Positions 1 to 64,000 of a DNA stretch of 64,000 nt are shown piece after piece; positions within the stretch are counted from its first letter, which is position 1; each line of letters begins with the position of its first letter. The stretch comes from Marine Group I thaumarchaeote (lineage in GTDB: Archaea; Thermoproteota; Nitrososphaeria; Nitrososphaerales; Nitrosopumilaceae). A program made the position numbers and the translations under genes. Under the pieces are notes generated by a model. The model had not been told where the DNA came from. It searched no databases and was given only the letters and a program-made list of their open reading frames with translations. Location of the stretch: NCBI GenBank assembly GCA_013390905.1, contig JACATG010000004.1:1-64000 (forward strand). Direction: 5' to 3'.

Positions 1-275
1 GTTTTTACATCAATCAATTATGAAATAGTATAATTATTTCCAATTATCATGAAATTTCAACTAGATGTTGTGTGATTTTCACACACATTGATTTGTTTTC
101 CTTGAAATGCGATTTGTTTGTGGCTTTATTACTATATTTCATAAAGAAATGACAAAAAACACTTGTATTGATTTAACATTAATTTATTTCACGCATAGCC
201 AACTTTGACTAAACAATTTTTGGCGTGCAAACCAATTACTTTTTAGCAAATGATTTCAAGTCATAAACGTTTGGT
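1..275. other. AT-rich non-coding stretch
   Basis: No convincing gene is visible here on either strand. The stretch is very AT-rich, with a short inverted repeat around 70-90 (gtgtgattttcacac), which could be the terminator or regulator of a gene outside the window. I see no tRNA-like T-loop motif and no long reading frame. Confidence 0.4.
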
Positions 276-368
276 TCAGTTATATTCTTCACCACAATGA
301 ATACACATCTTTTTTGATATTATCTCAAACCATGCATAATTGTGAACATATCCTTCTTTACAACTCAT
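276..368 (-). CDS. zinc-ribbon-like microprotein (30 aa)
   Basis: A 30-codon frame opens with ATG (complement of 366-368) and ends with TGA. It encodes a Cys/His-containing peptide with an N-terminal MSCKEG segment and a C-terminal CIHCGEE knuckle. The CxxCG pair and acidic tail look like half a zinc ribbon, so zinc binding would need the N-terminal Cys/His or a dimer. Several other microproteins of this kind occur in the window (4997-5119, 9618-9722, 36746-36826, 48070-48195). Function is unknown, and the short length means a chance frame cannot be excluded. Confidence 0.4.
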   Translation of the reverse strand: MSCKEGYVHNYAWFEIISKKMCIHCGEEYN

Positions 369-460
369 AGAATTTTACTTGGAAAAGTCATAATACAAAG
401 ATTAGAGGTCAAAAACTATCTCGATCTTAATCTAGATATTTAAAAAATTAGAAAATAGGG

Positions 461-616
461 TTAATGACTATGTCCGCAGCCACAGAAATCATCACCTTCG
501 TGTCCCTGTGATTCTTTGCCTGCACATCTGGAACATTTGTCTGAACCTGTTGGTGAGAAAAATCCAATCCTACAAGAGATACATTTTTTATTTACCGTTA
601 GATGTATTTGAAAATT
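461..616 (-). pseudogene. orphan six-cysteine zinc-ribbon frame without a start codon
   Basis: The reverse-strand frame ending at 461-463 (TAA) encodes CISC, CSRC and FCGCGHSH motifs, a well-formed pattern of six Cys plus His. No ATG, GTG or TTG occurs in frame between the upstream in-frame stop (about 643) and the first Cys codon. The frame overlaps the end of the membrane-protein gene at 598-1008 and lies in its -1 frame. It is either a domain separated from that gene by a frameshift, a decayed remnant, or a gene using a non-canonical start. The protein pattern is seen directly; its status is inference. Confidence 0.4.
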
Positions 617-1008
617 GTTGGTTTGTCTGAATTTGGATGTTCAGAGACTAGCGCAAAGTTGTGTAATGGATATTCTTTTTTGTATTGTTTCATAAAACTC
701 CAAGCAACATCATATGTTTTGAATTCAGTTCTAATACCCTCAATTTGGCTCTTTTTCCCAAATACATCAAACACTACAACTGAATATTGTTTTGGACGAT
801 TGTGAGGCCTTGCTTTAATAAGCCATATTAGTGCAAAAACGAAGACAGATCCTAAAATCACATATTCGCCAGCCATTTTGAAGAACGTCAAAAAGACTCC
901 TGGTATGGTGTGTCCAAATAAAACAACCATAAAATTTGAAAATGAGATTACTACTATTACTGTAAAAATATACGTTTTCCATTCAAAAATTTTTTTCAAA
1001 AAATTCAT
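598..1008 (-). CDS. small membrane protein with cytosolic C-terminal domain
   Basis: The 136-residue product begins with a short basic segment, followed by two strongly hydrophobic stretches (about residues 12-33 and 42-65) that should span the membrane. A charged domain of about 70 residues follows and should lie in the cytoplasm by the positive-inside rule. I do not recognise a family. Its stop codon (598-600) overlaps a Cys-rich frame that continues downstream in the -1 frame, so the intact protein may once have carried a C-terminal zinc ribbon. It is followed closely by the gene for the gluconeogenic aldolase/phosphatase on the same strand, but no functional link is evident. Confidence 0.65.
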   Translation of the reverse strand: MNFLKKIFEWKTYIFTVIVVISFSNFMVVLFGHTIPGVFLTFFKMAGEYVILGSVFVFALIWLIKARPHNRPKQYSVVVFDVFGKKSQIEGIRTEFKTYDVAWSFMKQYKKEYPLHNFALVSEHPNSDKPTIFKYI

Positions 1009-1071
1009 GACATATTTTACAAGAGTCTTTTTTCTATTAACTATTTCCTTTGATGAGAATATTCAAAATCA

Positions 1072-2208
1072 CTAATCTGGGTCTTCGTAATTTTCTTTCT
1101 TTTCACCTTTGGATGTATATCCCTCCAATGGTTTCATCTTACTCTCAAGAATACTCATTCTTGCTTTGTATCCTTCAGCATATTCTAATTCTGATGGAAC
1201 AAGAGTTGCTGGATGAATGAATCCTTGACTTCTCATAGACATTGCTTTCTTTGTTGCAATTTCTCTGATATAATCCCAATCAGGAGTTGAGAATCCATCA
1301 AATGGACCAGTAAACTTTCCATTGTGCATACTGAATACTAGTGCCTCTACAATTGGAATACAGAAATTGATAGTTGCTGCAGAATTTAGCTTCACAGGCA
1401 TTAGTGGCATGTTGTGACTACCTCTTGTATTTCCTGCAACATAATGTGGATTGTTAAATACACTTCCAACTTCTTCTGTAGCTGGGAAATTCTTTTGTGT
1501 TCTAACCAGACAAATCGGATCATCTTTTCCAACATATGTTCCTGCAATGTTGTGTAGTCTATCAGTTGATGCCGCAAGAATTGGCTCTCCTTCTTTGGTA
1601 GTAACTGAATCAACAACATATCTTCCTGGATACATCAACGCGGCTTCAATTGTTGGTTTGTCTTGCCATAATTCAAGTTCAGCAATTTTTCCTTCTTCAA
1701 CATCCATTATGTTTATCTTAACTCCACTAGCAAGTGATTCGTTCACAATCAAACCTGTATTACTTAATGCATCTACAAACATTCTATAAATTGGATAGTT
1801 AAATGCACCAGGCTCTGTTTTATCTGCTGCAAACACTGTAAATGCTTCATTTTGTCTCTCTTCAAATTCCAATTCTGCAACACCTGGACCCATGCCTTTC
1901 ACATTTCCTGAAAAAGAATCTTTTAGCAAGTCTTGTCCAGCACCATACAAACCCTCTTCTTTTGCAACTTTAGTTCCTGCCATGAATGCATCCCAAGCAA
2001 GTTTGTGAATTTGTTGATTATCTGTTCCATGTGTATGAGACATAACAATGTGGACGTCATCTCCACAATATCCAATGTAATAATCAATTAGCAGATCTGC
2101 TGAATTTTTGATGGTTTCTCTTACCGCTTCAATTAAACCATCACTTGGTTTTGTGTGACCTCCAACTCCACCAACATCTGCTTTGATAACTGAAACTGTA
2201 ATCTTCAT
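1072..2208 (-). CDS. fbp: fructose-1,6-bisphosphate aldolase/phosphatase
   Basis: This is the archaeal bifunctional enzyme (class V FBPase) that condenses triose phosphates to fructose-1,6-bisphosphate and dephosphorylates it to fructose-6-phosphate, making gluconeogenesis one-way. The 378 residues match the usual family length. The N-terminus carries the metal-binding pattern DVGGVGGH (Asp11, His18) and GYCGDDVHI (Asp50-Asp51), typical of the family. The sequence is collinear throughout with no breaks. Triosephosphate isomerase and PPDK, which act in the same route, lie elsewhere in the window (about 59-60 kb and 57 kb). It is divergent from EF-1alpha, with 130 bp between the start codons. 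Confidence 0.95.
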   Translation of the reverse strand: MKITVSVIKADVGGVGGHTKPSDGLIEAVRETIKNSADLLIDYYIGYCGDDVHIVMSHTHGTDNQQIHKLAWDAFMAGTKVAKEEGLYGAGQDLLKDSFSGNVKGMGPGVAELEFEERQNEAFTVFAADKTEPGAFNYPIYRMFVDALSNTGLIVNESLASGVKINIMDVEEGKIAELELWQDKPTIEAALMYPGRYVVDSVTTKEGEPILAASTDRLHNIAGTYVGKDDPICLVRTQKNFPATEEVGSVFNNPHYVAGNTRGSHNMPLMPVKLNSAATINFCIPIVEALVFSMHNGKFTGPFDGFSTPDWDYIREIATKKAMSMRSQGFIHPATLVPSELEYAEGYKARMSILESKMKPLEGYTSKGEKKENYEDPD

Positions 2209-2338
2209 AATTCCTCTTTCTATCTCCTTGATTTATGTGCTTTTGGCAAAACCTTCTGATCTAAAATTAATTGAAAAAAAACAAAGTTTTTTTCAAAAAT
2301 TCATAACGCTAATAAATGCCCTTAGAGAGGCAGTCCAT

Positions 2339-3637
2339 ATGGCAGATAAACCACACTTGAACATGATTGTAACAGGTCACATTGACAATGGAAAATCAAC
2401 AACTATGGGCCATTTCTTGATGGATTTGGGCGTTGTAGACGAAAGAACAATCGCAGCACATGCAGTAGAGTCTGAAAAGACTGGAAAAGGTGATACTTTC
2501 AAGTATGCATGGGTTATGGATAATATTAAAGATGAAAGAGAAAGAGGAATTACTATTGATCTTGCTTTCCAAAAGTTTGAATCTGCAAAATACTTCTTTA
2601 CATTAATTGATGCACCTGGTCACAGGGACTTTATTAAAAATATGATTACTGGTGCTTCTGAAGCAGATGCCGCAATCTTGGTACTTTCAGCAAAAGAAGG
2701 TGAAACTGACACTGCAATCGCAGCAGGTGGTCAAGCCAGAGAACATGCATTCTTACTAAAAACGCTTGGTGTAAGCCAACTAATTGTTGCAATCAATAAA
2801 ATGGATTCAGTTGACTATAAAGAGGACGCATTTAATTCAGCCAAAGAAAAAGGCGAAAAATTGATAAAATCTGTAGGTTACAAATTAGAAAACGTGGCAT
2901 TTATTCCAGTTTCTGGATGGATGGGTGATAATTTGGTTAAAAAATCTGAGAATATGCCTTGGTATACTGGAAAGACACTCCTTTTAGCATTTGATGACTT
3001 TACAATACCAGAAAAACCAATTGGTAAACCACTACGTGTTCCAATTCAAGATGTTTATACTATTACTGGTGTTGGCACAGTACCTGTAGGCAGAGTTGAA
3101 ACTGGAACTATGAAGGCCGGTGATAAAATAATTGTAATGCCTTCTGGTGCCACAGGTGAAATTAAATCTATTGAAACTCACCACACAGAAATGCCATCTG
3201 CAGAAGCAGGTGATAACATTGGTTTCAATCTAAGAGGAATTGAAAAGAAAGATATTAAGAGAGGTGATGTTCTTGGAACTCCTGATAAACCACCAACGGT
3301 TGCAAAAGAATTCAAAGCACAAATTATAATTATTCATCATCCAACAGCAATCGCTCCTGGTTATACACCGGTTATGCATGCACACACTACACAAGTTGCA
3401 GCAACTGTTACTGAGTTCCTACAAAAAATAAACCCCGCAACTGGTGCCGTTGAGGAAGAAAATCCAAAGTTCCTTAAAGTTGGTGATTCAGCGATTGTTA
3501 AAATCAGACCTGTGAGACCAACTTGTATTGAAACTTTCAAAGACTTCCCTGAAATGGGTAGATTCGCTCTTAGAGATATGGGTGCAACCATCGCAGCAGG
3601 TATAGTTAAAGAAATTACAGAAGAGTACAAACCATAG
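2339..3637 (+). CDS. tuf: translation elongation factor EF-1alpha
   Basis: The GTPase that delivers aminoacyl-tRNA to the ribosome. The G domain shows GHIDNGKST (about residues 13-21), DAPGHRD and NKMD, followed by the two beta-barrel domains. I take the ATG at 2339, giving 432 residues beginning MADKPHLN, the standard archaeal N-terminus. The open frame extends 52 codons upstream, but that extension is unlike the family and overlaps the divergent fbp start. An AT-rich box at about 2310-2317 lies roughly 25 bases before the ATG, consistent with a leaderless mRNA. Ribosomal protein S10 follows after 10 bp, the usual archaeal arrangement. Confidence 0.97.
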   Translation: MADKPHLNMIVTGHIDNGKSTTMGHFLMDLGVVDERTIAAHAVESEKTGKGDTFKYAWVMDNIKDERERGITIDLAFQKFESAKYFFTLIDAPGHRDFIKNMITGASEADAAILVLSAKEGETDTAIAAGGQAREHAFLLKTLGVSQLIVAINKMDSVDYKEDAFNSAKEKGEKLIKSVGYKLENVAFIPVSGWMGDNLVKKSENMPWYTGKTLLLAFDDFTIPEKPIGKPLRVPIQDVYTITGVGTVPVGRVETGTMKAGDKIIVMPSGATGEIKSIETHHTEMPSAEAGDNIGFNLRGIEKKDIKRGDVLGTPDKPPTVAKEFKAQIIIIHHPTAIAPGYTPVMHAHTTQVAATVTEFLQKINPATGAVEEENPKFLKVGDSAIVKIRPVRPTCIETFKDFPEMGRFALRDMGATIAAGIVKEITEEYKP

Positions 3638-3647
3638 GCAGATTTTC

Positions 3648-3956
3648 ATGACACAAACCGCCCGTGTTAAACTCACCTCTACTAGTCTAAAAAAGTTAGA
3701 TGGTGTTTGTGGAGAAATTATGGGAATTGGTAAAAAAACTGGCGTTAAAATAAAAGGTCCTACACCACTTCCTGTTAAAAGACTACATGTTGCTACTAGA
3801 AAATCTCCATGTGGCAGTGGTACTGAAACATATGAGAAATGGGAAATGAAGATGCATAGGAGAATTATCAATATTAGTGCTGATGACAAAGCGATTAGAC
3901 AACTAATGAGACTTAAAATTCCTGATGATGTCTACATTGAATTGTCTTTGACATAA
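3648..3956 (+). CDS. rps10: 30S ribosomal protein S10
   Basis: At 102 residues it has the normal length for archaeal S10 (uS10). Recognisable segments are the N-terminal RVKLTST strand, the central KGPTPLPVKRLHVATRKSP stretch that inserts into the 30S head, and the C-terminal IDVYIEL-like strand (here DDVYIELSL). It starts 10 bp after EF-1alpha and is very probably cotranscribed with it. Confidence 0.97.
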   Translation: MTQTARVKLTSTSLKKLDGVCGEIMGIGKKTGVKIKGPTPLPVKRLHVATRKSPCGSGTETYEKWEMKMHRRIINISADDKAIRQLMRLKIPDDVYIELSLT

Positions 3957-3994
3957 TTTGGTATCCTTAAATTATCGAAATTTTGATGATAAAT

Positions 3995-4240
3995 ATGGTT
4001 GAAGAAAACTCTAATTCTGTTCAAGAAACTACTGTTGAAGAAAACTCTAATTCTGTTCAAGAAACTACTGTTGAAGAAACCCCTGCTGAGACATTTGATG
4101 TAATCTACTCTTGTCTTAGATGTGCAACTAATGTTTCTAATACTGAGCTATCTCGCTTACCTGAAATTAAATGCATATGTGGATTCAGAGTATTTACCAA
4201 AGTAAGACCTCCTGTAGTAAAAACAATAAAAGCAATCTAA
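3995..4240 (+). CDS. rpo12: RNA polymerase subunit Rpo12 (RpoP)-like with repeated N-terminal extension
   Basis: The C-terminal 45 residues carry CLRC ... CICGFRVF followed by KVRPPVVK, the signature of the small zinc-ribbon RNA polymerase subunit Rpo12/RpoP, which bridges Rpo3 and Rpo10 in the archaeal enzyme. Family members are usually about 45-50 residues. Here an acidic extension of about 30 residues precedes the ribbon, built from a perfectly repeated 12-residue unit plus a partial third copy. I choose the ATG at 3995 because an AT-rich box (about 3965-3975) lies 25 bases upstream; an ATG at 3986 and a TTG at 3983 are in frame. S10 ends 38 bp upstream. Confidence 0.85.
   Translation: MVEENSNSVQETTVEENSNSVQETTVEETPAETFDVIYSCLRCATNVSNTELSRLPEIKCICGFRVFTKVRPPVVKTIKAI
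3998..4069 (+). repeat. two perfect 36-bp in-frame direct repeats
   Basis: The 36-bp unit at 3998-4033 is repeated without a mismatch at 4034-4069, and its first 12 bases recur nearly intact from 4070. It encodes VEENSNSVQETT twice at the start of the Rpo12-like protein. Identity at third codon positions indicates a recent duplication. Confidence 0.97.
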
Positions 4241-4438
4241 CTATCTGTCTTTTTTGTAACTATGCTCTCTTTGTAAATGTGTCCTCATATCTTCCATGTT
4301 TGAAAAATACTTGTTGCATTCATTACAATCATATGGCAAATCTTTACCATGAATAATCTGTTTATGATTCATCATCTCTTCTTCTTTCGAAAATTTTTTA
4401 TCACAAATATCGCAACTAATTTTTTTAAAAAAACCCAC
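4241..4438 (-). CDS. two-finger C2H2 zinc-finger protein
   Basis: This 65-residue protein consists almost entirely of two classical C2H2 fingers: Cys9, Cys12, His25, His30 and Cys38, Cys41, His54, His59, with conserved aromatic and leucine positions between them. Such small C2H2 proteins are common in Nitrososphaerota and are presumed to bind nucleic acid or protein; the target cannot be read from the sequence. Its stop codon abuts the Rpo12 stop (convergent), and a second zinc protein lies immediately upstream (4441-4851), suggesting cotranscription. Confidence 0.85.
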   Translation of the reverse strand: MGFFKKISCDICDKKFSKEEEMMNHKQIIHGKDLPYDCNECNKYFSNMEDMRTHLQREHSYKKDR

Positions 4439-4440
4439 TT

Positions 4441-4851
4441 TTATCCAAACTCTGCTTTCTTCTTATCCCAGCAATTCCTGCAAAGCTGACCTTCAATCTT
4501 CCAATTTCCTTTTGCATTGTATCTAATCAATCCCATCTTCCCTTTACATAATGCACAAAAATTTTTCTTTTTTGCATGATCTTTTTCTTTTTTGTCAAAA
4601 CATTCTTTGCATAACAAACCTTCCATGTCCCATTGCCATCGAGGTTCCCACAAGTTTGTGATCTTTTTAGTTATTCCACATTCAACACATGGTTGCATAA
4701 TTTTTCCTTCAAAGTATTCCTTTGATTTATCAAAATGACAATCCCCACAAAGTAGGCCTTTAATACCCCACTCTCTCTTTGGTTTGTGTTTGTGAGTAAG
4801 TTGTTTATTACAAACAGCGCAAAATACTGGCTTTCTACTAAATAGTCTCAT
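4441..4851 (-). CDS. protein of three repeated four-cysteine zinc ribbons
   Basis: The 136-residue product is made of three similar modules of about 45 residues, each with a CxxC knuckle followed by a G-L/Q-LCxxC knuckle (CAVC/CGDC, CVEC/CKEC, CALC/CRNC). It should bind three zinc ions. The modules share a conserved aromatic-GL sequence before the second knuckle, so internal duplication is clear. I do not know a named family. It lies 2 bp upstream of the C2H2 gene on the same strand, so the pair is probably one transcript of nucleic-acid-binding proteins. Confidence 0.8.
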   Translation of the reverse strand: MRLFSRKPVFCAVCNKQLTHKHKPKREWGIKGLLCGDCHFDKSKEYFEGKIMQPCVECGITKKITNLWEPRWQWDMEGLLCKECFDKKEKDHAKKKNFCALCKGKMGLIRYNAKGNWKIEGQLCRNCWDKKKAEFG

Positions 4852-4996
4852 AATCTCTATGAGATTTCAAATAATTTAATCTATTAAATGTAATACAAAA
4901 GAAAGGCATCAACTGAAGCAAAAATCTTTTGTTTATTATAAAATTTTATGACTAAAACTTAACAAAAGTAATAAAGATAAAAATAACAAAAATCCT

Positions 4997-5119
4997 TTAT
5001 TGTTTTAAGATTTTTTCAAGGGCTTGACTTGCATTTAGCATACCATTTTTCTTAGCAAATTCTTCGATCATTTTGTATTGTTTTTCAGTAAAACAAACTG
5101 GTATTGAACGTCTTTCCAT
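4997..5119 (-). CDS. 40-aa ribbon-helix-helix-like protein
   Basis: The frame from ATG (5117-5119) to TAA encodes 40 residues starting MERRSIPVCFTEKQYKMIEE. The short N-terminal strand with alternating residues, then two predicted helices (about residues 11-23 and 28-39), resembles the ribbon-helix-helix DNA-binding fold of small CopG-like regulators. RHH proteins bind as dimers. Its target is unknown; the adjacent genes are the zinc-ribbon protein and a membrane protein, both on the same strand. Confidence 0.6.
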   Translation of the reverse strand: MERRSIPVCFTEKQYKMIEEFAKKNGMLNASQALEKILKQ

Positions 5120-5206
5120 AAATGTAATAAGTATTTTTAACTAATATCCTTTTTGTTTACTTGAAATCAAATTGAGCACTAATTGCTCATAAATTTTTAG
5201 AATTTC

Positions 5207-5902
5207 TCAAATAAAATTATAATATTTTGTAATAAAAAAAATAATAGTTCCTACAATAACTCCAATTGTTATTAATTTCAGAATATCTTCTTTCTTTTTG
5301 ATGATGCATGGGTCTCCATCATCTCTCTTGAGTATCTTGTATTGTCTGGATGTAATAATCAAGGCATATGTAACGAATCCAGTAATTGTAGAAATAATTA
5401 TGGCTTCAATAGTTATGGAGTTTGTTTGTATGACTGAACCTGCAAAAACAGGTAGAATTCCCCACGAAAATATTGTTGATAAATTATTATGAAATTTACC
5501 TCCAAACAGTTCTAGACTATATGCAAATAGAAAAAAACCTTCAACAGTCCCTATTAAAAAAAGCCAAGGAGAATCTAAAAATGCAAAATAAATACCTACA
5601 GAAAACGCAATGCTTACCGCAACTAATGCCATTAACCAAATCTTTCTTTTTGGTAAATTTCCCCAAGGTTTCGTTTTACCTCCTACTGCATCAAGTAGGT
5701 GTGCACCAACTCCAAGTGCTAAAATGTAAATCACACAAATTGCTGCCACTCTCTCTAATTGCAGTGGTCCTGAAATTGCTCCCAAGGCCGCAAAGCAAGT
5801 AACAATACTCGTGTATGGTAAAAACAGAATTCCTATGCTAATTCGAAATTTTTTAGAGCCAAATTTTGGAACAAACCATTCTGATGTTCTATCTACTTGC
5901 AA
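5207..5902 (-). CDS. multi-pass membrane protein, UbiA-like architecture
   Basis: Starting from the TTG at 5902 the product is about 231 residues with roughly seven hydrophobic helices. The first loop holds HLLDAVGGKTKPWGNLPKR, and a later one an FxFAYSLELFGG segment, which loosely recalls the aspartate-containing loops of UbiA prenyltransferases, although the classical NDxxDxxxD motif is not present. I therefore call only a membrane protein with possible distant UbiA relationship. A longer frame (to 5995) would overlap the divergent cupin gene, so the internal TTG is preferred. Confidence 0.6.
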   Translation of the reverse strand: MQVDRTSEWFVPKFGSKKFRISIGILFLPYTSIVTCFAALGAISGPLQLERVAAICVIYILALGVGAHLLDAVGGKTKPWGNLPKRKIWLMALVAVSIAFSVGIYFAFLDSPWLFLIGTVEGFFLFAYSLELFGGKFHNNLSTIFSWGILPVFAGSVIQTNSITIEAIIISTITGFVTYALIITSRQYKILKRDDGDPCIIKKKEDILKLITIGVIVGTIIFFITKYYNFI

Positions 5903-5980
5903 TAATATTATTTGGACTTTGTTGCTTATATGATCACAGGATAGACAACTGATATAATTGATAGAATGATTAATTGATTC

Positions 5981-6385
5981 GTGAGTAAATATCAAAAATT
6001 TATCAAAAAAGGAGTCATCGAATCACTTGATAAGGTTCCTTTTCACACCAATGCTCCTATCAAACGATTATCAATGTTAAGTAAATCCTTGTTTCCTACA
6101 TCAAATACCCATATTGCAGTTCACTTTGTTAATGTCTCCAAAGATCTTCCAAAATATAGTAAATTACACAAACACAACCATGATGAAATTAATTTGATAC
6201 TATCTGAAGACTCCAGCTTGACATATGAGATTCAATTGGAAGATGAGTCCTATGAAGTGACGTCACCTTCAACCATATTCATTCCAAAGGGAATTAGACA
6301 TAGTGCACAAGCAATTTCAGGCAAGGGGATTTTTGTGTGTATGATTTTATCAAATAATCACGACCTTCCTTCAGAAAAAAATTGA
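5981..6385 (+). CDS. cupin-domain protein
   Basis: A 134-residue single-domain cupin beginning with GTG. The first cupin motif is visible as HKHNHDEINLIL (about residues 63-74), providing His and Glu metal ligands, and the second as the PKGIRHSAQA segment near residue 105. Cupins bind a metal and act as enzymes or ligand sensors; the substrate is not apparent. It diverges from the membrane-protein gene, with about 78 bp between the two starts. Two further cupin genes lie at 11.8-12.6 kb. Confidence 0.8.
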   Translation: MSKYQKFIKKGVIESLDKVPFHTNAPIKRLSMLSKSLFPTSNTHIAVHFVNVSKDLPKYSKLHKHNHDEINLILSEDSSLTYEIQLEDESYEVTSPSTIFIPKGIRHSAQAISGKGIFVCMILSNNHDLPSEKN

Positions 6386-6390
6386 AACTC

Positions 6391-6398
6391 TATAAAGC
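6391..6398 (+). promoter_or_regulatory. TATA box of the 6419 gene
   Basis: The sequence tataaagc lies centred about 25 bases before the ATG at 6419, with no Shine-Dalgarno sequence between, as expected for a leaderless archaeal transcript. Confidence 0.55.
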
Positions 6399-6418
6399 AA
6401 ATATCCAATAATACTAAT

Positions 6419-6673
6419 ATGAAAATAACTGAGATAGAAATTGATGATAGTCAAACAGGTTATTGCTGGATTCAAATATACACTGCTAACAGAAAACAAG
6501 CAATTTCATTAAGACATCAAATCTTAGCTGATCAGGCAATACGCGAAAGATTGGAAAACGAAATTCTACAAAGCCAGAAAATAACTGCAAATTCATCAAC
6601 TCCTATGGAAATTACATTCCAAAGTTTCCTTACCAAAAAACTCCAATTAATTCATGAAGGAGAAAATGAATGA
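6419..6673 (+). CDS. small conserved-type hypothetical protein (84 aa)
   Basis: The 84-residue soluble protein has a beta-rich N-terminal half (KITEIEIDDSQTGYCWIQIY) and a helical charged C-terminal half. I do not recognise the family. Its last four bases overlap the start of the SLOG-family gene (ATGA), so the two are cotranscribed and probably translationally coupled. A good TATA box precedes it. Confidence 0.7.
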   Translation: MKITEIEIDDSQTGYCWIQIYTANRKQAISLRHQILADQAIRERLENEILQSQKITANSSTPMEITFQSFLTKKLQLIHEGENE

Positions 6674-7281
6674 CAAAGAAACGTCAGATCTTAGTTATTG
6701 GTAATAATACAAATGGATGTACACCAAAACATGAAAAACTTGCATACGAGATTGGAGTAGAAATTGCAAAATCTAATTCTGTTTTGATAACTGGTGGATT
6801 AGGAGGAGTAATGGCTGCCGCATCACATGGAGCTCATGATACAAATGGGTTGACTGTGGGAATAATTCCTCAGGATGATGCTATAATGGCTAATGAATTC
6901 TGTGACATTGTAATCCCAACTGGTATGGGACTTGCTCGTGATTTTCTAAATGCATTAACTGCTGACGGAGTAATTATTGTAGGTGGCGGTTCTGGTACTT
7001 TATCTGAAGTATGTGCTGCATACATGTACAAAAAACCTATGGTTGCAATCAGAAACATAAAAAGTTCTATTGAACCATACATTGATGGTTTTCTTGATCA
7101 TAGAGAAAATATCAAAATTGTTGGAGTTGATACTCCTAGTGATGCGGTAAAGAAAATTTTAAAATTAATTGCTAAATCATACAAAAGCGACACAGAATCA
7201 ACGGATGCTGAAATCATTGATGATTTTAATAAAACTAAGAGTGGTGAAGTTTCAAGAATGGCTCAAAAGAGTTCAGGTTAA
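6670..7281 (+). CDS. SLOG/LOG-type (TIGR00725-like) nucleotide-binding protein
   Basis: A Rossmann-like protein of 203 residues with the two signatures of the 'lysine decarboxylase/LOG' superfamily: TGGLGGVM (about residues 41-48) and GGGSGTLSE (about 105-113). Members bind phosphorylated nucleotides or nucleosides. LOG enzymes release cytokinin bases from nucleotides, and SLOG relatives sense nucleotides. This one resembles the TIGR00725 subgroup, whose role is unsettled. It overlaps the 84-aa gene by 4 bp. The last 40 residues are a charged extension beyond the domain. Confidence 0.8.
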   Translation: MTKKRQILVIGNNTNGCTPKHEKLAYEIGVEIAKSNSVLITGGLGGVMAAASHGAHDTNGLTVGIIPQDDAIMANEFCDIVIPTGMGLARDFLNALTADGVIIVGGGSGTLSEVCAAYMYKKPMVAIRNIKSSIEPYIDGFLDHRENIKIVGVDTPSDAVKKILKLIAKSYKSDTESTDAEIIDDFNKTKSGEVSRMAQKSSG

Positions 7282-7292
7282 CATAATATTGA

Positions 7293-8432
7293 CTATTGCA
7301 TAGACACAAGTAATGGGTCTGGCTTGTAAAACTCCCCATGTTCTTCAGCAAGTTTGTTAAGTTCATCAACAATTTTTTTGATGCCTATTTCTTTCGCTGT
7401 TTCAAATAATGGTTTTTTTAGTCCTAATCCTAACTGTGCTGCTTTTTCAATCTCTTCTATATCACTTGCACCATTTGTGACAAGCCATGCTGCATTGTTT
7501 AGTATATTGGCAACAATCTGAATTGGATCACATTTTGCTGCTAATTCTTCTGAAAGTGAAACTCTTTCGTATTTGTCATTTGAATACTTGTAATATCCCT
7601 CTCCTGATTTCTGTCCCAGTTTTTTTTCATCAAACATTTTTTTAACTAGTGGGTGAGGATTGATTACTTTTTTGTCTCGTAAGTGCATCTCTACTGTAGC
7701 TTTATGAATTACATCCATTCCTGTAAAATCTGCTAACTCAAAGATACCCATTGGAAATCCTAACTTGAATTTGACAGCTGAATCTATCTCTTCAAGTGTT
7801 GCTCCAGTTCTGTCTTTTACATAACATGCTTCATGAACCATTGGAATAAACAATCTGTTAATTATGAATCCTGGAACATCTTTTCTGCATATTACTGCTA
7901 TCTTGTTAACTGATTTTACATATTCTTGTGTCAAATCAATTACTTCTTGTGATGTTTTCTCTCCAGGAATTATTTCTACTAGTTTCATTAATTGTGGTGG
8001 ATTGAAGAAATGAATTCCTATGAATTTTTCAGGACGAGATGTTGTATTTGCTATTTCAGTAATTGGTAATGTGCTTGTATTTGATGCAAAGACTACTTCT
8101 GGTGCTGCAGCCTTGTCTAATTCTGCATACACTTTTTTCTTTAAATCCATGATCTCTGGAACTACCTCAATAATTAATTCCGCATCTTTTACTGCCTCAT
8201 TCAAATCTACAATGGGTGTAATTCTTGCAAAAATTGCATCGCCTTCTTCTTTTGAAATTTTTTCTTTGGAAACTAGTTTATCTATACTCCATTTTACTTT
8301 CTTCATCGCTTTATCCAAAAACTCTTGTTCAATATCTCGTAATACTACATTGTATCCTGCAGTTGCTGAAACTTGTGCAATCCCATGTCCCATCACTCCA
8401 GAACCTAAAACTGTGATATTTTTTATTGTCAC
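7293..8432 (-). CDS. 3-hydroxybutyryl-CoA dehydrogenase
   Basis: The enzyme oxidises 3-hydroxybutyryl-CoA to acetoacetyl-CoA with NAD(P), a late step of the 3-hydroxypropionate/4-hydroxybutyrate cycle in this lineage. The N-terminal Rossmann fold shows GSGVMGHGIAQ (from residue 10), followed by SNTSTLPI and the HFFNPPQLMKLVEII catalytic-histidine segment. The C-terminal dimerisation domain contains the KLGFPMGIFELADFTGMD stretch typical of 3HCDH proteins. There is an extra tail of about 90 residues, common in archaeal forms. Start is GTG at 8432. The hydratase half found in bacterial fusions is absent. It is convergent with the SLOG gene. Confidence 0.9.
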   Translation of the reverse strand: MTIKNITVLGSGVMGHGIAQVSATAGYNVVLRDIEQEFLDKAMKKVKWSIDKLVSKEKISKEEGDAIFARITPIVDLNEAVKDAELIIEVVPEIMDLKKKVYAELDKAAAPEVVFASNTSTLPITEIANTTSRPEKFIGIHFFNPPQLMKLVEIIPGEKTSQEVIDLTQEYVKSVNKIAVICRKDVPGFIINRLFIPMVHEACYVKDRTGATLEEIDSAVKFKLGFPMGIFELADFTGMDVIHKATVEMHLRDKKVINPHPLVKKMFDEKKLGQKSGEGYYKYSNDKYERVSLSEELAAKCDPIQIVANILNNAAWLVTNGASDIEEIEKAAQLGLGLKKPLFETAKEIGIKKIVDELNKLAEEHGEFYKPDPLLVSMQ

Positions 8433-8517
8433 CGTTTTTCAAAAATTGAGTATCCTTTATAATTTATCTTAATGTCCACCATTTGCCATTTGTAATTTTT
8501 AGGAGATGTATCTAAAA

Positions 8518-8703
8518 TTAAACACCAAATGACTGGCTTGTTTTTTCACATCTCGGACACTTTAGTCCGTCTGTCTTAATTCCACACTTTCTACAAAACA
8601 TATCAATTCCTACTACATCACGTGAATGTGTTTTAACTGCCTTAATAATTAAAATTATTAGTAAAAGAATTCCTGCTGCAATTCCAATCCATAAAAGTAC
8701 CAT
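8518..8703 (-). CDS. membrane-anchored zinc-ribbon protein (61 aa)
   Basis: A 61-residue protein with one N-terminal membrane helix (about residues 2-24), a short charged linker and a C-terminal four-cysteine ribbon (CRKCGIK ... CPRCEK). The ribbon would face the cytoplasm or exterior depending on orientation; the positively charged linker after the helix favours the cytoplasm. Function is unknown. It is upstream of the dehydrogenase on the same strand but separated by 85 bp. Confidence 0.7.
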   Translation of the reverse strand: MVLLWIGIAAGILLLIILIIKAVKTHSRDVVGIDMFCRKCGIKTDGLKCPRCEKTSQSFGV

Positions 8704-8805
8704 GACTAAGTTATACTGTATTGCATATTATCTCTTTATTTTTGATATTAAATTGTTTGCAAGACATGTATTGCATTTATAAATGGTGAATTTTTTTTTT
8801 ATTTA

Positions 8806-9606
8806 TTGTCAAAAACACTAAATGAAATTAAATTACAGTCCCAAAATATGCATAACCACTTTTCAACTATTGCCTCAAAATATCAAAGTGTAAGAACACT
8901 CGACATAAAGCCAGTCTTATACATTAAAGACAAACTAAAAAAAAAACCCAAAATCAGTATGGCAGATGTTGGTTGTGGTGATGGTCGATACGCCCTAGAG
9001 TTTTTGAGATACTTTGATGATTCATTTTACATTCACTGTGTAGATTACAACGAAAACATGCTACTGTCATTGGAAGATCATCTAGCAGCACAAAATATTA
9101 CAAATTTCTGTGTAAGACAAGGGGATGCAAACAGATTGCCCCTAGATAATGATCTAATGGATTGCATTGTTACCTTTAATGCAATACATCATTTTGATGT
9201 TCCAAAGTTTTTATCTGAGTCCATGAGAACACTCAAAGATGATGGACATCTCTTCATCTATACCAGACTACGAAATCAAAATTCCAGAAGTATTTGGGGA
9301 GAACATTTTCCGTTTTTTGTAGATATGGAAAATCGCTTGTATGAGTTGGATGAATTAGAACAGCATATCAAAAATGCAGACATGAATATACACTCCAGCA
9401 GGGTATTTGGGTACTCTAGAGTTTCTAGCTTAGATAGGTTAGTACACCAAGCAAAGAATAACCACTATTCTACCTTTGCCCTTTACGACAAAGAAACCTT
9501 TGATGAATCTCTAGAAATATTTCAACAAAATATCACGAACAACTTTGATGATTTAGCACAAATCAACTGGCATGACGAAAATATCTTGCTAGAAATTAAA
9601 AAATAA
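8806..9606 (+). CDS. class I SAM-dependent methyltransferase
   Basis: A 266-residue methyltransferase. Motif I is ADVGCGDGRY (about residues 53-62), followed by an acidic residue at the end of strand 2 (HCVDYNE) and a motif IV-like VTFNAIHHF. The 'HxF' and domain arrangement are those of the UbiE/type-11 methyltransferase group, whose substrates range from quinones to tRNA and small metabolites; the substrate here is unknown. Translation appears to start at the TTG at 8806. The long T-run at about 8791-8800 precedes it. Confidence 0.8.
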   Translation: MSKTLNEIKLQSQNMHNHFSTIASKYQSVRTLDIKPVLYIKDKLKKKPKISMADVGCGDGRYALEFLRYFDDSFYIHCVDYNENMLLSLEDHLAAQNITNFCVRQGDANRLPLDNDLMDCIVTFNAIHHFDVPKFLSESMRTLKDDGHLFIYTRLRNQNSRSIWGEHFPFFVDMENRLYELDELEQHIKNADMNIHSSRVFGYSRVSSLDRLVHQAKNNHYSTFALYDKETFDESLEIFQQNITNNFDDLAQINWHDENILLEIKK

Positions 9607-9617
9607 TTCCAGAAAAT

Positions 9618-9722
9618 CTATTTTTTAAAACACTTACAATCACAGTCAAACATTCCTGCCTTTCCCATACACTGATCATGATACTCATGATAACATTTCT
9701 CGCATATGACCATAAAACCCAT
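9618..9722 (-). CDS. cysteine-rich microprotein (34 aa)
   Basis: The frame begins ATG (complement of 9720-9722) and ends TAG. It encodes 34 residues with CEKCYHEYHDQC and CDCKC motifs: six cysteines and two histidines in a short peptide, strongly suggesting zinc or another metal. No signal peptide is present. It lies convergent to the methyltransferase gene and divergent from TBP. The density of Cys codons is far above chance for an AT-rich genome, which is the main support for the call. Confidence 0.55.
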   Translation of the reverse strand: MGFMVICEKCYHEYHDQCMGKAGMFDCDCKCFKK

Positions 9723-9745
9723 TCTATGAATCCGTTTTAAATTTC

Positions 9746-9754
9746 TTTAAATAT
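9746..9754 (+). promoter_or_regulatory. TATA box of the TBP gene
   Basis: The sequence tttaaatat, preceded by a purine/C-poor BRE-like stretch, lies about 26 bases before the ATG at 9776. This supports leaderless transcription from near that ATG. Confidence 0.65.
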
Positions 9755-9775
9755 GGTATATTTAACTTGATTTCT

Positions 9776-10333
9776 ATGCCAGTTACAAAACCTATAATTG
9801 AAATTGTAAATGTTGTGGCATCAGCTACGATAGATCAAAAATTAGATCTGTATGATATTCAAAAAAAGTTCCCTGGTGTGGAGTACAATCCTGATCAATT
9901 TCCTGGTGCAGTCTTTCGCCTCAAAAATCCAAAAACAGCAACACTACTTTTCAGTACAGGAAAAATGGTATGTACTGGCTCAAAATCGGAAGACATGGCA
10001 AGAAAGGCAGTAAAGTTAGTTGTACAAAAACTCCGAAAAGATGGAATTAAAATCAAAAAAGATGCAGTTGTAACCGTTCAAAACATCGTATCTTCAATAA
10101 ACCTTGGAGGCAGAGTTCATCTTGAAAAAGCTGCACGAACATTACCTCGAAGTATGTATGAACCTGAACAATTTCCTGGAGTCATTCATAGAATGCTTGA
10201 TCCTAAAACAGTAATTCTAATTTTTTCATCAGGAAAACTGGTCTGTACTGGAGCCAAAACTGAGAAAGATGTCTATCGCTCAGTAAACAATCTTCATAGT
10301 CTGCTTGAAGAAAAAGACTTGATGATTTATTAG
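9776..10333 (+). CDS. tbp: TATA-box-binding protein
   Basis: The general transcription factor that recognises archaeal promoters. It contains two pseudo-symmetrical repeats: PGVEYNPDQFPGAVFRL ... GKMVCTGSK and PRSMYEPEQFPGVIHRM ... GKLVCTGAK, each ending in the hallmark G-K-x-V-C-T-G-x-K segment that inserts phenylalanines into the minor groove. The ATG at 9776 gives 185 residues, the normal archaeal length; a TTG three codons upstream is less likely given the TATA position. TFB is encoded elsewhere in the window (28602-29513). Confidence 0.97.
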   Translation: MPVTKPIIEIVNVVASATIDQKLDLYDIQKKFPGVEYNPDQFPGAVFRLKNPKTATLLFSTGKMVCTGSKSEDMARKAVKLVVQKLRKDGIKIKKDAVVTVQNIVSSINLGGRVHLEKAARTLPRSMYEPEQFPGVIHRMLDPKTVILIFSSGKLVCTGAKTEKDVYRSVNNLHSLLEEKDLMIY

Positions 10334-10412
10334 ACTTGCATTCTCCCTTGAGAATTAAATTTAAAAGGACTTTGCGAATCACTTTTAATGTATTTTAAAA
10401 TACAACCATGTA

Positions 10413-10580
10413 ATGGGTTTGTTCAAACGTAAAAAAGTTAATGAAAACCAAACAAAATGTGAAAAATGCGGTACCGAATTACATGATCCTGAGCGTTTAA
10501 AAAGACACATGAAAAAAGCACATGGAAACGTCCCTGAAAAGAAATTAGATCCAAATGCAGGTGATGGCGGTCTATGGTAA
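10413..10580 (+). CDS. single C2H2 zinc-finger protein (55 aa)
   Basis: An ATG at 10413 opens a 55-codon frame with a single C2H2 finger: CEKCG ... RLKRHMKKAH, preceded by a basic N-terminus (MGLFKRKKV) and followed by a short acidic, Gly-rich tail ending GGLW. A typical small archaeal finger protein, possibly a DNA- or RNA-binding accessory factor. It lies between TBP and the HIT gene on the same strand. Confidence 0.75.
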   Translation: MGLFKRKKVNENQTKCEKCGTELHDPERLKRHMKKAHGNVPEKKLDPNAGDGGLW

Positions 10581-10637
10581 AATGAAATTTAAACTTACAA
10601 TCGGTGATTTAATATTTTGAAACCTTGATGAAACTTT

Positions 10638-11045
10638 ATGGATTGTATTTTTTGTAAAATTATTTTGGGTGATATTCCAGCAAAAATTCTTAAAGAAACT
10701 TCTAACAGTGTATCATTTTTAGATGCATTTCCACTTGCAAAGGGACATGTGCTTGTAATCCCAAAAAATCATCATCAAAAAATTCAGGATATGAGTCATG
10801 AAGAAAATACTGATTTGTTCTCTCTTGTTCATTTGATGATTTCTAAAGTAGATGCTTTAACTGGCGCAACTTTAGTTGCAGTACATAATGGAAAAGAAGC
10901 TGGACAAGAAGTTCCTCATGTTCATGTACATCTAGTTCCACGAAGTGCAAATGATTCTGCAGGTACAATTCATAGCATGTTTGACTCTACATTGAAACTA
11001 TCTGAATCTGAAATTGAAGAACTTTACAAAAAGTTAAAAATCTAA
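10638..11045 (+). CDS. HIT-family nucleotide hydrolase
   Basis: A 135-residue histidine-triad protein of the Hint/HinT-like branch that hydrolyses nucleotide phosphoramidates or related adenylated compounds. The catalytic triad motif HVHVHLVP occurs at residues 94-101, and the N-terminal CIFCKI (Cys3, Cys6) is the zinc-binding pair of many prokaryotic HIT proteins. The length is normal. It is convergent with the J-domain/ferredoxin gene, with 2 bp between the stop codons. Confidence 0.93.
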   Translation: MDCIFCKIILGDIPAKILKETSNSVSFLDAFPLAKGHVLVIPKNHHQKIQDMSHEENTDLFSLVHLMISKVDALTGATLVAVHNGKEAGQEVPHVHVHLVPRSANDSAGTIHSMFDSTLKLSESEIEELYKKLKI

Positions 11046-11047
11046 TC

Positions 11048-11728
11048 TCAATAAGGATACAATCTCTCGCGCGTATCCCTATTCTCTACGCTAATTGCCT
11101 TTGTCGGACAAGTTTCAGCGGCATTCATTATTTTATTCATACCCGCACCTTTTTGATTGATTACTGATGATTTAGGATTAAATCTGGTTTGTTTGTTTAT
11201 TTCAAAAACTCCTGGTGCTATAGTTTCACAACTACAACAACCGATACACAAACTTTTGTCCACATCGACGAAAAGGTTTGGTTGTTTTTTAGATTCTCTT
11301 GCTTTATCATATTCTCCATTTTTACCATCTGGTCGAATACGTGCATTGTATTCTTTCCAGAATTTACTTTCGTATTCTTTCCAAAAATCAGGGTCTCCCT
11401 CTTCAAATTCACGGGTATATTTACTCCAATCTTGTTCAGGAATTTTTTTATCTCCTGGAGCTCCCCCCTGAGGTTTTCTCTTAAAGTTTGTCTTTGGGGT
11501 TGATTTACTTTCAGTAAATTCTTGATGTATTGAATTATTATTTTGATTGTGATTTTTCTTAAGGTGGTTGTATGCTTCAGTAATTTTCTTAAATTGTACA
11601 TCTCCTGCTTTGTCCTTATTTCTGTCAGGATGTAATTCTAGTGCCATCTTTCGATAAGCTGTTTTGATCTCAATTTGAGATGAGTCTTGTTTTACGTTCA
11701 ATATTCTGAATGCCTGATATGTGTCCAT
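11048..11728 (-). CDS. J-domain/ferredoxin fusion protein
   Basis: The 226-residue protein joins an N-terminal J domain (residues 1-60, with HPD at 33-35) to a C-terminal bacterial-type ferredoxin domain (about 150-226). The ferredoxin ligands are Cys161, Cys164, Cys167 and Cys207 (CIGCCSC ... CP), enough for one [4Fe-4S] cluster, with an extra Cys165. A middle charged region contains two WKEY repeats. J domains stimulate DnaK/HSP70, so this may couple redox state or Fe-S delivery to the chaperone. Similar DnaJ-ferredoxin proteins are known from green-plant chloroplasts and other Thaumarchaeota. No dnaK is in this window. Confidence 0.92.
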   Translation of the reverse strand: MDTYQAFRILNVKQDSSQIEIKTAYRKMALELHPDRNKDKAGDVQFKKITEAYNHLKKNHNQNNNSIHQEFTESKSTPKTNFKRKPQGGAPGDKKIPEQDWSKYTREFEEGDPDFWKEYESKFWKEYNARIRPDGKNGEYDKARESKKQPNLFVDVDKSLCIGCCSCETIAPGVFEINKQTRFNPKSSVINQKGAGMNKIMNAAETCPTKAISVENRDTRERLYPY

Positions 11729-11767
11729 ATATTGTAGAGACTTGTTCTATGTTAAAAATAATTATGT

Positions 11768-12130
11768 TTATTCTAACAAAATTTCATTATCTGCTTTCCA
11801 TGCAGGTTCTACTATGCATAAAAATCTCAAATTAATCGAGCCTGTATTTTCAATAAACTGCTTGGAATTTGGAGGAACATATACAGAATCATCTTTTTCG
11901 AGTTGGTATACGTCTTCGTTGATCTTTAGCATTCCACTTCCTTCTAAAATATAGTAGATCTCAGATGAACTCATTTTGTGAAGTTTAGATTTTTTTCTTG
12001 GTTCTAGGGTAAATTGTGCTATACTGTAATTAATTCCATTTAGTGTGTTGCGTGGGTGAAAATATTGTTTAATTTTAGTTCCTTCATCTCCCTGAATAGA
12101 TTTGATTTCAGAATTTTTTCTTAATGACAT
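11768..12130 (-). CDS. cupin-domain protein
   Basis: A single cupin of 120 residues. Motif 1 is approximated by KLHKMSSSEIYYILEGSG and motif 2 by VPPNSKQFIENTG. The first histidine pair is reduced to one clear His, so metal binding may be weakened. It resembles mannose-6-phosphate-isomerase-like cupins that act on small polar ligands, but no substrate can be named. The next cupin gene (12136-12591) lies 5 bp upstream on the same strand, indicating one transcript. Confidence 0.75.
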   Translation of the reverse strand: MSLRKNSEIKSIQGDEGTKIKQYFHPRNTLNGINYSIAQFTLEPRKKSKLHKMSSSEIYYILEGSGMLKINEDVYQLEKDDSVYVPPNSKQFIENTGSINLRFLCIVEPAWKADNEILLE

Positions 12131-12135
12131 ATTGT

Positions 12136-12591
12136 CTAAATGATTTCTGAAACTTTTGTTTTGAAATCTGATTCATACCATATTGTTTTGTATGTTGCAT
12201 TTTTTCTAGGCAGGATGTTTATTGCAATATGGGAGAATATTTTTTTCTTGTCAATTGAACCATGAGTGTGAAGTATCTTGGTTGGAATATGCACTATGTC
12301 TCCTTCATTAAGAATAATTTTTTCTGTTCTTTTAATCTTAAAATTAGTTTTAGTTGAACCATATCTTCGAAAAATCTCAAGACATCCTTTACCTTTTGTT
12401 ACAATTAACACCTGATTTCCATTATGTGAATGAATCTTTGTTCTAGACCCTTTTTCAAAATGAACATGATAGATATCTTGCTCCTCTGACTTTATTTTCT
12501 CTGACAGAACTTTCATCCATGTTTTATTTGTAAACCAATTTGGATTTACATTTCTTTTATCTCCTGCTCCAAAAATGTTTGATTTTTTCAT
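12136..12591 (-). CDS. cupin-domain protein
   Basis: A 151-residue cupin with a better conserved metal site: KIHSHNGNQVLIVTKGKG (HxH ... Q in place of Glu) and a second motif around VHIPTKILHTHG. It is adjacent to the 120-aa cupin and to the SHOCT-like protein on the same strand, with gaps of 5 bp and 1 bp, so the three probably form an operon. The two cupins are only distantly similar. Function unknown. Confidence 0.75.
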   Translation of the reverse strand: MKKSNIFGAGDKRNVNPNWFTNKTWMKVLSEKIKSEEQDIYHVHFEKGSRTKIHSHNGNQVLIVTKGKGCLEIFRRYGSTKTNFKIKRTEKIILNEGDIVHIPTKILHTHGSIDKKKIFSHIAINILPRKNATYKTIWYESDFKTKVSEII

Positions 12592-12592
12592 A

Positions 12593-12991
12593 CTAAATTC
12601 TATCCAAAATTTTCTTTTTCTTTGCCTGGAATTCTTTCTCTGTAATTATTCCATTAGCTCTTAACTTACCAAGTTTTTTTAATATCTCCAAATCCTCATC
12701 AGTATTAGATGTAATATTTTTTGCAGCTGAGATTCCTTCATTTAATTTTTTAATTCCTCTTTTCTGTAATACTTCTCTTTCTTTTTTTGCTTGATTGCGA
12801 AGTTCTTTGCTTGTCTTACTAGCTTGTTTAGCAGTCATTACTCCAATGTCGACAGCATTATCTAGCACTCGGTCTGCTTTTTTGACCCCTTCCTGTAGTG
12901 CCCTGTCTGCTTTTTTGACCCCTTCCTGTAGTGCCTTGTCAGCTGTTTTTAGAAATTTTTCAATATAGCCACTTTTATTTGACCTTGCCAT
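12593..12991 (-). CDS. helical repeat protein with C-terminal SHOCT-like domain
   Basis: From the ATG at 12991 the protein is 132 residues, almost entirely helical and rich in Lys, Ala and Asp. The N-terminal half repeats an 11-residue unit (KADRALQEGVK) roughly three times, giving an amphipathic helix. The last 30 residues (LGKLRANGIITEKEFQAKKKKIL) match the SHOCT pattern, a short C-terminal oligomerisation domain. It could be membrane-peripheral or self-assembling. A TTG at 13000 is an alternative start. Confidence 0.7.
   Translation of the reverse strand: MARSNKSGYIEKFLKTADKALQEGVKKADRALQEGVKKADRVLDNAVDIGVMTAKQASKTSKELRNQAKKEREVLQKRGIKKLNEGISAAKNITSNTDEDLEILKKLGKLRANGIITEKEFQAKKKKILDRI
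12872..12937 (-). repeat. two 33-bp tandem repeats inside the SHOCT-like gene
   Basis: A 33-bp unit beginning gtctgcttttttgacccc at 12872 recurs at 12905 with almost no mismatch, encoding the repeated 11-residue helix segment; a degenerate third copy follows at about 12938. The near identity suggests recent slippage or duplication. Confidence 0.85.
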
Positions 12992-13071
12992 ATTTTTCAA
13001 TCATTTCAAATCTTTTATCTCTTTCTTAACAGAATTAGTTTAATAGATGGAATCTTATACTTTGTGTAGTT

Positions 13072-13779
13072 TTGGCAAAGACCATTTATGATGTAAAGAC
13101 AGTTGTTCTAAGAAAAAACATTGACGAAAAAGAAGCAATGAATATTGTAGAAGAAAAGAAAACAAAACCATTCAAATCATTACTTTTGCGACCAAAGAAT
13201 GAAGATATTCATGTCCATTCTCTGAAATTATACTATGAGTGTATATTGATGGTTTCTGGAAAATATATTGCAGATTATTACAGAAAAGCAACTTATTCTA
13301 TTTCAGTTGATTCTAATGTAAACGAGATTGTATTGGGTGATGGAATTTTTCCTGTACGTTCAAAGTCTGGTTTTACGAAGGCATTTGGTGGGAAGAGGGG
13401 TAAAAATAAGGTTGATTTGAAATTAGAAGAGCATGTATTTGTTGAAGAAGAAGATGAATTAATATTTGATCATCATGGAAACGAGCTAAAATTCCCATTC
13501 AAAATTAATTCAAAAACTATTGAAAACTATCCAAAACGATTATTGGAAAAAAATGAACCAAATGTCAAAAAACCAGAACTGACATATGCTGCTGCAATAA
13601 GCAAACTTCAATTTCAACTGAAAAAACCAATAGAGGCCGATGTAAGAAATATTAATGATGAGTTTGTTTTGCGCGATATCACAGAAGTCTATGTTCCAAT
13701 TTTTGAGGCAAGACTAATTGGGCCAAAAAAGAAAGTTGGTATTATCCGTATAGATGCAGTACGAAAAAAGATTCTGTAA
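13072..13779 (+). CDS. hypothetical protein (235 aa)
   Basis: A soluble 235-residue protein starting with TTG. It has an alpha/beta appearance and no membrane segment. A basic Gly-rich stretch (FGGKRGKNK, about residue 105-113) and an acidic EEEDE segment follow one another in the middle. The C-terminal 60 residues (from LTYAAAISKLQFQLKKP) form a mixed region ending in a basic tail. I do not recognise a family. It diverges from the SHOCT/cupin operon, with about 80 bp between the starts, which may be a shared promoter region. Confidence 0.65.
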   Translation: MAKTIYDVKTVVLRKNIDEKEAMNIVEEKKTKPFKSLLLRPKNEDIHVHSLKLYYECILMVSGKYIADYYRKATYSISVDSNVNEIVLGDGIFPVRSKSGFTKAFGGKRGKNKVDLKLEEHVFVEEEDELIFDHHGNELKFPFKINSKTIENYPKRLLEKNEPNVKKPELTYAAAISKLQFQLKKPIEADVRNINDEFVLRDITEVYVPIFEARLIGPKKKVGIIRIDAVRKKIL

Positions 13780-13818
13780 TTAAATTAATTGCTATCCAAT
13801 CATCCAATGTATGTTATT

Positions 13819-14640
13819 TTAGAGTTTTACAAGTTTTCTGAATTGGTCATTTTCATATAGTTTCTCAAAGATTTTTTCTTCTTTTGCCCATCCACGAATT
13901 ACTTTTGGACTTTTAGAAACTGCCTGTTTTAACAATTCTAATGATTCTGGATACATTCCTAATGCTGCTTTACTTCTTGATTTTGCATAAATTACATTTA
14001 CATTATCTTTGAATTTTACAAGAATCTCATCAAATACATTAAGTGCTTTTTTATGTTGTCCTAATTCTGCCAATTGAATACCTTTTTGAAAAAATGCATC
14101 CTGATTGTTGGGATATTTTTTGCAAACGTTTTGAAAACAGGTTAAAGCTTCTTCATGTTTTTTCATTTTACCTAACACAATTCCTTTGTAGACCATTGCA
14201 TTCGGTTTTCTTGGTTCAATGGAAATTGCTTTATTTAAAAATTCTATGGCTTCTTCACGTTCTTGTAATTTATCTAGCAATACTCCTTTGTTAAAATAAG
14301 ATGCAGCATTTTTTGGATCTGCCTCTATTGCTTTGTCATAGAATTCTGCTGCATCCTGAATATTTCCCATTTCTGCCATTGCAATTCCTTTGTTGTTAAA
14401 TGCTTGAGCATCTTTTGGGTTGATCTCTAATAATTTATCAAAACATGTAACTGCATCAAGATATTTTTTTCTTTGATTTAGAGCTAAACCTTTGTTAAAT
14501 AATGCTGAAACATTTTCAGAGTCTTGCTTTAGAATCTTGTTAAATAACGAGATAGCTGCCTTTGGCAGATTCTTTTCCATCATAGACATTGCTTGATACA
14601 TTAAATCTTCTGGGTTCACTTTTGAACCAAATAGTCCCAT
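13819..14640 (-). CDS. tetratricopeptide-repeat protein
   Basis: The 273 residues contain about seven consecutive TPR units (for example A-FNNKGIAMAEMGNIQDAAEFYDKAIEADP), each with the conserved W/L-G-Y/F-A-P spacing. There is no signal peptide, so it should be a cytoplasmic protein-interaction scaffold. The partner is unknown. A 38-aa charged microprotein lies just upstream on the same strand. Confidence 0.9.
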   Translation of the reverse strand: MGLFGSKVNPEDLMYQAMSMMEKNLPKAAISLFNKILKQDSENVSALFNKGLALNQRKKYLDAVTCFDKLLEINPKDAQAFNNKGIAMAEMGNIQDAAEFYDKAIEADPKNAASYFNKGVLLDKLQEREEAIEFLNKAISIEPRKPNAMVYKGIVLGKMKKHEEALTCFQNVCKKYPNNQDAFFQKGIQLAELGQHKKALNVFDEILVKFKDNVNVIYAKSRSKAALGMYPESLELLKQAVSKSPKVIRGWAKEEKIFEKLYENDQFRKLVKL

Positions 14641-14680
14641 AATTTCTACAAAATGATATAGCTAATGAAAGTTTGGCTTG

Positions 14681-14797
14681 TCATAGTGACTTAAATTTCT
14701 TGATTGCTTCTTTTACCATGTCTTCTTGCTCTTTTGCAGATGTATCAGTTGGGTCCTCAGTTGCGTAGGCTTCTTTTCCTTCTTTTTTCTTTCCCAT
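14681..14797 (-). CDS. charged microprotein (38 aa)
   Basis: ATG (complement of 14795-14797) to TGA encodes 38 residues, beginning MGKKKEGKEAYATEDPTDTS and ending in a short Lys-rich helix. It has good codon use and an N-terminal Lys cluster, with no Cys or membrane segment. It lies 40 bp upstream of the TPR gene on the same strand. It is possibly a small basic chromatin-type or ribosome-associated protein, but nothing specific supports a function. Confidence 0.5.
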   Translation of the reverse strand: MGKKKEGKEAYATEDPTDTSAKEQEDMVKEAIKKFKSL

Positions 14798-14882
14798 ACA
14801 TTTCTAAATTTGTTTATTTTATAAAAATTGAATCTTAATATTGAAAGATACGCTTAATTTTAATCAATAAAGAATCTGTTTA

Positions 14883-15248
14883 TTGCCTAATTATGAAATT
14901 AAGTATTTAGCTGATAAAGTACATGTGCATAGGTGGCCACAAAACACGCCAATTTGGGATAATTCAATACAAAAACAATTAGATGATTTCATTAACAAAA
15001 ATCCAGAAAAAAAACAAATCATAGTTAAAGACAAAATTGTACAAGTTGAAAAATTTGAATTTAGTTCTCTAAAAAAAATTGGGATCTCTGTACCTCTTTT
15101 CAAAAATGAATGTACTATAATCTTTGAAGCCCAATTTGGAGCACTTTTTGCTCATATCCATATCACTACAAAATCTGAAAATTATATAGACATCTTTAAC
15201 CAACTAATCACTTGGAGAGAAAGTTTTTTTCCAAATCTTGACATCTAA
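14883..15248 (+). CDS. hypothetical protein (121 aa)
   Basis: A soluble 121-residue protein beginning with TTG. It contains alternating strands and helices with a VHVHRWPQNTP segment near the N-terminus and an FAHIHITTK segment near residue 90. Neither matches a family I can name. It is convergent with the aminomutase-like gene, 3 bp apart. Confidence 0.6.
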   Translation: MPNYEIKYLADKVHVHRWPQNTPIWDNSIQKQLDDFINKNPEKKQIIVKDKIVQVEKFEFSSLKKIGISVPLFKNECTIIFEAQFGALFAHIHITTKSENYIDIFNQLITWRESFFPNLDI

Positions 15249-15251
15249 ATT

Positions 15252-16544
15252 CTAAAAATTCTCAGATGCCAAAATCATCTTCTTGATATCATCTTTACTA
15301 TGAGCATTAGATATAGCACCTAATTTACCTGGTAAAAAGAATATTCCATCATGAGATATCATCTTGAAATGATATCTTTGTAGCATTTGTGAATCACACT
15401 TTGCGGCTTGTACTGCATTTGTAACTTCTGTGATATCATCTTTTAGAAAGTGTGTCATAAACAACGAGCCCTTACCCGTGACAACAACTTTTCCATCAAA
15501 CACTTTTCTAATCTCTTTTCTTGCAAATTCCCCAAGTGAGTTAATTTTTGAATAAACTGATTTTTTTGATTTTAGATAACTAAGTGTTGCATATCCTGAG
15601 GTCATTGATACAGGATTAGCAGAAAATGTTCCTCCTCCTACATAGGAGCGTTCTGATTTTTTCTTACCGACTGTATCCGCATATTCCATAATCTCTTTTT
15701 TACCACACATGACGCCAATTGCCATTCCACCTCCTACAATTTTTCCTAGTGTCACAATGTCAGGATCAAGTTTCATGATAGGATAGATGCACCCATATCT
15801 GAATCTGAAACCTGTGACTATCTCATCTAAAATAAACAGAGAATTGTTTTTGTGAACGAATTCTTGAATTCCTATGAGATATTCCTTGGATGCTGGAATG
15901 CACCCCCCTCCGCCTAAAACTGGTTCGATAATTACTCCTGCTAGATTCTTTGCATGTTTTTTTAAAATTTTCAAAGAGCTATCCAAATCATTGTAAGGAA
16001 TCGAAATAATTTTTTCTTCATTGATTATTCCACTACTTTCTGGTTCTGTAAATGGCCAGTTCACACTCTTTAGAAGATCTGAAGTATATCCATGCCATCC
16101 ACCATCAATCTTTGCAATAATTTTTCTTCCAGTGACGGAACGTGCCAATCTTACTGCATACATTGTAGCTTCAGTCCCTGATGTGACATAACGAATCTTT
16201 TCTGCAACTGGAACTGCCTTTGAAATTAATTCTGATAGTTTTATTGTTTGCTCATTCACAGTTCCAAACATCCAGCTTTTATCAATCTGCTTTTTCAAAG
16301 ATTCTTTAACATTTTTTTGACCATGTCCTAATATCAAACTCCAATGCCCCATCCAATAATCAGCATACTTGTTGTTATCTACATCAACGAGATTTTTTCC
16401 TGTAGATGATTTTACAACAAATGGATATGGTTCATAAAATCTTATGTTATGACTTACTCCATGTACATGAAGTTTTGAAGACTTTGCAAATATCTTTGCA
16501 GATGTTTTAGTTTTCTTTTTGTATTCCAAATTATAATTCTTCAA
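15252..16544 (-). CDS. class III aminotransferase, glutamate-1-semialdehyde 2,1-aminomutase-like
   Basis: A PLP enzyme of 430 residues. The cofactor site includes SGTEA (122-126), the DE pair at 240-241 and the Schiff-base lysine in TLGKIVGGG (Lys268). The pattern is close to glutamate-1-semialdehyde aminomutase (HemL), which forms 5-aminolevulinate for tetrapyrroles. However, the N-terminal 25 residues and [15 protein letters not shown] are those of the wider GSA-AM-like group, so the substrate is uncertain. No other haem genes adjoin it. It precedes the rRNA operon on the opposite strand. Confidence 0.8.
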
Positions 16545-16605
16545 AAGTAACTTTCAAAACAAAATCTACAATTTTAACTATCGATCAGGCATTATTTCAC
16601 GTATG

Positions 16606-16614
16606 GTTTATATG
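16606..16614 (+). promoter_or_regulatory. probable TATA box of the rRNA operon
   Basis: The sequence gtttatatg lies about 145 bases before the 16S processing stem, in a 290-bp region without a gene. It is the best TATA match upstream of 16S. The 200-bp leader between it and 16S contains several small inverted repeats (for example tgatcaaaagatca near 16735). Confidence 0.4.
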
Positions 16615-16756
16615 GATTCCGCTTTCTTTTCCTTCTGCATACGTAACGCATTAGGCGGCGCTTGTGATGAAGTATGGCAATATGCCAAGTTATGATTCAT
16701 GGGCCTCCAGTTACGCATACAAAATGAGGATCTGATCAAAAGATCAAATCTGAAAT

Positions 16757-16777
16757 GTGAAGATTATGTGCATCCGT
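16757..16777 (+). other. 5' arm of the 16S rRNA processing stem
   Basis: Positions 16757-16777 (ending atgtgcatccgt) can pair with 18323-18342 (beginning acggatgca) across the 16S gene, with mismatches in the middle. This is the expected bulge-helix-bulge type stem cut by the archaeal tRNA-splicing endonuclease to release pre-16S. Confidence 0.75.
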
Positions 16778-16835
16778 CAATTCCAATATAAGTACAAGAT
16801 GTACTTCAATAATAAAAAATAATCAAGTAAATCAG

Positions 16836-18308
<1,473 letters not shown>

Positions 18309-18322
18309 GACATGGAAAGTGT

Positions 18323-18342
18323 ACGGATGCACTAGTCTTCAC
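18323..18342 (+). other. 3' arm of the 16S rRNA processing stem
   Basis: This segment is complementary to 16757-16777 and lies 14 bases after the 16S 3' end, inside the 16S-23S spacer. The spacer contains no tRNA gene, as usual for Thaumarchaeota. Confidence 0.75.
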
Positions 18343-18420
18343 ATAAATCATCGATGCAATGCATCACGAAAGTGTTGTATGAAGGATGTAGCAGACCCTG
18401 CCAGGGGTTTGCAATGATCG

Positions 18421-18432
18421 TCGTGCATAGTC
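18421..18432 (+). other. 5' arm of the 23S rRNA processing stem
   Basis: tcgtgcatagtc here is perfectly complementary to gactatgcacga at 21466-21477, which encloses the 23S gene. It is the expected endonuclease-cleaved stem for pre-23S. Confidence 0.85.
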
Positions 18433-18435
18433 GTG

Positions 18436-21462
<3,027 letters not shown>

Positions 21463-21465
21463 GAG

Positions 21466-21477
21466 ACTATGCACGAT
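21466..21477 (+). other. 3' arm of the 23S rRNA processing stem
   Basis: gactatgcacga is perfectly complementary to 18421-18432 on the other side of 23S. Confidence 0.85.
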
Positions 21478-21569
21478 GAATTCATTTTCAATTCATCAAG
21501 TGGAACATATACACGACTTGTACGATGATTTTATTTTTAATCAGTCTAGCTATTGCTATACATTTTTTT
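21475..21569 (+). terminator. probable rRNA operon terminator region
   Basis: An inverted repeat gatgaatt/aattcatc (21475-21482 and 21490-21497) is followed by a T-rich stretch including seven consecutive T at 21563-21569. The oligo-T tract is the archaeal termination signal; the hairpin may protect or process the 3' trailer. Confidence 0.5.
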
Positions 21570-21646
21570 GTGATATTACGTAACAATTTTTTCAGGCTGG
21601 AAAACTAATTTTATATTTAAATTTGTAATTGATGTCGACAATCAAC

Positions 21647-21846
21647 ATGATGCGGATTCTATTAGTCGGCTTATTTGGAATTTTATTAACAAGTGTCACT
21701 ACTTATGGATTTGCTCAAACAGATTCCGAAATATTTCCAGAATGGATAAAAACACAATAAAATTTTTGGCAGATGGATTAGTTACTGACATGGAATTTAA
21801 AAATGCTATAGAATATCTCATTGAAAAACAAGTTCTCATAGTTTAG
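21647..21846 (+). pseudogene. frameshifted small secreted protein
   Basis: A signal-peptide-like N-terminus (MMRILLVGLFGILLTSV, then FAQTDSE) leads into EIFPEWIKTQ and a TAA at 21758. Adding one base restores continuity to KFLADGLVTDMEFKNAIEYLIEKQVLIV, ending at 21846. The rebuilt sequence is the PEWIK...W-x-DG-xI/V-xDxEF...I-x-YLI module that also occurs twice in the secreted protein at 29634-31070. A single-base deletion in the AATAAAATT run explains the break. An AT-rich box (about 21612-21624) suits a start at 21647; an upstream ATG at 21632 is also in frame. Confidence 0.75.
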
Positions 21847-22681
21847 ACTTTAGGATACATTTCAAAATTACATAATCAATTATCTTTTGTTCTGATGCTT
21901 TTTTCATTTTAAGAATTGATTTGTAAAGAATTTTTTCAACATAGTTAGGATATTTTTCTAAAATAGATTTTTTCAAGCTTGTTCTGTTTTCAATGTAATA
22001 ATTTGCCATAGGCTCATAGACATATTCACCAATTAATTTTTCTTCAGATATAGTGAATCCGCCAGATTCAACCAATTCTTTAACGGTATCTAATGCATAA
22101 TGTTCTGAAGACCAAGTATATTTTAAAAGTCCTAATTTTCCAATTGAGGGATTACCAGTAATTATAGGGATAGCCATTACAAGCAATCCAGATTTTGTCA
22201 AGATTCTTTTTGATTCTGAGATAAAATCAGATAAAGGTTTGAAGTGTTGAGCAGATTCCAATGCTAATACTCGATCAACAGAATCACTAGTAAAAGGGAG
22301 TTTAGTAGATGTAGAATTTATTAATTCTATGTTTTTTTGCTTACCAGAAAAAACTAATTGTTTGTAATTAATATTCACACAATACAAACAAAGATTAGAA
22401 AAATTATCTCTCCAAAGTTTAGATGGAGCTGATAGTCCACTCCCTACATCAACAACATTTTTCCCAGAAGACAGTTCTGCTAAATTTCCAAAAATCGTGC
22501 ATAGGTTATTTTGTGCTGAAATTGGATCGGTATGTTTTGGAGACCAATAACCAAAATTAAGCATTGATCCACCTGTAGCAAGTTGCATTATAGGAGAAAG
22601 AGTGGTGTAAAGGTTCACAATATCTTTTTCATTTCTTCGAAATGTCCAGAAAAATACATCAAGAAGATTGATTGATATCAA
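21836..22681 (-). CDS. SAM-dependent methyltransferase
   Basis: A 281-residue class I methyltransferase with motif I VVDVGSGLSAP (about 76-86) and a downstream LPFTSDSVDRVLALESAQHF segment resembling the UbiE/sterol-methyltransferase (type 11) pattern. The N-terminal region LNFGYW is typical of methyltransferases acting on lipids or polyketide-like natural products, but the substrate is unknown. Its 3' end overlaps the frameshifted gene by 11 bp. Confidence 0.8.
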   Translation of the reverse strand: MISINLLDVFFWTFRRNEKDIVNLYTTLSPIMQLATGGSMLNFGYWSPKHTDPISAQNNLCTIFGNLAELSSGKNVVDVGSGLSAPSKLWRDNFSNLCLYCVNINYKQLVFSGKQKNIELINSTSTKLPFTSDSVDRVLALESAQHFKPLSDFISESKRILTKSGLLVMAIPIITGNPSIGKLGLLKYTWSSEHYALDTVKELVESGGFTISEEKLIGEYVYEPMANYYIENRTSLKKSILEKYPNYVEKILYKSILKMKKASEQKIIDYVILKCILKSKL

Positions 22682-22721
22682 AATAAATTCAAATTTATTT
22701 AAAAGAAGAGACTATTAATTT

Positions 22722-22853
22722 CTAGGGTAATCCTTCCAAATCCTCAGCACAGTGCTTATGAACCCATTGCTCATCTTTGTTTTTTGCAATATCTTTCCCA
22801 GGTTGAATCTTATCACCACAAGACACGCAAGATGTCACGAATTTTGCTTTCAT
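22722..22853 (-). CDS. zinc-binding microprotein (43 aa)
   Basis: ATG (complement of 22851-22853) to TAG encodes 43 residues: MKAKFVTSCVSCGDKIQPGK ... WVHKHCAEDLEGLP. The CxxC ... W-x-H-x-x-C arrangement over about 30 residues is a good four-ligand zinc site, like a single PARP- or DksA-type finger. Upstream of the methyltransferase on the same strand. Function unknown. Confidence 0.7.
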   Translation of the reverse strand: MKAKFVTSCVSCGDKIQPGKDIAKNKDEQWVHKHCAEDLEGLP

Positions 22854-22935
22854 ACATTTTCATTTTAATACACAAATAAATTAACTGTGTTGCAATTGGT
22901 GTTGACTTATGATCAACACATTTTATTAATTTGAA

Positions 22936-23430
22936 ATGATCAGTAATTTTATGAGTGATTCTGGCACATATTCGAAAATAATTATTGCAAAATGGACAGA
23001 CAGATTCCTTGCTTGGTTGATTGATTTCATAATCGTTTCAATTTTTTCAACATTAGTAATTTTTGCATCATTTGGAACAATAGACTATGAATTTGAAGAA
23101 GATGTTTTTTGGGCTGAAAGTACACAATACATTCCAACTAGCATCTTCTTCTTTCTATATTGGACAATTTTAGAATACAAAACAGGTCAAACAATTGGGA
23201 AAAAAATTCTTAATTTAAAAGTAGTAAATATCTATGGGAAAAAACCAGATTTGAAAGGAATTGTGATTAGTAGTTTTGGAAAATCATTTCTATTACCAAT
23301 TGATGTTTTATTAGGATGGTTTTTGTCGAATGAAAAGCGCCAACGAATTTTCAATAAATTAGGAGACACATTAATCATGAAAATTAAAGAATCCGATAAC
23401 ATTTCAGATATTACATATACAAAGGATTGA
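22936..23430 (+). CDS. RDD-family membrane protein
   Basis: The 164-residue protein has three hydrophobic helices and the RDD signature: an Arg in the first helix boundary (TDRFLAWLIDFII) and two Asp residues (LIDFII and the later PIDVLLGWF). It also carries the typical TIGKKILNLKVV segment between helices 2 and 3. RDD proteins are thought to be transporters or Na+/H+-linked membrane proteins; the substrate here is not known. Confidence 0.85.
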   Translation: MISNFMSDSGTYSKIIIAKWTDRFLAWLIDFIIVSIFSTLVIFASFGTIDYEFEEDVFWAESTQYIPTSIFFFLYWTILEYKTGQTIGKKILNLKVVNIYGKKPDLKGIVISSFGKSFLLPIDVLLGWFLSNEKRQRIFNKLGDTLIMKIKESDNISDITYTKD

Positions 23431-23510
23431 ATTTTGTCAGGTTTTCTTGAACAATTAATATGAAGAATTAACCAACAGATCTATTAGTAACCTAAGATCT
23501 TTTTGTTTTA

Positions 23511-23585
23511 ATGTCTGAAAACCAAGATAAATGGTGGATAGGATTACCAAAAGAACTTCAAAATGATATAGAAGTTGAAGGATAA
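23511..23585 (+). other. short open frame, possibly a gene remnant (24 aa)
   Basis: ATG at 23511 opens a 24-codon frame reading MSENQDKWWIGLPKELQN and stopping at 23583-23585. The sequence looks protein-like but truncated, and it sits beside the histidine-kinase remnant on the opposite strand. It may be the first exon-like fragment of a lost gene; the evidence is weak. Confidence 0.25.
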
Positions 23586-23606
23586 AATTAAAAAACTTGG
23601 AATATG

Positions 23607-23736
23607 CTAAACAGGTAATTTTATGGTAAAAGTTGTAGGTTTGTTACTTACCGAGATAGTGCCACCATGTTGTTCTACAATGCTTTTACAAATGACTAAT
23701 CCTAATCCAGTTCCATTTTTTTGTATTGAAATTGAC
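23607..23736 (-). pseudogene. C-terminal remnant of a sensor histidine kinase
   Basis: The reverse strand encodes, up to TAG at 23607-23609, [20 protein letters not shown] followed by [17 protein letters not shown]. This is the G2 box and last strand of a HATPase_c kinase domain (canonical GTGLGL-x-I-x-K-x-I-x-E-x-HGG-x-I). A TAG lies immediately upstream in frame and the rest of the kinase is missing. It is the last 40 residues or so of a decayed two-component kinase, flanked by intact genes. Confidence 0.85.
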
Positions 23737-23772
23737 TAGGTTTTTATTTTTGACATCTTGACTAAGTTTATC

Positions 23773-24156
23773 ATGTCAGATCTAGATATTGCTTTGAAAT
23801 TGTATGTTAAAAAATGTAATCACCTACTTGAGGAACCTGAGATCAGATTTGCTGGAATTGTTGACAAGGATGGTAAACTCATAGCAGGTGGCTTTAAAGA
23901 GGGAATTACCCCCCATGAAGATGATAATGCAAAACTTCAGTCATTTTTTGAGTTTGTTTCAAAAGCATCTATTCGAAAAGAATTTGATGAGAGTTTAGGA
24001 CCCATTAACTATATTGCTGCCAGACGAGACAAAGCTGTTTTAATAAGCTTCCCATTTCCTATCACACAAATTCTATTGTTAATATCTGCAGAACCTACTG
24101 TTAACATTGAAACCTTGGCCAAAAAAGTTATTGAAATATTTACCGATGTCAATTAA
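23773..24156 (+). CDS. DUF6659-like protein (paralogue of 28213-28605)
   Basis: A soluble protein of 127 residues from the ATG at 23773 (a TTG at 23758 is in frame). It has the order seen in thaumarchaeal DUF6659 proteins: helix, RFAGIVDKDGKLIAGGFKEG strand pair, long helix with RKEFDESLG, then DKAVLISFPF and LLLISAEPTVNIE strands and a final helix. The strand-turn-strand core recalls Roadblock/LC7 sensors, which is inference. Its paralogue lies at 28213, on the far side of the PHA genes. An AT-rich box (about 23741-23750) sits 27 bases before the ATG. Confidence 0.75.
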   Translation: MSDLDIALKLYVKKCNHLLEEPEIRFAGIVDKDGKLIAGGFKEGITPHEDDNAKLQSFFEFVSKASIRKEFDESLGPINYIAARRDKAVLISFPFPITQILLLISAEPTVNIETLAKKVIEIFTDVN

Positions 24157-24248
24157 AACTAATTTGATAATCTGGTAAATTTTTTGATTATACTTGAAAT
24201 TAATTTTTACAAATGGTTTTAATCTAATATCAATTTACATTAATTGAA

Positions 24249-24704
24249 TTGAAAGCAACGTTTGCTGCAGGATGTTTTTGGCATGTTGAAGACTTACTTA
24301 GTAAAACTAAAGGCGTCAAATCTACTCAAGTAGGGTACATTGGTGGCCAACTGCTAAATCCTACTTATGAAGAGGTATGCACAGACAAAACAGGCCACGC
24401 CGAAGCTGTAGAGGTAGAATATAATCCTGATGAAATATCCTATGAAACACTTCTAGATGTATTTTGGAATAATCATAATCCCACGACATTGAATCGTCAG
24501 GGGCATGATGTAGGAATTCAATATCGCTCAGTTATTTTTTACCACAATGACGAACAAAAGGAAATTGCTGAAAAATCAAAGCAGAAACTTGACAAATCTG
24601 GACAATATGACCGTCCCGTTGTTACTGAAATTGTCTCTACTCCTATATTTTACAAAGCGGAAGAATATCATCAAAAATATTTTGAAAAACATGGATTTTC
24701 ATAA
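24249..24704 (+). CDS. msrA: peptide-methionine (S)-S-oxide reductase
   Basis: Reduces the S-epimer of methionine sulfoxide in proteins and free methionine, an oxidative-damage repair step. The catalytic Cys9 lies in GCFWHVE (family consensus GCFWG-x-E; Gly is replaced by His). TKGV ... VGYIGG, NPTYEEVCTDKTGHAEAVEV and the HNPTTLNRQGHDVGIQYRS block are all present. At 151 residues it is the short single-domain form, without C-terminal recycling cysteines, so a thioredoxin or similar must regenerate it. Start is TTG. Confidence 0.95.
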   Translation: MKATFAAGCFWHVEDLLSKTKGVKSTQVGYIGGQLLNPTYEEVCTDKTGHAEAVEVEYNPDEISYETLLDVFWNNHNPTTLNRQGHDVGIQYRSVIFYHNDEQKEIAEKSKQKLDKSGQYDRPVVTEIVSTPIFYKAEEYHQKYFEKHGFS

Positions 24705-24802
24705 ACATTATTTTATTACCCATTTGGTGATCTCATAAAACAACAGACGCCTTTGATCGCTAATTTACTAAAGCTTATCTACTGATAAGAATTGACGATA
24801 AA

Positions 24803-25597
24803 ATGGTGGAAGAAAAATTCCTTCAGATTGATGGAAACAAAATTCGTTATTTAGAATCTGGTGATTCTAAAAAAACAATTGCACTTATTCATGGATTGGG
24901 GGCATCAGCTGAAAGATGGGATCAGGTAATTCCTCTTTTTGCAGATGAATATCGTGTTATAGTTCCTGATCTTATAGGATTTGGCTATAGCGATAAACCT
25001 CATGTAGATTACACTACGGAATTCTTTTCAGAATTTCTAGAAAAATTTTTTGTTGCTTTTGATATTAAACGACCTAATCTAATTGGCTCTTCGTTAGGCG
25101 GACAAATAATTGCTGAATATGCTAGTTCTCACCCTCAAGAAATTGAAAAACTTGTACTGGTCTCTCCTTCTGGAACTATGAAAAAATCTACTCCTGCACT
25201 TGATGCATATATTATGGCAGCATTATATCCCAATGAACAAAGTGCAAAGAATGCATTTGAACTGATGGAATGTTCTGGACATAATACTCAAAAAAAAATT
25301 ATTACGGGATTTGTAGAAAGAATGCAATTACCTAATGCTAAACTTGCTTTCATGTCTACATTGCTAGGAATTAAAAATTCAGAATTAATCATATCAAAAC
25401 TTGAAACAATTTCTACTCCTACTTTGATAATTTGGGGTGCCAACGATCCTGTCATTCCAATTCACTATGCCGATAGTTTTGTTTCAGCAATTCAGGATTG
25501 TCGATTTTTTAGAATGGATGGATGTGGTCATACTCCGTATGTTCAGTATCCATATGCTTTTGCCTCCAAAGTATTGGAGTTTTTGAATGGGTCTTAG
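24803..25597 (+). CDS. alpha/beta hydrolase next to the PHA genes
   Basis: A 264-residue alpha/beta-fold hydrolase with a complete triad: nucleophile Ser97 in GSSLGG, Asp215 in WGANDPVIP and His243 in GCGHTPY. The oxyanion segment HGLGAS is near residue 30. It lies 36 bp upstream of the phasin genes on the same strand. An intracellular esterase or PHA-depolymerase role is plausible from context only; sequence alone places it in the broad MhpC/haloalkane dehalogenase-like group. Confidence 0.85.
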   Translation: MVEEKFLQIDGNKIRYLESGDSKKTIALIHGLGASAERWDQVIPLFADEYRVIVPDLIGFGYSDKPHVDYTTEFFSEFLEKFFVAFDIKRPNLIGSSLGGQIIAEYASSHPQEIEKLVLVSPSGTMKKSTPALDAYIMAALYPNEQSAKNAFELMECSGHNTQKKIITGFVERMQLPNAKLAFMSTLLGIKNSELIISKLETISTPTLIIWGANDPVIPIHYADSFVSAIQDCRFFRMDGCGHTPYVQYPYAFASKVLEFLNGS

Positions 25598-25602
25598 ATG
25601 CA

Positions 25603-25610
25603 TTTAAATA
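25603..25610 (+). promoter_or_regulatory. TATA box of the phasin gene
   Basis: A perfect tttaaata box lies 24-31 bases upstream of the ATG at 25634, indicating a separate strong promoter for the phasin pair even though the hydrolase gene ends only 36 bp upstream. Confidence 0.75.
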
Positions 25611-25633
25611 CCACTTAATTCCAACTATTACCA

Positions 25634-26059
25634 ATGAGTGGTAATAGTAACCAATACAATCCAACAGAAATGTTCAAAGACTGGATTCAAAAAAGTGGAC
25701 GTGCACAAGCAGAATTTATAAAAAATTTTGGCTCTTTGATGACAAATCAAACTAGTCAAACATTCAATCCCTTAGACACACTAAGAGACGTTGCTGATCG
25801 TACTAGACAAACTCAATTTAATTTGATGGAAAACATGTCATCAATGCAAAGTAAAAGCATGGATACGATGTTTAACATCGGACAAATGCTTCCTTCCTTC
25901 ATGAATTGGGGTGCTTATAAAACTACTATTAGTAGTAATGGAAGAATCTCAATCCCAGAAGCTGAACGTAATGCACTTGGCTTGGGAATAGGTGACTTGG
26001 TTCAAGTCATTATCATGCCAATAGCAAAAAAATCAAAAAATAAGGAGGTGAAACAATGA
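25634..26059 (+). CDS. phasin-like protein fused to an AbrB/SpoVT domain
   Basis: The 141-residue protein has a helical, Gln/Met/Asn-rich N-terminal region (residues 1-90) resembling phasins, which coat PHA granules. A compact C-terminal AbrB/MazE-type swapped-hairpin domain follows (about 95-130: KTTISSNGRISIPEAERNAL, then GIGDLVQVIIM). Haloarchaeal PHA granule proteins also combine such parts. It may be both granule-associated and DNA-binding, so could autoregulate the locus. It overlaps the next gene by 4 bp and has its own TATA box. Confidence 0.8.
   Translation: MSGNSNQYNPTEMFKDWIQKSGRAQAEFIKNFGSLMTNQTSQTFNPLDTLRDVADRTRQTQFNLMENMSSMQSKSMDTMFNIGQMLPSFMNWGAYKTTISSNGRISIPEAERNALGLGIGDLVQVIIMPIAKKSKNKEVKQ
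26044..26050 (+). promoter_or_regulatory. strong Shine-Dalgarno sequence
   Basis: ggaggtg, a near-perfect match to the anti-Shine-Dalgarno at the 16S 3' end (18301-18308), sits 5 bases before the ATG at 26056, within the last codons of the phasin-AbrB gene. It fixes the start of the second phasin and shows it is translated from a polycistronic mRNA. Confidence 0.9.
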
Positions 26060-26487
26060 GTAACGAAACAACAACAACAACAAGAAACCCAAAAGATGTA
26101 TTTTCTGTATATCAACAAAACGTAGATAAACTCTTCAACGGTATTAGACAATCAGTACCACAATATCATCAATCAATTACTAATGTACAACAGGAATACC
26201 TACAAGCATATGAAAACATAGTAGATTCAACTATCACACTACAAAAAGAATATGCAAAGAAAGCAGGTATTGCAACTAACATTCCAGAGGCAACTCTTAA
26301 AGTAATTCATGATACAACAGAAGAATTTGTAAAGGCAGCTTCAATTCAAAATCAAGTAGTACTTGCAACTATCGATGCAACACAACAAAATATCAAAACA
26401 TTTAACGATAATGCAAAGTCATTTGCTGACCTAAACAGAAACATTCTACAATCTTGGATTTCTGCATTCACCACAAAGAATAACTAG
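26056..26487 (+). CDS. phasin-like PHA granule protein
   Basis: A 143-residue, almost wholly helical protein rich in Gln, Thr and Asn with no membrane segment. Its amphipathic heptads (VDKLFNGIRQSVPQYHQSITN and the following 80 residues) are like the phasin family, which coats PHA granules. Its position immediately after the phasin-AbrB gene (ATGA overlap, strong Shine-Dalgarno) and opposite phaC supports the role. No similarity is claimed beyond composition and context. Confidence 0.75.
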   Translation: MSNETTTTTRNPKDVFSVYQQNVDKLFNGIRQSVPQYHQSITNVQQEYLQAYENIVDSTITLQKEYAKKAGIATNIPEATLKVIHDTTEEFVKAASIQNQVVLATIDATQQNIKTFNDNAKSFADLNRNILQSWISAFTTKNN

Positions 26488-26492
26488 TGGTA

Positions 26493-26518
26493 AATTTTTT
26501 TCTTTTTTCTTTTTTTTA
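26493..26518. terminator. bidirectional T-rich terminator between phasin and phaC genes
   Basis: A run of nearly pure pyrimidine (mostly T, three blocks of at least six T) fills the 39-bp gap between convergent genes. Oligo-T tracts terminate archaeal transcription; this one reads T-rich on the + strand and so serves the phasin operon best. Confidence 0.6.
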
Positions 26519-26526
26519 AATTTATT

Positions 26527-27591
26527 TTATGATCTTTTAGCTAGCCATTGTCCCATCTCAGGTAATACAGTCTTTTGCGATAATGAACTTGCAATCATTC
26601 CAACATGCCCTGTTGGATACATTCTCAATGTTTTATCTTCACTGCCTACTGCATAATGAAGTGGCATACTACATTCAGGTGATACCAAATGATCGCCTAC
26701 TGCAACCTGTGTAAAAAGTGGCATATCAATTTTTTTCAAATCTATGTGCCTTCCTCCTACGTACATCTTGTTCTGAATTAACAAGTTATCTTGATAGATA
26801 TCTTTAATCCACTGTCTGAACAACGCTCCTGGAATTGGAGGCGTGTCACTTAGCCATTTTTCCACTCTGAGGAAACTATCCACATATTTTTTATTATTAA
26901 TATTTCTGAAAAATTTGATATATTTTTCTATTCCTTGCTCGAATGGTTTGAGGACTGAAAAACAGTAATACATGAATTCAGGAGGCATATTTCCTATGAT
27001 TTCTACCATTTTGTCTACATCCATATGTTTTGCAAGATTGCTAATCACTGTAGTATCGCGCCATCCATCAATGACTGGAGCTGTTGCAACATAATTTTTT
27101 ACACTTTCTGGATGCAATGTGATATATGCAGTTGCTATTGTTCCGCCAGTACAATATCCTTGTAATGAAATTTTTTCAACGGATGATTCATTTTTAATAT
27201 ATTCTACATACGAATCTAAATAGCCATTTACATAATCATCAAAATCAAGATATTTGTCCATACTAGTTGGGGTTCCCCAATCTAGCATGTATACATCAAA
27301 TCCTTGCTGAAGAAGATTTTTAACCCAACTTTTTTCTGGATGGATATCAAGTATGTGATATCTATTGATTAATGCATATACAATTAACAATGGTGTTTTA
27401 TGTTGTTTATCTGTAAGAGATCTATAGTGTAATAGTCTTGTTTTATCCATTTCCTGCACAACGTCATGTGGTGTTACTTCTAGACTAATTTCATCAGGTG
27501 CTGCAACTAAATTTGGAGCATCAATGACATTCTTAGTAAATTTTAAAATTTCTTCAATTATTTTTGGATCTACTTTTAGTTCACTTTGCAT
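26527..27591 (-). CDS. phaC: class III poly(3-hydroxyalkanoate) synthase, PhaC subunit
   Basis: The catalytic subunit polymerises hydroxyacyl-CoA monomers into PHA. The lipase-like box is GYCTGG, with nucleophile Cys147, and Asp300 (VGDHLVSP) and His329 (PTGHVG) complete the triad. Their spacing nearly equals that of the characterised class III enzyme of Allochromatium. The 354-residue length is also right for class III, which needs PhaE. PhaE is encoded immediately upstream with an 11-bp overlap. Conserved W/D motifs (YMLDWGTP, TAPVIDGW) are present. Confidence 0.95.
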   Translation of the reverse strand: MQSELKVDPKIIEEILKFTKNVIDAPNLVAAPDEISLEVTPHDVVQEMDKTRLLHYRSLTDKQHKTPLLIVYALINRYHILDIHPEKSWVKNLLQQGFDVYMLDWGTPTSMDKYLDFDDYVNGYLDSYVEYIKNESSVEKISLQGYCTGGTIATAYITLHPESVKNYVATAPVIDGWRDTTVISNLAKHMDVDKMVEIIGNMPPEFMYYCFSVLKPFEQGIEKYIKFFRNINNKKYVDSFLRVEKWLSDTPPIPGALFRQWIKDIYQDNLLIQNKMYVGGRHIDLKKIDMPLFTQVAVGDHLVSPECSMPLHYAVGSEDKTLRMYPTGHVGMIASSLSQKTVLPEMGQWLAKRS

Positions 27592-28159
27592 TACTTTTCA
27601 TTTCCCTTTTCTTTAATTCTAATTCTAGTTTTCCAATTCTTTTTTTAAGAGAATGCATTTCTTTGTAAATTTCATCCATCTCTTCTTTGCTTGGAAGATT
27701 AACTGATTGTAGAATTACATTAGTAATGTTATTCCAATGCTTGGTTAACTCAAGCTCTTTAGAAATTAGTTTTCCATAATTCTCTCCAAATTTCCCAGAG
27801 TCAAATAACTCAGTAAAATCATTATCAAAAATATCTATCCAAATTCTCTTGAATGCTTCTGTTTGTTCAACGTCTTGAAGAATATCGGGAGCCTTTAGAT
27901 CGACTTTCTTTTGAGCAACAGACCACGTGTCTGAAAGTTGTTTGTAGTATTCCGTAATATACTGATTAAATTCTAATAAAACTTGATTAATCTCAATTAA
28001 TTCCGTAGTGATTTTCTTTGAATTTGTTGCAAATGCTCTCATTGGACCAATTGATGTTAATGCTTGTGGTTTACTTGACATCAAATGTATGATGTCTGTC
28101 CAGAAAAGAGACAAATGCTTGTAATAATCAGTAACATCTTTAGGAGATTCTGCTTGCAC
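27581..28159 (-). CDS. phaE: PHA synthase subunit PhaE
   Basis: The accessory subunit of class III PHA synthase. The 192-residue protein is mainly helical, with conserved aromatic positions near the N-terminus and the typical C-terminal segment NLPSKEEMDEIYKEMHSLKK followed by a coiled coil (family consensus: a NLP-T/S-x-x-E-x-D/E-x-x box and Lys/Glu heptads). Start is GTG at 28159. It overlaps phaC by 11 bp, so the two are translated together. A DUF6659-like gene diverges from it, 53 bp away. Confidence 0.88.
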   Translation of the reverse strand: MQAESPKDVTDYYKHLSLFWTDIIHLMSSKPQALTSIGPMRAFATNSKKITTELIEINQVLLEFNQYITEYYKQLSDTWSVAQKKVDLKAPDILQDVEQTEAFKRIWIDIFDNDFTELFDSGKFGENYGKLISKELELTKHWNNITNVILQSVNLPSKEEMDEIYKEMHSLKKRIGKLELELKKREMKSNAK

Positions 28160-28212
28160 AGATATCTATCAATACTGATCGCAATAAATAGTTCTATTAT
28201 CTAATTAGACAA
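28160..28212. promoter_or_regulatory. 53-bp divergent promoter between phaE and the DUF6659-like gene
   Basis: The whole intergenic region is 53 bp. A single AT-rich box, gcaataaata (28181-28190), lies near its centre, about 27 bases from both the phaE GTG (28159, minus strand) and the DUF6659-like GTG (28213, plus strand). Both genes therefore seem to use overlapping TATA elements and leaderless starts, which would tie their expression. Confidence 0.6.
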
Positions 28213-28605
28213 GTGGATAATATCAAAGAACTAGAAAAAATCTGTCAGAAAATTATCAAATTAGATTCTAAAATGCGCTCAGCTAGGATCATCAACAGCA
28301 GAGGTCATCAAGTATCTGGTGGGATGAAGAAAGGAGTACTCTCACTTGAAGCCCAAAAGCAAGACGAAATGATGTTCATGGAACTTTCTCTACGTGTTAG
28401 AATGAGGCATGAATTTGATAAAGAATTTGGTGAAGTTCACTTTTCCATGTCATATCGAGACAAGGTAATTGTAATGAGTTTCCCATTAACAAATGATGAT
28501 GTATTGTTGATATCGTGTGAAAAAGATGCCGATTTTGGCAAAATTTCCTTCAAAATTCTTAAAATTATTGAACCTCTTAAAAAAACACCAACAAAGACAT
28601 TCTAA
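28213..28605 (+). CDS. DUF6659-like protein next to phaE
   Basis: The 130-residue protein starts with GTG and follows the pattern of thaumarchaeal DUF6659 proteins: ICQKIIKLDSKMRSARIIN, a RGHQVSGGMKKG turn, a long amphipathic helix with RHEFDKEFG, then DKVIVMSFPL and DVLLISCEKDADF strands and a final helix. The two central strands flanked by helices recall a Roadblock-like sensor fold. Function is unknown. It is the paralogue of 23773-24156 and shares the divergent promoter with phaE; it converges on the TFB gene, overlapping by 4 bp. Confidence 0.75.
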   Translation: MDNIKELEKICQKIIKLDSKMRSARIINSRGHQVSGGMKKGVLSLEAQKQDEMMFMELSLRVRMRHEFDKEFGEVHFSMSYRDKVIVMSFPLTNDDVLLISCEKDADFGKISFKILKIIEPLKKTPTKTF

Positions 28606-29513
28606 TCAATAAGCATTTTTCTCAACCCTGCACATCTGTTTCTTATAGTTACTTCAGTAACTCCAGATGCATTTGAAATCAATTTTTGTGATTTTACTTC
28701 TCCTGTGCTAATACATGCAAGATAAAGTGCAGCAGCTGCTATTCCCATGGGATCCTTTCCTGCAGTTATGTATCTTCTCTTTGCTTCATTTAAAATTGAA
28801 ATTGCTTCACGCTTAGTTTTTTCACCCAATCCTGCATTACTTGCAATCCTTGAAACTCCTTTTATAGGATCAACAACTGGCATTTTTAACTCCAATTCTC
28901 TGTAAATTAATCTATAACACCTAGCAACATCCTTTCTTTTGATATTGATTCCATTAGCAATGTCATCCAACGTTCTGGGGGTCTCTGTAGTTCTACATGA
29001 TGCATAAAGACATGCTGCAACTAGCCCCTGAATTGAACGACCCCTGACTAATTTTTTCTCCATTGCCTTTCTGTAAATGTAAGCAGCTTTTTCTATTACT
29101 GCATTTGTTAATGCAAGTTTGTCTTTTAGTTTACTCATTTCATTAAGAGCTTGTCTGAGATTTCTATCTGCAGAAGAATGTGCTTGTGATCTGCTATCCC
29201 ACGTTCTTAATCTTTGAATAGAACTTTTTACACTTGAAGATAGTGGTTTTCCTGTTGCATCTTTGTTAGCTGCACCAATTATAGTTGATAAACCCATATC
29301 GTGCATTGTTAGTGAAGTTCCTGCTCCTGTTCTAGCTCTGTTGCTTTCATCATTTGCAAATGAACGCCACTCTGCACCAGTATCTGCAATTTTATCTGTA
29401 ATTACAAATCCACATTTTCCACAAAACAATTCTCCAGTGTCTTGATCTGAAACAATTTTTTTACCTCCACAAGATGGGCATTTAGGCCCGGTGATCATTG
29501 GATTTTTTAGCAT
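28602..29513 (-). CDS. tfb: transcription initiation factor TFB
   Basis: Recruits RNA polymerase to TBP-bound promoters. The N-terminal zinc ribbon has Cys12, Cys15, Cys31 and Cys34, followed by the B-reader/linker (GAEWRSFANDE) and two cyclin folds; the second contains the BRE-recognition helix-turn-helix (VTEVTIRNRC). The 303-residue length is normal. Archaea of this group encode several TFBs; which one this is cannot be told here. Confidence 0.96.
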   Translation of the reverse strand: MLKNPMITGPKCPSCGGKKIVSDQDTGELFCGKCGFVITDKIADTGAEWRSFANDESNRARTGAGTSLTMHDMGLSTIIGAANKDATGKPLSSSVKSSIQRLRTWDSRSQAHSSADRNLRQALNEMSKLKDKLALTNAVIEKAAYIYRKAMEKKLVRGRSIQGLVAACLYASCRTTETPRTLDDIANGINIKRKDVARCYRLIYRELELKMPVVDPIKGVSRIASNAGLGEKTKREAISILNEAKRRYITAGKDPMGIAAAALYLACISTGEVKSQKLISNASGVTEVTIRNRCAGLRKMLID

Positions 29514-29633
29514 AATTACAAGAAATGACTAGATTAGACTATTATCAGTTCTACATGATTTCTGCAGGTTAATTGTGTGTAGGTTAAGCTAATCTGCTTC
29601 TCATTTTTTAGAATATGAGTAGTTTTTTCAAAT

Positions 29634-31070
29634 TTAACTTAGGAGACAATATGCGTACGATGGAGTATATGATGCATACATGATGTTATTTTGATCTGTT
29701 ACATGTTGTAAACCCACAGAATGACCTAACTCATGTGTCATGATTGTTTCAACACTTTTAACATCATATAATTGAAAACTTGCATCACAATTGTAATCCC
29801 CTAATGTCACTTCTACAATTCCTTTTCCTAGATGTGCGTGTCCAAGAACTCCTTCCCCAATATTTCGAACTATCCACGTTACCCAAACATTTGCTTCATG
29901 TCTTAAATTTGTAATTTCAAATTTTACTTTAGCTTTTTCATTATTCGTATCAAATTCCTGTTCTTCCCAAAACAAAAAAGAACTTTTTAATGTGTATACA
30001 TGATCTAATGGCAGTCCTGGTGGTTGGTTATTGATGAATACTTTATAGTAAACAATTACTACCTCATCTATTATTTCATATGTTGGATTGGGAAATGTTT
30101 CAGCTGCCAATTTAGCTTGCTCTTCAAAATTCCATTTTATGTAATCCCTGAGAAATTTTTTTATCACATCTTGACTAGGATTTGGATATTCGATGTATCG
30201 TATCTCTTTAACAATATTATTTGAAATATCTCTAAGATATTTTCCAAACAAATACAACTCATAATCTAATTCCTCTTGAGATTGAGTTATATTTTGAACA
30301 TTTACAGTAATTAATCCATATTCTATCATGTGTTGAATCCCTGAAACAAAAGTATTATCATCAATTTTGTCATAAGCCCATTCTCTTGCATTGGTTTTTA
30401 CCCATTCTGGAATTTTATCTTCAGAATCACTTTGTATCTCTACTGGTGGAATCTGTATTATTTTATTTTCTATTAGATATAATAAAGCTGAAATAAATTC
30501 TGAATCATCAATATTTCCTTCTGACCACCATTTCGCTATTGGTTTTACCCATTCTGGAATTGTCATAACATAAACTTTCTCTGATCCTTTTGGCTTCTCA
30601 GTTGGTATGTATGGATATTTTATAATTACTTTTTCAATAAATTCTTTATAATTTTTAATTACAACACTATCTGGTTTTTCTTTTAATGCTTTGTCAAAAT
30701 ATGCTATGGCTTCTTGATATTCTCCTAGATATCCAAATCCAACTCCCATACCAGTTAACGAAATAACATCATTTGATCTAAATTGCAAAACTTTGAAAAA
30801 TTGTTTTAAAGATTTATCGTGTTGTTCTAGATTACTTAGTACTATTCCTTTCATTTTTAGTGTTGAAATATTATTTGGTGAAATCTCCAAGATATCATCA
30901 AAAATTTTTATGGCTTGTTTGTATTCACCGTTGATAAAATGTTCTTTAGCTTGGTTGAACATTAATTCTGGATCTTTTTCTGTTTGTGCAAATACAGTTC
31001 CATTAAGAATGGGCGAACTTAACAAAATTATGACTAAAAAATAAGAAATTATCATTGTATTTTTTTTCAT
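29634..31070 (-). CDS. secreted TPR protein with C-terminal matrixin-like metalloprotease
   Basis: The 478-residue protein begins with a signal peptide (hydrophobic 6-25, cleavage after VFAQ). TPR units (about 35-135) follow, then two PEWVK...W-x-G-x-I/D-D-x-EF...YLIE-x-x-I-I-x-I modules (about 170-255) like the one broken at 21647. The C-terminal protease domain carries the zinc motif HELGHSVGLQH (446-456) with the Met-turn NNIMY ten residues on. It should act outside the cytoplasmic membrane; the substrate is unknown. Confidence 0.85.
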   Translation of the reverse strand: MKKNTMIISYFLVIILLSSPILNGTVFAQTEKDPELMFNQAKEHFINGEYKQAIKIFDDILEISPNNISTLKMKGIVLSNLEQHDKSLKQFFKVLQFRSNDVISLTGMGVGFGYLGEYQEAIAYFDKALKEKPDSVVIKNYKEFIEKVIIKYPYIPTEKPKGSEKVYVMTIPEWVKPIAKWWSEGNIDDSEFISALLYLIENKIIQIPPVEIQSDSEDKIPEWVKTNAREWAYDKIDDNTFVSGIQHMIEYGLITVNVQNITQSQEELDYELYLFGKYLRDISNNIVKEIRYIEYPNPSQDVIKKFLRDYIKWNFEEQAKLAAETFPNPTYEIIDEVVIVYYKVFINNQPPGLPLDHVYTLKSSFLFWEEQEFDTNNEKAKVKFEITNLRHEANVWVTWIVRNIGEGVLGHAHLGKGIVEVTLGDYNCDASFQLYDVKSVETIMTHELGHSVGLQHVTDQNNIMYASYTPSYAYCLLS

Positions 31071-31195
31071 ATTTGTGATTTTAGATATGGTTATTTCTAT
31101 TTTATACTACATCTGGGCTTGTACTTGCTTTTATTACATAAGCAATCTGAGGCTATTGGAAAATCTTTAATTTATTCATATAACGTGTTTTTGTA

Positions 31196-31543
31196 TTGAC
31201 AGAAATTGATGCCGGAGACTCAATCTATGACTTGCGTAAAAAAATTCAACAGATTAAAGCAGATTTGAATCAATTAGGTGATCCTGTATCTGAAATACCT
31301 GAATTGATTACTTCAGCAAATCTATTACGCTCAAATGAGTATCTGTTAAAGGCAAATGACAAGAAAACCGAACTGCTGTCTGCCTACGAACGGTATTCTA
31401 CAGCTCTAGAAAAATTACTCTCGTTTGTTTTTGACATACAACATGATCTAAAAGAAATACTAAAGGCACAATCTTCTATGATTCCTTCTCGCCCAAAAAA
31501 ACAATCAAAACCAAAAACTAGATCAAGAATTACTAAAAAATAA
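31196..31543 (+). CDS. coiled-coil protein with basic tail (115 aa)
   Basis: A helical protein of 115 residues starting with TTG. Coiled-coil heptads (IYDLRKKIQQIKADLNQLGD and the region around 60-95) are followed by a strongly basic C-terminal tail (RPKKQSKPKTRSR) likely to bind nucleic acid. No family recognised. It is convergent with birA (stop codons 1 bp apart). Confidence 0.65.
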   Translation: MTEIDAGDSIYDLRKKIQQIKADLNQLGDPVSEIPELITSANLLRSNEYLLKANDKKTELLSAYERYSTALEKLLSFVFDIQHDLKEILKAQSSMIPSRPKKQSKPKTRSRITKK

Positions 31544-31544
31544 T

Positions 31545-32552
31545 TTATTTTGATAAATGAATAATATCCCCTGCAATTATTCTATTAATTTTATTGTTAT
31601 CCACTACTACTAATGCCCCATCTTCATCAATTTTGATTGCTTTTCCTTTTATTTTTCCATCCCTAGTATCCAACTCTACATTCTTTCCAATTGTTGACGA
31701 TCTTTTTGTCCATTCTGAAATAATTTTTTTTGTTTGTTTTGTATTTAGTAACTCATAAATTTTTTCTAATTCCACAAAAAATGTTTGAACTAACTGGATT
31801 GGTTTAATTTTGTTTTTTTGTTCACTAAGAGATGCAACACCGTAAAAATTTGATGAACCCTTGAGTATTTTCTCAATATGTTTTACATCTACATCAAAAT
31901 TTATCCCAACTCCTAAAACAATATTTTTAATTCTGTTTGATTCTAGTGACACATCAACAAGCATTCCAGCTACTTTTTTGCCTTTTATGGTCAAGTCATT
32001 TGGCCATTTTAACTCTGGTGAAATCTTTAACGTTTTTTCTAATGCATTTGATAATGCTAGTGCAGATGCAATTGGAAATAAAGTTGTTATAGAAATATCA
32101 AACTTTGGTTGTAAAATTATTGAAAGCCAAATACCTCCTTTAGGAGAAACCCACTTTCTACCAGATCTTCCTTTCCCTCCTGTCTGTTTTGCTGCAATTA
32201 TCACAGCACCATTGTTTGCAGGATCACCTGCCATTTTTAGTGCCTGATTTTGAGTAGAGTCAATTGAATCAAAATAGTATGACTGTTGTCCAATTACCTT
32301 TGTTTTAAGACCTGAAGTAATTTCCCATGGAAAGAGCTCATCTGAATTTGATGTTAACTTGTAACCTAGTTTCTGTTTTGACTCAACAGTGTATCCTAAC
32401 TCTTGAATTTTTTTGATATGTTTCCACACTGCAACTCTGCTTATCTTTAATACATCACTCAAATCCTGACCCGATAGATATTCTGTATTGTGAGTTTGCA
32501 AAAATGTTAGTACTTTAACCAATCCTGGATTATCAAACGAATTGTACATCAA
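31545..32552 (-). CDS. birA: biotin--protein ligase with N-terminal HTH
   Basis: Activates biotin to biotinyl-AMP and transfers it to the biotin-carrier protein of acetyl-/propionyl-CoA carboxylase, the CO2-fixing enzyme of the hydroxypropionate/hydroxybutyrate cycle. The winged-helix N-terminal domain (about 10-65, with ISRVAVWKHIKKIQELGY) suggests it can also repress transcription. The catalytic domain shows the biotin/ATP loop GGKGRSGRKWVSPKGG (about 125-140) and ELKWPNDL. The carboxylase genes are not in this window. Confidence 0.95.
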   Translation of the reverse strand: MMYNSFDNPGLVKVLTFLQTHNTEYLSGQDLSDVLKISRVAVWKHIKKIQELGYTVESKQKLGYKLTSNSDELFPWEITSGLKTKVIGQQSYYFDSIDSTQNQALKMAGDPANNGAVIIAAKQTGGKGRSGRKWVSPKGGIWLSIILQPKFDISITTLFPIASALALSNALEKTLKISPELKWPNDLTIKGKKVAGMLVDVSLESNRIKNIVLGVGINFDVDVKHIEKILKGSSNFYGVASLSEQKNKIKPIQLVQTFFVELEKIYELLNTKQTKKIISEWTKRSSTIGKNVELDTRDGKIKGKAIKIDEDGALVVVDNNKINRIIAGDIIHLSK

Positions 32553-32588
32553 CTATGGTTTGTTTTTACTACGAGTATAAAACACACA

Positions 32589-33059
32589 CTAGAATTCAAC
32601 ATCTGTATCAAACTCTTCTCCTTCTGGCATATTTTCTGTCGGAACATAATTTGACATTTCAATGCCTATCATCCCAAACATCATACTAAACATCTCAATA
32701 TTCATCACCCCAAAGAATATCATCATGGGAAAGAATGATTTACTTTCATCCATGTATTGTTTTAATCCCTCCTTGTCTTGTGTTTTGTATAATGTTGACA
32801 TTTGATTCCACTTTGTTTGTAATTCATGAACTTGTTTGTCTACTTCATTAGAGCCTTTTTTAGTGAGCAAAATTTCTATTTTCTTTCCTAATAATCTACT
32901 TTTTTCTGCTACTTGAATAAATCCACTATTTTCTAGCTGTTCTAAAATTGAATTCAACTCTTCAGGTTCAATCTGTGTCATTTTTTGAATTTTATCAAAT
33001 TTTTTAATTCCTGCTTGTATCGCTCCTAGTACTATGATATCTTTTGGCTCTGTGTTCAT
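32589..33059 (-). CDS. winged-helix DNA-binding protein
   Basis: The 156-residue protein has an N-terminal winged helix (residues 1-75; EELNSILEQLENSGFIQ is the recognition region). A helix follows, then a Met/Phe-rich C-terminal part (SFFPMMIFFGVMNIEMFSMM) that is hydrophobic enough to be a membrane or dimer contact. It may be a transcription regulator, with a target unknown. Divergent from the CoA-binding gene, with 86 bp between starts. Confidence 0.7.
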   Translation of the reverse strand: MNTEPKDIIVLGAIQAGIKKFDKIQKMTQIEPEELNSILEQLENSGFIQVAEKSRLLGKKIEILLTKKGSNEVDKQVHELQTKWNQMSTLYKTQDKEGLKQYMDESKSFFPMMIFFGVMNIEMFSMMFGMIGIEMSNYVPTENMPEGEEFDTDVEF

Positions 33060-33145
33060 GACGCATTTTTTTTACTATCCCTAAAAATTGTTTGTTTAAT
33101 TCTAGATACTTGAAAAATTATATTCTAATTGTTCACACGTTCTTT

Positions 33146-33559
33146 ATGGAACGAGATGATCATTCTGATGAACAAATTCGTAATATTCTTTCTCTAAAAA
33201 AAGTGGTTGTTATAGGAACGTCTAAAAATTCTCAAAAGGCAGCTCATTTTGTTCCCAAATATCTTTCTGATAATGGATATGATATAACTTCTGTAAATCC
33301 AACTTCTGAAGAGATTTTGGGTAAAAAATGCTATAATTCTATTTTAGAAATTAATGAAGAAATTGAAATTGTGGATATATTCAGACCTTCAGACCAAGTT
33401 TTACCCTTTGTCCAAGAAGCAATAAAGAAAAAACCAAAAGTGATTTGGCTGCAAGAAGGAATCCATAATTCTGAAGCTGAAGAATTAGCAAGAAAGGAAG
33501 GAATCACAGTTATTTTTAACAGATGTATGTTGGCAGAACATCGGAGACTGTTGAGATGA
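33146..33559 (+). CDS. CoA-binding-domain protein
   Basis: From the ATG at 33146 the product is 137 residues and matches the stand-alone CoA-binding domain (YccU family). Residues VVVIGTSKNSQKAAHFV form the nucleotide-binding turn, and the family's conserved VDIFRPSDQVLPFVQEAIKKKPK and WLQEGI segments are visible. It presumably binds CoA or an acyl-CoA; the enzyme it serves is unknown. The frame extends upstream to 33092 but that part is unlike the family. It overlaps the next gene by 4 bp. Confidence 0.85.
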   Translation: MERDDHSDEQIRNILSLKKVVVIGTSKNSQKAAHFVPKYLSDNGYDITSVNPTSEEILGKKCYNSILEINEEIEIVDIFRPSDQVLPFVQEAIKKKPKVIWLQEGIHNSEAEELARKEGITVIFNRCMLAEHRRLLR

Positions 33560-33921
33560 CAAACTTTGAAAATTTTTATCGTGATCTACTTGATTTAGCA
33601 AAAAAATATGAACTGCAAAACACTCCTCTAAAAATTGAGCAAGATCTTGAAAATGATATTATCAAAATTTTTGGTGAAAAAATTACATCTTTGGCAAGGG
33701 CAAGAAATGGCCTTAATGATGTAGCAGAACTTGCATATGCAACAGCTGAACATCATCCATACTGGAGTTTGTTGTACAATTGTTCAGAAATCGCAAGCAG
33801 TGTTTTAGAAAAATGGAAAGAGTCTCTATCTGTGGACGATTTTTCTGACATTGATTGGGCCATCAAAGAACTAAACCATTCACTTGAACAAATCAAAAAC
33901 AAAAACTCTCCCAATTCCTAG
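33556..33921 (+). CDS. hypothetical helical protein (121 aa)
   Basis: Starting with the ATG at 33556, which overlaps the CoA-binding gene's TGA (ATGA), the 121-residue protein is all-helical and acidic, with AELAYATAEHHPYWSLLYNC near its middle. No family recognised. The overlap implies translational coupling with the CoA-binding protein. Confidence 0.65.
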   Translation: MTNFENFYRDLLDLAKKYELQNTPLKIEQDLENDIIKIFGEKITSLARARNGLNDVAELAYATAEHHPYWSLLYNCSEIASSVLEKWKESLSVDDFSDIDWAIKELNHSLEQIKNKNSPNS

Positions 33922-33955
33922 GCAGAGATAAATATTCTAAGATGGGAATTATTGT

Positions 33956-35167
33956 ATGCCCATTAAGATTGGCTTAATTGGTAAAACCAACACTGGAAAG
34001 ACAACCTTCTTTAATTCTGCTACATTGTCTTCTGAAGAAATTTCATCTTATCCATTTACTACCAAAAAACCAGTAACAGGAATAGCACATGCAGTTACAC
34101 TTTGTGTTCATCCAGAATTTAAAATTCAAGATAACCCAAACAACTCAAAATGTGTTGAAGGGTGGAGATACATTCCAATTGAATTGATAGATCTACCTGG
34201 GCTCATTAAGGATGCATGGAAGGGCAAAGGACTTGGAAATCAATTTCTGTCCATAGCTGCACAATCTGATGCATTGCTTCATGTTGTTGATGCTTCTGGT
34301 GGAATTGATTCAACTGGGAAAATTACTGAAGTTGGAACTGGTGATCCTATTTCTGATTTTGCAGATATAGAAGAAGAATTAATCATGTGGTATCTTAAAA
34401 TTTTAGAAGGAAATAGAGACAAAGTATCAAAATTAATTAGAATCGGTACTGATATTTCAGACGCAATCACTGATCTTTATCGCGGTATCGGTGTAACCAA
34501 AACTCATGTTAAAGAAACTCTTCGAGCTACTGGACTTGAAGAAAAAGATTTTGATGATTTTGATAATGCGGATAGCAAAAAATTTGCATCATATCTAAGA
34601 AAAAGTTCAAAACCTACTCTAATTGTAGCAAACAAAATTGACGTTGAAGGAGCAGACAAAAATTTTTCTCGACTGAGAGAACGCTACAATGACTCAATAG
34701 TAATTCCTGTTAGTGGCGATAGTGAATTTAGCCTCAGACGTGCAGAACAAAAAGGGCTGATAAAATATTCTCCTGGTTCTGAACAATTTGAAATAATCAA
34801 ATCAGATGAACTAAATGAAAAGCAAACTAATGCGCTTAACTTTATCCAAAGAGGAATTATGGGCGAATATATGAGAACTGGAGTTCAATTTGCAATTAAC
34901 GTTGCAGTTTTCAAACTGCTTAAGATGAATTCAATTTATCCTGTTGCAAATGAAAAAAACCTGTCCGATAAAAAGGGAAGAGTACTTCCTGATTTGCTTT
35001 TGCTAAAAAATGGAGCTACAATAAAAGATCTTGCAAAGGAGATCCATTCTGATTTGACTAAAGGGCTTCTTTACGGAAAAGATTTAAGATATAATTTGAG
35101 ACTACCAATTGATTATCAACTAAGAGATAGAGATGTTGTGTCTATCATTACTGCTGCAAAAAAATAG
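33956..35167 (+). CDS. ychF: YchF/Obg-like GTPase with TGS domain
   Basis: A translation-associated P-loop NTPase of the YchF/OLA1 subgroup (archaeal type), 403 residues. The P-loop is GKTNTGKTT (about residues 9-17), followed by DLPGLIKDA, the guanine-specificity-type NKID and a C-terminal TGS domain with YGKDLRYNLRL. The archaeal form has the large helical insertion after the G domain, as here. A TATA-like gataaatatt precedes it by about 27 bases. Confidence 0.94.
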   Translation: MPIKIGLIGKTNTGKTTFFNSATLSSEEISSYPFTTKKPVTGIAHAVTLCVHPEFKIQDNPNNSKCVEGWRYIPIELIDLPGLIKDAWKGKGLGNQFLSIAAQSDALLHVVDASGGIDSTGKITEVGTGDPISDFADIEEELIMWYLKILEGNRDKVSKLIRIGTDISDAITDLYRGIGVTKTHVKETLRATGLEEKDFDDFDNADSKKFASYLRKSSKPTLIVANKIDVEGADKNFSRLRERYNDSIVIPVSGDSEFSLRRAEQKGLIKYSPGSEQFEIIKSDELNEKQTNALNFIQRGIMGEYMRTGVQFAINVAVFKLLKMNSIYPVANEKNLSDKKGRVLPDLLLLKNGATIKDLAKEIHSDLTKGLLYGKDLRYNLRLPIDYQLRDRDVVSIITAAKK

Positions 35168-35210
35168 CTAACCTTGTTTTTAGTATTATGTGCCTAAACT
35201 TATCTCTAAT

Positions 35211-36167
35211 CTATGAAATTCGTGAAAATGATTCTTCAGGTACTTTAAGGAATTCAAAATTCTCTGGCTGGATAATTTTAGCAAGAATTTCTAATCCATC
35301 AATTGTTCTTATGCTAGGTTTACTAAAAAACGAATTTGCATCAACAGCAAAAATTCTATTATTTTTTACAGCTCTGAGAGAATTCCATTCTTGATTTTCT
35401 TTTAATATGTTGTTGTATTCTGTAATAGTTCGTTTTGTATCAAATCCACATGGCATCATAATAATCATGTCCGGATCTGAATCAATGATTTCTTGAATAT
35501 CTAAACGTCTTGAATGTTCTCCAACTTTACTAATCATGTTGTTCCCTCCTGCAATTTGTATCATTTCAGGAACCCAATGTCCTGCTGTAAAAAATGGGTC
35601 AATCCATTCAATTGCAAGAACTTTTGGTCTCTTGTTATTTTGTAATTTTTTTACATGCTGAATTCTTTTTTCCAACGAATTGATGATTTTTTTTGCTTTG
35701 ATTTCTTTTCCTAAAATTTTACCTAACTCTGTAACAGAATTTATGATCTCCTGTAAGTTATGTGGATCCATTGAATGTAGAATTGGTTTTCTTTGCAGAA
35801 TTTTTACTGCTTTATTGACTTGATTAGTATATGCAGCACAAACTTCGCAAGTTTCCTGTGATATTATAAGATCGGGATCAGCTTTTATGAGATTTTTTTC
35901 ATTTAAAACAAAAATATCTTTTCCATCATTTAGCAATTGACAAGTCATTGTGTCAATTTCATTACTTGTTAATTCATCTGAATTAATTACAGAATTTATC
36001 ACCTGTGGTTTTGACGCTGCATCTGGTGGGTATTTGCATTCATGTGTTACTCCATAGAGATTATCTTGGGCTCCAAACTCGTAAAGCAATTCTGTTGCAC
36101 TGGGTAAAAAAGAGACAATTCTCTTCATTGACATGTGGTTTGGTATGTGTTGATCCTTAAACATCAT
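35211..36167 (-). CDS. BtuF-like cobalamin-binding protein without a signal peptide
   Basis: The 318-residue protein has the two-lobed periplasmic-binding-protein fold of cobalamin/iron-chelate ABC transporters (PF01497): RIVSFLPSATELLYEFGAQDNLYGVTHECKYP at the N-terminus, ISQETCEVC and later GGNNMISKVGEHS. No signal peptide or lipobox is present at either of the possible starts (36167, or ATG at 36128). Many archaeal homologues lack these and may act inside the cell or be anchored otherwise. Cobalamin is relevant because the B12-dependent methylmalonyl-CoA mutase is encoded nearby. Confidence 0.82.
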   Translation of the reverse strand: MMFKDQHIPNHMSMKRIVSFLPSATELLYEFGAQDNLYGVTHECKYPPDAASKPQVINSVINSDELTSNEIDTMTCQLLNDGKDIFVLNEKNLIKADPDLIISQETCEVCAAYTNQVNKAVKILQRKPILHSMDPHNLQEIINSVTELGKILGKEIKAKKIINSLEKRIQHVKKLQNNKRPKVLAIEWIDPFFTAGHWVPEMIQIAGGNNMISKVGEHSRRLDIQEIIDSDPDMIIMMPCGFDTKRTITEYNNILKENQEWNSLRAVKNNRIFAVDANSFFSKPSIRTIDGLEILAKIIQPENFEFLKVPEESFSRIS

Positions 36168-36308
36168 ACGTCAACCAATCGTCAAAATCTTTGATCAGGC
36201 AAGTTACTCAAGAAAAGCCTATTTACTGAGAGCTAAATAGGCACAAAATTCTATTGAGTGTTCCGTTAAAACAAATAACATTCAAGGGCATTTTGGGTTA
36301 AATTAGAA

Positions 36309-36575
36309 TCAAAAAGATAGTTTGGAGATTAATTTTGAAATATCTTTTTCTTTCTTAATCATTTTCCCTAACTTTGCCAAATCTTTTTCGTCAATCATTA
36401 ATGGAGACCTGTTAAATCTTCCTTTGTTGTATGAGCAAAATCTTATCACTTTCTTACCATTATCGAATTTCAGAAGTTGGATTGTTGGCTCATGATATTT
36501 GGAAGTTATAGAAACCTCTTCAATTATCATTCCACTACCAAATGACAATTTGAATGGACGGGGAACTTTTCTCAT
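36309..36575 (-). CDS. hypothetical small basic protein (88 aa)
   Basis: An 88-residue beta-rich, basic protein; a KVIRFCSYNKGRFNRSPLMID stretch lies in the middle and a Lys-rich helix at the end. Possibly an RNA/DNA-binding protein, but no family recognised. About 140 bp upstream of the BtuF-like gene on the same strand. Confidence 0.6.
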   Translation of the reverse strand: MRKVPRPFKLSFGSGMIIEEVSITSKYHEPTIQLLKFDNGKKVIRFCSYNKGRFNRSPLMIDEKDLAKLGKMIKKEKDISKLISKLSF

Positions 36576-36745
36576 GCTCTAAAGAATTACTTCATTTTAG
36601 ATAAGTTATGTCATCTAACTCAAATTTCTCAGAAAAAAATTCGGGATTAACGAAATTCTGTAATTGCACAAAAAGTGTTGATTAATAAAAAAATCATGCC
36701 TAAGATTAACTTGAGAGTTTAGAATCTAAGAATTATTAATCTCGT

Positions 36746-36826
36746 TTACTGTTTTTTACAGATACATTTAGGGCGTTTTAGATGACACTTGTTACAATAA
36801 TGTCTTTGTGTTCGAGCTACTGCCAT
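36746..36826 (-). CDS. Cys-rich microprotein (26 aa)
   Basis: ATG (complement of 36824-36826) to TAA encodes 26 residues with CNKCHLKRPKCIC, four cysteines in 12 residues in a very basic peptide. It should bind a metal. The size is near the limit for a genuine gene, but the Cys density and AT-poor codons argue for one. The region around it (36576-37086) otherwise holds no gene. Confidence 0.45.
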   Translation of the reverse strand: MAVARTQRHYCNKCHLKRPKCICKKQ

Positions 36827-37086
36827 AGTCAAACATTTAGAGTAAGTGAATAAAGGTTTACTGTTTGACCTTGATCCGAAGGGAGAAGTAACATCAGAAT
36901 ATTATGTTTTAATTGCAATATTGCAAAAGGAATGATAAAAAACAAAAATGTTTGTCCACATGAGAGGAAAAAACACCTGGTTCAAAATCTGTAAAAATTC
37001 TGGATTTAATAAAGTCAAATTATTCATAGTAGGAATTTCTGAAAACGCACAGGCAGGTTAATAGGCACAATTTAGGCACACAATAC
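36827..37086. other. upstream region of nreA without a gene
   Basis: No open frame of merit. It contains two copies of an aggcaca motif just before the nreA start (37062-37078); the sequence taaataggcacaa also occurs at about 36235, so a small direct repeat with the nearby intergenic region is present. Nothing else identifiable. Confidence 0.35.
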
Positions 37087-38250
37087 ATGTCTTTTAATTC
37101 TCAAGATATACGACGCGCAATTTTAGCAAAATGGAATGAATCTCTCTCAAAATATGGGAATCTGTTTTCATCTGATTCAATTAGTGGCACCAGCCCGCCT
37201 TCTGTTTTTGTAGGTTCTTATAATTACCCAAAAGTCTTTGTCGGTCCAATGGTTCCACCAATCCATGGCGACACAAGTCTACTTGACAATCCAGAAAAAT
37301 GGAAAGGAAAATCTCTTGAAGAAATTGTGAATTTCAGATTAAATTTAGTTAGAGGGATACAAAAAATTTCAATTGACCAAACAGATGGACGATACATTGA
37401 AAATCTTCAAGAAATTACAATGTCTTCAAAGCCAACTGATTCTGATTTAATATTCGAAAAAGCTTTATCTTCAAGTGTTTCTCTAGATGATGAAAGTGCT
37501 CCTTTTGGCCCCATTGGTCAGATAAAAACTGCAAAATTTTCTGGAACCTCTTCTGTAAAATTAATTGAAAAGATATTTTATGATAAGGACTTGAAAGCCC
37601 AAGATGCAGTTTTGAATTTATATAATTCTGGAATTGAAATTTCCAAAATTCAAAAATGCTTTAGTATTGGAATGCTTGGACAAGGACAAAAAAGAAAACT
37701 TGTTCCAACTAGATGGAGTATAACTGCAACTGATGATATTATTTCTAAATATTTATCAGATGAAATTTTAGATTATGATTTGATTGATTCTTGTAGAGTT
37801 TTTTCATATGGGCATTTGGGAAATGTTTTCTCTGTTGTCTTATTTCCACATCGATGGATATATGAAATGATTGAAGCTTGGTATTCAAACGGAATAATGG
37901 GATTTGGGTCTGACCATGAGGATGCTCGCGGAATTAATCATCCTCCTGCTATCGCTGGTGCTTATTTTGCAGCTAAATTAGGAGTTGTGGAATATTTGGC
38001 TAAAAAGAAAATTCAAGCAGGGGTTGTAATTCTTAGAGAGATTAGGCCGGAATATGCTATTCCTGTTGGTGTATGGCAAATTCGTGAGGGTATTCGTGAG
38101 GCCATGAAACAGAACCCAACAATAGCTGAAAACTTTGATCAGGCTCTTATTTTGGCATCAAATAAGATGAGCATTAGTAAATCTGAATGGCTCTCTCATG
38201 GAAGCATCTCAAAATTGATCAGGCAAAAAACTCTGTCTGATTTCTTTTAG
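37087..38250 (+). CDS. nreA: DNA repair protein NreA
   Basis: The archaeal Nre protein family, implicated in DNA-damage resistance. The 387 residues show VGSYNYPKVFVGPMVPP near the N-terminus, MSSKPTDSDL and DDESAPFGPIGQI, plus the conserved C-terminal VGVWQIREGIREAM region. The last residues, RQKTLSDFF, form a PCNA-interaction motif (Q-x-x-L-x-x-F-F), which in NreA binds the sliding clamp and ends the protein. Start ATG at 37087 after an AT-rich leader. Confidence 0.95.
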   Translation: MSFNSQDIRRAILAKWNESLSKYGNLFSSDSISGTSPPSVFVGSYNYPKVFVGPMVPPIHGDTSLLDNPEKWKGKSLEEIVNFRLNLVRGIQKISIDQTDGRYIENLQEITMSSKPTDSDLIFEKALSSSVSLDDESAPFGPIGQIKTAKFSGTSSVKLIEKIFYDKDLKAQDAVLNLYNSGIEISKIQKCFSIGMLGQGQKRKLVPTRWSITATDDIISKYLSDEILDYDLIDSCRVFSYGHLGNVFSVVLFPHRWIYEMIEAWYSNGIMGFGSDHEDARGINHPPAIAGAYFAAKLGVVEYLAKKKIQAGVVILREIRPEYAIPVGVWQIREGIREAMKQNPTIAENFDQALILASNKMSISKSEWLSHGSISKLIRQKTLSDFF

Positions 38251-38283
38251 TGTTGAACTAATTTCATAAATCCAGCTTAAAGT

Positions 38284-38529
38284 GTGGAACCATTTGAATT
38301 CGAAAGGCAACCGAAAAGAAATTTAGCTTGTTACTTTCTTTACAATCTTATGAGTGAAGATCTTATAAAATCCATAATAATACTACTACAGAACGATAGA
38401 GGAGATGAGGAGATTTTAATGCGAATCTTGTATGATCTTAGGAAAGACAAAAAGCCTTTTGGCCCAGACAAGTTATACCTCAAAAACATTATTGAAAAAT
38501 ACCTACCAGAAGACAAACATCTTCTATAA
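38284..38529 (+). CDS. hypothetical protein (81 aa)
   Basis: An 81-residue helical protein starting with GTG. Charged and soluble with clustered Lys/Asp residues near the C-terminus (LRKDKKPFGPDKLYLKNI). It follows nreA by 33 bp on the same strand, so may be cotranscribed. No family recognised. Confidence 0.5.
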   Translation: MEPFEFERQPKRNLACYFLYNLMSEDLIKSIIILLQNDRGDEEILMRILYDLRKDKKPFGPDKLYLKNIIEKYLPEDKHLL

Positions 38530-38688
38530 CCAGTTAACATTTGAAAGCACTACAATCTACAACATCACAATAAAGTTTAGAGTGTTTAACTACTGTAAAT
38601 CCTGCTTACGGATTAAATTTAGTCTTCATTAAATCCATAAACAGTGTTTGTTTAAATTCTTATTTTACAGTTAAATATTTATCATATT

Positions 38689-39084
38689 ATGAGAAAATTA
38701 CTTTTTTTGGCATTAATTGGAATCTCAACACTCATTATTCCATTTTCTGTATTTGCACAAGAACCACAAACTGGCGAAACTATAGAAGATGATAGCCAAG
38801 TAAAATACATTGTTGGCGCTGGACTAGTCTTCGTCATAATAATGGCGATAATTGCTGGTAGATATAGAAAAAAATTTTTTGCTGAATCGTTACCAATAAA
38901 AGAATGGACAAAAGTAGAAAAAGAACAAGTACGAATTAGACAAGATGGAAAGTGTGCAAAGTGTCAAAAACCACCACCCGCAAGATGGGAATATCATCAT
39001 ATAGATGGCGATAGAAATAACATTAGTTTAGAAAATTGTGAGGGTTTGTGTCCTAACTGTCATTCGATTGAAACACATGAGTAA
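38689..39084 (+). CDS. membrane-anchored HNH-domain protein
   Basis: The 131-residue protein starts with a signal-peptide-like helix (1-24, ending FAQ), then has a second membrane helix (about 42-58) followed by Arg/Lys residues. A C-terminal HNH zinc domain of about 45 residues follows: Cys89, Cys92, His103-His104, Asn110/111, Cys121, Cys124 and His125. The predicted topology leaves the HNH domain cytoplasmic. HNH proteins are usually nucleases; membrane anchoring is unusual. No cognate methylase or neighbouring defence gene is visible. Confidence 0.75.
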   Translation: MRKLLFLALIGISTLIIPFSVFAQEPQTGETIEDDSQVKYIVGAGLVFVIIMAIIAGRYRKKFFAESLPIKEWTKVEKEQVRIRQDGKCAKCQKPPPARWEYHHIDGDRNNISLENCEGLCPNCHSIETHE

Positions 39085-39145
39085 TAATTAGCACATACTT
39101 TGGAAAAAAGATACGAGAAGTTAGGAAAACAATCCTGATTTGAAT

Positions 39146-39460
39146 CTAAAATGTTAGTTTGGGTCTAGGGCTGCTTTTATAGCATTTATTGGCAACTTGC
39201 TTTTTTACAGCCATTCTCTTCTTAATTAGACTAAACATTATCATTCCAACATTGATAATTGAAATAATTTCAATCAAGTCCACTCCGTATAAGAGCCAAT
39301 CAATAACTGGGTGGATTCTAGATACAATTCCCACCTCTAACATGAGATCTGCGTTCCATATCATGTGGGGAATTTGAATAAATTGTATAACTGCAATAAT
39401 GATTATACTTCCTAAGATTTTGCCCTCATACCAATTCCAAAATCTATTCCATGCATTCAT
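39146..39460 (-). CDS. membrane protein (104 aa)
   Basis: A 104-residue protein with two to three hydrophobic helices (about 14-33, 44-60 and 65-82), an N-terminal WNRFWNWYEG amphipathic segment and a basic C-terminal tail. I do not recognise the family. A 215-bp gap without a gene separates it from cysS; that gap has an inverted repeat (tcctaatttttttagga at about 39523-39539). Confidence 0.6.
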   Translation of the reverse strand: MNAWNRFWNWYEGKILGSIIIIAVIQFIQIPHMIWNADLMLEVGIVSRIHPVIDWLLYGVDLIEIISIINVGMIMFSLIKKRMAVKKQVANKCYKSSPRPKLTF

Positions 39461-39675
39461 GTTTTGTATTTGTTTTTAATTCTATTAAACAATGTGAAAA
39501 TTAGATGCAACTAATTAGACTCTCCTAATTTTTTTAGGAACAAAAATAATTAGTACAAACTAAGTTTAAAATTTCCTAAAGTGGAATGCTCTTTGATTTT
39601 GACTACAAAGTACTGAACAATAATTTTTTAGAATAAATCATTGTAGTTGAATTTGTCCATAATGCAAACTAGTTT

Positions 39676-41064
39676 TTACTTTTTAGCTTTAATGTTTTCT
39701 TTCTTCATCCAGATTGTTTTTTCTTTATGATCAATTAACTCAACATTCATTTCATTAAGTTTATCTCGAATTTTATCTGCCTCTTCGAATTGTTTTTCTT
39801 TTCTAAGTTGCTCTCTACTTGCAATTAGACTGTCTATTTCTTGTTTTTCATCTTCCATCATTTCTGGAATGTTTAACCCTAAAATCTTTAACATCCTTTC
39901 AAACTCTATTTTGATTATCAATGCATCTGCTTTTCCAAGTTTTTCATCTGCCGCTAATCTGTTAGTTTCTTTGACAAGTTGGAAAAATGCCAATAATGCT
40001 AGATGTGTATTAAAATCAGCTTCTAATGCATTGTCAAATTCAGTAGCAATTTTCTTAATAAATAGATTAGATTCCTCACGACTTTTACTATTTGCATGAA
40101 TTAATTCATAATAACATATCTCTGCTTGTCTCCATTTTGTAAGATTTTCTTTTAGTAACTCTTCTGAGTAATTAATTGGTTTTGAGTAATGTCCTGATAG
40201 ACAGAATAATCTTATAATGTTTGGACCCCAATTTTCTAAAACATGTTTGATTGACTTTACATTTCCAAGAGATTTTGACATCTTTTCTCCATTTATCGTT
40301 ACCATTCCTACGTGAGTCCAAATTTTTGCAAATTGTGAACCTGTGTATGATTCAGATTGTGCAATCTCATTTTCATGATGGGGAAATATTAGGTCTCTTC
40401 CACCGCCATGAATATCAAAATTTTCTCCAAGATACTTTATGCTCATTGCAGAGCATTCTATGTGCCATCCTGGTCTGCCTTTTCCCCATGGACTATCCCA
40501 TGTGGGCTCAATATCTGAGAATTTCCATACTGCAAAATCCAACGGGTCATTTTTTGTTTCATCTATTTCTATTCTTGCTCCTGATTGAAGTTCATCTATT
40601 TTCTTTTTTGATAACTTTCCATATTCTGGAAATTTTGACACTGAGAAATAGACACCATTTTTAGAAGTGTATGCAATTTGTTTTTCAATTAATTTTTCAA
40701 TGAATTTGATAATATCATCTATGTGCTCTGTAGCTTTTGGATAGTTTGTTGCACGTTTGACATTTAGTCCATCAAAATCTTTGAAATAATTTTCTGTGTA
40801 TCTGGTACTTATTTCTTCTGCAGTAGTATTTTCTGTTTGTGCACGATTTATGATTTTATCATCGATGTCTGTAAAATTTTGAATAAATTCAATCTCTACT
40901 CCTTTATTCTCTAGATATTTTCTCAACACGTCAAAAACTATGATGGTTCTTGCATGACCTATGTGAGATTCATCATAAACAGTAACTCCACAAAGGTAAA
41001 TTCTCACTTTTTTTGAAACATCTAATTCTTGTTCTGAATTTGACAGTGTATCTTGAAGTTTCAT
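39676..41064 (-). CDS. cysS: cysteinyl-tRNA synthetase
   Basis: A class I aminoacyl-tRNA synthetase of 462 residues. The HIGH motif is at 34-37 (ESHIGHAR) and KMSKS is intact in GEKMSKSLGN. Zinc-binding Cys/His residues at CGVTVYDESH, CSAMS and HHENE are present, as is the C-terminal helical anticodon domain. Its 5' end adjoins nadE on the same strand with a 2-bp gap. Confidence 0.97.
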   Translation of the reverse strand: MKLQDTLSNSEQELDVSKKVRIYLCGVTVYDESHIGHARTIIVFDVLRKYLENKGVEIEFIQNFTDIDDKIINRAQTENTTAEEISTRYTENYFKDFDGLNVKRATNYPKATEHIDDIIKFIEKLIEKQIAYTSKNGVYFSVSKFPEYGKLSKKKIDELQSGARIEIDETKNDPLDFAVWKFSDIEPTWDSPWGKGRPGWHIECSAMSIKYLGENFDIHGGGRDLIFPHHENEIAQSESYTGSQFAKIWTHVGMVTINGEKMSKSLGNVKSIKHVLENWGPNIIRLFCLSGHYSKPINYSEELLKENLTKWRQAEICYYELIHANSKSREESNLFIKKIATEFDNALEADFNTHLALLAFFQLVKETNRLAADEKLGKADALIIKIEFERMLKILGLNIPEMMEDEKQEIDSLIASREQLRKEKQFEEADKIRDKLNEMNVELIDHKEKTIWMKKENIKAKK

Positions 41065-41066
41065 CC

Positions 41067-41858
41067 TTATTCTCTGTCTGGTTTTTGTGCTGGCAATCTT
41101 TTATGTTCACTGTTTCTGTTCAATTCATAGATTTTTTCTATAGTTGAATTATCAATTTGAGTTATTTTTACTGTTTCATCAACAGATAGTTTTTTCTCAA
41201 CTAAACAATACAGGATAGAATCTATCACTTCATATGACACTCCCAACTCTTCTTCTGCCTCATGATCTTCCCATAGGTGTGGACTGCTCTTTTTTGAAAT
41301 TATATTATCAGGAACTCCTAGATACTTTGCAATCTCTCTAATTTGGAGTTTGTATAGTGAAATAATTGGAGTAAGATCAGCTGCACCATCACCGAATTTT
41401 GTGAAATATCCTATCAGGTGCTCACTTTTGTCACTGGAACCTAAAACTAGATAGTTTTTGCTGTTTGCATAATAGTATAGAATATTAGTTCTTACTCTTG
41501 CACGAAGATTTCCTCTAGACTTTTTATTTGGTTCAAGATACATTGTGTATTCATTTACAATTGGCTTGATATCGATTAGTTTGTGTTCAATTCCTGTTAA
41601 TGAAATCATTTTTAGCGCATCTTCAGTTTCTGCTGGTGTAATTGAAGTATCTGGCATTATAATTGCTAGAGTTTTTTCTTTTAGTTTTCTTTTGCAGATA
41701 TAAGCTAAAACTGCTGAATCAATCCCGCCACTCAATCCTAAAATGACGCCTTTTGCATGTTGTTTTTCTATTTGTTCTGATAAGAATTTTTCAATAGTTT
41801 CAGTAATTGAAACATAGTCTTGATTTTTGATTTCATTAATGATATCTTGATTCAACAA
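41067..41858 (-). CDS. nadE: NH3-dependent NAD(+) synthetase
   Basis: Converts nicotinic acid adenine dinucleotide, ammonia and ATP to NAD+. The ATP pyrophosphatase loop is SGGIDS (residues 43-48), and YFTKFGDGAADLTPI and the SPHLWEDHEAEEELG region are conserved. At 263 residues, with no N-terminal glutaminase domain, it must use free ammonia, which fits an ammonia oxidiser. It lies 2 bp upstream of cysS. Confidence 0.96.
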   Translation of the reverse strand: MLNQDIINEIKNQDYVSITETIEKFLSEQIEKQHAKGVILGLSGGIDSAVLAYICKRKLKEKTLAIIMPDTSITPAETEDALKMISLTGIEHKLIDIKPIVNEYTMYLEPNKKSRGNLRARVRTNILYYYANSKNYLVLGSSDKSEHLIGYFTKFGDGAADLTPIISLYKLQIREIAKYLGVPDNIISKKSSPHLWEDHEAEEELGVSYEVIDSILYCLVEKKLSVDETVKITQIDNSTIEKIYELNRNSEHKRLPAQKPDRE

Positions 41859-41926
41859 CTAATTTTCAGAATATATGAATAAAAATTCTACCTAATATTG
41901 AATCAAAATTAGTTCATTTTGAACGC

Positions 41927-42229
41927 TCAGATATCCACATAGATGCCATCGTCTCTTGCCTCAATAGCATATGTTTCTAGTTTAACATCTTTGAGATAGT
42001 CATCAAGTTTGCCTGTTTTGATATTGTAGTGCCAAAAATGTAATGGACATTCTACAATGTCACCGTCTAATTTTCCAGGAGCAATTGAACCATCTTGATG
42101 TACACAAAGATCATCTAATGCATGGTAGCCATCTTGGTTGAATACTGCAATCTGTTTTCCATCAATCTTGAATGCTTTACCTTTTCCAGCAGCAACTTCG
42201 CCTTTTTCTGCAATTTTCTTCCAAGCCAA
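41927..42229 (-). CDS. Rieske [2Fe-2S] ferredoxin
   Basis: A 100-residue soluble Rieske protein with cluster ligands Cys42-x-His44 and Cys61-x-x-His64 (LCVHQDG and CPLHFWH). It has no transmembrane anchor, so it is an electron-transfer partner of the NirD/dioxygenase-ferredoxin type, not a cytochrome bc1 subunit. Its redox partner is not encoded beside it. Confidence 0.92.
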   Translation of the reverse strand: MAWKKIAEKGEVAAGKGKAFKIDGKQIAVFNQDGYHALDDLCVHQDGSIAPGKLDGDIVECPLHFWHYNIKTGKLDDYLKDVKLETYAIEARDDGIYVDI

Positions 42230-42304
42230 TAATTTTGTGAATTCTTTGTCATTTATTTACATTCGCATGATAGGATTTTATAAGGAAATTTAAGAATTCA
42301 ATCG

Positions 42305-43546
42305 TTGAGTAAAGTAAAGACTAGCCCAAAATTGATCAAAGAAGGTTGGTTGTCCTATGATTGGGCTAGATCACATATGCAAATTCTAGATAATACAATT
42401 AATCGCTTCAAAAAATCAAAACCACTAAGGGGTGTCACGCTTGGATTTTGTTTGCATATTACAAAAGAGACTTCTGTCCTACTAATGGGTGCTAAAGAAC
42501 TTGGTGCCACCGTTGTATGTTGTGGTGGAAATCCACTAACTACTCAGGATAATGTTTCTGCATTTTTGGCATCTCAGGGAATCCATGTTTATGCATGGCA
42601 TGGACAATCAGTCAAAGAATATGATTGGTGTATTGATCAAGTATTGAAACACAAACCAACTATTCTAACTGATGACGGTGCTGACATGAATATCAAAGCT
42701 CATTTTGACAAGAGATTCAAGAACATGAAAATTTTGGGAGCAACTGAGGAAACTACTGCGGGTGTTACTAGAATCAGAGCGGTAGAAAATCAGGGCAAAC
42801 TTCGCTATCCTGTAATTTTAGTAAATGAAGCATATACGAAACACATGTTTGATAATCGATACGGAACTGGACAAAGTACTATTGATGGCTATCTACGTGC
42901 AATGAATCTGCTTATGGCATCAAAGCGCGTTGTGGTTGTTGGATATGGTTGGGTTGGACGTGGTGTTGCATCAAGATTCCACGGAATGGGTTCAAAAATA
43001 ATTGTCACTGAAATAGATCCTGTTAAAGCCCTTGAAGCACATATGGATGGATTTGAAGTAATGCCAATGGCACAAGCTGCAAAGATTGGTGATATCTTTG
43101 TTACATGTACTGGAATGACAAGTGTAATTAAAAGAGAACACATCTTAAAAATGAAAGATGGTGCCGTTATGGGTAATGTTGGTCACTTTGATGTAGAAAT
43201 TGACAGTAACTTCCTACTAAAGAAATCAAAATCTGTTAAAGAAGTGAGACCAAATCTTGATGAATGTATTTTGAAAAATGGAAAAAGAGTTTATCTAATT
43301 GGAAAGGGCCGTCTTGCAAACTTGGTTGCAGCAGAAGGACATCCTCCAGAAGTGATGGCACAATCATTCTCAAACCAAATTTTATCTGTTTTATATATTC
43401 TCAAAAATCACAAAAAAATGGAAAATAAAATCATTGATGTACCTGAAGAAATTGATAAACAGATAGCAGTTGATGCACTAAAGGCAATGGATGTTAAAAT
43501 CGATAAACTTACTCCGGAACAAGTAAAGTACGCTAGCAACTGGTAA
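42305..43546 (+). CDS. ahcY: adenosylhomocysteinase
   Basis: Splits S-adenosylhomocysteine to adenosine and homocysteine, regenerating the methylation cycle used by the methyltransferases of the window. The NAD-binding GYGWVGRGVA loop, HITKETSVLL and DDGADM, and ATEETTAGV with the C-terminal YASNW are all canonical. The product is 413 residues from the TTG at 42305, and archaeal homologues are close to this length. Confidence 0.97.
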   Translation: MSKVKTSPKLIKEGWLSYDWARSHMQILDNTINRFKKSKPLRGVTLGFCLHITKETSVLLMGAKELGATVVCCGGNPLTTQDNVSAFLASQGIHVYAWHGQSVKEYDWCIDQVLKHKPTILTDDGADMNIKAHFDKRFKNMKILGATEETTAGVTRIRAVENQGKLRYPVILVNEAYTKHMFDNRYGTGQSTIDGYLRAMNLLMASKRVVVVGYGWVGRGVASRFHGMGSKIIVTEIDPVKALEAHMDGFEVMPMAQAAKIGDIFVTCTGMTSVIKREHILKMKDGAVMGNVGHFDVEIDSNFLLKKSKSVKEVRPNLDECILKNGKRVYLIGKGRLANLVAAEGHPPEVMAQSFSNQILSVLYILKNHKKMENKIIDVPEEIDKQIAVDALKAMDVKIDKLTPEQVKYASNW

Positions 43547-43583
43547 AACTTCTTAACCCAATATTCCTCTTGAAAAATATCTA

Positions 43584-45245
43584 ATGAACAAAAAAGCTAT
43601 CATTACAAGTGCTCTACCATATGCAAATGGTGAAATCCATTTGGGACATGTTGCATCTACCTATCTTCCAGCAGATGTAACTACTAGATTCTTAAAACTA
43701 AATGGAGTAGAGGCTTACTATATTTGCGCATCAGATGATTTTGGAACTCCAATCTTAATTCAATCAGAAAAAGAAGGAAAAACCCCTGCTGAGTATGTTG
43801 CTCATTGGAATAAGCGTGATTATGAGGATTTTTCGGCATTTAACATCGCGTTTGATTATTTTTACAAGACCAGCTCTTCTGAAAATATTGCATTTGTTCA
43901 GGAGGTCTTTAAAAAACTAAATGATGCGGGTCACATATATGAGAAAGAAATCATCCAATTCTACTGTAATAATGATAAGAAATTCTTACCTGACAGATAC
44001 GTCAAAGGAATATGCCCTTATTGCCAAGCAGAAGACCAATATTCTGATCTTTGTGAAAGTTGTGGTCGTGTTCCTGACGAAATCACTGATCCAAAATGTT
44101 CACTATGTGGTCAACCTCCAACAAAAGAAAAATCAAACCACTATTTTTTCAAACTCAAAAACTTTGGTGATTCACTAGGCAAATGGCTAGATGAAAATGA
44201 ACATCTACAAAAAGATGTCAAAAAATATGTTCAAAACTGGATCAAATCTGGTTTAATTGATTGGGATATCACTCGAGATATTTCTTGGGGTGTTCCAATA
44301 CCCCTTGATGATACTAAAGGCAAAGTCTTCTATGGGTGGTTTGACAATCACCTCGCATACATTTCAACTGCAATCAAATTTCTAAACGATAAAGGAATTG
44401 ATGGAAAAGAATTTTGGAATTCTGCTGACATTTATCACTTTATCGGAAAAGATATTGTATATCACCATTTTCTTTTCTTACCTGCAATGAGATTGGGACT
44501 AAACAGCGAATACAAATTGCCTGATTATATTCCAACCCGAGGTCATCTTACACTTGAATCTAAGAAAATTTCCAAAAGCAGAAATTGGTATATTGGTCTA
44601 AAGGAATTCTTAGGATACTATCCTGCAGATTATCTTAGATATTATCTAGTAGCAATTAATCCATATTCTCAAGATGATTTGAATTTTGATTGGAACGACT
44701 TTGCGACTAGAATTAACTCTGAGCTGATTGGAAATCTTGGAAACTTTGTTAATCGTGCTCTAGGATTTACCAAAAAAGCATTTGATGGCAAGGTTCCTGA
44801 ACCCGAATCCTTCGATGATAAGGACTCTGAGACAGAACAAAAAATCAAAGATCTTGCAGCTGATGTGGGCTTACTAATGGAACAGAATCATCTTGATAGG
44901 GCTCTAAAGAAAATAATGGAATTTTCGTCACACTTTAACCAGTATTTCCAACACAAAGAACCATGGAAAAAAGGTCCAGGTACTGCAAGTTGTGTATTTC
45001 TTTCAGTTAACGCTGTTCGAAGTTTAGCAATTGCAATCTTCCCATTTATTCCAGAATCTGCGCAAAAAATTTGGCAGCAATTAGCATTAGATGGAAACGT
45101 CAGTGAACTTCAATGGAATGATATATCTGTTTTAGGGATTTCCCCTGGTCATACATTGGGCGAACCATCTCCTTTGTTTGCCAAAGTAGAAGAGTCTGAT
45201 ATTGAAAAATACAAAAAACAACTAAAACCCTCTGAAGAAAAATGA
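43584..45245 (+). CDS. metG: methionyl-tRNA synthetase
   Basis: Class I synthetase of 553 residues. HIGH appears as HLGHVAS after ITSALPYANGEI, and KMSKS is KISKS in SKKISKSRNW. The connective zinc fold includes CPYC, CESCG and CSLCG, a four-knuckle form. The anticodon domain follows; there is no C-terminal EMAP/Arc1-like tRNA-binding domain. The next gene overlaps its 3' end by 4 bp. Confidence 0.96.
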   Translation: MNKKAIITSALPYANGEIHLGHVASTYLPADVTTRFLKLNGVEAYYICASDDFGTPILIQSEKEGKTPAEYVAHWNKRDYEDFSAFNIAFDYFYKTSSSENIAFVQEVFKKLNDAGHIYEKEIIQFYCNNDKKFLPDRYVKGICPYCQAEDQYSDLCESCGRVPDEITDPKCSLCGQPPTKEKSNHYFFKLKNFGDSLGKWLDENEHLQKDVKKYVQNWIKSGLIDWDITRDISWGVPIPLDDTKGKVFYGWFDNHLAYISTAIKFLNDKGIDGKEFWNSADIYHFIGKDIVYHHFLFLPAMRLGLNSEYKLPDYIPTRGHLTLESKKISKSRNWYIGLKEFLGYYPADYLRYYLVAINPYSQDDLNFDWNDFATRINSELIGNLGNFVNRALGFTKKAFDGKVPEPESFDDKDSETEQKIKDLAADVGLLMEQNHLDRALKKIMEFSSHFNQYFQHKEPWKKGPGTASCVFLSVNAVRSLAIAIFPFIPESAQKIWQQLALDGNVSELQWNDISVLGISPGHTLGEPSPLFAKVEESDIEKYKKQLKPSEEK

Positions 45246-45994
45246 GACCTGTCACAAGAATTTCAACTAGGGGATATTATGATCTCTCTTCTGGGAAAAC
45301 CCTAAAAACCAATTTTTATCATTTGTATTTAAAAAATGATTTTAAAAAATTGATTGGTTCAAAAGAATTCACCATAATGATACATGGTTTACAAAATGAT
45401 AATGCGGGAGCAATTGCCAAAGTTATTCTAGCAAGAAATCGACTACGTAAATTAGGATATTTTCATCCAGTAATTGGTTTTAGTTATGATTCAAACACAA
45501 CTGGTGCTCACTTACTCATGTATGTAAAACATGCACTTGCTGTGGGCCAAATAATTGCAAAGAAAAATGGACGTAATCTTGGGAAATTCATTATTGACTT
45601 TAAAACCACCAGTCCAAAAACAAAGATTCGGCTAATTGGTCACTCTTTAGGCTCTCAGGTAATACTGAGTACTGCCGAGTATCTTGCAAAAAAGAAACAA
45701 AATTCGGGAATCATAGAGAGCATTCACTTTTTTGGGGCGTCAATTACTAATGATGTTCCATCCTCTAAGAAATATGGCAAAATTCTACAAACCATTGTAA
45801 ACAAAAAAATTGTAAACCACTATGCTCCAACAGATGATGTTCTTTACTGGGCTGATACGGCAAAATTTGTTAAAGGACCACTTGGCCTCAAGGGTGTAAT
45901 TGGAAAGCCAATTAGTAAATATTATCAAAAACTAGTAAAGCCAAAAAATCACAGATTTGCAAGTTATGCTGCAGTGTTAAACTCATTCCCATAA
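45242..45994 (+). CDS. alpha/beta hydrolase, DUF726/TMCO4-like
   Basis: The 250-residue protein has the nucleophile elbow GHSLGSQ (about 141-147) and, downstream, IHFFGASITNDV and YAPTDDVLYWAD, an order typical of the DUF726 alpha/beta hydrolase family; the last of these would supply the acid residue. The substrate is unknown. It is coupled to metG by an ATGA overlap but has no evident functional tie. No membrane segment. Confidence 0.75.
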   Translation: MRPVTRISTRGYYDLSSGKTLKTNFYHLYLKNDFKKLIGSKEFTIMIHGLQNDNAGAIAKVILARNRLRKLGYFHPVIGFSYDSNTTGAHLLMYVKHALAVGQIIAKKNGRNLGKFIIDFKTTSPKTKIRLIGHSLGSQVILSTAEYLAKKKQNSGIIESIHFFGASITNDVPSSKKYGKILQTIVNKKIVNHYAPTDDVLYWADTAKFVKGPLGLKGVIGKPISKYYQKLVKPKNHRFASYAAVLNSFP

Positions 45995-46060
45995 AATTAT
46001 TTAGAATAGTATGATTTGTACGTGATTCTTTTATAGAAAAAATTGTGTTTGTCATTAATT

Positions 46061-46168
46061 ATGAAACCCAGTATGCCTTTGTCTAATCAAAAATCTATAC
46101 TGTATCATCTACGTGTTTTGGATGAAAGTTCTGAATCTTCAGTGGATCTTTCTGAATATCCTTGTTAG
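46061..46168 (+). CDS. possible microprotein (35 aa)
   Basis: ATG at 46061 opens a 35-codon frame (MKPSMPLSNQKSILYHLRVL ...) ending TAG at 46168, with an acidic Ser-rich C-terminus. It lacks any recognisable motif; the call rests only on start, length and convergent position. Could be chance. Confidence 0.25.
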   Translation: MKPSMPLSNQKSILYHLRVLDESSESSVDLSEYPC

Positions 46169-46174
46169 AATAAT

Positions 46175-46708
46175 TTATTTTCTACTAAATCCTTGATTAT
46201 TAATTACATTAATTGTATTTGTAGATTTTATACCCTGTATTTTTCTGACCTTTTTGCTAACAATTTCAGAAATGTCATTATATGTAGGAGACATAATCTT
46301 GCAGATCAGTTTATTGTGTCCAACCAATACATTGACCTCTACCACTTCAGGAATTTCTTCCAAGTTTTTAATTACGCTGTACTCGTCTGACTTTGAACAA
46401 TGAATAGTGATAAATGCTTTGGCCATATAGTTATCTAATATTTTTTGTTCAATTTCGTTTGTTTTTAAGAACCCTAGTTTTTCATCAACTATTAAGGTGA
46501 GAGTTGATCTGATGTTTGAAATTTTTCTTATTCCCTTTGAAATGTCATGTTGAATATTCTCTTCATTAGAAGATACTAGTTTAGTTAAGATGTCCCAAGT
46601 CCCAAATGTACCAAATGCATCAGTAATGCTTGGTATATTTTTTAGATTAGAAATTACAGAATCTTCAGTCCCAGACTCATTTATTATTAGAACATAGGCT
46701 TTTACCAT
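46175..46708 (-). CDS. tandem stand-alone Lrp/AsnC ligand-binding (RAM) domains
   Basis: Two successive RAM domains (about 1-77 and 92-170; starts MVKAYVLIINESG and KAFITIHCSKSDE) form this 177-residue protein. Each has the conserved V-x-G-x-F/Y-D-I/L-style segment (FGTFGTWDILTKL; the second copy is less conserved). There is no HTH, so it senses amino acids or small ligands without binding DNA, perhaps by pairing with full Lrp proteins. A related 79-aa RAM protein is 8 bp upstream. Confidence 0.85.
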   Translation of the reverse strand: MVKAYVLIINESGTEDSVISNLKNIPSITDAFGTFGTWDILTKLVSSNEENIQHDISKGIRKISNIRSTLTLIVDEKLGFLKTNEIEQKILDNYMAKAFITIHCSKSDEYSVIKNLEEIPEVVEVNVLVGHNKLICKIMSPTYNDISEIVSKKVRKIQGIKSTNTINVINNQGFSRK

Positions 46709-46716
46709 AAATTATC

Positions 46717-46956
46717 CTAATTTTGTCCCGGAATTCCCATTAGTGTAAGAGTTGAACGAACATGTGCAAGTCTTCTGATGTTCCAAGTAATAACTTCTTT
46801 TAGTTTATCTCTGTCTTTGTTCTCTACCTTTGTAATTATGTCATATGCGCCAAATGTTCCATGAACTTCCTTTACAGAATCTATGTGCTTTAGGTCTTCG
46901 ATTATGCCCTCTTCAGAACCAAGATCACAATTAACTAAAACATAAGCGGTTTCCAC
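46717..46956 (-). CDS. stand-alone Lrp/AsnC ligand-binding (RAM) domain
   Basis: A 79-residue single RAM domain (AYVLVNCDLGSEEGI, then VHGTFGAYDIITKVE and RSTLTLMG) with no DNA-binding part. It is 8 bp from the tandem RAM protein, with which it shares the FGxxDIxTK block and the C-terminal RSTLTL strand, so the pair is cotranscribed and likely derived by duplication. Confidence 0.88.
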   Translation of the reverse strand: METAYVLVNCDLGSEEGIIEDLKHIDSVKEVHGTFGAYDIITKVENKDRDKLKEVITWNIRRLAHVRSTLTLMGIPGQN

Positions 46957-47131
46957 AAAACAAATATGTAAAAAATATATTTAAAATAAACCATAAAGAA
47001 TACTTAAAAATGTTTAATTACACGCTATATTTCTATAAATATTTTTGATTTCTTAGTGATGAGCTTTTTCTTTCACAAAACCATTATGTGATTATGAGTC
47101 TTCATAAAGCCCAATTTTTCTCTCAAATCAT

Positions 47132-48052
47132 ATGGTATCGTCGATAAACTTTGTAGTTTTAGGCAAACAAGACATTGCATCGGGCTTTGGAAAAAAGGGA
47201 ACAGTGACTGATCTTTCTCTTTATGATAGAAAAGAATCTGACGTAATCAAAACTTGGGTAATTCCAAGTGGGTTTCCTGATAAAATACAGCCATTGTTTC
47301 AGGCAATCAATCTAGCAGAATATGTGATATTTCATGTAGATAAATTAGATAAATTTACTGGAGAACAAATTATTGCACTTGATTCATTAAAAAAAGAAAA
47401 AGGAATCTTGTCTCATACTTTTGATGTTGATGAATCCAAATTAGATGCAATGATCAAAGGAACTGTAGTTGAAAAATACATCAAAGTTGATCAAGACAAA
47501 ATCAAAGAAGAGATGAATAAACTTGAACCAATCTCAAATGATGGTCCATCTGAGATGGTAATTGATCATTGCTTTGATGTTAAAGGAGTTGGAACTGTAA
47601 TTTTAGGTAAAGTGACAAATGGAAAAGTAAAGCAATATGATAATCTTAAACTGTATCCTGCAGGAATTGATATTCTCATAAAGTCAATCCAAATGCATGA
47701 TGATCCTGTGGAGGAATCTATCTGTCCCGCAAGAGTAGGACTTGCAGTAAAAGGTGTAAAACCTGACGAAGTTGGGAGGGGTGATGTGATTTCTGAAGAG
47801 GGGGTGGTAGATGTAAAATCTGAAATTGAACTTGATTTTGAAAAGAATCCGTTTTACAAGAGTGAAATTGCAGAAAATCAAGGCTGTTTGGTCAGCATTG
47901 GATTACAGATTAATGCTGCAAAATTCTCATCAATCTCTCCTCTAAAACTTACATTTGAAAAACCAATTGTATGCAAAAAAGATCAAATTGTTGTGATTTT
48001 AAAACCTGAATCTACCACTATCAGAATTTTAGGCAGTGGTAAAATCAAATAA
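47132..48052 (+). CDS. degenerate SelB/EF-Tu-like translation factor
   Basis: The 306-residue protein has a compact N-terminal domain (about 1-125) in the position of a GTPase G domain. Its P-loop is unrecognisable (GKQDIASGFGKKGT) and neither DxxG nor NKxD is intact. From about residue 140 on, the domain-2 barrel (VIDHCFDVKGVGTVILGKV) and domain-3-like barrel of EF-Tu/SelB follow. It cannot hydrolyse GTP by the usual mechanism and may be a structural paralogue of the selenocysteine factor or of EF-1alpha. Similar GTPase-dead relatives are seen in archaea. Confidence 0.7.
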   Translation: MVSSINFVVLGKQDIASGFGKKGTVTDLSLYDRKESDVIKTWVIPSGFPDKIQPLFQAINLAEYVIFHVDKLDKFTGEQIIALDSLKKEKGILSHTFDVDESKLDAMIKGTVVEKYIKVDQDKIKEEMNKLEPISNDGPSEMVIDHCFDVKGVGTVILGKVTNGKVKQYDNLKLYPAGIDILIKSIQMHDDPVEESICPARVGLAVKGVKPDEVGRGDVISEEGVVDVKSEIELDFEKNPFYKSEIAENQGCLVSIGLQINAAKFSSISPLKLTFEKPIVCKKDQIVVILKPESTTIRILGSGKIK

Positions 48053-48069
48053 CAACCAAATCCTACTAA

Positions 48070-48195
48070 ATGCTGATGGAACCAGTACGTTCTTGTCCTA
48101 TTTGCCCTAAATGCGGTTCAAAGAGATTTGTTAAACTACCTGGAAAAAAGGTCACTGTAAAATGTCGCTCTTGTAATAAAGTAATCAAAATCTAA
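48070..48195 (+). CDS. zinc-ribbon microprotein (41 aa)
   Basis: From ATG 48070 (a second ATG is at 48076) to TAA this encodes 41 residues with CPICPKCGSKRF and CRSCNKVIKI: two CxxC knuckles 22 residues apart, typical of a rubredoxin-like zinc ribbon, and a basic middle segment. It lies between the SelB-like gene and ilvC on the same strand. Confidence 0.65.
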   Translation: MLMEPVRSCPICPKCGSKRFVKLPGKKVTVKCRSCNKVIKI

Positions 48196-48233
48196 ATTTC
48201 ATAGTTAATATTTGCAATATTCTTGCCAAAGTT

Positions 48234-49232
48234 ATGGTAAAAATATGGAAAGATAACGATATCAGTCTTGATCCACTTAAGGATCAAACAATCGCAGTAC
48301 TTGGTTATGGAATTCAAGGTAATGCACAATCTAACAATATGAAAGATTCTGGCCTAAATGTAATAATAGGTCTTAAGGAAGGCGGGAATAGCTGGAAAAA
48401 AGCCGAAGCTGATGGTCACAAAGTAATGTCTATTGCAGAGGCAACAAAGCAAGGAGACATTATTCACGTGTTGATTCCAGATATGATTCAAGCTCAGGTG
48501 TACAAAGATGAAATCGAACCTAATCTTTCTGAAGGAAAAGCATTGTCATTTTCTCATGCAGCTGCAATCTATTGGAAATGGATTGAAGCCCCTAAGAACG
48601 TTGATCTTATCATGATTGCACCAAAAGGACCTGGCTCCAAAGTTAGAGAAACATATCTTGATAATTTTGGAACCCCCTCAATTGTTGCAGTTGAACAAGA
48701 TTTTACAGGAAAAGCATGGGATAGAACATTAGGAATTGCAAAAGCAATAGGAAGCGCAAAAGCTGGATTAATTAAAACTACTTTTAAAGAAGAAGTAGAA
48801 ACTGATTGGTTTGGTGAACAAGCTGATCTTTGTGGCGGTACAGCTTCTATGGTAACGAATGCATTTGAAACTCTAGTTGAAGCAGGATATCAACCAGAAA
48901 TTGCATACTTTGAAGTCTTACATGAACTCAAACTCATTGTAGACTTGATTCAGAGATATGGAATCAATGGAATGTGGAGACGTGTAAGTGAAACTGCTCG
49001 ATATGGTGGTCTAACTCGTGGACCAATGGTTATGGATTCTACAAACAAAGAGAAGATGAAAAAAATCCTTACCACGATTCAAGATGGCACATTTAACAAA
49101 GAGTGGATCTCTGAATATCAGAAAAGTGGTAAAGATTCATTTAACAAATACATGAAACAATATGACGAACACCAAATTGAAAAAGTTGGTAAAGAAATGC
49201 GTAAAATGATGTGGCCTGATTCCACAGAATAA
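48234..49232 (+). CDS. ilvC: ketol-acid reductoisomerase
   Basis: Catalyses the NADPH-linked rearrangement and reduction step of valine, isoleucine and leucine synthesis. The Rossmann motif VLGYGIQGNAQ is near residue 24, and the C-terminal domain has the metal-binding Asp/Glu in DLCGG, plus the ELKLIVDLI segment with Glu. The 332-residue length is that of class I enzymes. Confidence 0.97.
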   Translation: MVKIWKDNDISLDPLKDQTIAVLGYGIQGNAQSNNMKDSGLNVIIGLKEGGNSWKKAEADGHKVMSIAEATKQGDIIHVLIPDMIQAQVYKDEIEPNLSEGKALSFSHAAAIYWKWIEAPKNVDLIMIAPKGPGSKVRETYLDNFGTPSIVAVEQDFTGKAWDRTLGIAKAIGSAKAGLIKTTFKEEVETDWFGEQADLCGGTASMVTNAFETLVEAGYQPEIAYFEVLHELKLIVDLIQRYGINGMWRRVSETARYGGLTRGPMVMDSTNKEKMKKILTTIQDGTFNKEWISEYQKSGKDSFNKYMKQYDEHQIEKVGKEMRKMMWPDSTE

Positions 49233-49242
49233 TCTTTTTTTC

Positions 49243-49665
49243 TTAAATTTTTCTTAATTTAGAAACGCCGGTAGTAATATGATCAATGATTGTTGGCAGT
49301 GGCGTACCTGGACCAAACACGTGATTCACTCCTGACTTTATCAAAGCTTTATGGTCTACATCTGGAATTACTCCTCCTCCAACAACAAGTACATCGTTGA
49401 TTCCTTTCTTTTTTATTGCTTTTACCACTCTGGGAAAAAGTGTTCCATGTGCACCATTTAGCAAACTCATTGCAACTGCATCAACATCTTCATCCTCTGC
49501 AATCTGTGCCACTCTTTCAGGAGTTGCAAAAAGTCCAGAATAGATTACTTCCATTCCTGCATCTCTAAACGCTCTACAAAGTACTAAAGCGCCCCTATCG
49601 TGACCATCAAGACCTAATTTGGCAACCAAGATTTTGATACTTCGTGATGCAGTCTTTTGTTTCAT
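49243..49665 (-). CDS. mcmA2: methylmalonyl-CoA mutase, B12-binding subunit
   Basis: The small subunit of the two-subunit archaeal mutase that isomerises methylmalonyl-CoA and succinyl-CoA. The 140 residues form the cobalamin-binding domain: LDGHDRG (the D-x-H-x-x-G motif with the cobalt-ligating His), SLLNGAHGT and VVGGGVIPD. The large subunit (53651-55243) is about 4 kb away on the other strand, separated by the M1 aminopeptidase; MeaB lies next to the large subunit. Confidence 0.95.
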   Translation of the reverse strand: MKQKTASRSIKILVAKLGLDGHDRGALVLCRAFRDAGMEVIYSGLFATPERVAQIAEDEDVDAVAMSLLNGAHGTLFPRVVKAIKKKGINDVLVVGGGVIPDVDHKALIKSGVNHVFGPGTPLPTIIDHITTGVSKLRKI

Positions 49666-49782
49666 AATTATATTTGTTTTCAGTATATTTTAAAACTTTA
49701 TTTGATTTTCTAATCTGTGAAAATAATCTGTAGTTTACAAGAATAGAAAATCTACTTAAAGCGTAACAAAAGTATCTCAGAC

Positions 49783-52284
49783 GTGAACACTACTCCAATT
49801 AATTATGAATTAACTTTTGAGCCTGATCTCAAAAAATTTACCTTCCATGGAACTGAATCAATTTTAGTATATTGCAAAAAACTTACAAACACAATAACAA
49901 TGAATTGTGCAGAACTAAAGATAAAATCATGTCAAGTAAAATTTGCAGGAAAAATCATCAAATCAACTCCACAAACAAATGAGAAAAATGAAGAATTACA
50001 AATAAAATTAGGAGAAAAAATTAAAGGTAATGTAACAATCAACATAGAATTTCAAGGAATTTTAAATGACAGACTTCTTGGATTTTATCGTAGTAAATAC
50101 AAACATGGTGGCAAGACAAAATATCTTGCTACCACACAATTTGAGGCAGCAGATGCCAGACGTGCATTTCCTTGTTGGGACGAACCTGAAGCAAAAGCAT
50201 CATTTGAAATTTCAATTATTGCAGACAATAAATTCACTGCAATCTCAAATATGCCAATTAAATCAAAGAAAAAAACTGGAAGCAAAACCATTTACAAATT
50301 TAGGAAGACTCCAGTTGTCTCAACATATTTAATCTATCTTGGCGTTGGAGAATTTGAATATCTAACTGGAAAGATTGGTAAAACACAGATTAGAGTTGTA
50401 ACAACAAAAGGAAACAAATCAAAAGGAAAATTTTCATTAGAATTAGGGAAAAAACTTCTTACATCTTATGAAAAATATTTTGGAATAAAATTCCCATTAC
50501 CAAAACTTGATTTGATTGCAATTCCAGACTTTGCAGCTGGTGCCATGGAAAACTGGGGAGCAATTACTTTCAGAGAGACAATTTTGCTTTATGATCCTAA
50601 AACATCTTCCACTAGAACCAAACAATACATTGCTGAAGTAATCTCTCATGAGATTGCACATATGTGGTTTGGAAATCTAGTTACAATGAAGTGGTGGAAT
50701 GATTTGTGGCTAAATGAAAGCTTTGCAACCTTTATGGCGACAAAGTTTGTTGACAAATTCTATCCTGAATGGGATTTGTGGAGTCAGTTTATTGAGGATG
50801 CAATGAATGTTGCAATGGGTCTTGATACTCTAAAAACAACACACCCAATAGATGTCAAAGTAAACTCTCCATCTGAAATTAGAGAAATCTTTGATGCAAT
50901 TTCTTATGATAAAGGTGGGTGTGTATTGCGAATGCTTGAACATTATGTGGGAGAACCAAACTTCAGAAAAGGTCTAAAACAATATCTTTCTGATTTCAAA
51001 TACAAAAACGCTGAAGGAAAGGACTTGTGGAATGCAATTGGCAAAGCATCGCGAATGCCTGTCACATCAATGATAAACACATGGCTCAAACAGCCTGGAT
51101 TTCCACTAGTTGAGATTAATCAAGATGGAAATTCACTGAAACTTAAACAAAAGAGATACTTGCTTGAACACGATGAAAAGTTCAGCAAAGGTCTATGGTC
51201 CATTCCATTATCTTTGGGACTAGAAAACGAAATTTCTAAAAAACTATTTTCTAAAAAATCTCTGTCTATAAAACTACCAAAGAATACTATCGGTTTTGTT
51301 GCCAACTATGGAAGAAAGGGATTCTATCGTGTAAAGTATGATGAAGGAATTTTACTTGATTTGAAAATGTTAGTAGATGAAAAACGTATACCTGAAATCG
51401 ACCGATGGGCAATTCAAAATGATTTATTTTCCTTTTGTGTTTCGGGCGATGAACAAGTACGAAATTATCTTGATTTCTCTGATGCATATTATGACGAAGA
51501 TAGTTATCTTGTATCAGTAAATGTGGCACATAATCTGGCTTCATTATATTTTCGCGCATTTGATGAAAAATTTGTAGAAGAAATTTATGATTATGCCGTG
51601 AATTACTTTAGAAAAATTTTATTTAATCTAGGATGGGATCCCAAAAAATCAGATAAGCATACTGACGCATTACTTCGCGCATTTGTGATTTCTGTCTTGG
51701 GAAAAATGAACGATGAAGAAGTTACAGAAGAAGCTCTTAGAAGATATGATAAATTCCTAAAATCACCTAGTTCTTTGTCACCTGATTTAGTAGAACCAAT
51801 TTGCTCAATCGCAGCATGGAATGGAAATACAAAAACTCATGGAGAACTAACAAAACTATACCAGAATGCAAAAACCATGGAGGAGAAACTTCGCTTCTTA
51901 GGTGCTATGTGTGGATTTAAAGACAAAAAACTTCTTATCAAATCACTTGACTTTTCCCAAACCTCTGAAGTTCGTTCTCAAAATATGCAATTACCAATCA
52001 TGAAAGTTGCTGCAAATCCATATGGGGATAAAGTATTATGGCCATGGTTAAAGAAAAACTGGAAAAAACTAAACAAAAAGGTAGGACATGGAAACCCTTT
52101 GTTTAATAGAATTGTTGCTAGCATCTCTTCTGTAACTAATGACTCTATGGAGAAAGAAATTATACAATTCTTCAAAAAGAATCCAACTCCTGGTACAGAA
52201 CGTACTCAAGCTCAAACCCTTGAACGAATACGAATTAACTCAAAATTTCTTAGAAGTATGAGAAAAGAGTTCAAAGATGGCTAG
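49783..52284 (+). CDS. M1-family aminopeptidase
   Basis: A zinc aminopeptidase of 833 residues beginning with GTG. Substrate-binding GAMENW is at about residue 252 and the zinc motif HEIAHMWFGN at about 289, followed by the third ligand Glu in NESFATFMA. The N-terminal beta domain and helical C-terminal domain are complete. It resembles the tricorn-interacting factor F2/F3 group of archaeal enzymes that finish peptide degradation after the proteasome. Confidence 0.93.
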   Translation: MNTTPINYELTFEPDLKKFTFHGTESILVYCKKLTNTITMNCAELKIKSCQVKFAGKIIKSTPQTNEKNEELQIKLGEKIKGNVTINIEFQGILNDRLLGFYRSKYKHGGKTKYLATTQFEAADARRAFPCWDEPEAKASFEISIIADNKFTAISNMPIKSKKKTGSKTIYKFRKTPVVSTYLIYLGVGEFEYLTGKIGKTQIRVVTTKGNKSKGKFSLELGKKLLTSYEKYFGIKFPLPKLDLIAIPDFAAGAMENWGAITFRETILLYDPKTSSTRTKQYIAEVISHEIAHMWFGNLVTMKWWNDLWLNESFATFMATKFVDKFYPEWDLWSQFIEDAMNVAMGLDTLKTTHPIDVKVNSPSEIREIFDAISYDKGGCVLRMLEHYVGEPNFRKGLKQYLSDFKYKNAEGKDLWNAIGKASRMPVTSMINTWLKQPGFPLVEINQDGNSLKLKQKRYLLEHDEKFSKGLWSIPLSLGLENEISKKLFSKKSLSIKLPKNTIGFVANYGRKGFYRVKYDEGILLDLKMLVDEKRIPEIDRWAIQNDLFSFCVSGDEQVRNYLDFSDAYYDEDSYLVSVNVAHNLASLYFRAFDEKFVEEIYDYAVNYFRKILFNLGWDPKKSDKHTDALLRAFVISVLGKMNDEEVTEEALRRYDKFLKSPSSLSPDLVEPICSIAAWNGNTKTHGELTKLYQNAKTMEEKLRFLGAMCGFKDKKLLIKSLDFSQTSEVRSQNMQLPIMKVAANPYGDKVLWPWLKKNWKKLNKKVGHGNPLFNRIVASISSVTNDSMEKEIIQFFKKNPTPGTERTQAQTLERIRINSKFLRSMRKEFKDG

Positions 52285-52684
52285 AAAACTTAGAACCCCT
52301 ATCTCCATTGCAATAATTACTGTTTTAGCAATAGTCTTTCTAATGGGTGGCGGAACAGATGACAAAGATATTCTTCGTCAAACTTTTCAAATAGATGCAA
52401 TATACTATGATTCTAGCCATGTTGAAATTTCTTATTTTGACAAATCTGGTAAAACAAATTCTGTCGTAATGGAAATTCTTGGAATGGAGAAATCTTTTCA
52501 AAAAACATTTTCTGATTCTGAATTTATTGAAATTGTCCCATTTCCAAATCTACCAAAATATGGTTGGGCAATTCATCCAGTAGTTTTGGAAGTTTATCAT
52601 GAAGAATTAGGTCACATTCAACTAAAAACTGAGATTCATGCACTTGATGAACCTGTTCCTCCTGTAATCTATTCTAGACCTTAG
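52277..52684 (+). CDS. membrane-anchored hypothetical protein (135 aa)
   Basis: The 135-residue protein has one N-terminal membrane helix (about 11-24), then a beta-rich soluble domain of about 105 residues, probably facing outside. It overlaps the end of the aminopeptidase gene by 8 bp, so is probably cotranscribed. No family recognised. Confidence 0.65.
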   Translation: MARKLRTPISIAIITVLAIVFLMGGGTDDKDILRQTFQIDAIYYDSSHVEISYFDKSGKTNSVVMEILGMEKSFQKTFSDSEFIEIVPFPNLPKYGWAIHPVVLEVYHEELGHIQLKTEIHALDEPVPPVIYSRP

Positions 52685-52728
52685 ATCGAATACAAGATTT
52701 TATTGCACCGCTAAAACCTTACTGTATA

Positions 52729-53646
52729 TTGGATTTGCTTGTGGATATTAAGAAAGGAAAACGTGGTGCAATTGCAAAAGCAATCAGTATTGTCGAAAAT
52801 AACCCAAAGGCAGCAAAGAAACTCTTAAAGAAAATTTTCAAAGATTCTGGAAACTCTATTATTATAGGCATTACCGGACCCGCTGGTTCTGGAAAAAGTT
52901 CCTTGATTAACAAAACTGTTCTTGCATTGAAAAAATTAGGCACAAAACCTGCTGTATTGGCAATTGATCCAACTAGTCATATTACTGGTGGGGCCATATT
53001 GGGTGATAGAGTTAGAATGACTGAATCTACTGATTCAGGAACATACATTCGAAGTATTGCATCCAGAGGTGCAACTGGTGCAGTATCTAATTCACTACGA
53101 AATATTATTCGCGTTTTAGAATATTCTGGATTTAACCCAATAATTATTGAAAGTGTTGGAGCTGGACAAACTGACGTAGAAATTTCAAACATTGCAGACA
53201 TTACTGTTGTTGTCTTTAATCCTAATACTGGTGATAGTATTCAAACTATTAAAGCTGGTTTGACTGAAATTGGAGATATCTATCTTGTAAACAAAAGTGA
53301 CCTTAGTGGAACAAACCAACTATTCGATGCAGTATTAGACTATATTGGAGATACAGAACGAAATCCAATAATTCTAAAAACATCTGTAAAAAAGAATACT
53401 GGAATTACTAAATTTGCACAAACCCTTAAAGATTTGATGGTGTCCAAAAAGAAATCAAAGAAAGAAAAAAATCATGAACGACTTGAAGTAGAATTAAAAG
53501 ATATTGTTTTAAACAACTTCAAAGAAAAGATTGGTGGCATGCTAGATTCTGATAAAACATTTTCAAAATATCTTAAAAAATTACAATCAAAAAGCATTGA
53601 CCCTTTTGAAGCTGGAGATAAAATCACAAAATCATTGTTGAAGTGA
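52729..53646 (+). CDS. meaB: MeaB/ArgK-type GTPase, chaperone of methylmalonyl-CoA mutase
   Basis: A G3E-family GTPase that guards and loads B12 mutases. Walker A is GPAGSGKSS (about residues 50-58), then a DPTSH switch I, ESVGAGQTDVE (switch II/base) and NKSDL for guanine specificity. The 305 residues start with TTG at 52729. It is 4 bp upstream of the mutase large subunit, strongly supporting the role. Confidence 0.95.
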   Translation: MDLLVDIKKGKRGAIAKAISIVENNPKAAKKLLKKIFKDSGNSIIIGITGPAGSGKSSLINKTVLALKKLGTKPAVLAIDPTSHITGGAILGDRVRMTESTDSGTYIRSIASRGATGAVSNSLRNIIRVLEYSGFNPIIIESVGAGQTDVEISNIADITVVVFNPNTGDSIQTIKAGLTEIGDIYLVNKSDLSGTNQLFDAVLDYIGDTERNPIILKTSVKKNTGITKFAQTLKDLMVSKKKSKKEKNHERLEVELKDIVLNNFKEKIGGMLDSDKTFSKYLKKLQSKSIDPFEAGDKITKSLLK

Positions 53647-53650
53647 TAAT

Positions 53651-55243
53651 ATGGTAGCAAAAAAATCTAAAGTACTTGAAAAGAAAATTTTTACTGATTC
53701 TGAATTTCTAGTAAAACGAATCTATCAAAAATCTTCTAAGAAGAAACCTATTGAAGATGCAGGAACATATCCATATACAAGAGGAATTCATCCTGAAATG
53801 TTCCGTGAAAGATTTTGGACTATGCGACAGTATTCTGGTTTTGGCGATGCCAAACTTACCAATCAGAGATTCAAATTCATGCTTGAAAAGGGTCAAACTG
53901 GTCTTAGTATGGCATTTGACTTGCCAACTCAGATTGGTTATGATTCAGATTCTCCCCAAGCCGAAGGCGAAGTAGGAAAAGTTGGTGTCTCCATCACATC
54001 AATTAAAGACATGATGGCTGCATTTGACGGTATCCCTCTTGGAAAGGTCAGTTCCTCAATGACCATTAATTCTACAGCATCAACATTACTTGCATACTAT
54101 ATTGTAGTTGGTGAATCACAGGGATTCAAAAGTAATGAACTTCGTGGTACTACTCAAAATGATATTTTAAAAGAATACATTGCAAGAAATACCTACATTT
54201 ATCCACCACAACCATCAATGCGGTTAATTGGTGACATGATAGAGTACTGTGCAGAAAAAGTACCCTCTTGGTATCCTGTTTCAATATCTGGCTACCACAT
54301 GCGAGAAGCCGGCTGTACAGCAACGCAAGAAGTTGCATTTACATTGGCAAATGCTATTGCCTATATCCAAACTTGTTTGGATAAGGGATTAAAGATTGAT
54401 GATTTTGCACCACGTCTTTCATTCTTCTTTTGTTGTACTATAGAATTCTTTGAAGAAGTTGCAAAGTTTAGAGTTGCACGTAAAGTTTATGCTAAAATTA
54501 TGAAAGAAATGTTTCATGCAAAGAATTCCCGTTCTTTACAACTAAAATTTCACACTCAAACCAGTGGCGAATCACTAACTGCACAACAACCAAATAACAA
54601 CATTGCACGTGTTACAATTCAGACAATGGCCGCAGTTGCTGGCGGCACCCAATCTCTTCACACAAATTCTAGAGATGAAGCACTTGCTCTTCCTACACAA
54701 GAATCTGCAAAAATTGCACTAAGAACCCAGCAAATTGTAGCCCATGAAAGTGGTATTACAAAGACTGCTGATCCATTGGCGGGTTCCTACTATCTGGAAG
54801 AATTGTGTGATCAAATTGAGGATGGCGTATGGAATTATCTTAAAAAAATTCAAAAAATGGGGGGTTCTGTAAAGGCAATAGAAAAAGGATTCTTTCAATC
54901 AGAAATCCGTCAAAACGCATATCGATTAAAGAAAGAAATCGATGCTAATGAAAGAATTCTTGTTGGCGTAAACAAGTACTCTGAAGAAGAAGAACAACCA
55001 GACTTGCTTCGAGTTGGTGGCGAAATTGAGATTCAACAGAGAAAGGCATTAAAAAAATTACGTACATCTAGAGACAAAAAGAAATGTGAGAAAGCACTTT
55101 CTGCAATGAAGAGTGCAGCAGAGACAGAAAAAAATCTTATGCCTTACATAGTTACATCTGTCAGGGCATTTGCTACAACTGGCGAAATCAGTAATACCCT
55201 CAGAGAAGTATTTGGTGAATATCGCCCAAAAGAGGTCTTTTAG
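53651..55243 (+). CDS. mcmA1: methylmalonyl-CoA mutase, large subunit
   Basis: The catalytic TIM-barrel subunit, 530 residues. Typical segments are GTYPYTRGIHPEMFRERFWTM (substrate and CoA contacts), SGYHMREAGCTATQE, HTQTSGESLTAQQPNNN, and SLHTNSRDEALALPT. It pairs with the B12 subunit at 49243. This reaction feeds succinyl-CoA and is required in the hydroxypropionate/hydroxybutyrate cycle. Its stop abuts the epimerase start with no gap. Confidence 0.97.
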   Translation: MVAKKSKVLEKKIFTDSEFLVKRIYQKSSKKKPIEDAGTYPYTRGIHPEMFRERFWTMRQYSGFGDAKLTNQRFKFMLEKGQTGLSMAFDLPTQIGYDSDSPQAEGEVGKVGVSITSIKDMMAAFDGIPLGKVSSSMTINSTASTLLAYYIVVGESQGFKSNELRGTTQNDILKEYIARNTYIYPPQPSMRLIGDMIEYCAEKVPSWYPVSISGYHMREAGCTATQEVAFTLANAIAYIQTCLDKGLKIDDFAPRLSFFFCCTIEFFEEVAKFRVARKVYAKIMKEMFHAKNSRSLQLKFHTQTSGESLTAQQPNNNIARVTIQTMAAVAGGTQSLHTNSRDEALALPTQESAKIALRTQQIVAHESGITKTADPLAGSYYLEELCDQIEDGVWNYLKKIQKMGGSVKAIEKGFFQSEIRQNAYRLKKEIDANERILVGVNKYSEEEEQPDLLRVGGEIEIQQRKALKKLRTSRDKKKCEKALSAMKSAAETEKNLMPYIVTSVRAFATTGEISNTLREVFGEYRPKEVF

Positions 55244-55642
55244 ATGAAGATTGATCACATTGCAATTGCAGTAAATAATGTAGAAGAGTCTGCTAAGGTA
55301 TACCAACAAGTACTGGGTGTTGATAATGTGGAATTTGAAACCATTGAAACAGAAGGTGTCAAAGTCGCAATCATTCATCTAGAAAATGGCAGAATTGAAC
55401 TAATGCAACCGACAAATGATTCTAGTCCAATTAAAAAATTCCTAGATAAAAAAGGACAGGGTCTGCATCATTTGGCATTAGAGACAGATAACATCGAAGA
55501 TGAAGTAGAAAGAATGGAAGGATGTGGGATTCAATTTCTAGGAAAAATAAGGCCTGGTTCCGCAGGAACTAAAGTTACTTTCATTCATCCAAAATCACTT
55601 TACGGTGTATTGGCAGAACTATGTTCTCATCCTAAAGAATGA
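55244..55642 (+). CDS. mce: methylmalonyl-CoA epimerase
   Basis: A vicinal-oxygen-chelate (glyoxalase fold) protein of 132 residues that interconverts the (S) and (R) forms of methylmalonyl-CoA, joining propionyl-CoA carboxylase to the mutase. Metal ligands are visible in KIDHIAIAV (His), IELMQPT (Glu), LHHLALETD (His) and GVLAELC (Glu). It begins directly after the mutase stop codon, so they are cotranscribed. Confidence 0.95.
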   Translation: MKIDHIAIAVNNVEESAKVYQQVLGVDNVEFETIETEGVKVAIIHLENGRIELMQPTNDSSPIKKFLDKKGQGLHHLALETDNIEDEVERMEGCGIQFLGKIRPGSAGTKVTFIHPKSLYGVLAELCSHPKE

Positions 55643-55886
55643 ATTAGATTCAAAGGCATACCGTGATGTTTAATATGTTTTTAAATTTTATTTTGTTATA
55701 CTTACATTGACGAGAATTCATTTTTTACCATAATGTCAAGCTGAGATGAAGTTTGACAAAAGGGAAAACATGAAAGGTTGTATAACAGGGTCCATGTTTT
55801 CCTAACTTCTCATCCTTTTTTCCAAATCTATTCTTAGATTCTAAACTCAAAAATAAATGTGGATTTTACACATTCACTTAGATTAA
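55643..55886. other. intergenic region with a long inverted repeat
   Basis: No gene is visible. Within it, 55763-55772 (ggaaaacatg) and 55793-55802 (catgttttcc) form a perfect 10-bp inverted repeat with a 20-base loop; weaker complementarity flanks it (gatgaagtt at about 55746 with aacttctcatc at 55805-55814). It could be the operon's 3' hairpin or a structured RNA. Confidence 0.6.
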
Positions 55887-56194
55887 CAAAACATTCACTT
55901 TGGAATTGAATCTACATGGGTTTGGAGAGCTGTTTCAGGTCCACCACAAGCAAGATACATTGCAGAATGGAATCAACTGTATGATGTTAATTCCTATAAT
56001 TGGAGTAACAACGGTGTTCCTAATTCAATGGACTTTGATAATATCACAACTCATGAAATTGGACATGCTGTAGGAATGGGAATCCTGAATTCACATGTAC
56101 ATTAGAAACAATGCATGCGTATGCTGATTATGGTGAAATCATAAAACATGATCTTTACTTTGGCGATATCGCTGGCGTTAACGGTGTTTACTAA
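55887..56194 (+). pseudogene. truncated and frameshifted matrixin-like metalloprotease
   Basis: Frame 1 (55887 to about 56103) reads an ...GIESTWVWRAVSGPPQARYIAEW... segment and the zinc motif HEIGHAVGMG. Continuity then needs one extra base before NPEFTCTLETMHAYADYGE, which reads to the stop at 56194. In matrixins the third zinc His follows the HExxHxxGxxH pattern, so the base loss falls at this ligand. No start codon or signal peptide is visible upstream. It is a decayed paralogue of secreted metalloproteases of the type at 29634-31070. Confidence 0.8.
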
Positions 56195-56207
56195 TTTTAA
56201 AGAATAA

Positions 56208-56765
56208 TCATTCCATCATTTTCAGAGTATCTGAAGCTGTAATTATTCCTACAATCTTTGATTTCTTTGAAACTAGAATACACTTTGAGTATCTAATTAA
56301 AGGGACAAGAGCATTTGCTGGAGTATCATAATCAACTATTGGTGGAATAGGATCCATCGTGTCTGCCAGTTTAGCTTTTTTCAATTCTAGTTCTCCTATG
56401 TCTGCCAAGTGTTTTACAATTCCATCTTCAGATATTACACCTACAATCTCTGAATTATCAAAAACAGGAATCTGACTAATTGATAATTGATGCATCTTTT
56501 TGATTGCGTCGTGAAGTGTATTTGTTGGCTTTAGTTTTACAATGTCCTTACTACAAAAATCCCCTGCAATATATGGAGATGATTCCCCTTCCAACTTTGC
56601 AAGATTCTCAAAAATTTTCTTTGCTGTCTTATAGCTTGGTTGACTTCTTCCAGATTCTATCTGATTAATCATTGAGGTACTAACCCCTGTCATAGTGGCA
56701 AGTTTTTTCTGAGTAATGCCTATTTTCTGTCTAACCTGCTTGATGGACTCTATTCTAGGTAACAA
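56208..56765 (-). CDS. HTH regulator with paired CBS domains
   Basis: The 185-residue protein has an N-terminal XRE-type helix-turn-helix (about 8-60; KLATMTGVSTSMINQIESG) and a CBS-domain pair (about 70-185; a 'VGVISEDGI' loop and a 'VGIITASD' loop). CBS pairs bind adenosine nucleotides, so it may sense energy charge. The ppdK gene lies just upstream on the same strand (36 bp between), suggesting that it regulates carbon metabolism, which is inference. Start TTG at 56765. Confidence 0.88.
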   Translation of the reverse strand: MLPRIESIKQVRQKIGITQKKLATMTGVSTSMINQIESGRSQPSYKTAKKIFENLAKLEGESSPYIAGDFCSKDIVKLKPTNTLHDAIKKMHQLSISQIPVFDNSEIVGVISEDGIVKHLADIGELELKKAKLADTMDPIPPIVDYDTPANALVPLIRYSKCILVSKKSKIVGIITASDTLKMME

Positions 56766-56802
56766 TTCGTTTAGAAATAGGTTTGATTGGTTTTAAAATG
56801 TA

Positions 56803-59472
56803 TTATTTTTTCTTTCTTCTTGTCTTTTTTGGTTGCTCAATTGCTGCTTGGGCTGCTGCAACAATTGCAATTGGAATTCTATGTGGTGATGCACTTACAT
56901 AACTGAGGCCTTCATCATGACAAAACTTGATGGAATTTGGGTCTCCTCCATGTTCTCCACATATTCCAATCTCCATGTTTGGTCTAACTTTTCGTCCAGC
57001 GGCAATACAGATTTTCATTAAACTACCAACACCATTTTCATCAATTGACTGAAATGGATTTCTCTCAAGCAGTTCTTTTTCCATGTATTCTGGAAGGAAT
57101 TTTCCTTCTACATCTTCTCTACTGAAACTAAATGTCCCCTGTGTCAAGTCATTTGTACCAAAACTAAAGAATTCAGCAGTAGTTACAAGCTCATTAGCAG
57201 TCAACGCTGCTCGTACTACTTCAATCATAGTTCCAAAGCTAACTGTTAGTTTCATTTTGTGTTTGGTTTCCATCTCTTTTTCAATGGAATCAAAAATTTT
57301 CTTAATGTGATTAAGTTCCTCAATACTACTAATCTGTGGAATCATAATTTGTGGATGGGCTTTTATTTTCTGCTTCGTTAATTCGACTAGTGCCTCAAAG
57401 ACTGCACGAATTTGCATCTCATAAATTTCTGGATATGTAATTCCCACTCTTACTCCTCTGTGCCCCATCATTGGATTAACTTCTGCAAGATCTCTTGCTC
57501 TCTTTAGAATATTTTTTGCTTCTTTAATTTCGCTTGTTGCTTTCTTTAATTCTAATTTGCGAATCTTTTCTGCCAGTTCTTCAGGATTTGGTAGAAATTC
57601 ATGTAATGGTGGATCTAGTAATCTGATTGTCACTTCGTATCCTTTCATTGCCTTTAGAATTTCAATAAAGTCACTTTTTTGTAGATGTCCTAATTTTTTT
57701 AGAATTTTGGTCCTCGCTTCTATATTTTCAGCCATTATCATATCCACAAACAAACCAATTCTATCACTTCCATTGAACATTCTTTCTGTTCTACACAAAC
57801 CAATTCCTTGGGCTCCAAACTTTCTCGCAAGTTTAGCGGCTTCTGGAGTATCTGCATTCGCTCTAATCCCTAATGTTTTTGTTTTTTGTGCCCATTCTAA
57901 AATCTGCTCAAAGTCTTTTGTAACTTTTGGCTCTACTGTTGGAACCTCTCCAATAAAGACTGTACCTGCACTTCCGTCGATTGAAATTGTTTCTCCTTCT
58001 TTAATGGCTGTTCCATTTGCAATGCATGTGTTATCATCATAATCAATTTTTAATTCTGCACATCCAACTATGCATGGTTTTCCCATTCCTCTTGAAACAA
58101 TTGCAGCATGAGATGATTTTCCTCCTAAACTGGTCAAAATTCCTTCTGCTGAGAAGAATGCGGGAACATCTTCAGGTTTTGTTTCTTTTCGTATTAGAAT
58201 AACTTTTTTTCCTGCTTCTCCTAATTCTATTGCTTTTTTTACGTTAAATATTACAATTCCACTTGCAGCTCCTGGAGACGCTGCAATTCCTTTTGCTAAT
58301 TGTTTATAATTTTTAATCTTTGATTCATCCATTGTTCTGTGAAGTAATGCTTCTAATTGTTGTGCAGGAATTCTTGTAAGTGCTTTATTTTTATCAATTA
58401 ATTTTTCTTTTACCATATCAACTGATGTTTTTACAAGTGCCACTGCACTCATCTTTGCAGTTCTTGTTTGTAATAGATAGAATTTACCTTGTTCAATAGT
58501 AAATTCAATGTCTTGTGGTTCTCTGAAATGTTTTTCTAATTTTGTACATGCATTACTTAATTCTTTGTATGATTTTGGCATATCTTTTTTTAATAATTTG
58601 ATATTCTTTCCTGTTCTAACTCCTGCGACAACATCTTCTCCTTGGGCATTAATTAGATATTCACCTTCCATCTCCTTTTTGCCATTACTACCATTTCTTG
58701 TAAATACAACTCCTGTTGCACTATCGTCTCCCATATTTCCAAATACCATTGTGACAACATTTACTGCAGTTCCATTAGCAATGTCTTTTGTTATGTTATT
58801 TTTTTCACGATAAACTATTGCTCTTTCCCCCATCCAGCTTTTGAAAACAGCTTCTATTGCCAATCTTAATTGTTCATTAGGGGCATCTGGAAATTTTTTC
58901 TTTGTATGCATCTCGCAGATTTTTTTATATTCTGATACAATTTTCTTTAATGATTTAACATTTAGTTTACTGTCTTCTGTTATTCCCTGTTTGGCTTTTG
59001 CAGAGTCTAATACATGATCAAATTTTTCATCATTTACTCCAAATACAACTTTACCAAATAATTGAATAAATCTCCTATACGAATCCCATGAGAAGCGTGG
59101 ATTTTTTGTTTGCTCAGCAAACCCTTCAACTGTTTTCTCATTTAACCCTAAATTCAAAACTGTGTCCATCATTCCTGGCATTGAGATAGCTGCACCAGAA
59201 CGCACTGAAACTAATAGTGGCTTTTTTGTTGAATTCCATTTTTTACCTGTCTTTTTTTCCATTTTTGCAATATTTTTCATTACTAATGGCATAACATCTT
59301 TGGAAAGTTTTCTATTGTTTTCATAATACTTGTTACAAACTTCAGTTGTAATGATAAATCCTGACGGTACTGGAAGTTTTAGTCGAGTCATCTCACTTAA
59401 TCCTGCACCTTTTCCGCCTAGAAGCATTCTATTTTTACTGTCTGCTTCTTCAAATGCATAAACTGGTTTCAT
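56803..59472 (-). CDS. ppdK: pyruvate, phosphate dikinase
   Basis: Interconverts pyruvate, ATP and phosphate with phosphoenolpyruvate, AMP and pyrophosphate; here it should make PEP for gluconeogenesis. The ATP-grasp domain opens with GGKGAGLSEM and has SVRSGAA. The swivelling phosphohistidine domain has GGKSSHAAIVSRGMGKPC (catalytic His in SSHAA), and the PEP domain ends with the catalytic Cys in GICGEHGGDP. The ATG at 59472 gives 889 residues beginning MKPVYAFEEAD; a TTG 12 bp upstream is possible. Confidence 0.96.
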   Translation of the reverse strand: MKPVYAFEEADSKNRMLLGGKGAGLSEMTRLKLPVPSGFIITTEVCNKYYENNRKLSKDVMPLVMKNIAKMEKKTGKKWNSTKKPLLVSVRSGAAISMPGMMDTVLNLGLNEKTVEGFAEQTKNPRFSWDSYRRFIQLFGKVVFGVNDEKFDHVLDSAKAKQGITEDSKLNVKSLKKIVSEYKKICEMHTKKKFPDAPNEQLRLAIEAVFKSWMGERAIVYREKNNITKDIANGTAVNVVTMVFGNMGDDSATGVVFTRNGSNGKKEMEGEYLINAQGEDVVAGVRTGKNIKLLKKDMPKSYKELSNACTKLEKHFREPQDIEFTIEQGKFYLLQTRTAKMSAVALVKTSVDMVKEKLIDKNKALTRIPAQQLEALLHRTMDESKIKNYKQLAKGIAASPGAASGIVIFNVKKAIELGEAGKKVILIRKETKPEDVPAFFSAEGILTSLGGKSSHAAIVSRGMGKPCIVGCAELKIDYDDNTCIANGTAIKEGETISIDGSAGTVFIGEVPTVEPKVTKDFEQILEWAQKTKTLGIRANADTPEAAKLARKFGAQGIGLCRTERMFNGSDRIGLFVDMIMAENIEARTKILKKLGHLQKSDFIEILKAMKGYEVTIRLLDPPLHEFLPNPEELAEKIRKLELKKATSEIKEAKNILKRARDLAEVNPMMGHRGVRVGITYPEIYEMQIRAVFEALVELTKQKIKAHPQIMIPQISSIEELNHIKKIFDSIEKEMETKHKMKLTVSFGTMIEVVRAALTANELVTTAEFFSFGTNDLTQGTFSFSREDVEGKFLPEYMEKELLERNPFQSIDENGVGSLMKICIAAGRKVRPNMEIGICGEHGGDPNSIKFCHDEGLSYVSASPHRIPIAIVAAAQAAIEQPKKTRRKKK

Positions 59473-59504
59473 TTTTACAATCAACCAATCCCAAAAAGGG
59501 GGTA

Positions 59505-60161
59505 TTAAACCATTGACTTGGCAAATTCAGTTATTACCTTGTTCCAGTCCTTCACCTTGATAATTCCACTTGCAACAAGAATTCCTTTAGATCCTAACTC
59601 TATTGCTTTTGCTACATCTTCTCCTGAAACAATTCCTGCACCACAAAGTAATTTGGTATTGTTTTTTGCACTCTTTACTGCATCTGCAGCTTTTGTGATT
59701 AACCCTGGTTTTTCTTTAGACACTGCCTTTCCTGAACCAATTAGTTCCGGTGGCTCTATTGCAATATAATTTGGATTTAGTCTTGCATATTTTCTTGCTT
59801 CTGATACATTCTTGACACATAATACTGAAACCATTTTTAATTTTTTTAATTTTAAAACAAGTTTCGTAATTTCTTTGCTTGAAATTCTATGTTCACTATG
59901 ATTGATAAGTGAACCACTTACTTTTGATTTTTTTAATAATTCCGGAATTACAAAACCTGTGGTACTGCCTACTTTGGAATTATCAATATGTTGGGCTAAA
60001 ATTGGAATTGAGCTGTTTGCAACAAGTGCAATAAGATGTTGTGGTGGTGCAATTGCAATTTTTACTTTATATTTTTTAGATACTTTTTCTACTATTTTTA
60101 CAAATTTTATAATTCTATCTCCTGAAATTTCTTCATAATTTTTACAATTTATTACAAACAT
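59505..60161 (-). CDS. tpiA: triosephosphate isomerase
   Basis: Archaeal-type TIM of 218 residues interconverting dihydroxyacetone phosphate and glyceraldehyde-3-phosphate. Catalytic residues are visible: Lys in NCKNY, His in NHSEHR and Glu in IAIEPPELIGSG, followed by the phosphate-binding CGAGIVSG and GILVASGI loops. The short archaeal form. It lies 32 bp upstream of ppdK on the same strand, both in gluconeogenesis. Confidence 0.96.
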   Translation of the reverse strand: MFVINCKNYEEISGDRIIKFVKIVEKVSKKYKVKIAIAPPQHLIALVANSSIPILAQHIDNSKVGSTTGFVIPELLKKSKVSGSLINHSEHRISSKEITKLVLKLKKLKMVSVLCVKNVSEARKYARLNPNYIAIEPPELIGSGKAVSKEKPGLITKAADAVKSAKNNTKLLCGAGIVSGEDVAKAIELGSKGILVASGIIKVKDWNKVITEFAKSMV

Positions 60162-60204
60162 CTTTCTTTGAACCTTTTTACATTTATTTAATCCTTGATT
60201 GGGA

Positions 60205-60489
60205 TTAGTTAATTTTTGATAACTTGTCGTATTTTTTCTTCATTGTTAGTACTATCATCATCAGAATTATTGCTGCAATATTTGTGCCTATAATATACAC
60301 ATCTGACACTACGATTCCATAAATTAACCATAAAATTGCTCCAGCAGATATAAAGATCATTAAAAATTTTGAAACGTCTTTTAGACTCTTTGTTTTGTAT
60401 CCTTTGTAAATTTGTTCTACCCACCCAGTAAGAATTAAAACTCCCGCAGCAGTTCCAAGCAATGTTAGCAGAATTCCGTCAATTAGCAT
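60205..60489 (-). CDS. SemiSWEET-like sugar transporter
   Basis: The 94-residue protein has three hydrophobic helices and the PQ-loop/MtN3 architecture: GWVEQIYKGYKTKSLKDVS (the canonical P-Q...KTKS-x-x-x-x-S after helix 1, with Glu-Gln for Pro-Gln), a central helix and a third with G-x-N. SemiSWEETs dimerise to move sugars passively. It lies between tpiA and polB, all on one strand, but its substrate is unknown. Confidence 0.85.
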   Translation of the reverse strand: MLIDGILLTLLGTAAGVLILTGWVEQIYKGYKTKSLKDVSKFLMIFISAGAILWLIYGIVVSDVYIIGTNIAAIILMMIVLTMKKKYDKLSKIN

Positions 60490-60497
60490 ATTTTACA

Positions 60498-63062
60498 CTA
60501 ACTCCAAAAGAATTCATCCAGTCCTGTTTGTTTTGGCTTCCCCAAAATTGTATCAAAATCTAAATCCATTGATGATGTTATCTGTTCTAGTGTTGATTCT
60601 AAAAACTCCATGTACTTTTTAGAATCAATCTCTTCTTTTTTTGCCATCTCTACTGGCTTTACTCCTGGTTTATTTAGAATTTTAATGTAAGAAATAATAT
60701 CTCCTTTCTTTACTTCTCTAATTGACTCTAATTGTTTCGCGGCTCTAACATGTTGAGGAATTGTCTTTGTATATTCTGATATTGACTTGCTAAGCATTAC
60801 GTTGAATGTTAGATCTTCTAGTGGGATTTCTTTTGCTTCTAACTTTTTACTACATATTGCAATTTTTTCTGAAATTTCTTTTTTTGCATTTTTGAAATCA
60901 TCCATTGTTTGGACTTTGGAAAGTACATCAAGCAAGTCATAAAACAATTTTTTGATAAATGGAGGCGTGTGTGACTTTTTTCCTGTAAGTCCTTTAACAT
61001 CCACCTTTCCATCTTTTGTTACGCCAAGATAGTTTTTCTTTCTATTACTTAATACACAATATCTGTATGTTTTGTCAATCTCTAAATCTACTCCGTGGTC
61101 TTTCTTTGCCTGTTCTATTACCTGTTGAATTTGTTCTTCAGTTGGTTTTTTGATAAATAATGAATCTGTATCTCCATAAAGAACTTCAATACCTATCTCT
61201 TCACATTTTTTGATTGTCTCTAAAATTGTATGTCTGCCAATTGCAGTTGTTGCCTCTGCTGCTGGAAGAAAGTATAATGGAAAAATCTCTGCACCCATAA
61301 CACCATAACTTGCATTTAGAATCACTTTGAGTGCTTGACTAATTACAGAATATTGCTGCCTTTGCTCATCAGTTAAACTCTCTTTTTTTGATAGATTCTT
61401 GTAGTAATTTACTCTCAAATCCCTTAGCGAGCCAATAATCATTGATGTTAGTCCATTCTTCTTTGAGCAAGTCCAATGATTTGTTTGTGGAATTGTATTT
61501 TTCTTACAGTCTTCATGAGGACATCTCACTGTCTCATATGATATGTTTCTAACTTTGATAATGCTAGGATATAGACTTGCAAAGTCCATGACAACTACAT
61601 CAAAATGAATTCCTTCTTTAGGATCAATTACAAGTCCTCCTCTAAATTTTTTATCTTTTATTACTGCATCTGATAAAACTCCTTCTGATCTTCTCTCAAG
61701 TTCTTCTCTTTTTGGAATTAAATAATTTCTTTTTCTGTGTTCATAATAGAACAAACTTCTAATCCATTGGGATACCCCCATCCTTGCAACATCGTCAATT
61801 GGCATTCTTCCAATTCTTGCAATAATTACAAGCATGTTCATTAACAGATCATTGTTAAAGCTAGTAAGCTCGTATGTCAGAAGAGCATCATTGTAACAAT
61901 AATTTGCAGTTTGATAGAGGGTTAGCTGATCAAACTCTAATCCATAATCTATCTTTTCTTTGCCAATCAAAGCCTTTGAGACACTATTTAGTGAAAAATT
62001 TGTATATTTTTGACTAAATACATAGATTTGAAATGCGCGATTCGAAAAAGTTCTATACAAATCAAGATGAACTCCTTTTTTTAGTGTTGCAGAATTTCTC
62101 ATCATGTAGAGCGGATTCATTGAGTTTTTGATTCCAAGTCTTTCTGCTCTGTTGTAAAGATATGGCAAATCAAATTCGTCACCATTGTATGTAATAACAA
62201 ACGGAAATTCTTTGATGATATCAAATGCATCTTGTATCATCTCTTTTTCTTTGTCCAAGTCATAGAATACAATCTTGATACTTTGGTCCAGTTCGTTTGT
62301 TCCTTCTTCAGTTCCCTCTGTTTTGAGCACAAAAATCTGGTCAAATCCATCAGAGCCTTTGAATCCAATTGCAGTTACTTTTTTCTCTGCAACTTTTGGG
62401 TCTGGAATTCGACCAATCACTGATTCTACTTCAATGTCAACACTAAGTCTTTTTATTTTTGGAATCGGTTGGTTTAGTAAATCTGCCCATTCTAAAATAA
62501 ATTTCTTGAATTGTTCGGGATCAACCATACTTTCACTATCTACTTTATCCCACAGCAAACTTTTCAGTGCAATTTTAACTTCGGTTGGAATTTCTAGTTC
62601 GACTGCTTTTTGATCAAGCTTTCCATCTTTAATTTCATAATATTTTCCAACAATTAATTTCCTGTCATAAAGATAGTTTTCATAATATTTGATATCTGAC
62701 TCCCAAGTTTCAATTATGTTTCTGATACTTTTGTCACCAGCTGTTCCTCCAATTGCTAGAGGATCTGCTACTATGATCTTTGACATGTCAATTTCTTTAT
62801 CTTTTAGTAAATCATATCGCTGAACGGTTTTGATTTCAAGAACGTCATCTCTTTCCTGAAGAAAATCTAACTCTTCCGGTGCTAATCTTGAATAGCAATA
62901 AGGTTTGTGACCTGTTTCATCTTTCCACAAGATAAGTTTCTGTGATTTTGGCTCATAGAATTTTAAAACTACAGATTTTGAAATATTGTCATATGCAGCT
63001 GATACCAACATTGATGGTGGCATTGATTCAATTTTTTCAATCTCTGTTACATTTACTTGCAT
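60498..63062 (-). CDS. polB: B-family DNA polymerase
   Basis: The replicative-type archaeal PolB, 854 residues. The 3'-5' exonuclease motif I is DIEVES, motif II TYNGDEFDLPYL and motif III YCYNDALLTYEL. The polymerase motifs DFASLYPSI (A), KVILNASYGVMG (B) and YGDTDS (C) are intact, so it should be an active proofreading polymerase. The C-terminus ends KQTGLDEFF, resembling a PCNA-interaction motif. The dCMP deaminase gene starts 4 bp upstream on the same strand. Confidence 0.97.
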   Translation of the reverse strand: MQVNVTEIEKIESMPPSMLVSAAYDNISKSVVLKFYEPKSQKLILWKDETGHKPYCYSRLAPEELDFLQERDDVLEIKTVQRYDLLKDKEIDMSKIIVADPLAIGGTAGDKSIRNIIETWESDIKYYENYLYDRKLIVGKYYEIKDGKLDQKAVELEIPTEVKIALKSLLWDKVDSESMVDPEQFKKFILEWADLLNQPIPKIKRLSVDIEVESVIGRIPDPKVAEKKVTAIGFKGSDGFDQIFVLKTEGTEEGTNELDQSIKIVFYDLDKEKEMIQDAFDIIKEFPFVITYNGDEFDLPYLYNRAERLGIKNSMNPLYMMRNSATLKKGVHLDLYRTFSNRAFQIYVFSQKYTNFSLNSVSKALIGKEKIDYGLEFDQLTLYQTANYCYNDALLTYELTSFNNDLLMNMLVIIARIGRMPIDDVARMGVSQWIRSLFYYEHRKRNYLIPKREELERRSEGVLSDAVIKDKKFRGGLVIDPKEGIHFDVVVMDFASLYPSIIKVRNISYETVRCPHEDCKKNTIPQTNHWTCSKKNGLTSMIIGSLRDLRVNYYKNLSKKESLTDEQRQQYSVISQALKVILNASYGVMGAEIFPLYFLPAAEATTAIGRHTILETIKKCEEIGIEVLYGDTDSLFIKKPTEEQIQQVIEQAKKDHGVDLEIDKTYRYCVLSNRKKNYLGVTKDGKVDVKGLTGKKSHTPPFIKKLFYDLLDVLSKVQTMDDFKNAKKEISEKIAICSKKLEAKEIPLEDLTFNVMLSKSISEYTKTIPQHVRAAKQLESIREVKKGDIISYIKILNKPGVKPVEMAKKEEIDSKKYMEFLESTLEQITSSMDLDFDTILGKPKQTGLDEFFWS

Positions 63063-63066
63063 TTTC

Positions 63067-63594
63067 TCACACAGAATTTTCGTATTTGCCGGCTAGCTCT
63101 TTTGCCCATTTAGCAATATTGCTTTTATCTAGTTGAACCAATTCCACTTTTGCCTCTTTTATCAAATCAAAATTAGCTTCTGGATAAGAATCAAGACAAA
63201 CAAATTTTCTAATTCCAATTGTTATTGCCATTTTAGTGCATTCTAGGCATGGAACAAACGTTGTATACAGTATTGCTCCTTTTGATCCAGCCTCAATTCC
63301 TAAAATTGCACAATGCATTATGGCGTTTGCTTCTGCGTGATTACAAATACATCTATCAAGTGATGCCCCTGACTCTATTTTTCCCTCCATTCTAAGTTGA
63401 CATCTCTCACAACCTCCTTCAAAACAATTTTTGATTCCAGGAGGTGTCCCATTATATCCTGTTGCTAACTGTCTATTGTTTCTAACAATTACTGCACCAA
63501 CTTGTCTTGTCATGCAGTTTGAACGAAGTTTTGCCAGTTCTGCTTGCAGCATAAAGTATTCATCCCAATTTGGTCTATCAAAAGAACTGTTCAC
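63067..63594 (-). CDS. deoxycytidylate (dCMP) deaminase
   Basis: A zinc-dependent cytidine/dCMP deaminase of 175 residues producing dUMP for dTMP synthesis. The zinc site shows HAEANA (catalytic Glu) and PCLECTK (two Cys). The GQVGAVIVRNNRQLATGYNG-like N-terminal region (here RQVGAVIVRNNRQLATGYNG) is that of the dCMP-deaminase/ComEB group. It sits directly upstream of polB, consistent with nucleotide supply for replication. Confidence 0.93.
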   Translation of the reverse strand: MNSSFDRPNWDEYFMLQAELAKLRSNCMTRQVGAVIVRNNRQLATGYNGTPPGIKNCFEGGCERCQLRMEGKIESGASLDRCICNHAEANAIMHCAILGIEAGSKGAILYTTFVPCLECTKMAITIGIRKFVCLDSYPEANFDLIKEAKVELVQLDKSNIAKWAKELAGKYENSV

Positions 63595-63734
63595 ACAAAT
63601 TCTGCTTGTCTACTCAATATATGGTTCGCGCTAGTTAAAATTTTGTTGTTTTATTGATGTTGATAATTGAGTAATAGATAGCATTTTGCTATACAAAAGC
63701 ATAAAATCAATAAATTCTGATTTTTCTTTGTAGA

Positions 63735-64000
63735 ATGACTCAATACATTGAGAAAAAATATGTCCAAAAAAACTCTATAGAAAAACGAGATTATCAAGTA
63801 AATCTTGCAAATCAGGCAATTAAAGAAAATTGTATTGTGGTTTTACCTACTGGTCTTGGAAAGACTGCTATCGCACTAAACGTAATTGCAGAATATTTAG
63901 CAAAAGGAACAGGAGGGGCATTGTTTTTGGCTCCAACCAGAGTTTTGGTACACCAACATTATGAATTCCTTAAAGCAAATCTCACTTTAGATGACATTTC
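63735..64000 (+). CDS. Hef/XPF-type helicase, N-terminal part (runs off the window)
   Basis: ATG at 63735 opens a frame continuing past the window end; 88 codons are visible. Motif Ia/I of a superfamily 2 helicase is seen as VVLPTGLGKTAIAL (Walker A, GLGKT) with ALFLAPTRVLVHQHYEFL. The N-terminal RDYQVNLANQAI matches the Hef/FANCM group. Hef acts on stalled forks. The nuclease part, if any, would lie outside. It diverges from the dCMP-deaminase/polB operon. Confidence 0.85.
   Translation, partial: MTQYIEKKYVQKNSIEKRDYQVNLANQAIKENCIVVLPTGLGKTAIALNVIAEYLAKGTGGALFLAPTRVLVHQHYEFLKANLTLDDI

Follow-up and report, generated by a model that had tools for sequence, protein, structure and literature searches.

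The J-domain/ferredoxin fusion protein encoded in the window, the whole stretch of 64,000 nucleotides that was analysed, is the published group I.1a thaumarchaeal DnaJ-Fer. The protein itself is already known; what is new here is evidence on the origin of its ferredoxin half. Judging from profile scores, the C-terminal tail and trees, this half appears to be tied to most of its relatives in the same archaeal order and not to the cyanobacterial domain, which undercuts the published transfer from green plants. The best explanation, to which we give a probability of roughly 0.7, is that the protein is an I.1a J-protein with a [4Fe-4S] domain, that its fusion is native to archaea, and that the chloroplast fusion is independent.

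The initial annotation had read this gene as a J-domain/ferredoxin fusion with an HPD motif and a full set of cluster cysteines. Its coordinates and residue numbers were right, its strand (minus) having gone unstated, and both motifs are seen in the translated ORF (Table 1). The Pfam match of the J domain (PF00226) and a Fer4_13 match (PF13370, residues 156-214, E 3.4e-10) both exceed the curated cut-offs. A gap of about 92-94 amino acids separates the end of the J match (residue 61) from the start of the ferredoxin matches (residues 154-156), and the protein ends 12 residues past the ferredoxin domain; it has an interdomain region, no transit peptide and no long C-terminal region. That the ORF arose by chance is ruled out by the Pfam domains and by near-full-length relatives in its own family, f1, at about 40-80% identity. 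A single-sequence AlphaFold2 model of the window protein (pLDDT 38.6, pTM 0.17) was set aside.

Table 1. The DnaJ-Fer gene, its parts and its neighbours, in positions of the window
Feature	Position	Strand	Details
HIT-domain protein	10638..11045	plus	PF01230; convergent, stops 2 bases from the DnaJ-Fer stop
DnaJ-Fer CDS	11048..11728	minus	ATG start, 226 aa
Ferredoxin domain and C-terminal tail (ERLYPY)	11051..11278	minus	residues 151-226, Pfam PF13370/PF13459
Fourth cluster ligand Cys207 (CP motif)	11108..11110	minus	seen in the sequence; 1.00 conserved in f1
Cluster motif CIGCCSC	11228..11248	minus	residues 161-167; ligands 161, 164, 167
Extra Cys165	11234-11236	minus	inside the CIGCCSC motif
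Conserved linker segment	11348..11452	minus	residues 93-127 of family f1
J domain	11546..11710	minus	residues 7-61, PF00226 E 5.2e-17, HPD at 33-35
Cupin A	11768..12130	minus	PF07883; upstream, with 39 bases between it and the DnaJ-Fer start
Cupin B	12136..12591	minus	PF00190/PF07883
SHOCT-domain protein	12593..13000	minus	PF09851

Families f1 and f8, as delimited here, match groups I.1a and I.1b of PMC3564930. In the available part of that paper, where Cys165 goes unmentioned, the group I.1a DnaJ-Fer has the same J domain, a conserved interdomain region, a CxxCxxC ferredoxin, no terminal extensions and a genome with dnaK; we see no difference of substance from the window protein, which is a member. 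The same part gives 54-92 amino acids for the interdomain region of thaumarchaeal DnaJ-Fer, and CXXCXXC for all but the two I.1b species, which have CXXFXXC. The f8 proteins share the J domain, the ferredoxin and the tail of the window protein, but their ligand 2 is Phe or Tyr, they lack Cys165, their linker is divergent, the genes that neighbour DnaJ-Fer in f1 were not found beside them, and their J domain lies elsewhere in the tree.

In a set of 86 distinct f1 sequences that includes the window protein, H33 and P34 are conserved at 1.00 and D35 at 0.99; C161, C164, C167 and C207 all stand at 1.00 and C165 at 0.97. The HPD motif is found in the same ORF as the ferredoxin domain in 85/86 f1 and 30/32 f8 cases and in one f6 row, and in 0 of 16 other rows. 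Two f8 ORFs of 115 and 110 aa (L133 and L147) have no HPD in frame, possibly through a contig edge, a frameshift or true loss of the J domain. When 300 genomes of the class were searched with the window protein, nine f1 genomes were without a strong match; the ferredoxin profile found nothing in eight of these and a weak match in one, and it matched in 38 of 43 f8 genomes. Three 0.8-Mb genomes of a single f1 genus (G166, G185 and G302, genus g35) yielded no DnaJ-Fer, a possible case of loss with genome reduction.

The ferredoxin profile was searched in 398 genomes of the phylum, in 52 chosen f1 and f8 genomes and in 80 other genomes of the class. Close relatives of the domain appeared in six other families of the same order (f6, f9, f10, f14, f16 and f17): 14 of the 80 genomes had such ORFs, 15 in all, scoring 85.2-108.6 bits; outside the order, matches in the 398-genome search reached at most 51.4 bits. 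This first profile contained some of the matched sequences, and a second was built from f1 and f8 DnaJ-Fer domains only. With it, the 11 J-less rows of f9, f10, f14 and f16 scored 53.4-73.4 bits (f14 68.2-73.4, f9 65.5, f10 53.4-63.4, f16 62.8) and the f6 J-Fer scored 60.5. By comparison, none of 31 other archaeal and bacterial ferredoxin rows exceeded 45.1, and the 81 cyanobacterial domains ranged from 26.2 to 37.8. Three kinds of relative, f16b (47.3), f17 (42.7) and f10b (three rows, 31.5-34.8), do not stand out from other ferredoxins in this test. It also included a Streptomyces plasmid ferredoxin (L319), which is absent from all trees. A profile of the cyanobacterial domains placed f1 at 24.5-40.9 bits, above the 31 other ferredoxins (maximum 35.0), and f8 at a median of 14.5; f8, f14 and f6 came out lower, and D. 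africanus ferredoxin I, at 60.3, higher. An approximate plant-like stretch, which comes from no sequence record and is to be taken as a lead only, scored 83.1 with the cyanobacterial profile versus 32.3 with the DnaJ-Fer profile. Among the viral contigs, no relative was confirmed with queries from the protein's own family, nor any match to the plant-like probe, and the cyanobacterial probe had no match among the plasmids.

A C-terminal tail of the form hydrophobic-aromatic-Pro ends 85/86 f1 domains (the exception has Trp-Pro), 32/32 f8 domains and 14/14 of those from f6, f9, f10, f14, f16, f16b and f17; it was seen in 0/3 f10b, 0/81 cyanobacterial and 0/31 other ferredoxins. The J-less tail ferredoxins (f9, f10, f14, f16 and f17) have the tail of the window protein and, apart from f16b and f17, score with the profile above all other ferredoxins; they differ in carrying hydrophobic helices or a VapB-like domain in place of the J domain, and a ligand 2 other than Cys in the rows examined. 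Ferredoxin domains behind N-terminal hydrophobic helices are found in L053, L154-L157, L055 and L054, and the helices of f9, f14, f16 and some f10 proteins, judged by their sequence, are probably membrane-spanning anchors. Close to L053 are a ChrB_C-domain protein and a citrate synthase. A VapB-like domain (PF02697, E 1.3e-8) is N-terminal to the ferredoxin in f16b (L056, 2864-3325); f17 and f10b, and the loci L165, L166, L167 and L175, have a domain that resembles it. To find an Fe-S domain joined to such an antitoxin-like domain is unusual. The f6 relative is itself a J-Fer protein, linkerless and 156 aa long, from a 4.4-kb contig of a single draft genome. A Pfam search found amoA in 0 of the 14 genomes with related ferredoxins, four of them less than 90% complete, versus 3/3 control genomes from f1, f8 and f2, which places these six families outside the ammonia oxidisers.

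The ferredoxin trees contain no plant rows from sequence records; the cyanobacterial domain represents the published source of the plant domain. From the 59-row trees, 27 of 86 aligned ferredoxins were left out, near-duplicates being thinned and long branches removed. With 64 columns, a branch supported at 70 sets the rows of the order apart. A clade of J-Fer proteins with cyanobacteria has a p-AU of 0.313 (0.177 with f6 added); placing the f6 J-Fer in one clade with f1 and f8 gives p 0.505. After the 64-column result, the set was widened to 76 columns by admitting any column that at least 45% of rows fill, so that the tail is included. A quick tree on these columns supports the order group at 81, with p 0.038 for J-Fer plus cyanobacteria and 0.032 with f6. 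A careful 59-row tree places 32 order rows on one side of a branch (96/86) and gives that clade a p-AU of 0.0485, or 0.0015 with f6. The 17 DnaJ-Fers of f1 and f8 form one group there (100/96), split from the J-less forms in 98% of 200 bootstrap trees. As the J-less forms lie outside this group, they do not have the appearance of recent escapees. The tree evidence weakened when seven long-branched rows (Fd_L317, L318, L302, L299, L304, L300 and Fdo_L176) were restored: in this 66-row tree on 76 columns, p rises to 0.0551 (0.0313 with f6), the order-wide group takes in a Rhodococcus plasmid ferredoxin with a branch of 1.62, and this group is unbroken in only 18% of bootstraps, although the likelihood improves by 2.75 when the group is imposed. 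Rejection of a J-Fer and cyanobacterial clade is borderline and depends on the tail columns and on the choice of rows. The cyanobacterial domains group with the row of a Desulfovibrio ferredoxin I.

For the J domains, f1 forms one group (98/94) and f8 another (80/87) elsewhere in the tree, in agreement with the three J-domain origins reported in the available text of PMC3564930; holding the two together gives p 0.124, and a single origin is not rejected. The separate placements suggest that fusion took place more than once, as opposed to a single fusion followed by replacements. In an EF-2 tree, f1 and f8 are each one clade (100 for both), and the backbone of the order is unresolved.

How did the fusion arise? 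In the scheme that we favour, the ferredoxin domain would derive from an order-wide archaeal family whose members have J domains, a VapB-like domain or apparent membrane anchors as partners, and the J-Fer fusion would most likely be an archaeal event, separate from the one that gave the chloroplast proteins. We also think it reasonably probable that DnaJ-Fer was never acquired from plants, that the tail-ferredoxin family swaps its N-terminal partners repeatedly, taking up a J domain up to three times, and that plants made their fusion on their own. In the published reading, the thaumarchaeal ferredoxin came from green plants. The initial annotation had mentioned a transfer between these lineages, and PMC3564930 indeed discusses relatives from green plants and algae and from Thaumarchaeota as a transfer. 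In its tree with plants, according to the available text, the ferredoxin domains of Thaumarchaeota and plants stand together (77%, PP 0.99), and the fusion was then known only in Thaumarchaeota and Viridiplantae; PMC7554672, in the part available, states that with more genomes it could confirm an acquisition from the Viridiplantae ancestor. Among titles and abstract openings, we found no literature disputing the transfer. Our own data also lend it something, since a clade of J-Fer proteins and cyanobacteria is left unrejected on 64 columns and narrowly so in the 66-row tree, and the cyanobacterial profile sets f1 above the other ferredoxins. Still, we judge such a transfer unlikely and, on the present evidence, unsupported. 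The J-less ferredoxins and the one linkerless J-Fer occur in six families in which no amoA was detected, outside the f1 and f8 group, and profile and tail link DnaJ-Fer to most of these archaeal forms and not to cyanobacteria. Moreover, since the J halves differ from those of plants, a transfer would require that the J domain was replaced twice. A tree with independent origins had been named as what would refute a shared history; the evidence points that way, although from trees without plant record sequences.

Spread in another direction is conceivable: the ammonia-oxidising archaea would have gained DnaJ-Fer elsewhere, and their relatives that do not oxidise ammonia would have taken the ferredoxin from them and dropped the J domain. 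The unresolved EF-2 backbone, which leaves the order of descent not independently fixed, and the unsure place of the f6 J-Fer, which may share a clade with f1 and f8, give this some room. However, the separation of f1 and f8 from the J-less forms in nearly all bootstrap trees, and the diversity of these forms in partner domain and motif, make it very improbable. If, as we prefer, the ferredoxin half is native to the archaea, the calibration that uses the published plant-to-Thaumarchaeota transfer to date ammonia-oxidising archaea (0.75-1.49 Ga, in the available part of the source) loses its basis, as does the broader case for young archaea that builds on it.

The chloroplast proteins CDJ3, CDJ4 and CDJ5 and the DJC76 clade likewise combine a J domain with a bacterial-type single-cluster ferredoxin domain, and their ferredoxin half is reported, in the text available, as cyanobacterial. 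Unlike the window protein, they have a transit peptide, a short linker or none, and a long C-terminal region (PMC3564930, available part). The likeness of the chloroplast and archaeal J-Fer proteins is probably convergent.

The initial annotation had singled out Cys165, next to the cluster. The residue is real, but it is no peculiarity of the window protein: Cys occurs there in 83/86 f1 domains, and Ser or Gln in the other three. The f1 motif is CIGCCSC in 77 of the 86 distinct domains, CIACCSC in 6, and CIGCQSC, CIGCSSC and CIACQSC in one each, so that ligand 2 is Cys in 86/86. It is Phe in 31 and Tyr in one of 32 distinct f8 domains, and is replaced by Ser, Val, Asn, Ala or Thr in 17/17 rows of f6, f9, f10, f10b, f14, f16, f16b and f17. 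This census covers distinct ferredoxin domains of at least 20 bits, with loci L090 and L092 left out and J-less matches such as L321-L323, L325 and L331 outside it. Within the order-wide family, as far as these sequences go, the full four-Cys set occurs only in f1 and nearly always with Cys165, and Cys165 only where the full site exists. In one f10 tail-type ferredoxin (L057, 2358-2846; the same gene as L160), Tyr replaces the first Cys ligand, and this domain may be degenerate.

A model for the relatives outside f1 is offered by the actinobacterial CXX?XXC(X)nCP ferredoxins of PMC6237146, which have a single cluster and a variable ligand 2. They are stand-alone electron donors to P450, whereas in f1 DnaJ-Fer this variable position is still Cys. 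According to the available text, all those examined with a non-Cys second position hold a [3Fe-4S] cluster, the Phe form being perhaps not included. By this rule, f1 is predicted to hold a [4Fe-4S] cluster and the remaining families a [3Fe-4S] one. With four-Cys and three-Cys cluster sites on one and the same domain, the family amounts to a natural experiment.

Other ferredoxins that were compared have G, E, K, Q, A, S or V in the place of Cys165, and from this variety the residue is probably exposed. The likeliest role would be that of a surface thiol beside the cluster, as an alternate ligand or a thiol switch, the specific role being a guess. It is possible, though we somewhat doubt it, that Cys165 has no role and is a neutral substitution fixed in the f1 ancestor. 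The variability of the position in other ferredoxins and its replacement in three f1 domains would fit such a hitchhiker; its conservation does not, given that f1 identity to the window protein falls to about 41% (L082) and that the nearby position 169 is conserved at only 0.48.

As for function, the initial annotation had proposed a link of Fe-S status to HSP70 activity, which looks reasonable. The HPD loop of the J domain would recruit the cell's DnaK, and the C-terminal domain would hold one cluster, presumably [4Fe-4S], on its four cysteines. Most likely the J domain would bring DnaK to the cluster domain, or let DnaK respond to it, such that the cluster state or an Fe-S client would steer a presumably stimulated DnaK. 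In Chlamydomonas, CDJ3 and CDJ4, which interact with HSP70B, carry a redox-active [4Fe-4S] cluster (PMC6006212, PMC9407819, available parts). The check for dnaK that had been suggested turned out positive: the source genome (1.23 Mb, 98.5% complete, amoA present) has one HSP70/DnaK match of 713 bits (G000:C9:19817-21550), so that DnaJ-Fer has a possible DnaK partner, and a 360-aa J-domain ORF follows just downstream of dnaK (C9:21819).

The linker may also matter. In f1, its residues 93-127 have a mean majority-residue frequency of 0.78, versus 0.69 for the J domain; the conserved residues are W101, T105, W116, Y119, F123, W124 and Y127, of which the aromatic W101, Y119, F123, W124 and Y127 are invariant. 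Neither of the two f8 proteins compared shows this segment. It is possibly a client or partner site; the authors of PMC3564930, in the part available, consider the variable interdomain region to be probably structural.

The neighbourhood of the gene is largely shared within f1. A convergent HIT gene is found in 69/75 f1 loci, a same-strand upstream cupin A in 55/75, cupin B in 57/75 and the SHOCT gene in 40/75, all counts being held down by the short f1 flanks of about 1.5-2 kb. By tblastn at E 1e-6, these neighbours were found in 0/32 f8 loci. The two cupin genes and DnaJ-Fer, whose order is conserved in f1, likely make up a putative operon. ARAGORN found no tRNA genes in the window. The 16S and 23S rRNA genes lie at 16836-21450, about 5 kb from DnaJ-Fer; the first DnaJ-Fer described likewise came from a marine fosmid with a 16S rRNA gene (PMC3564930, available part).
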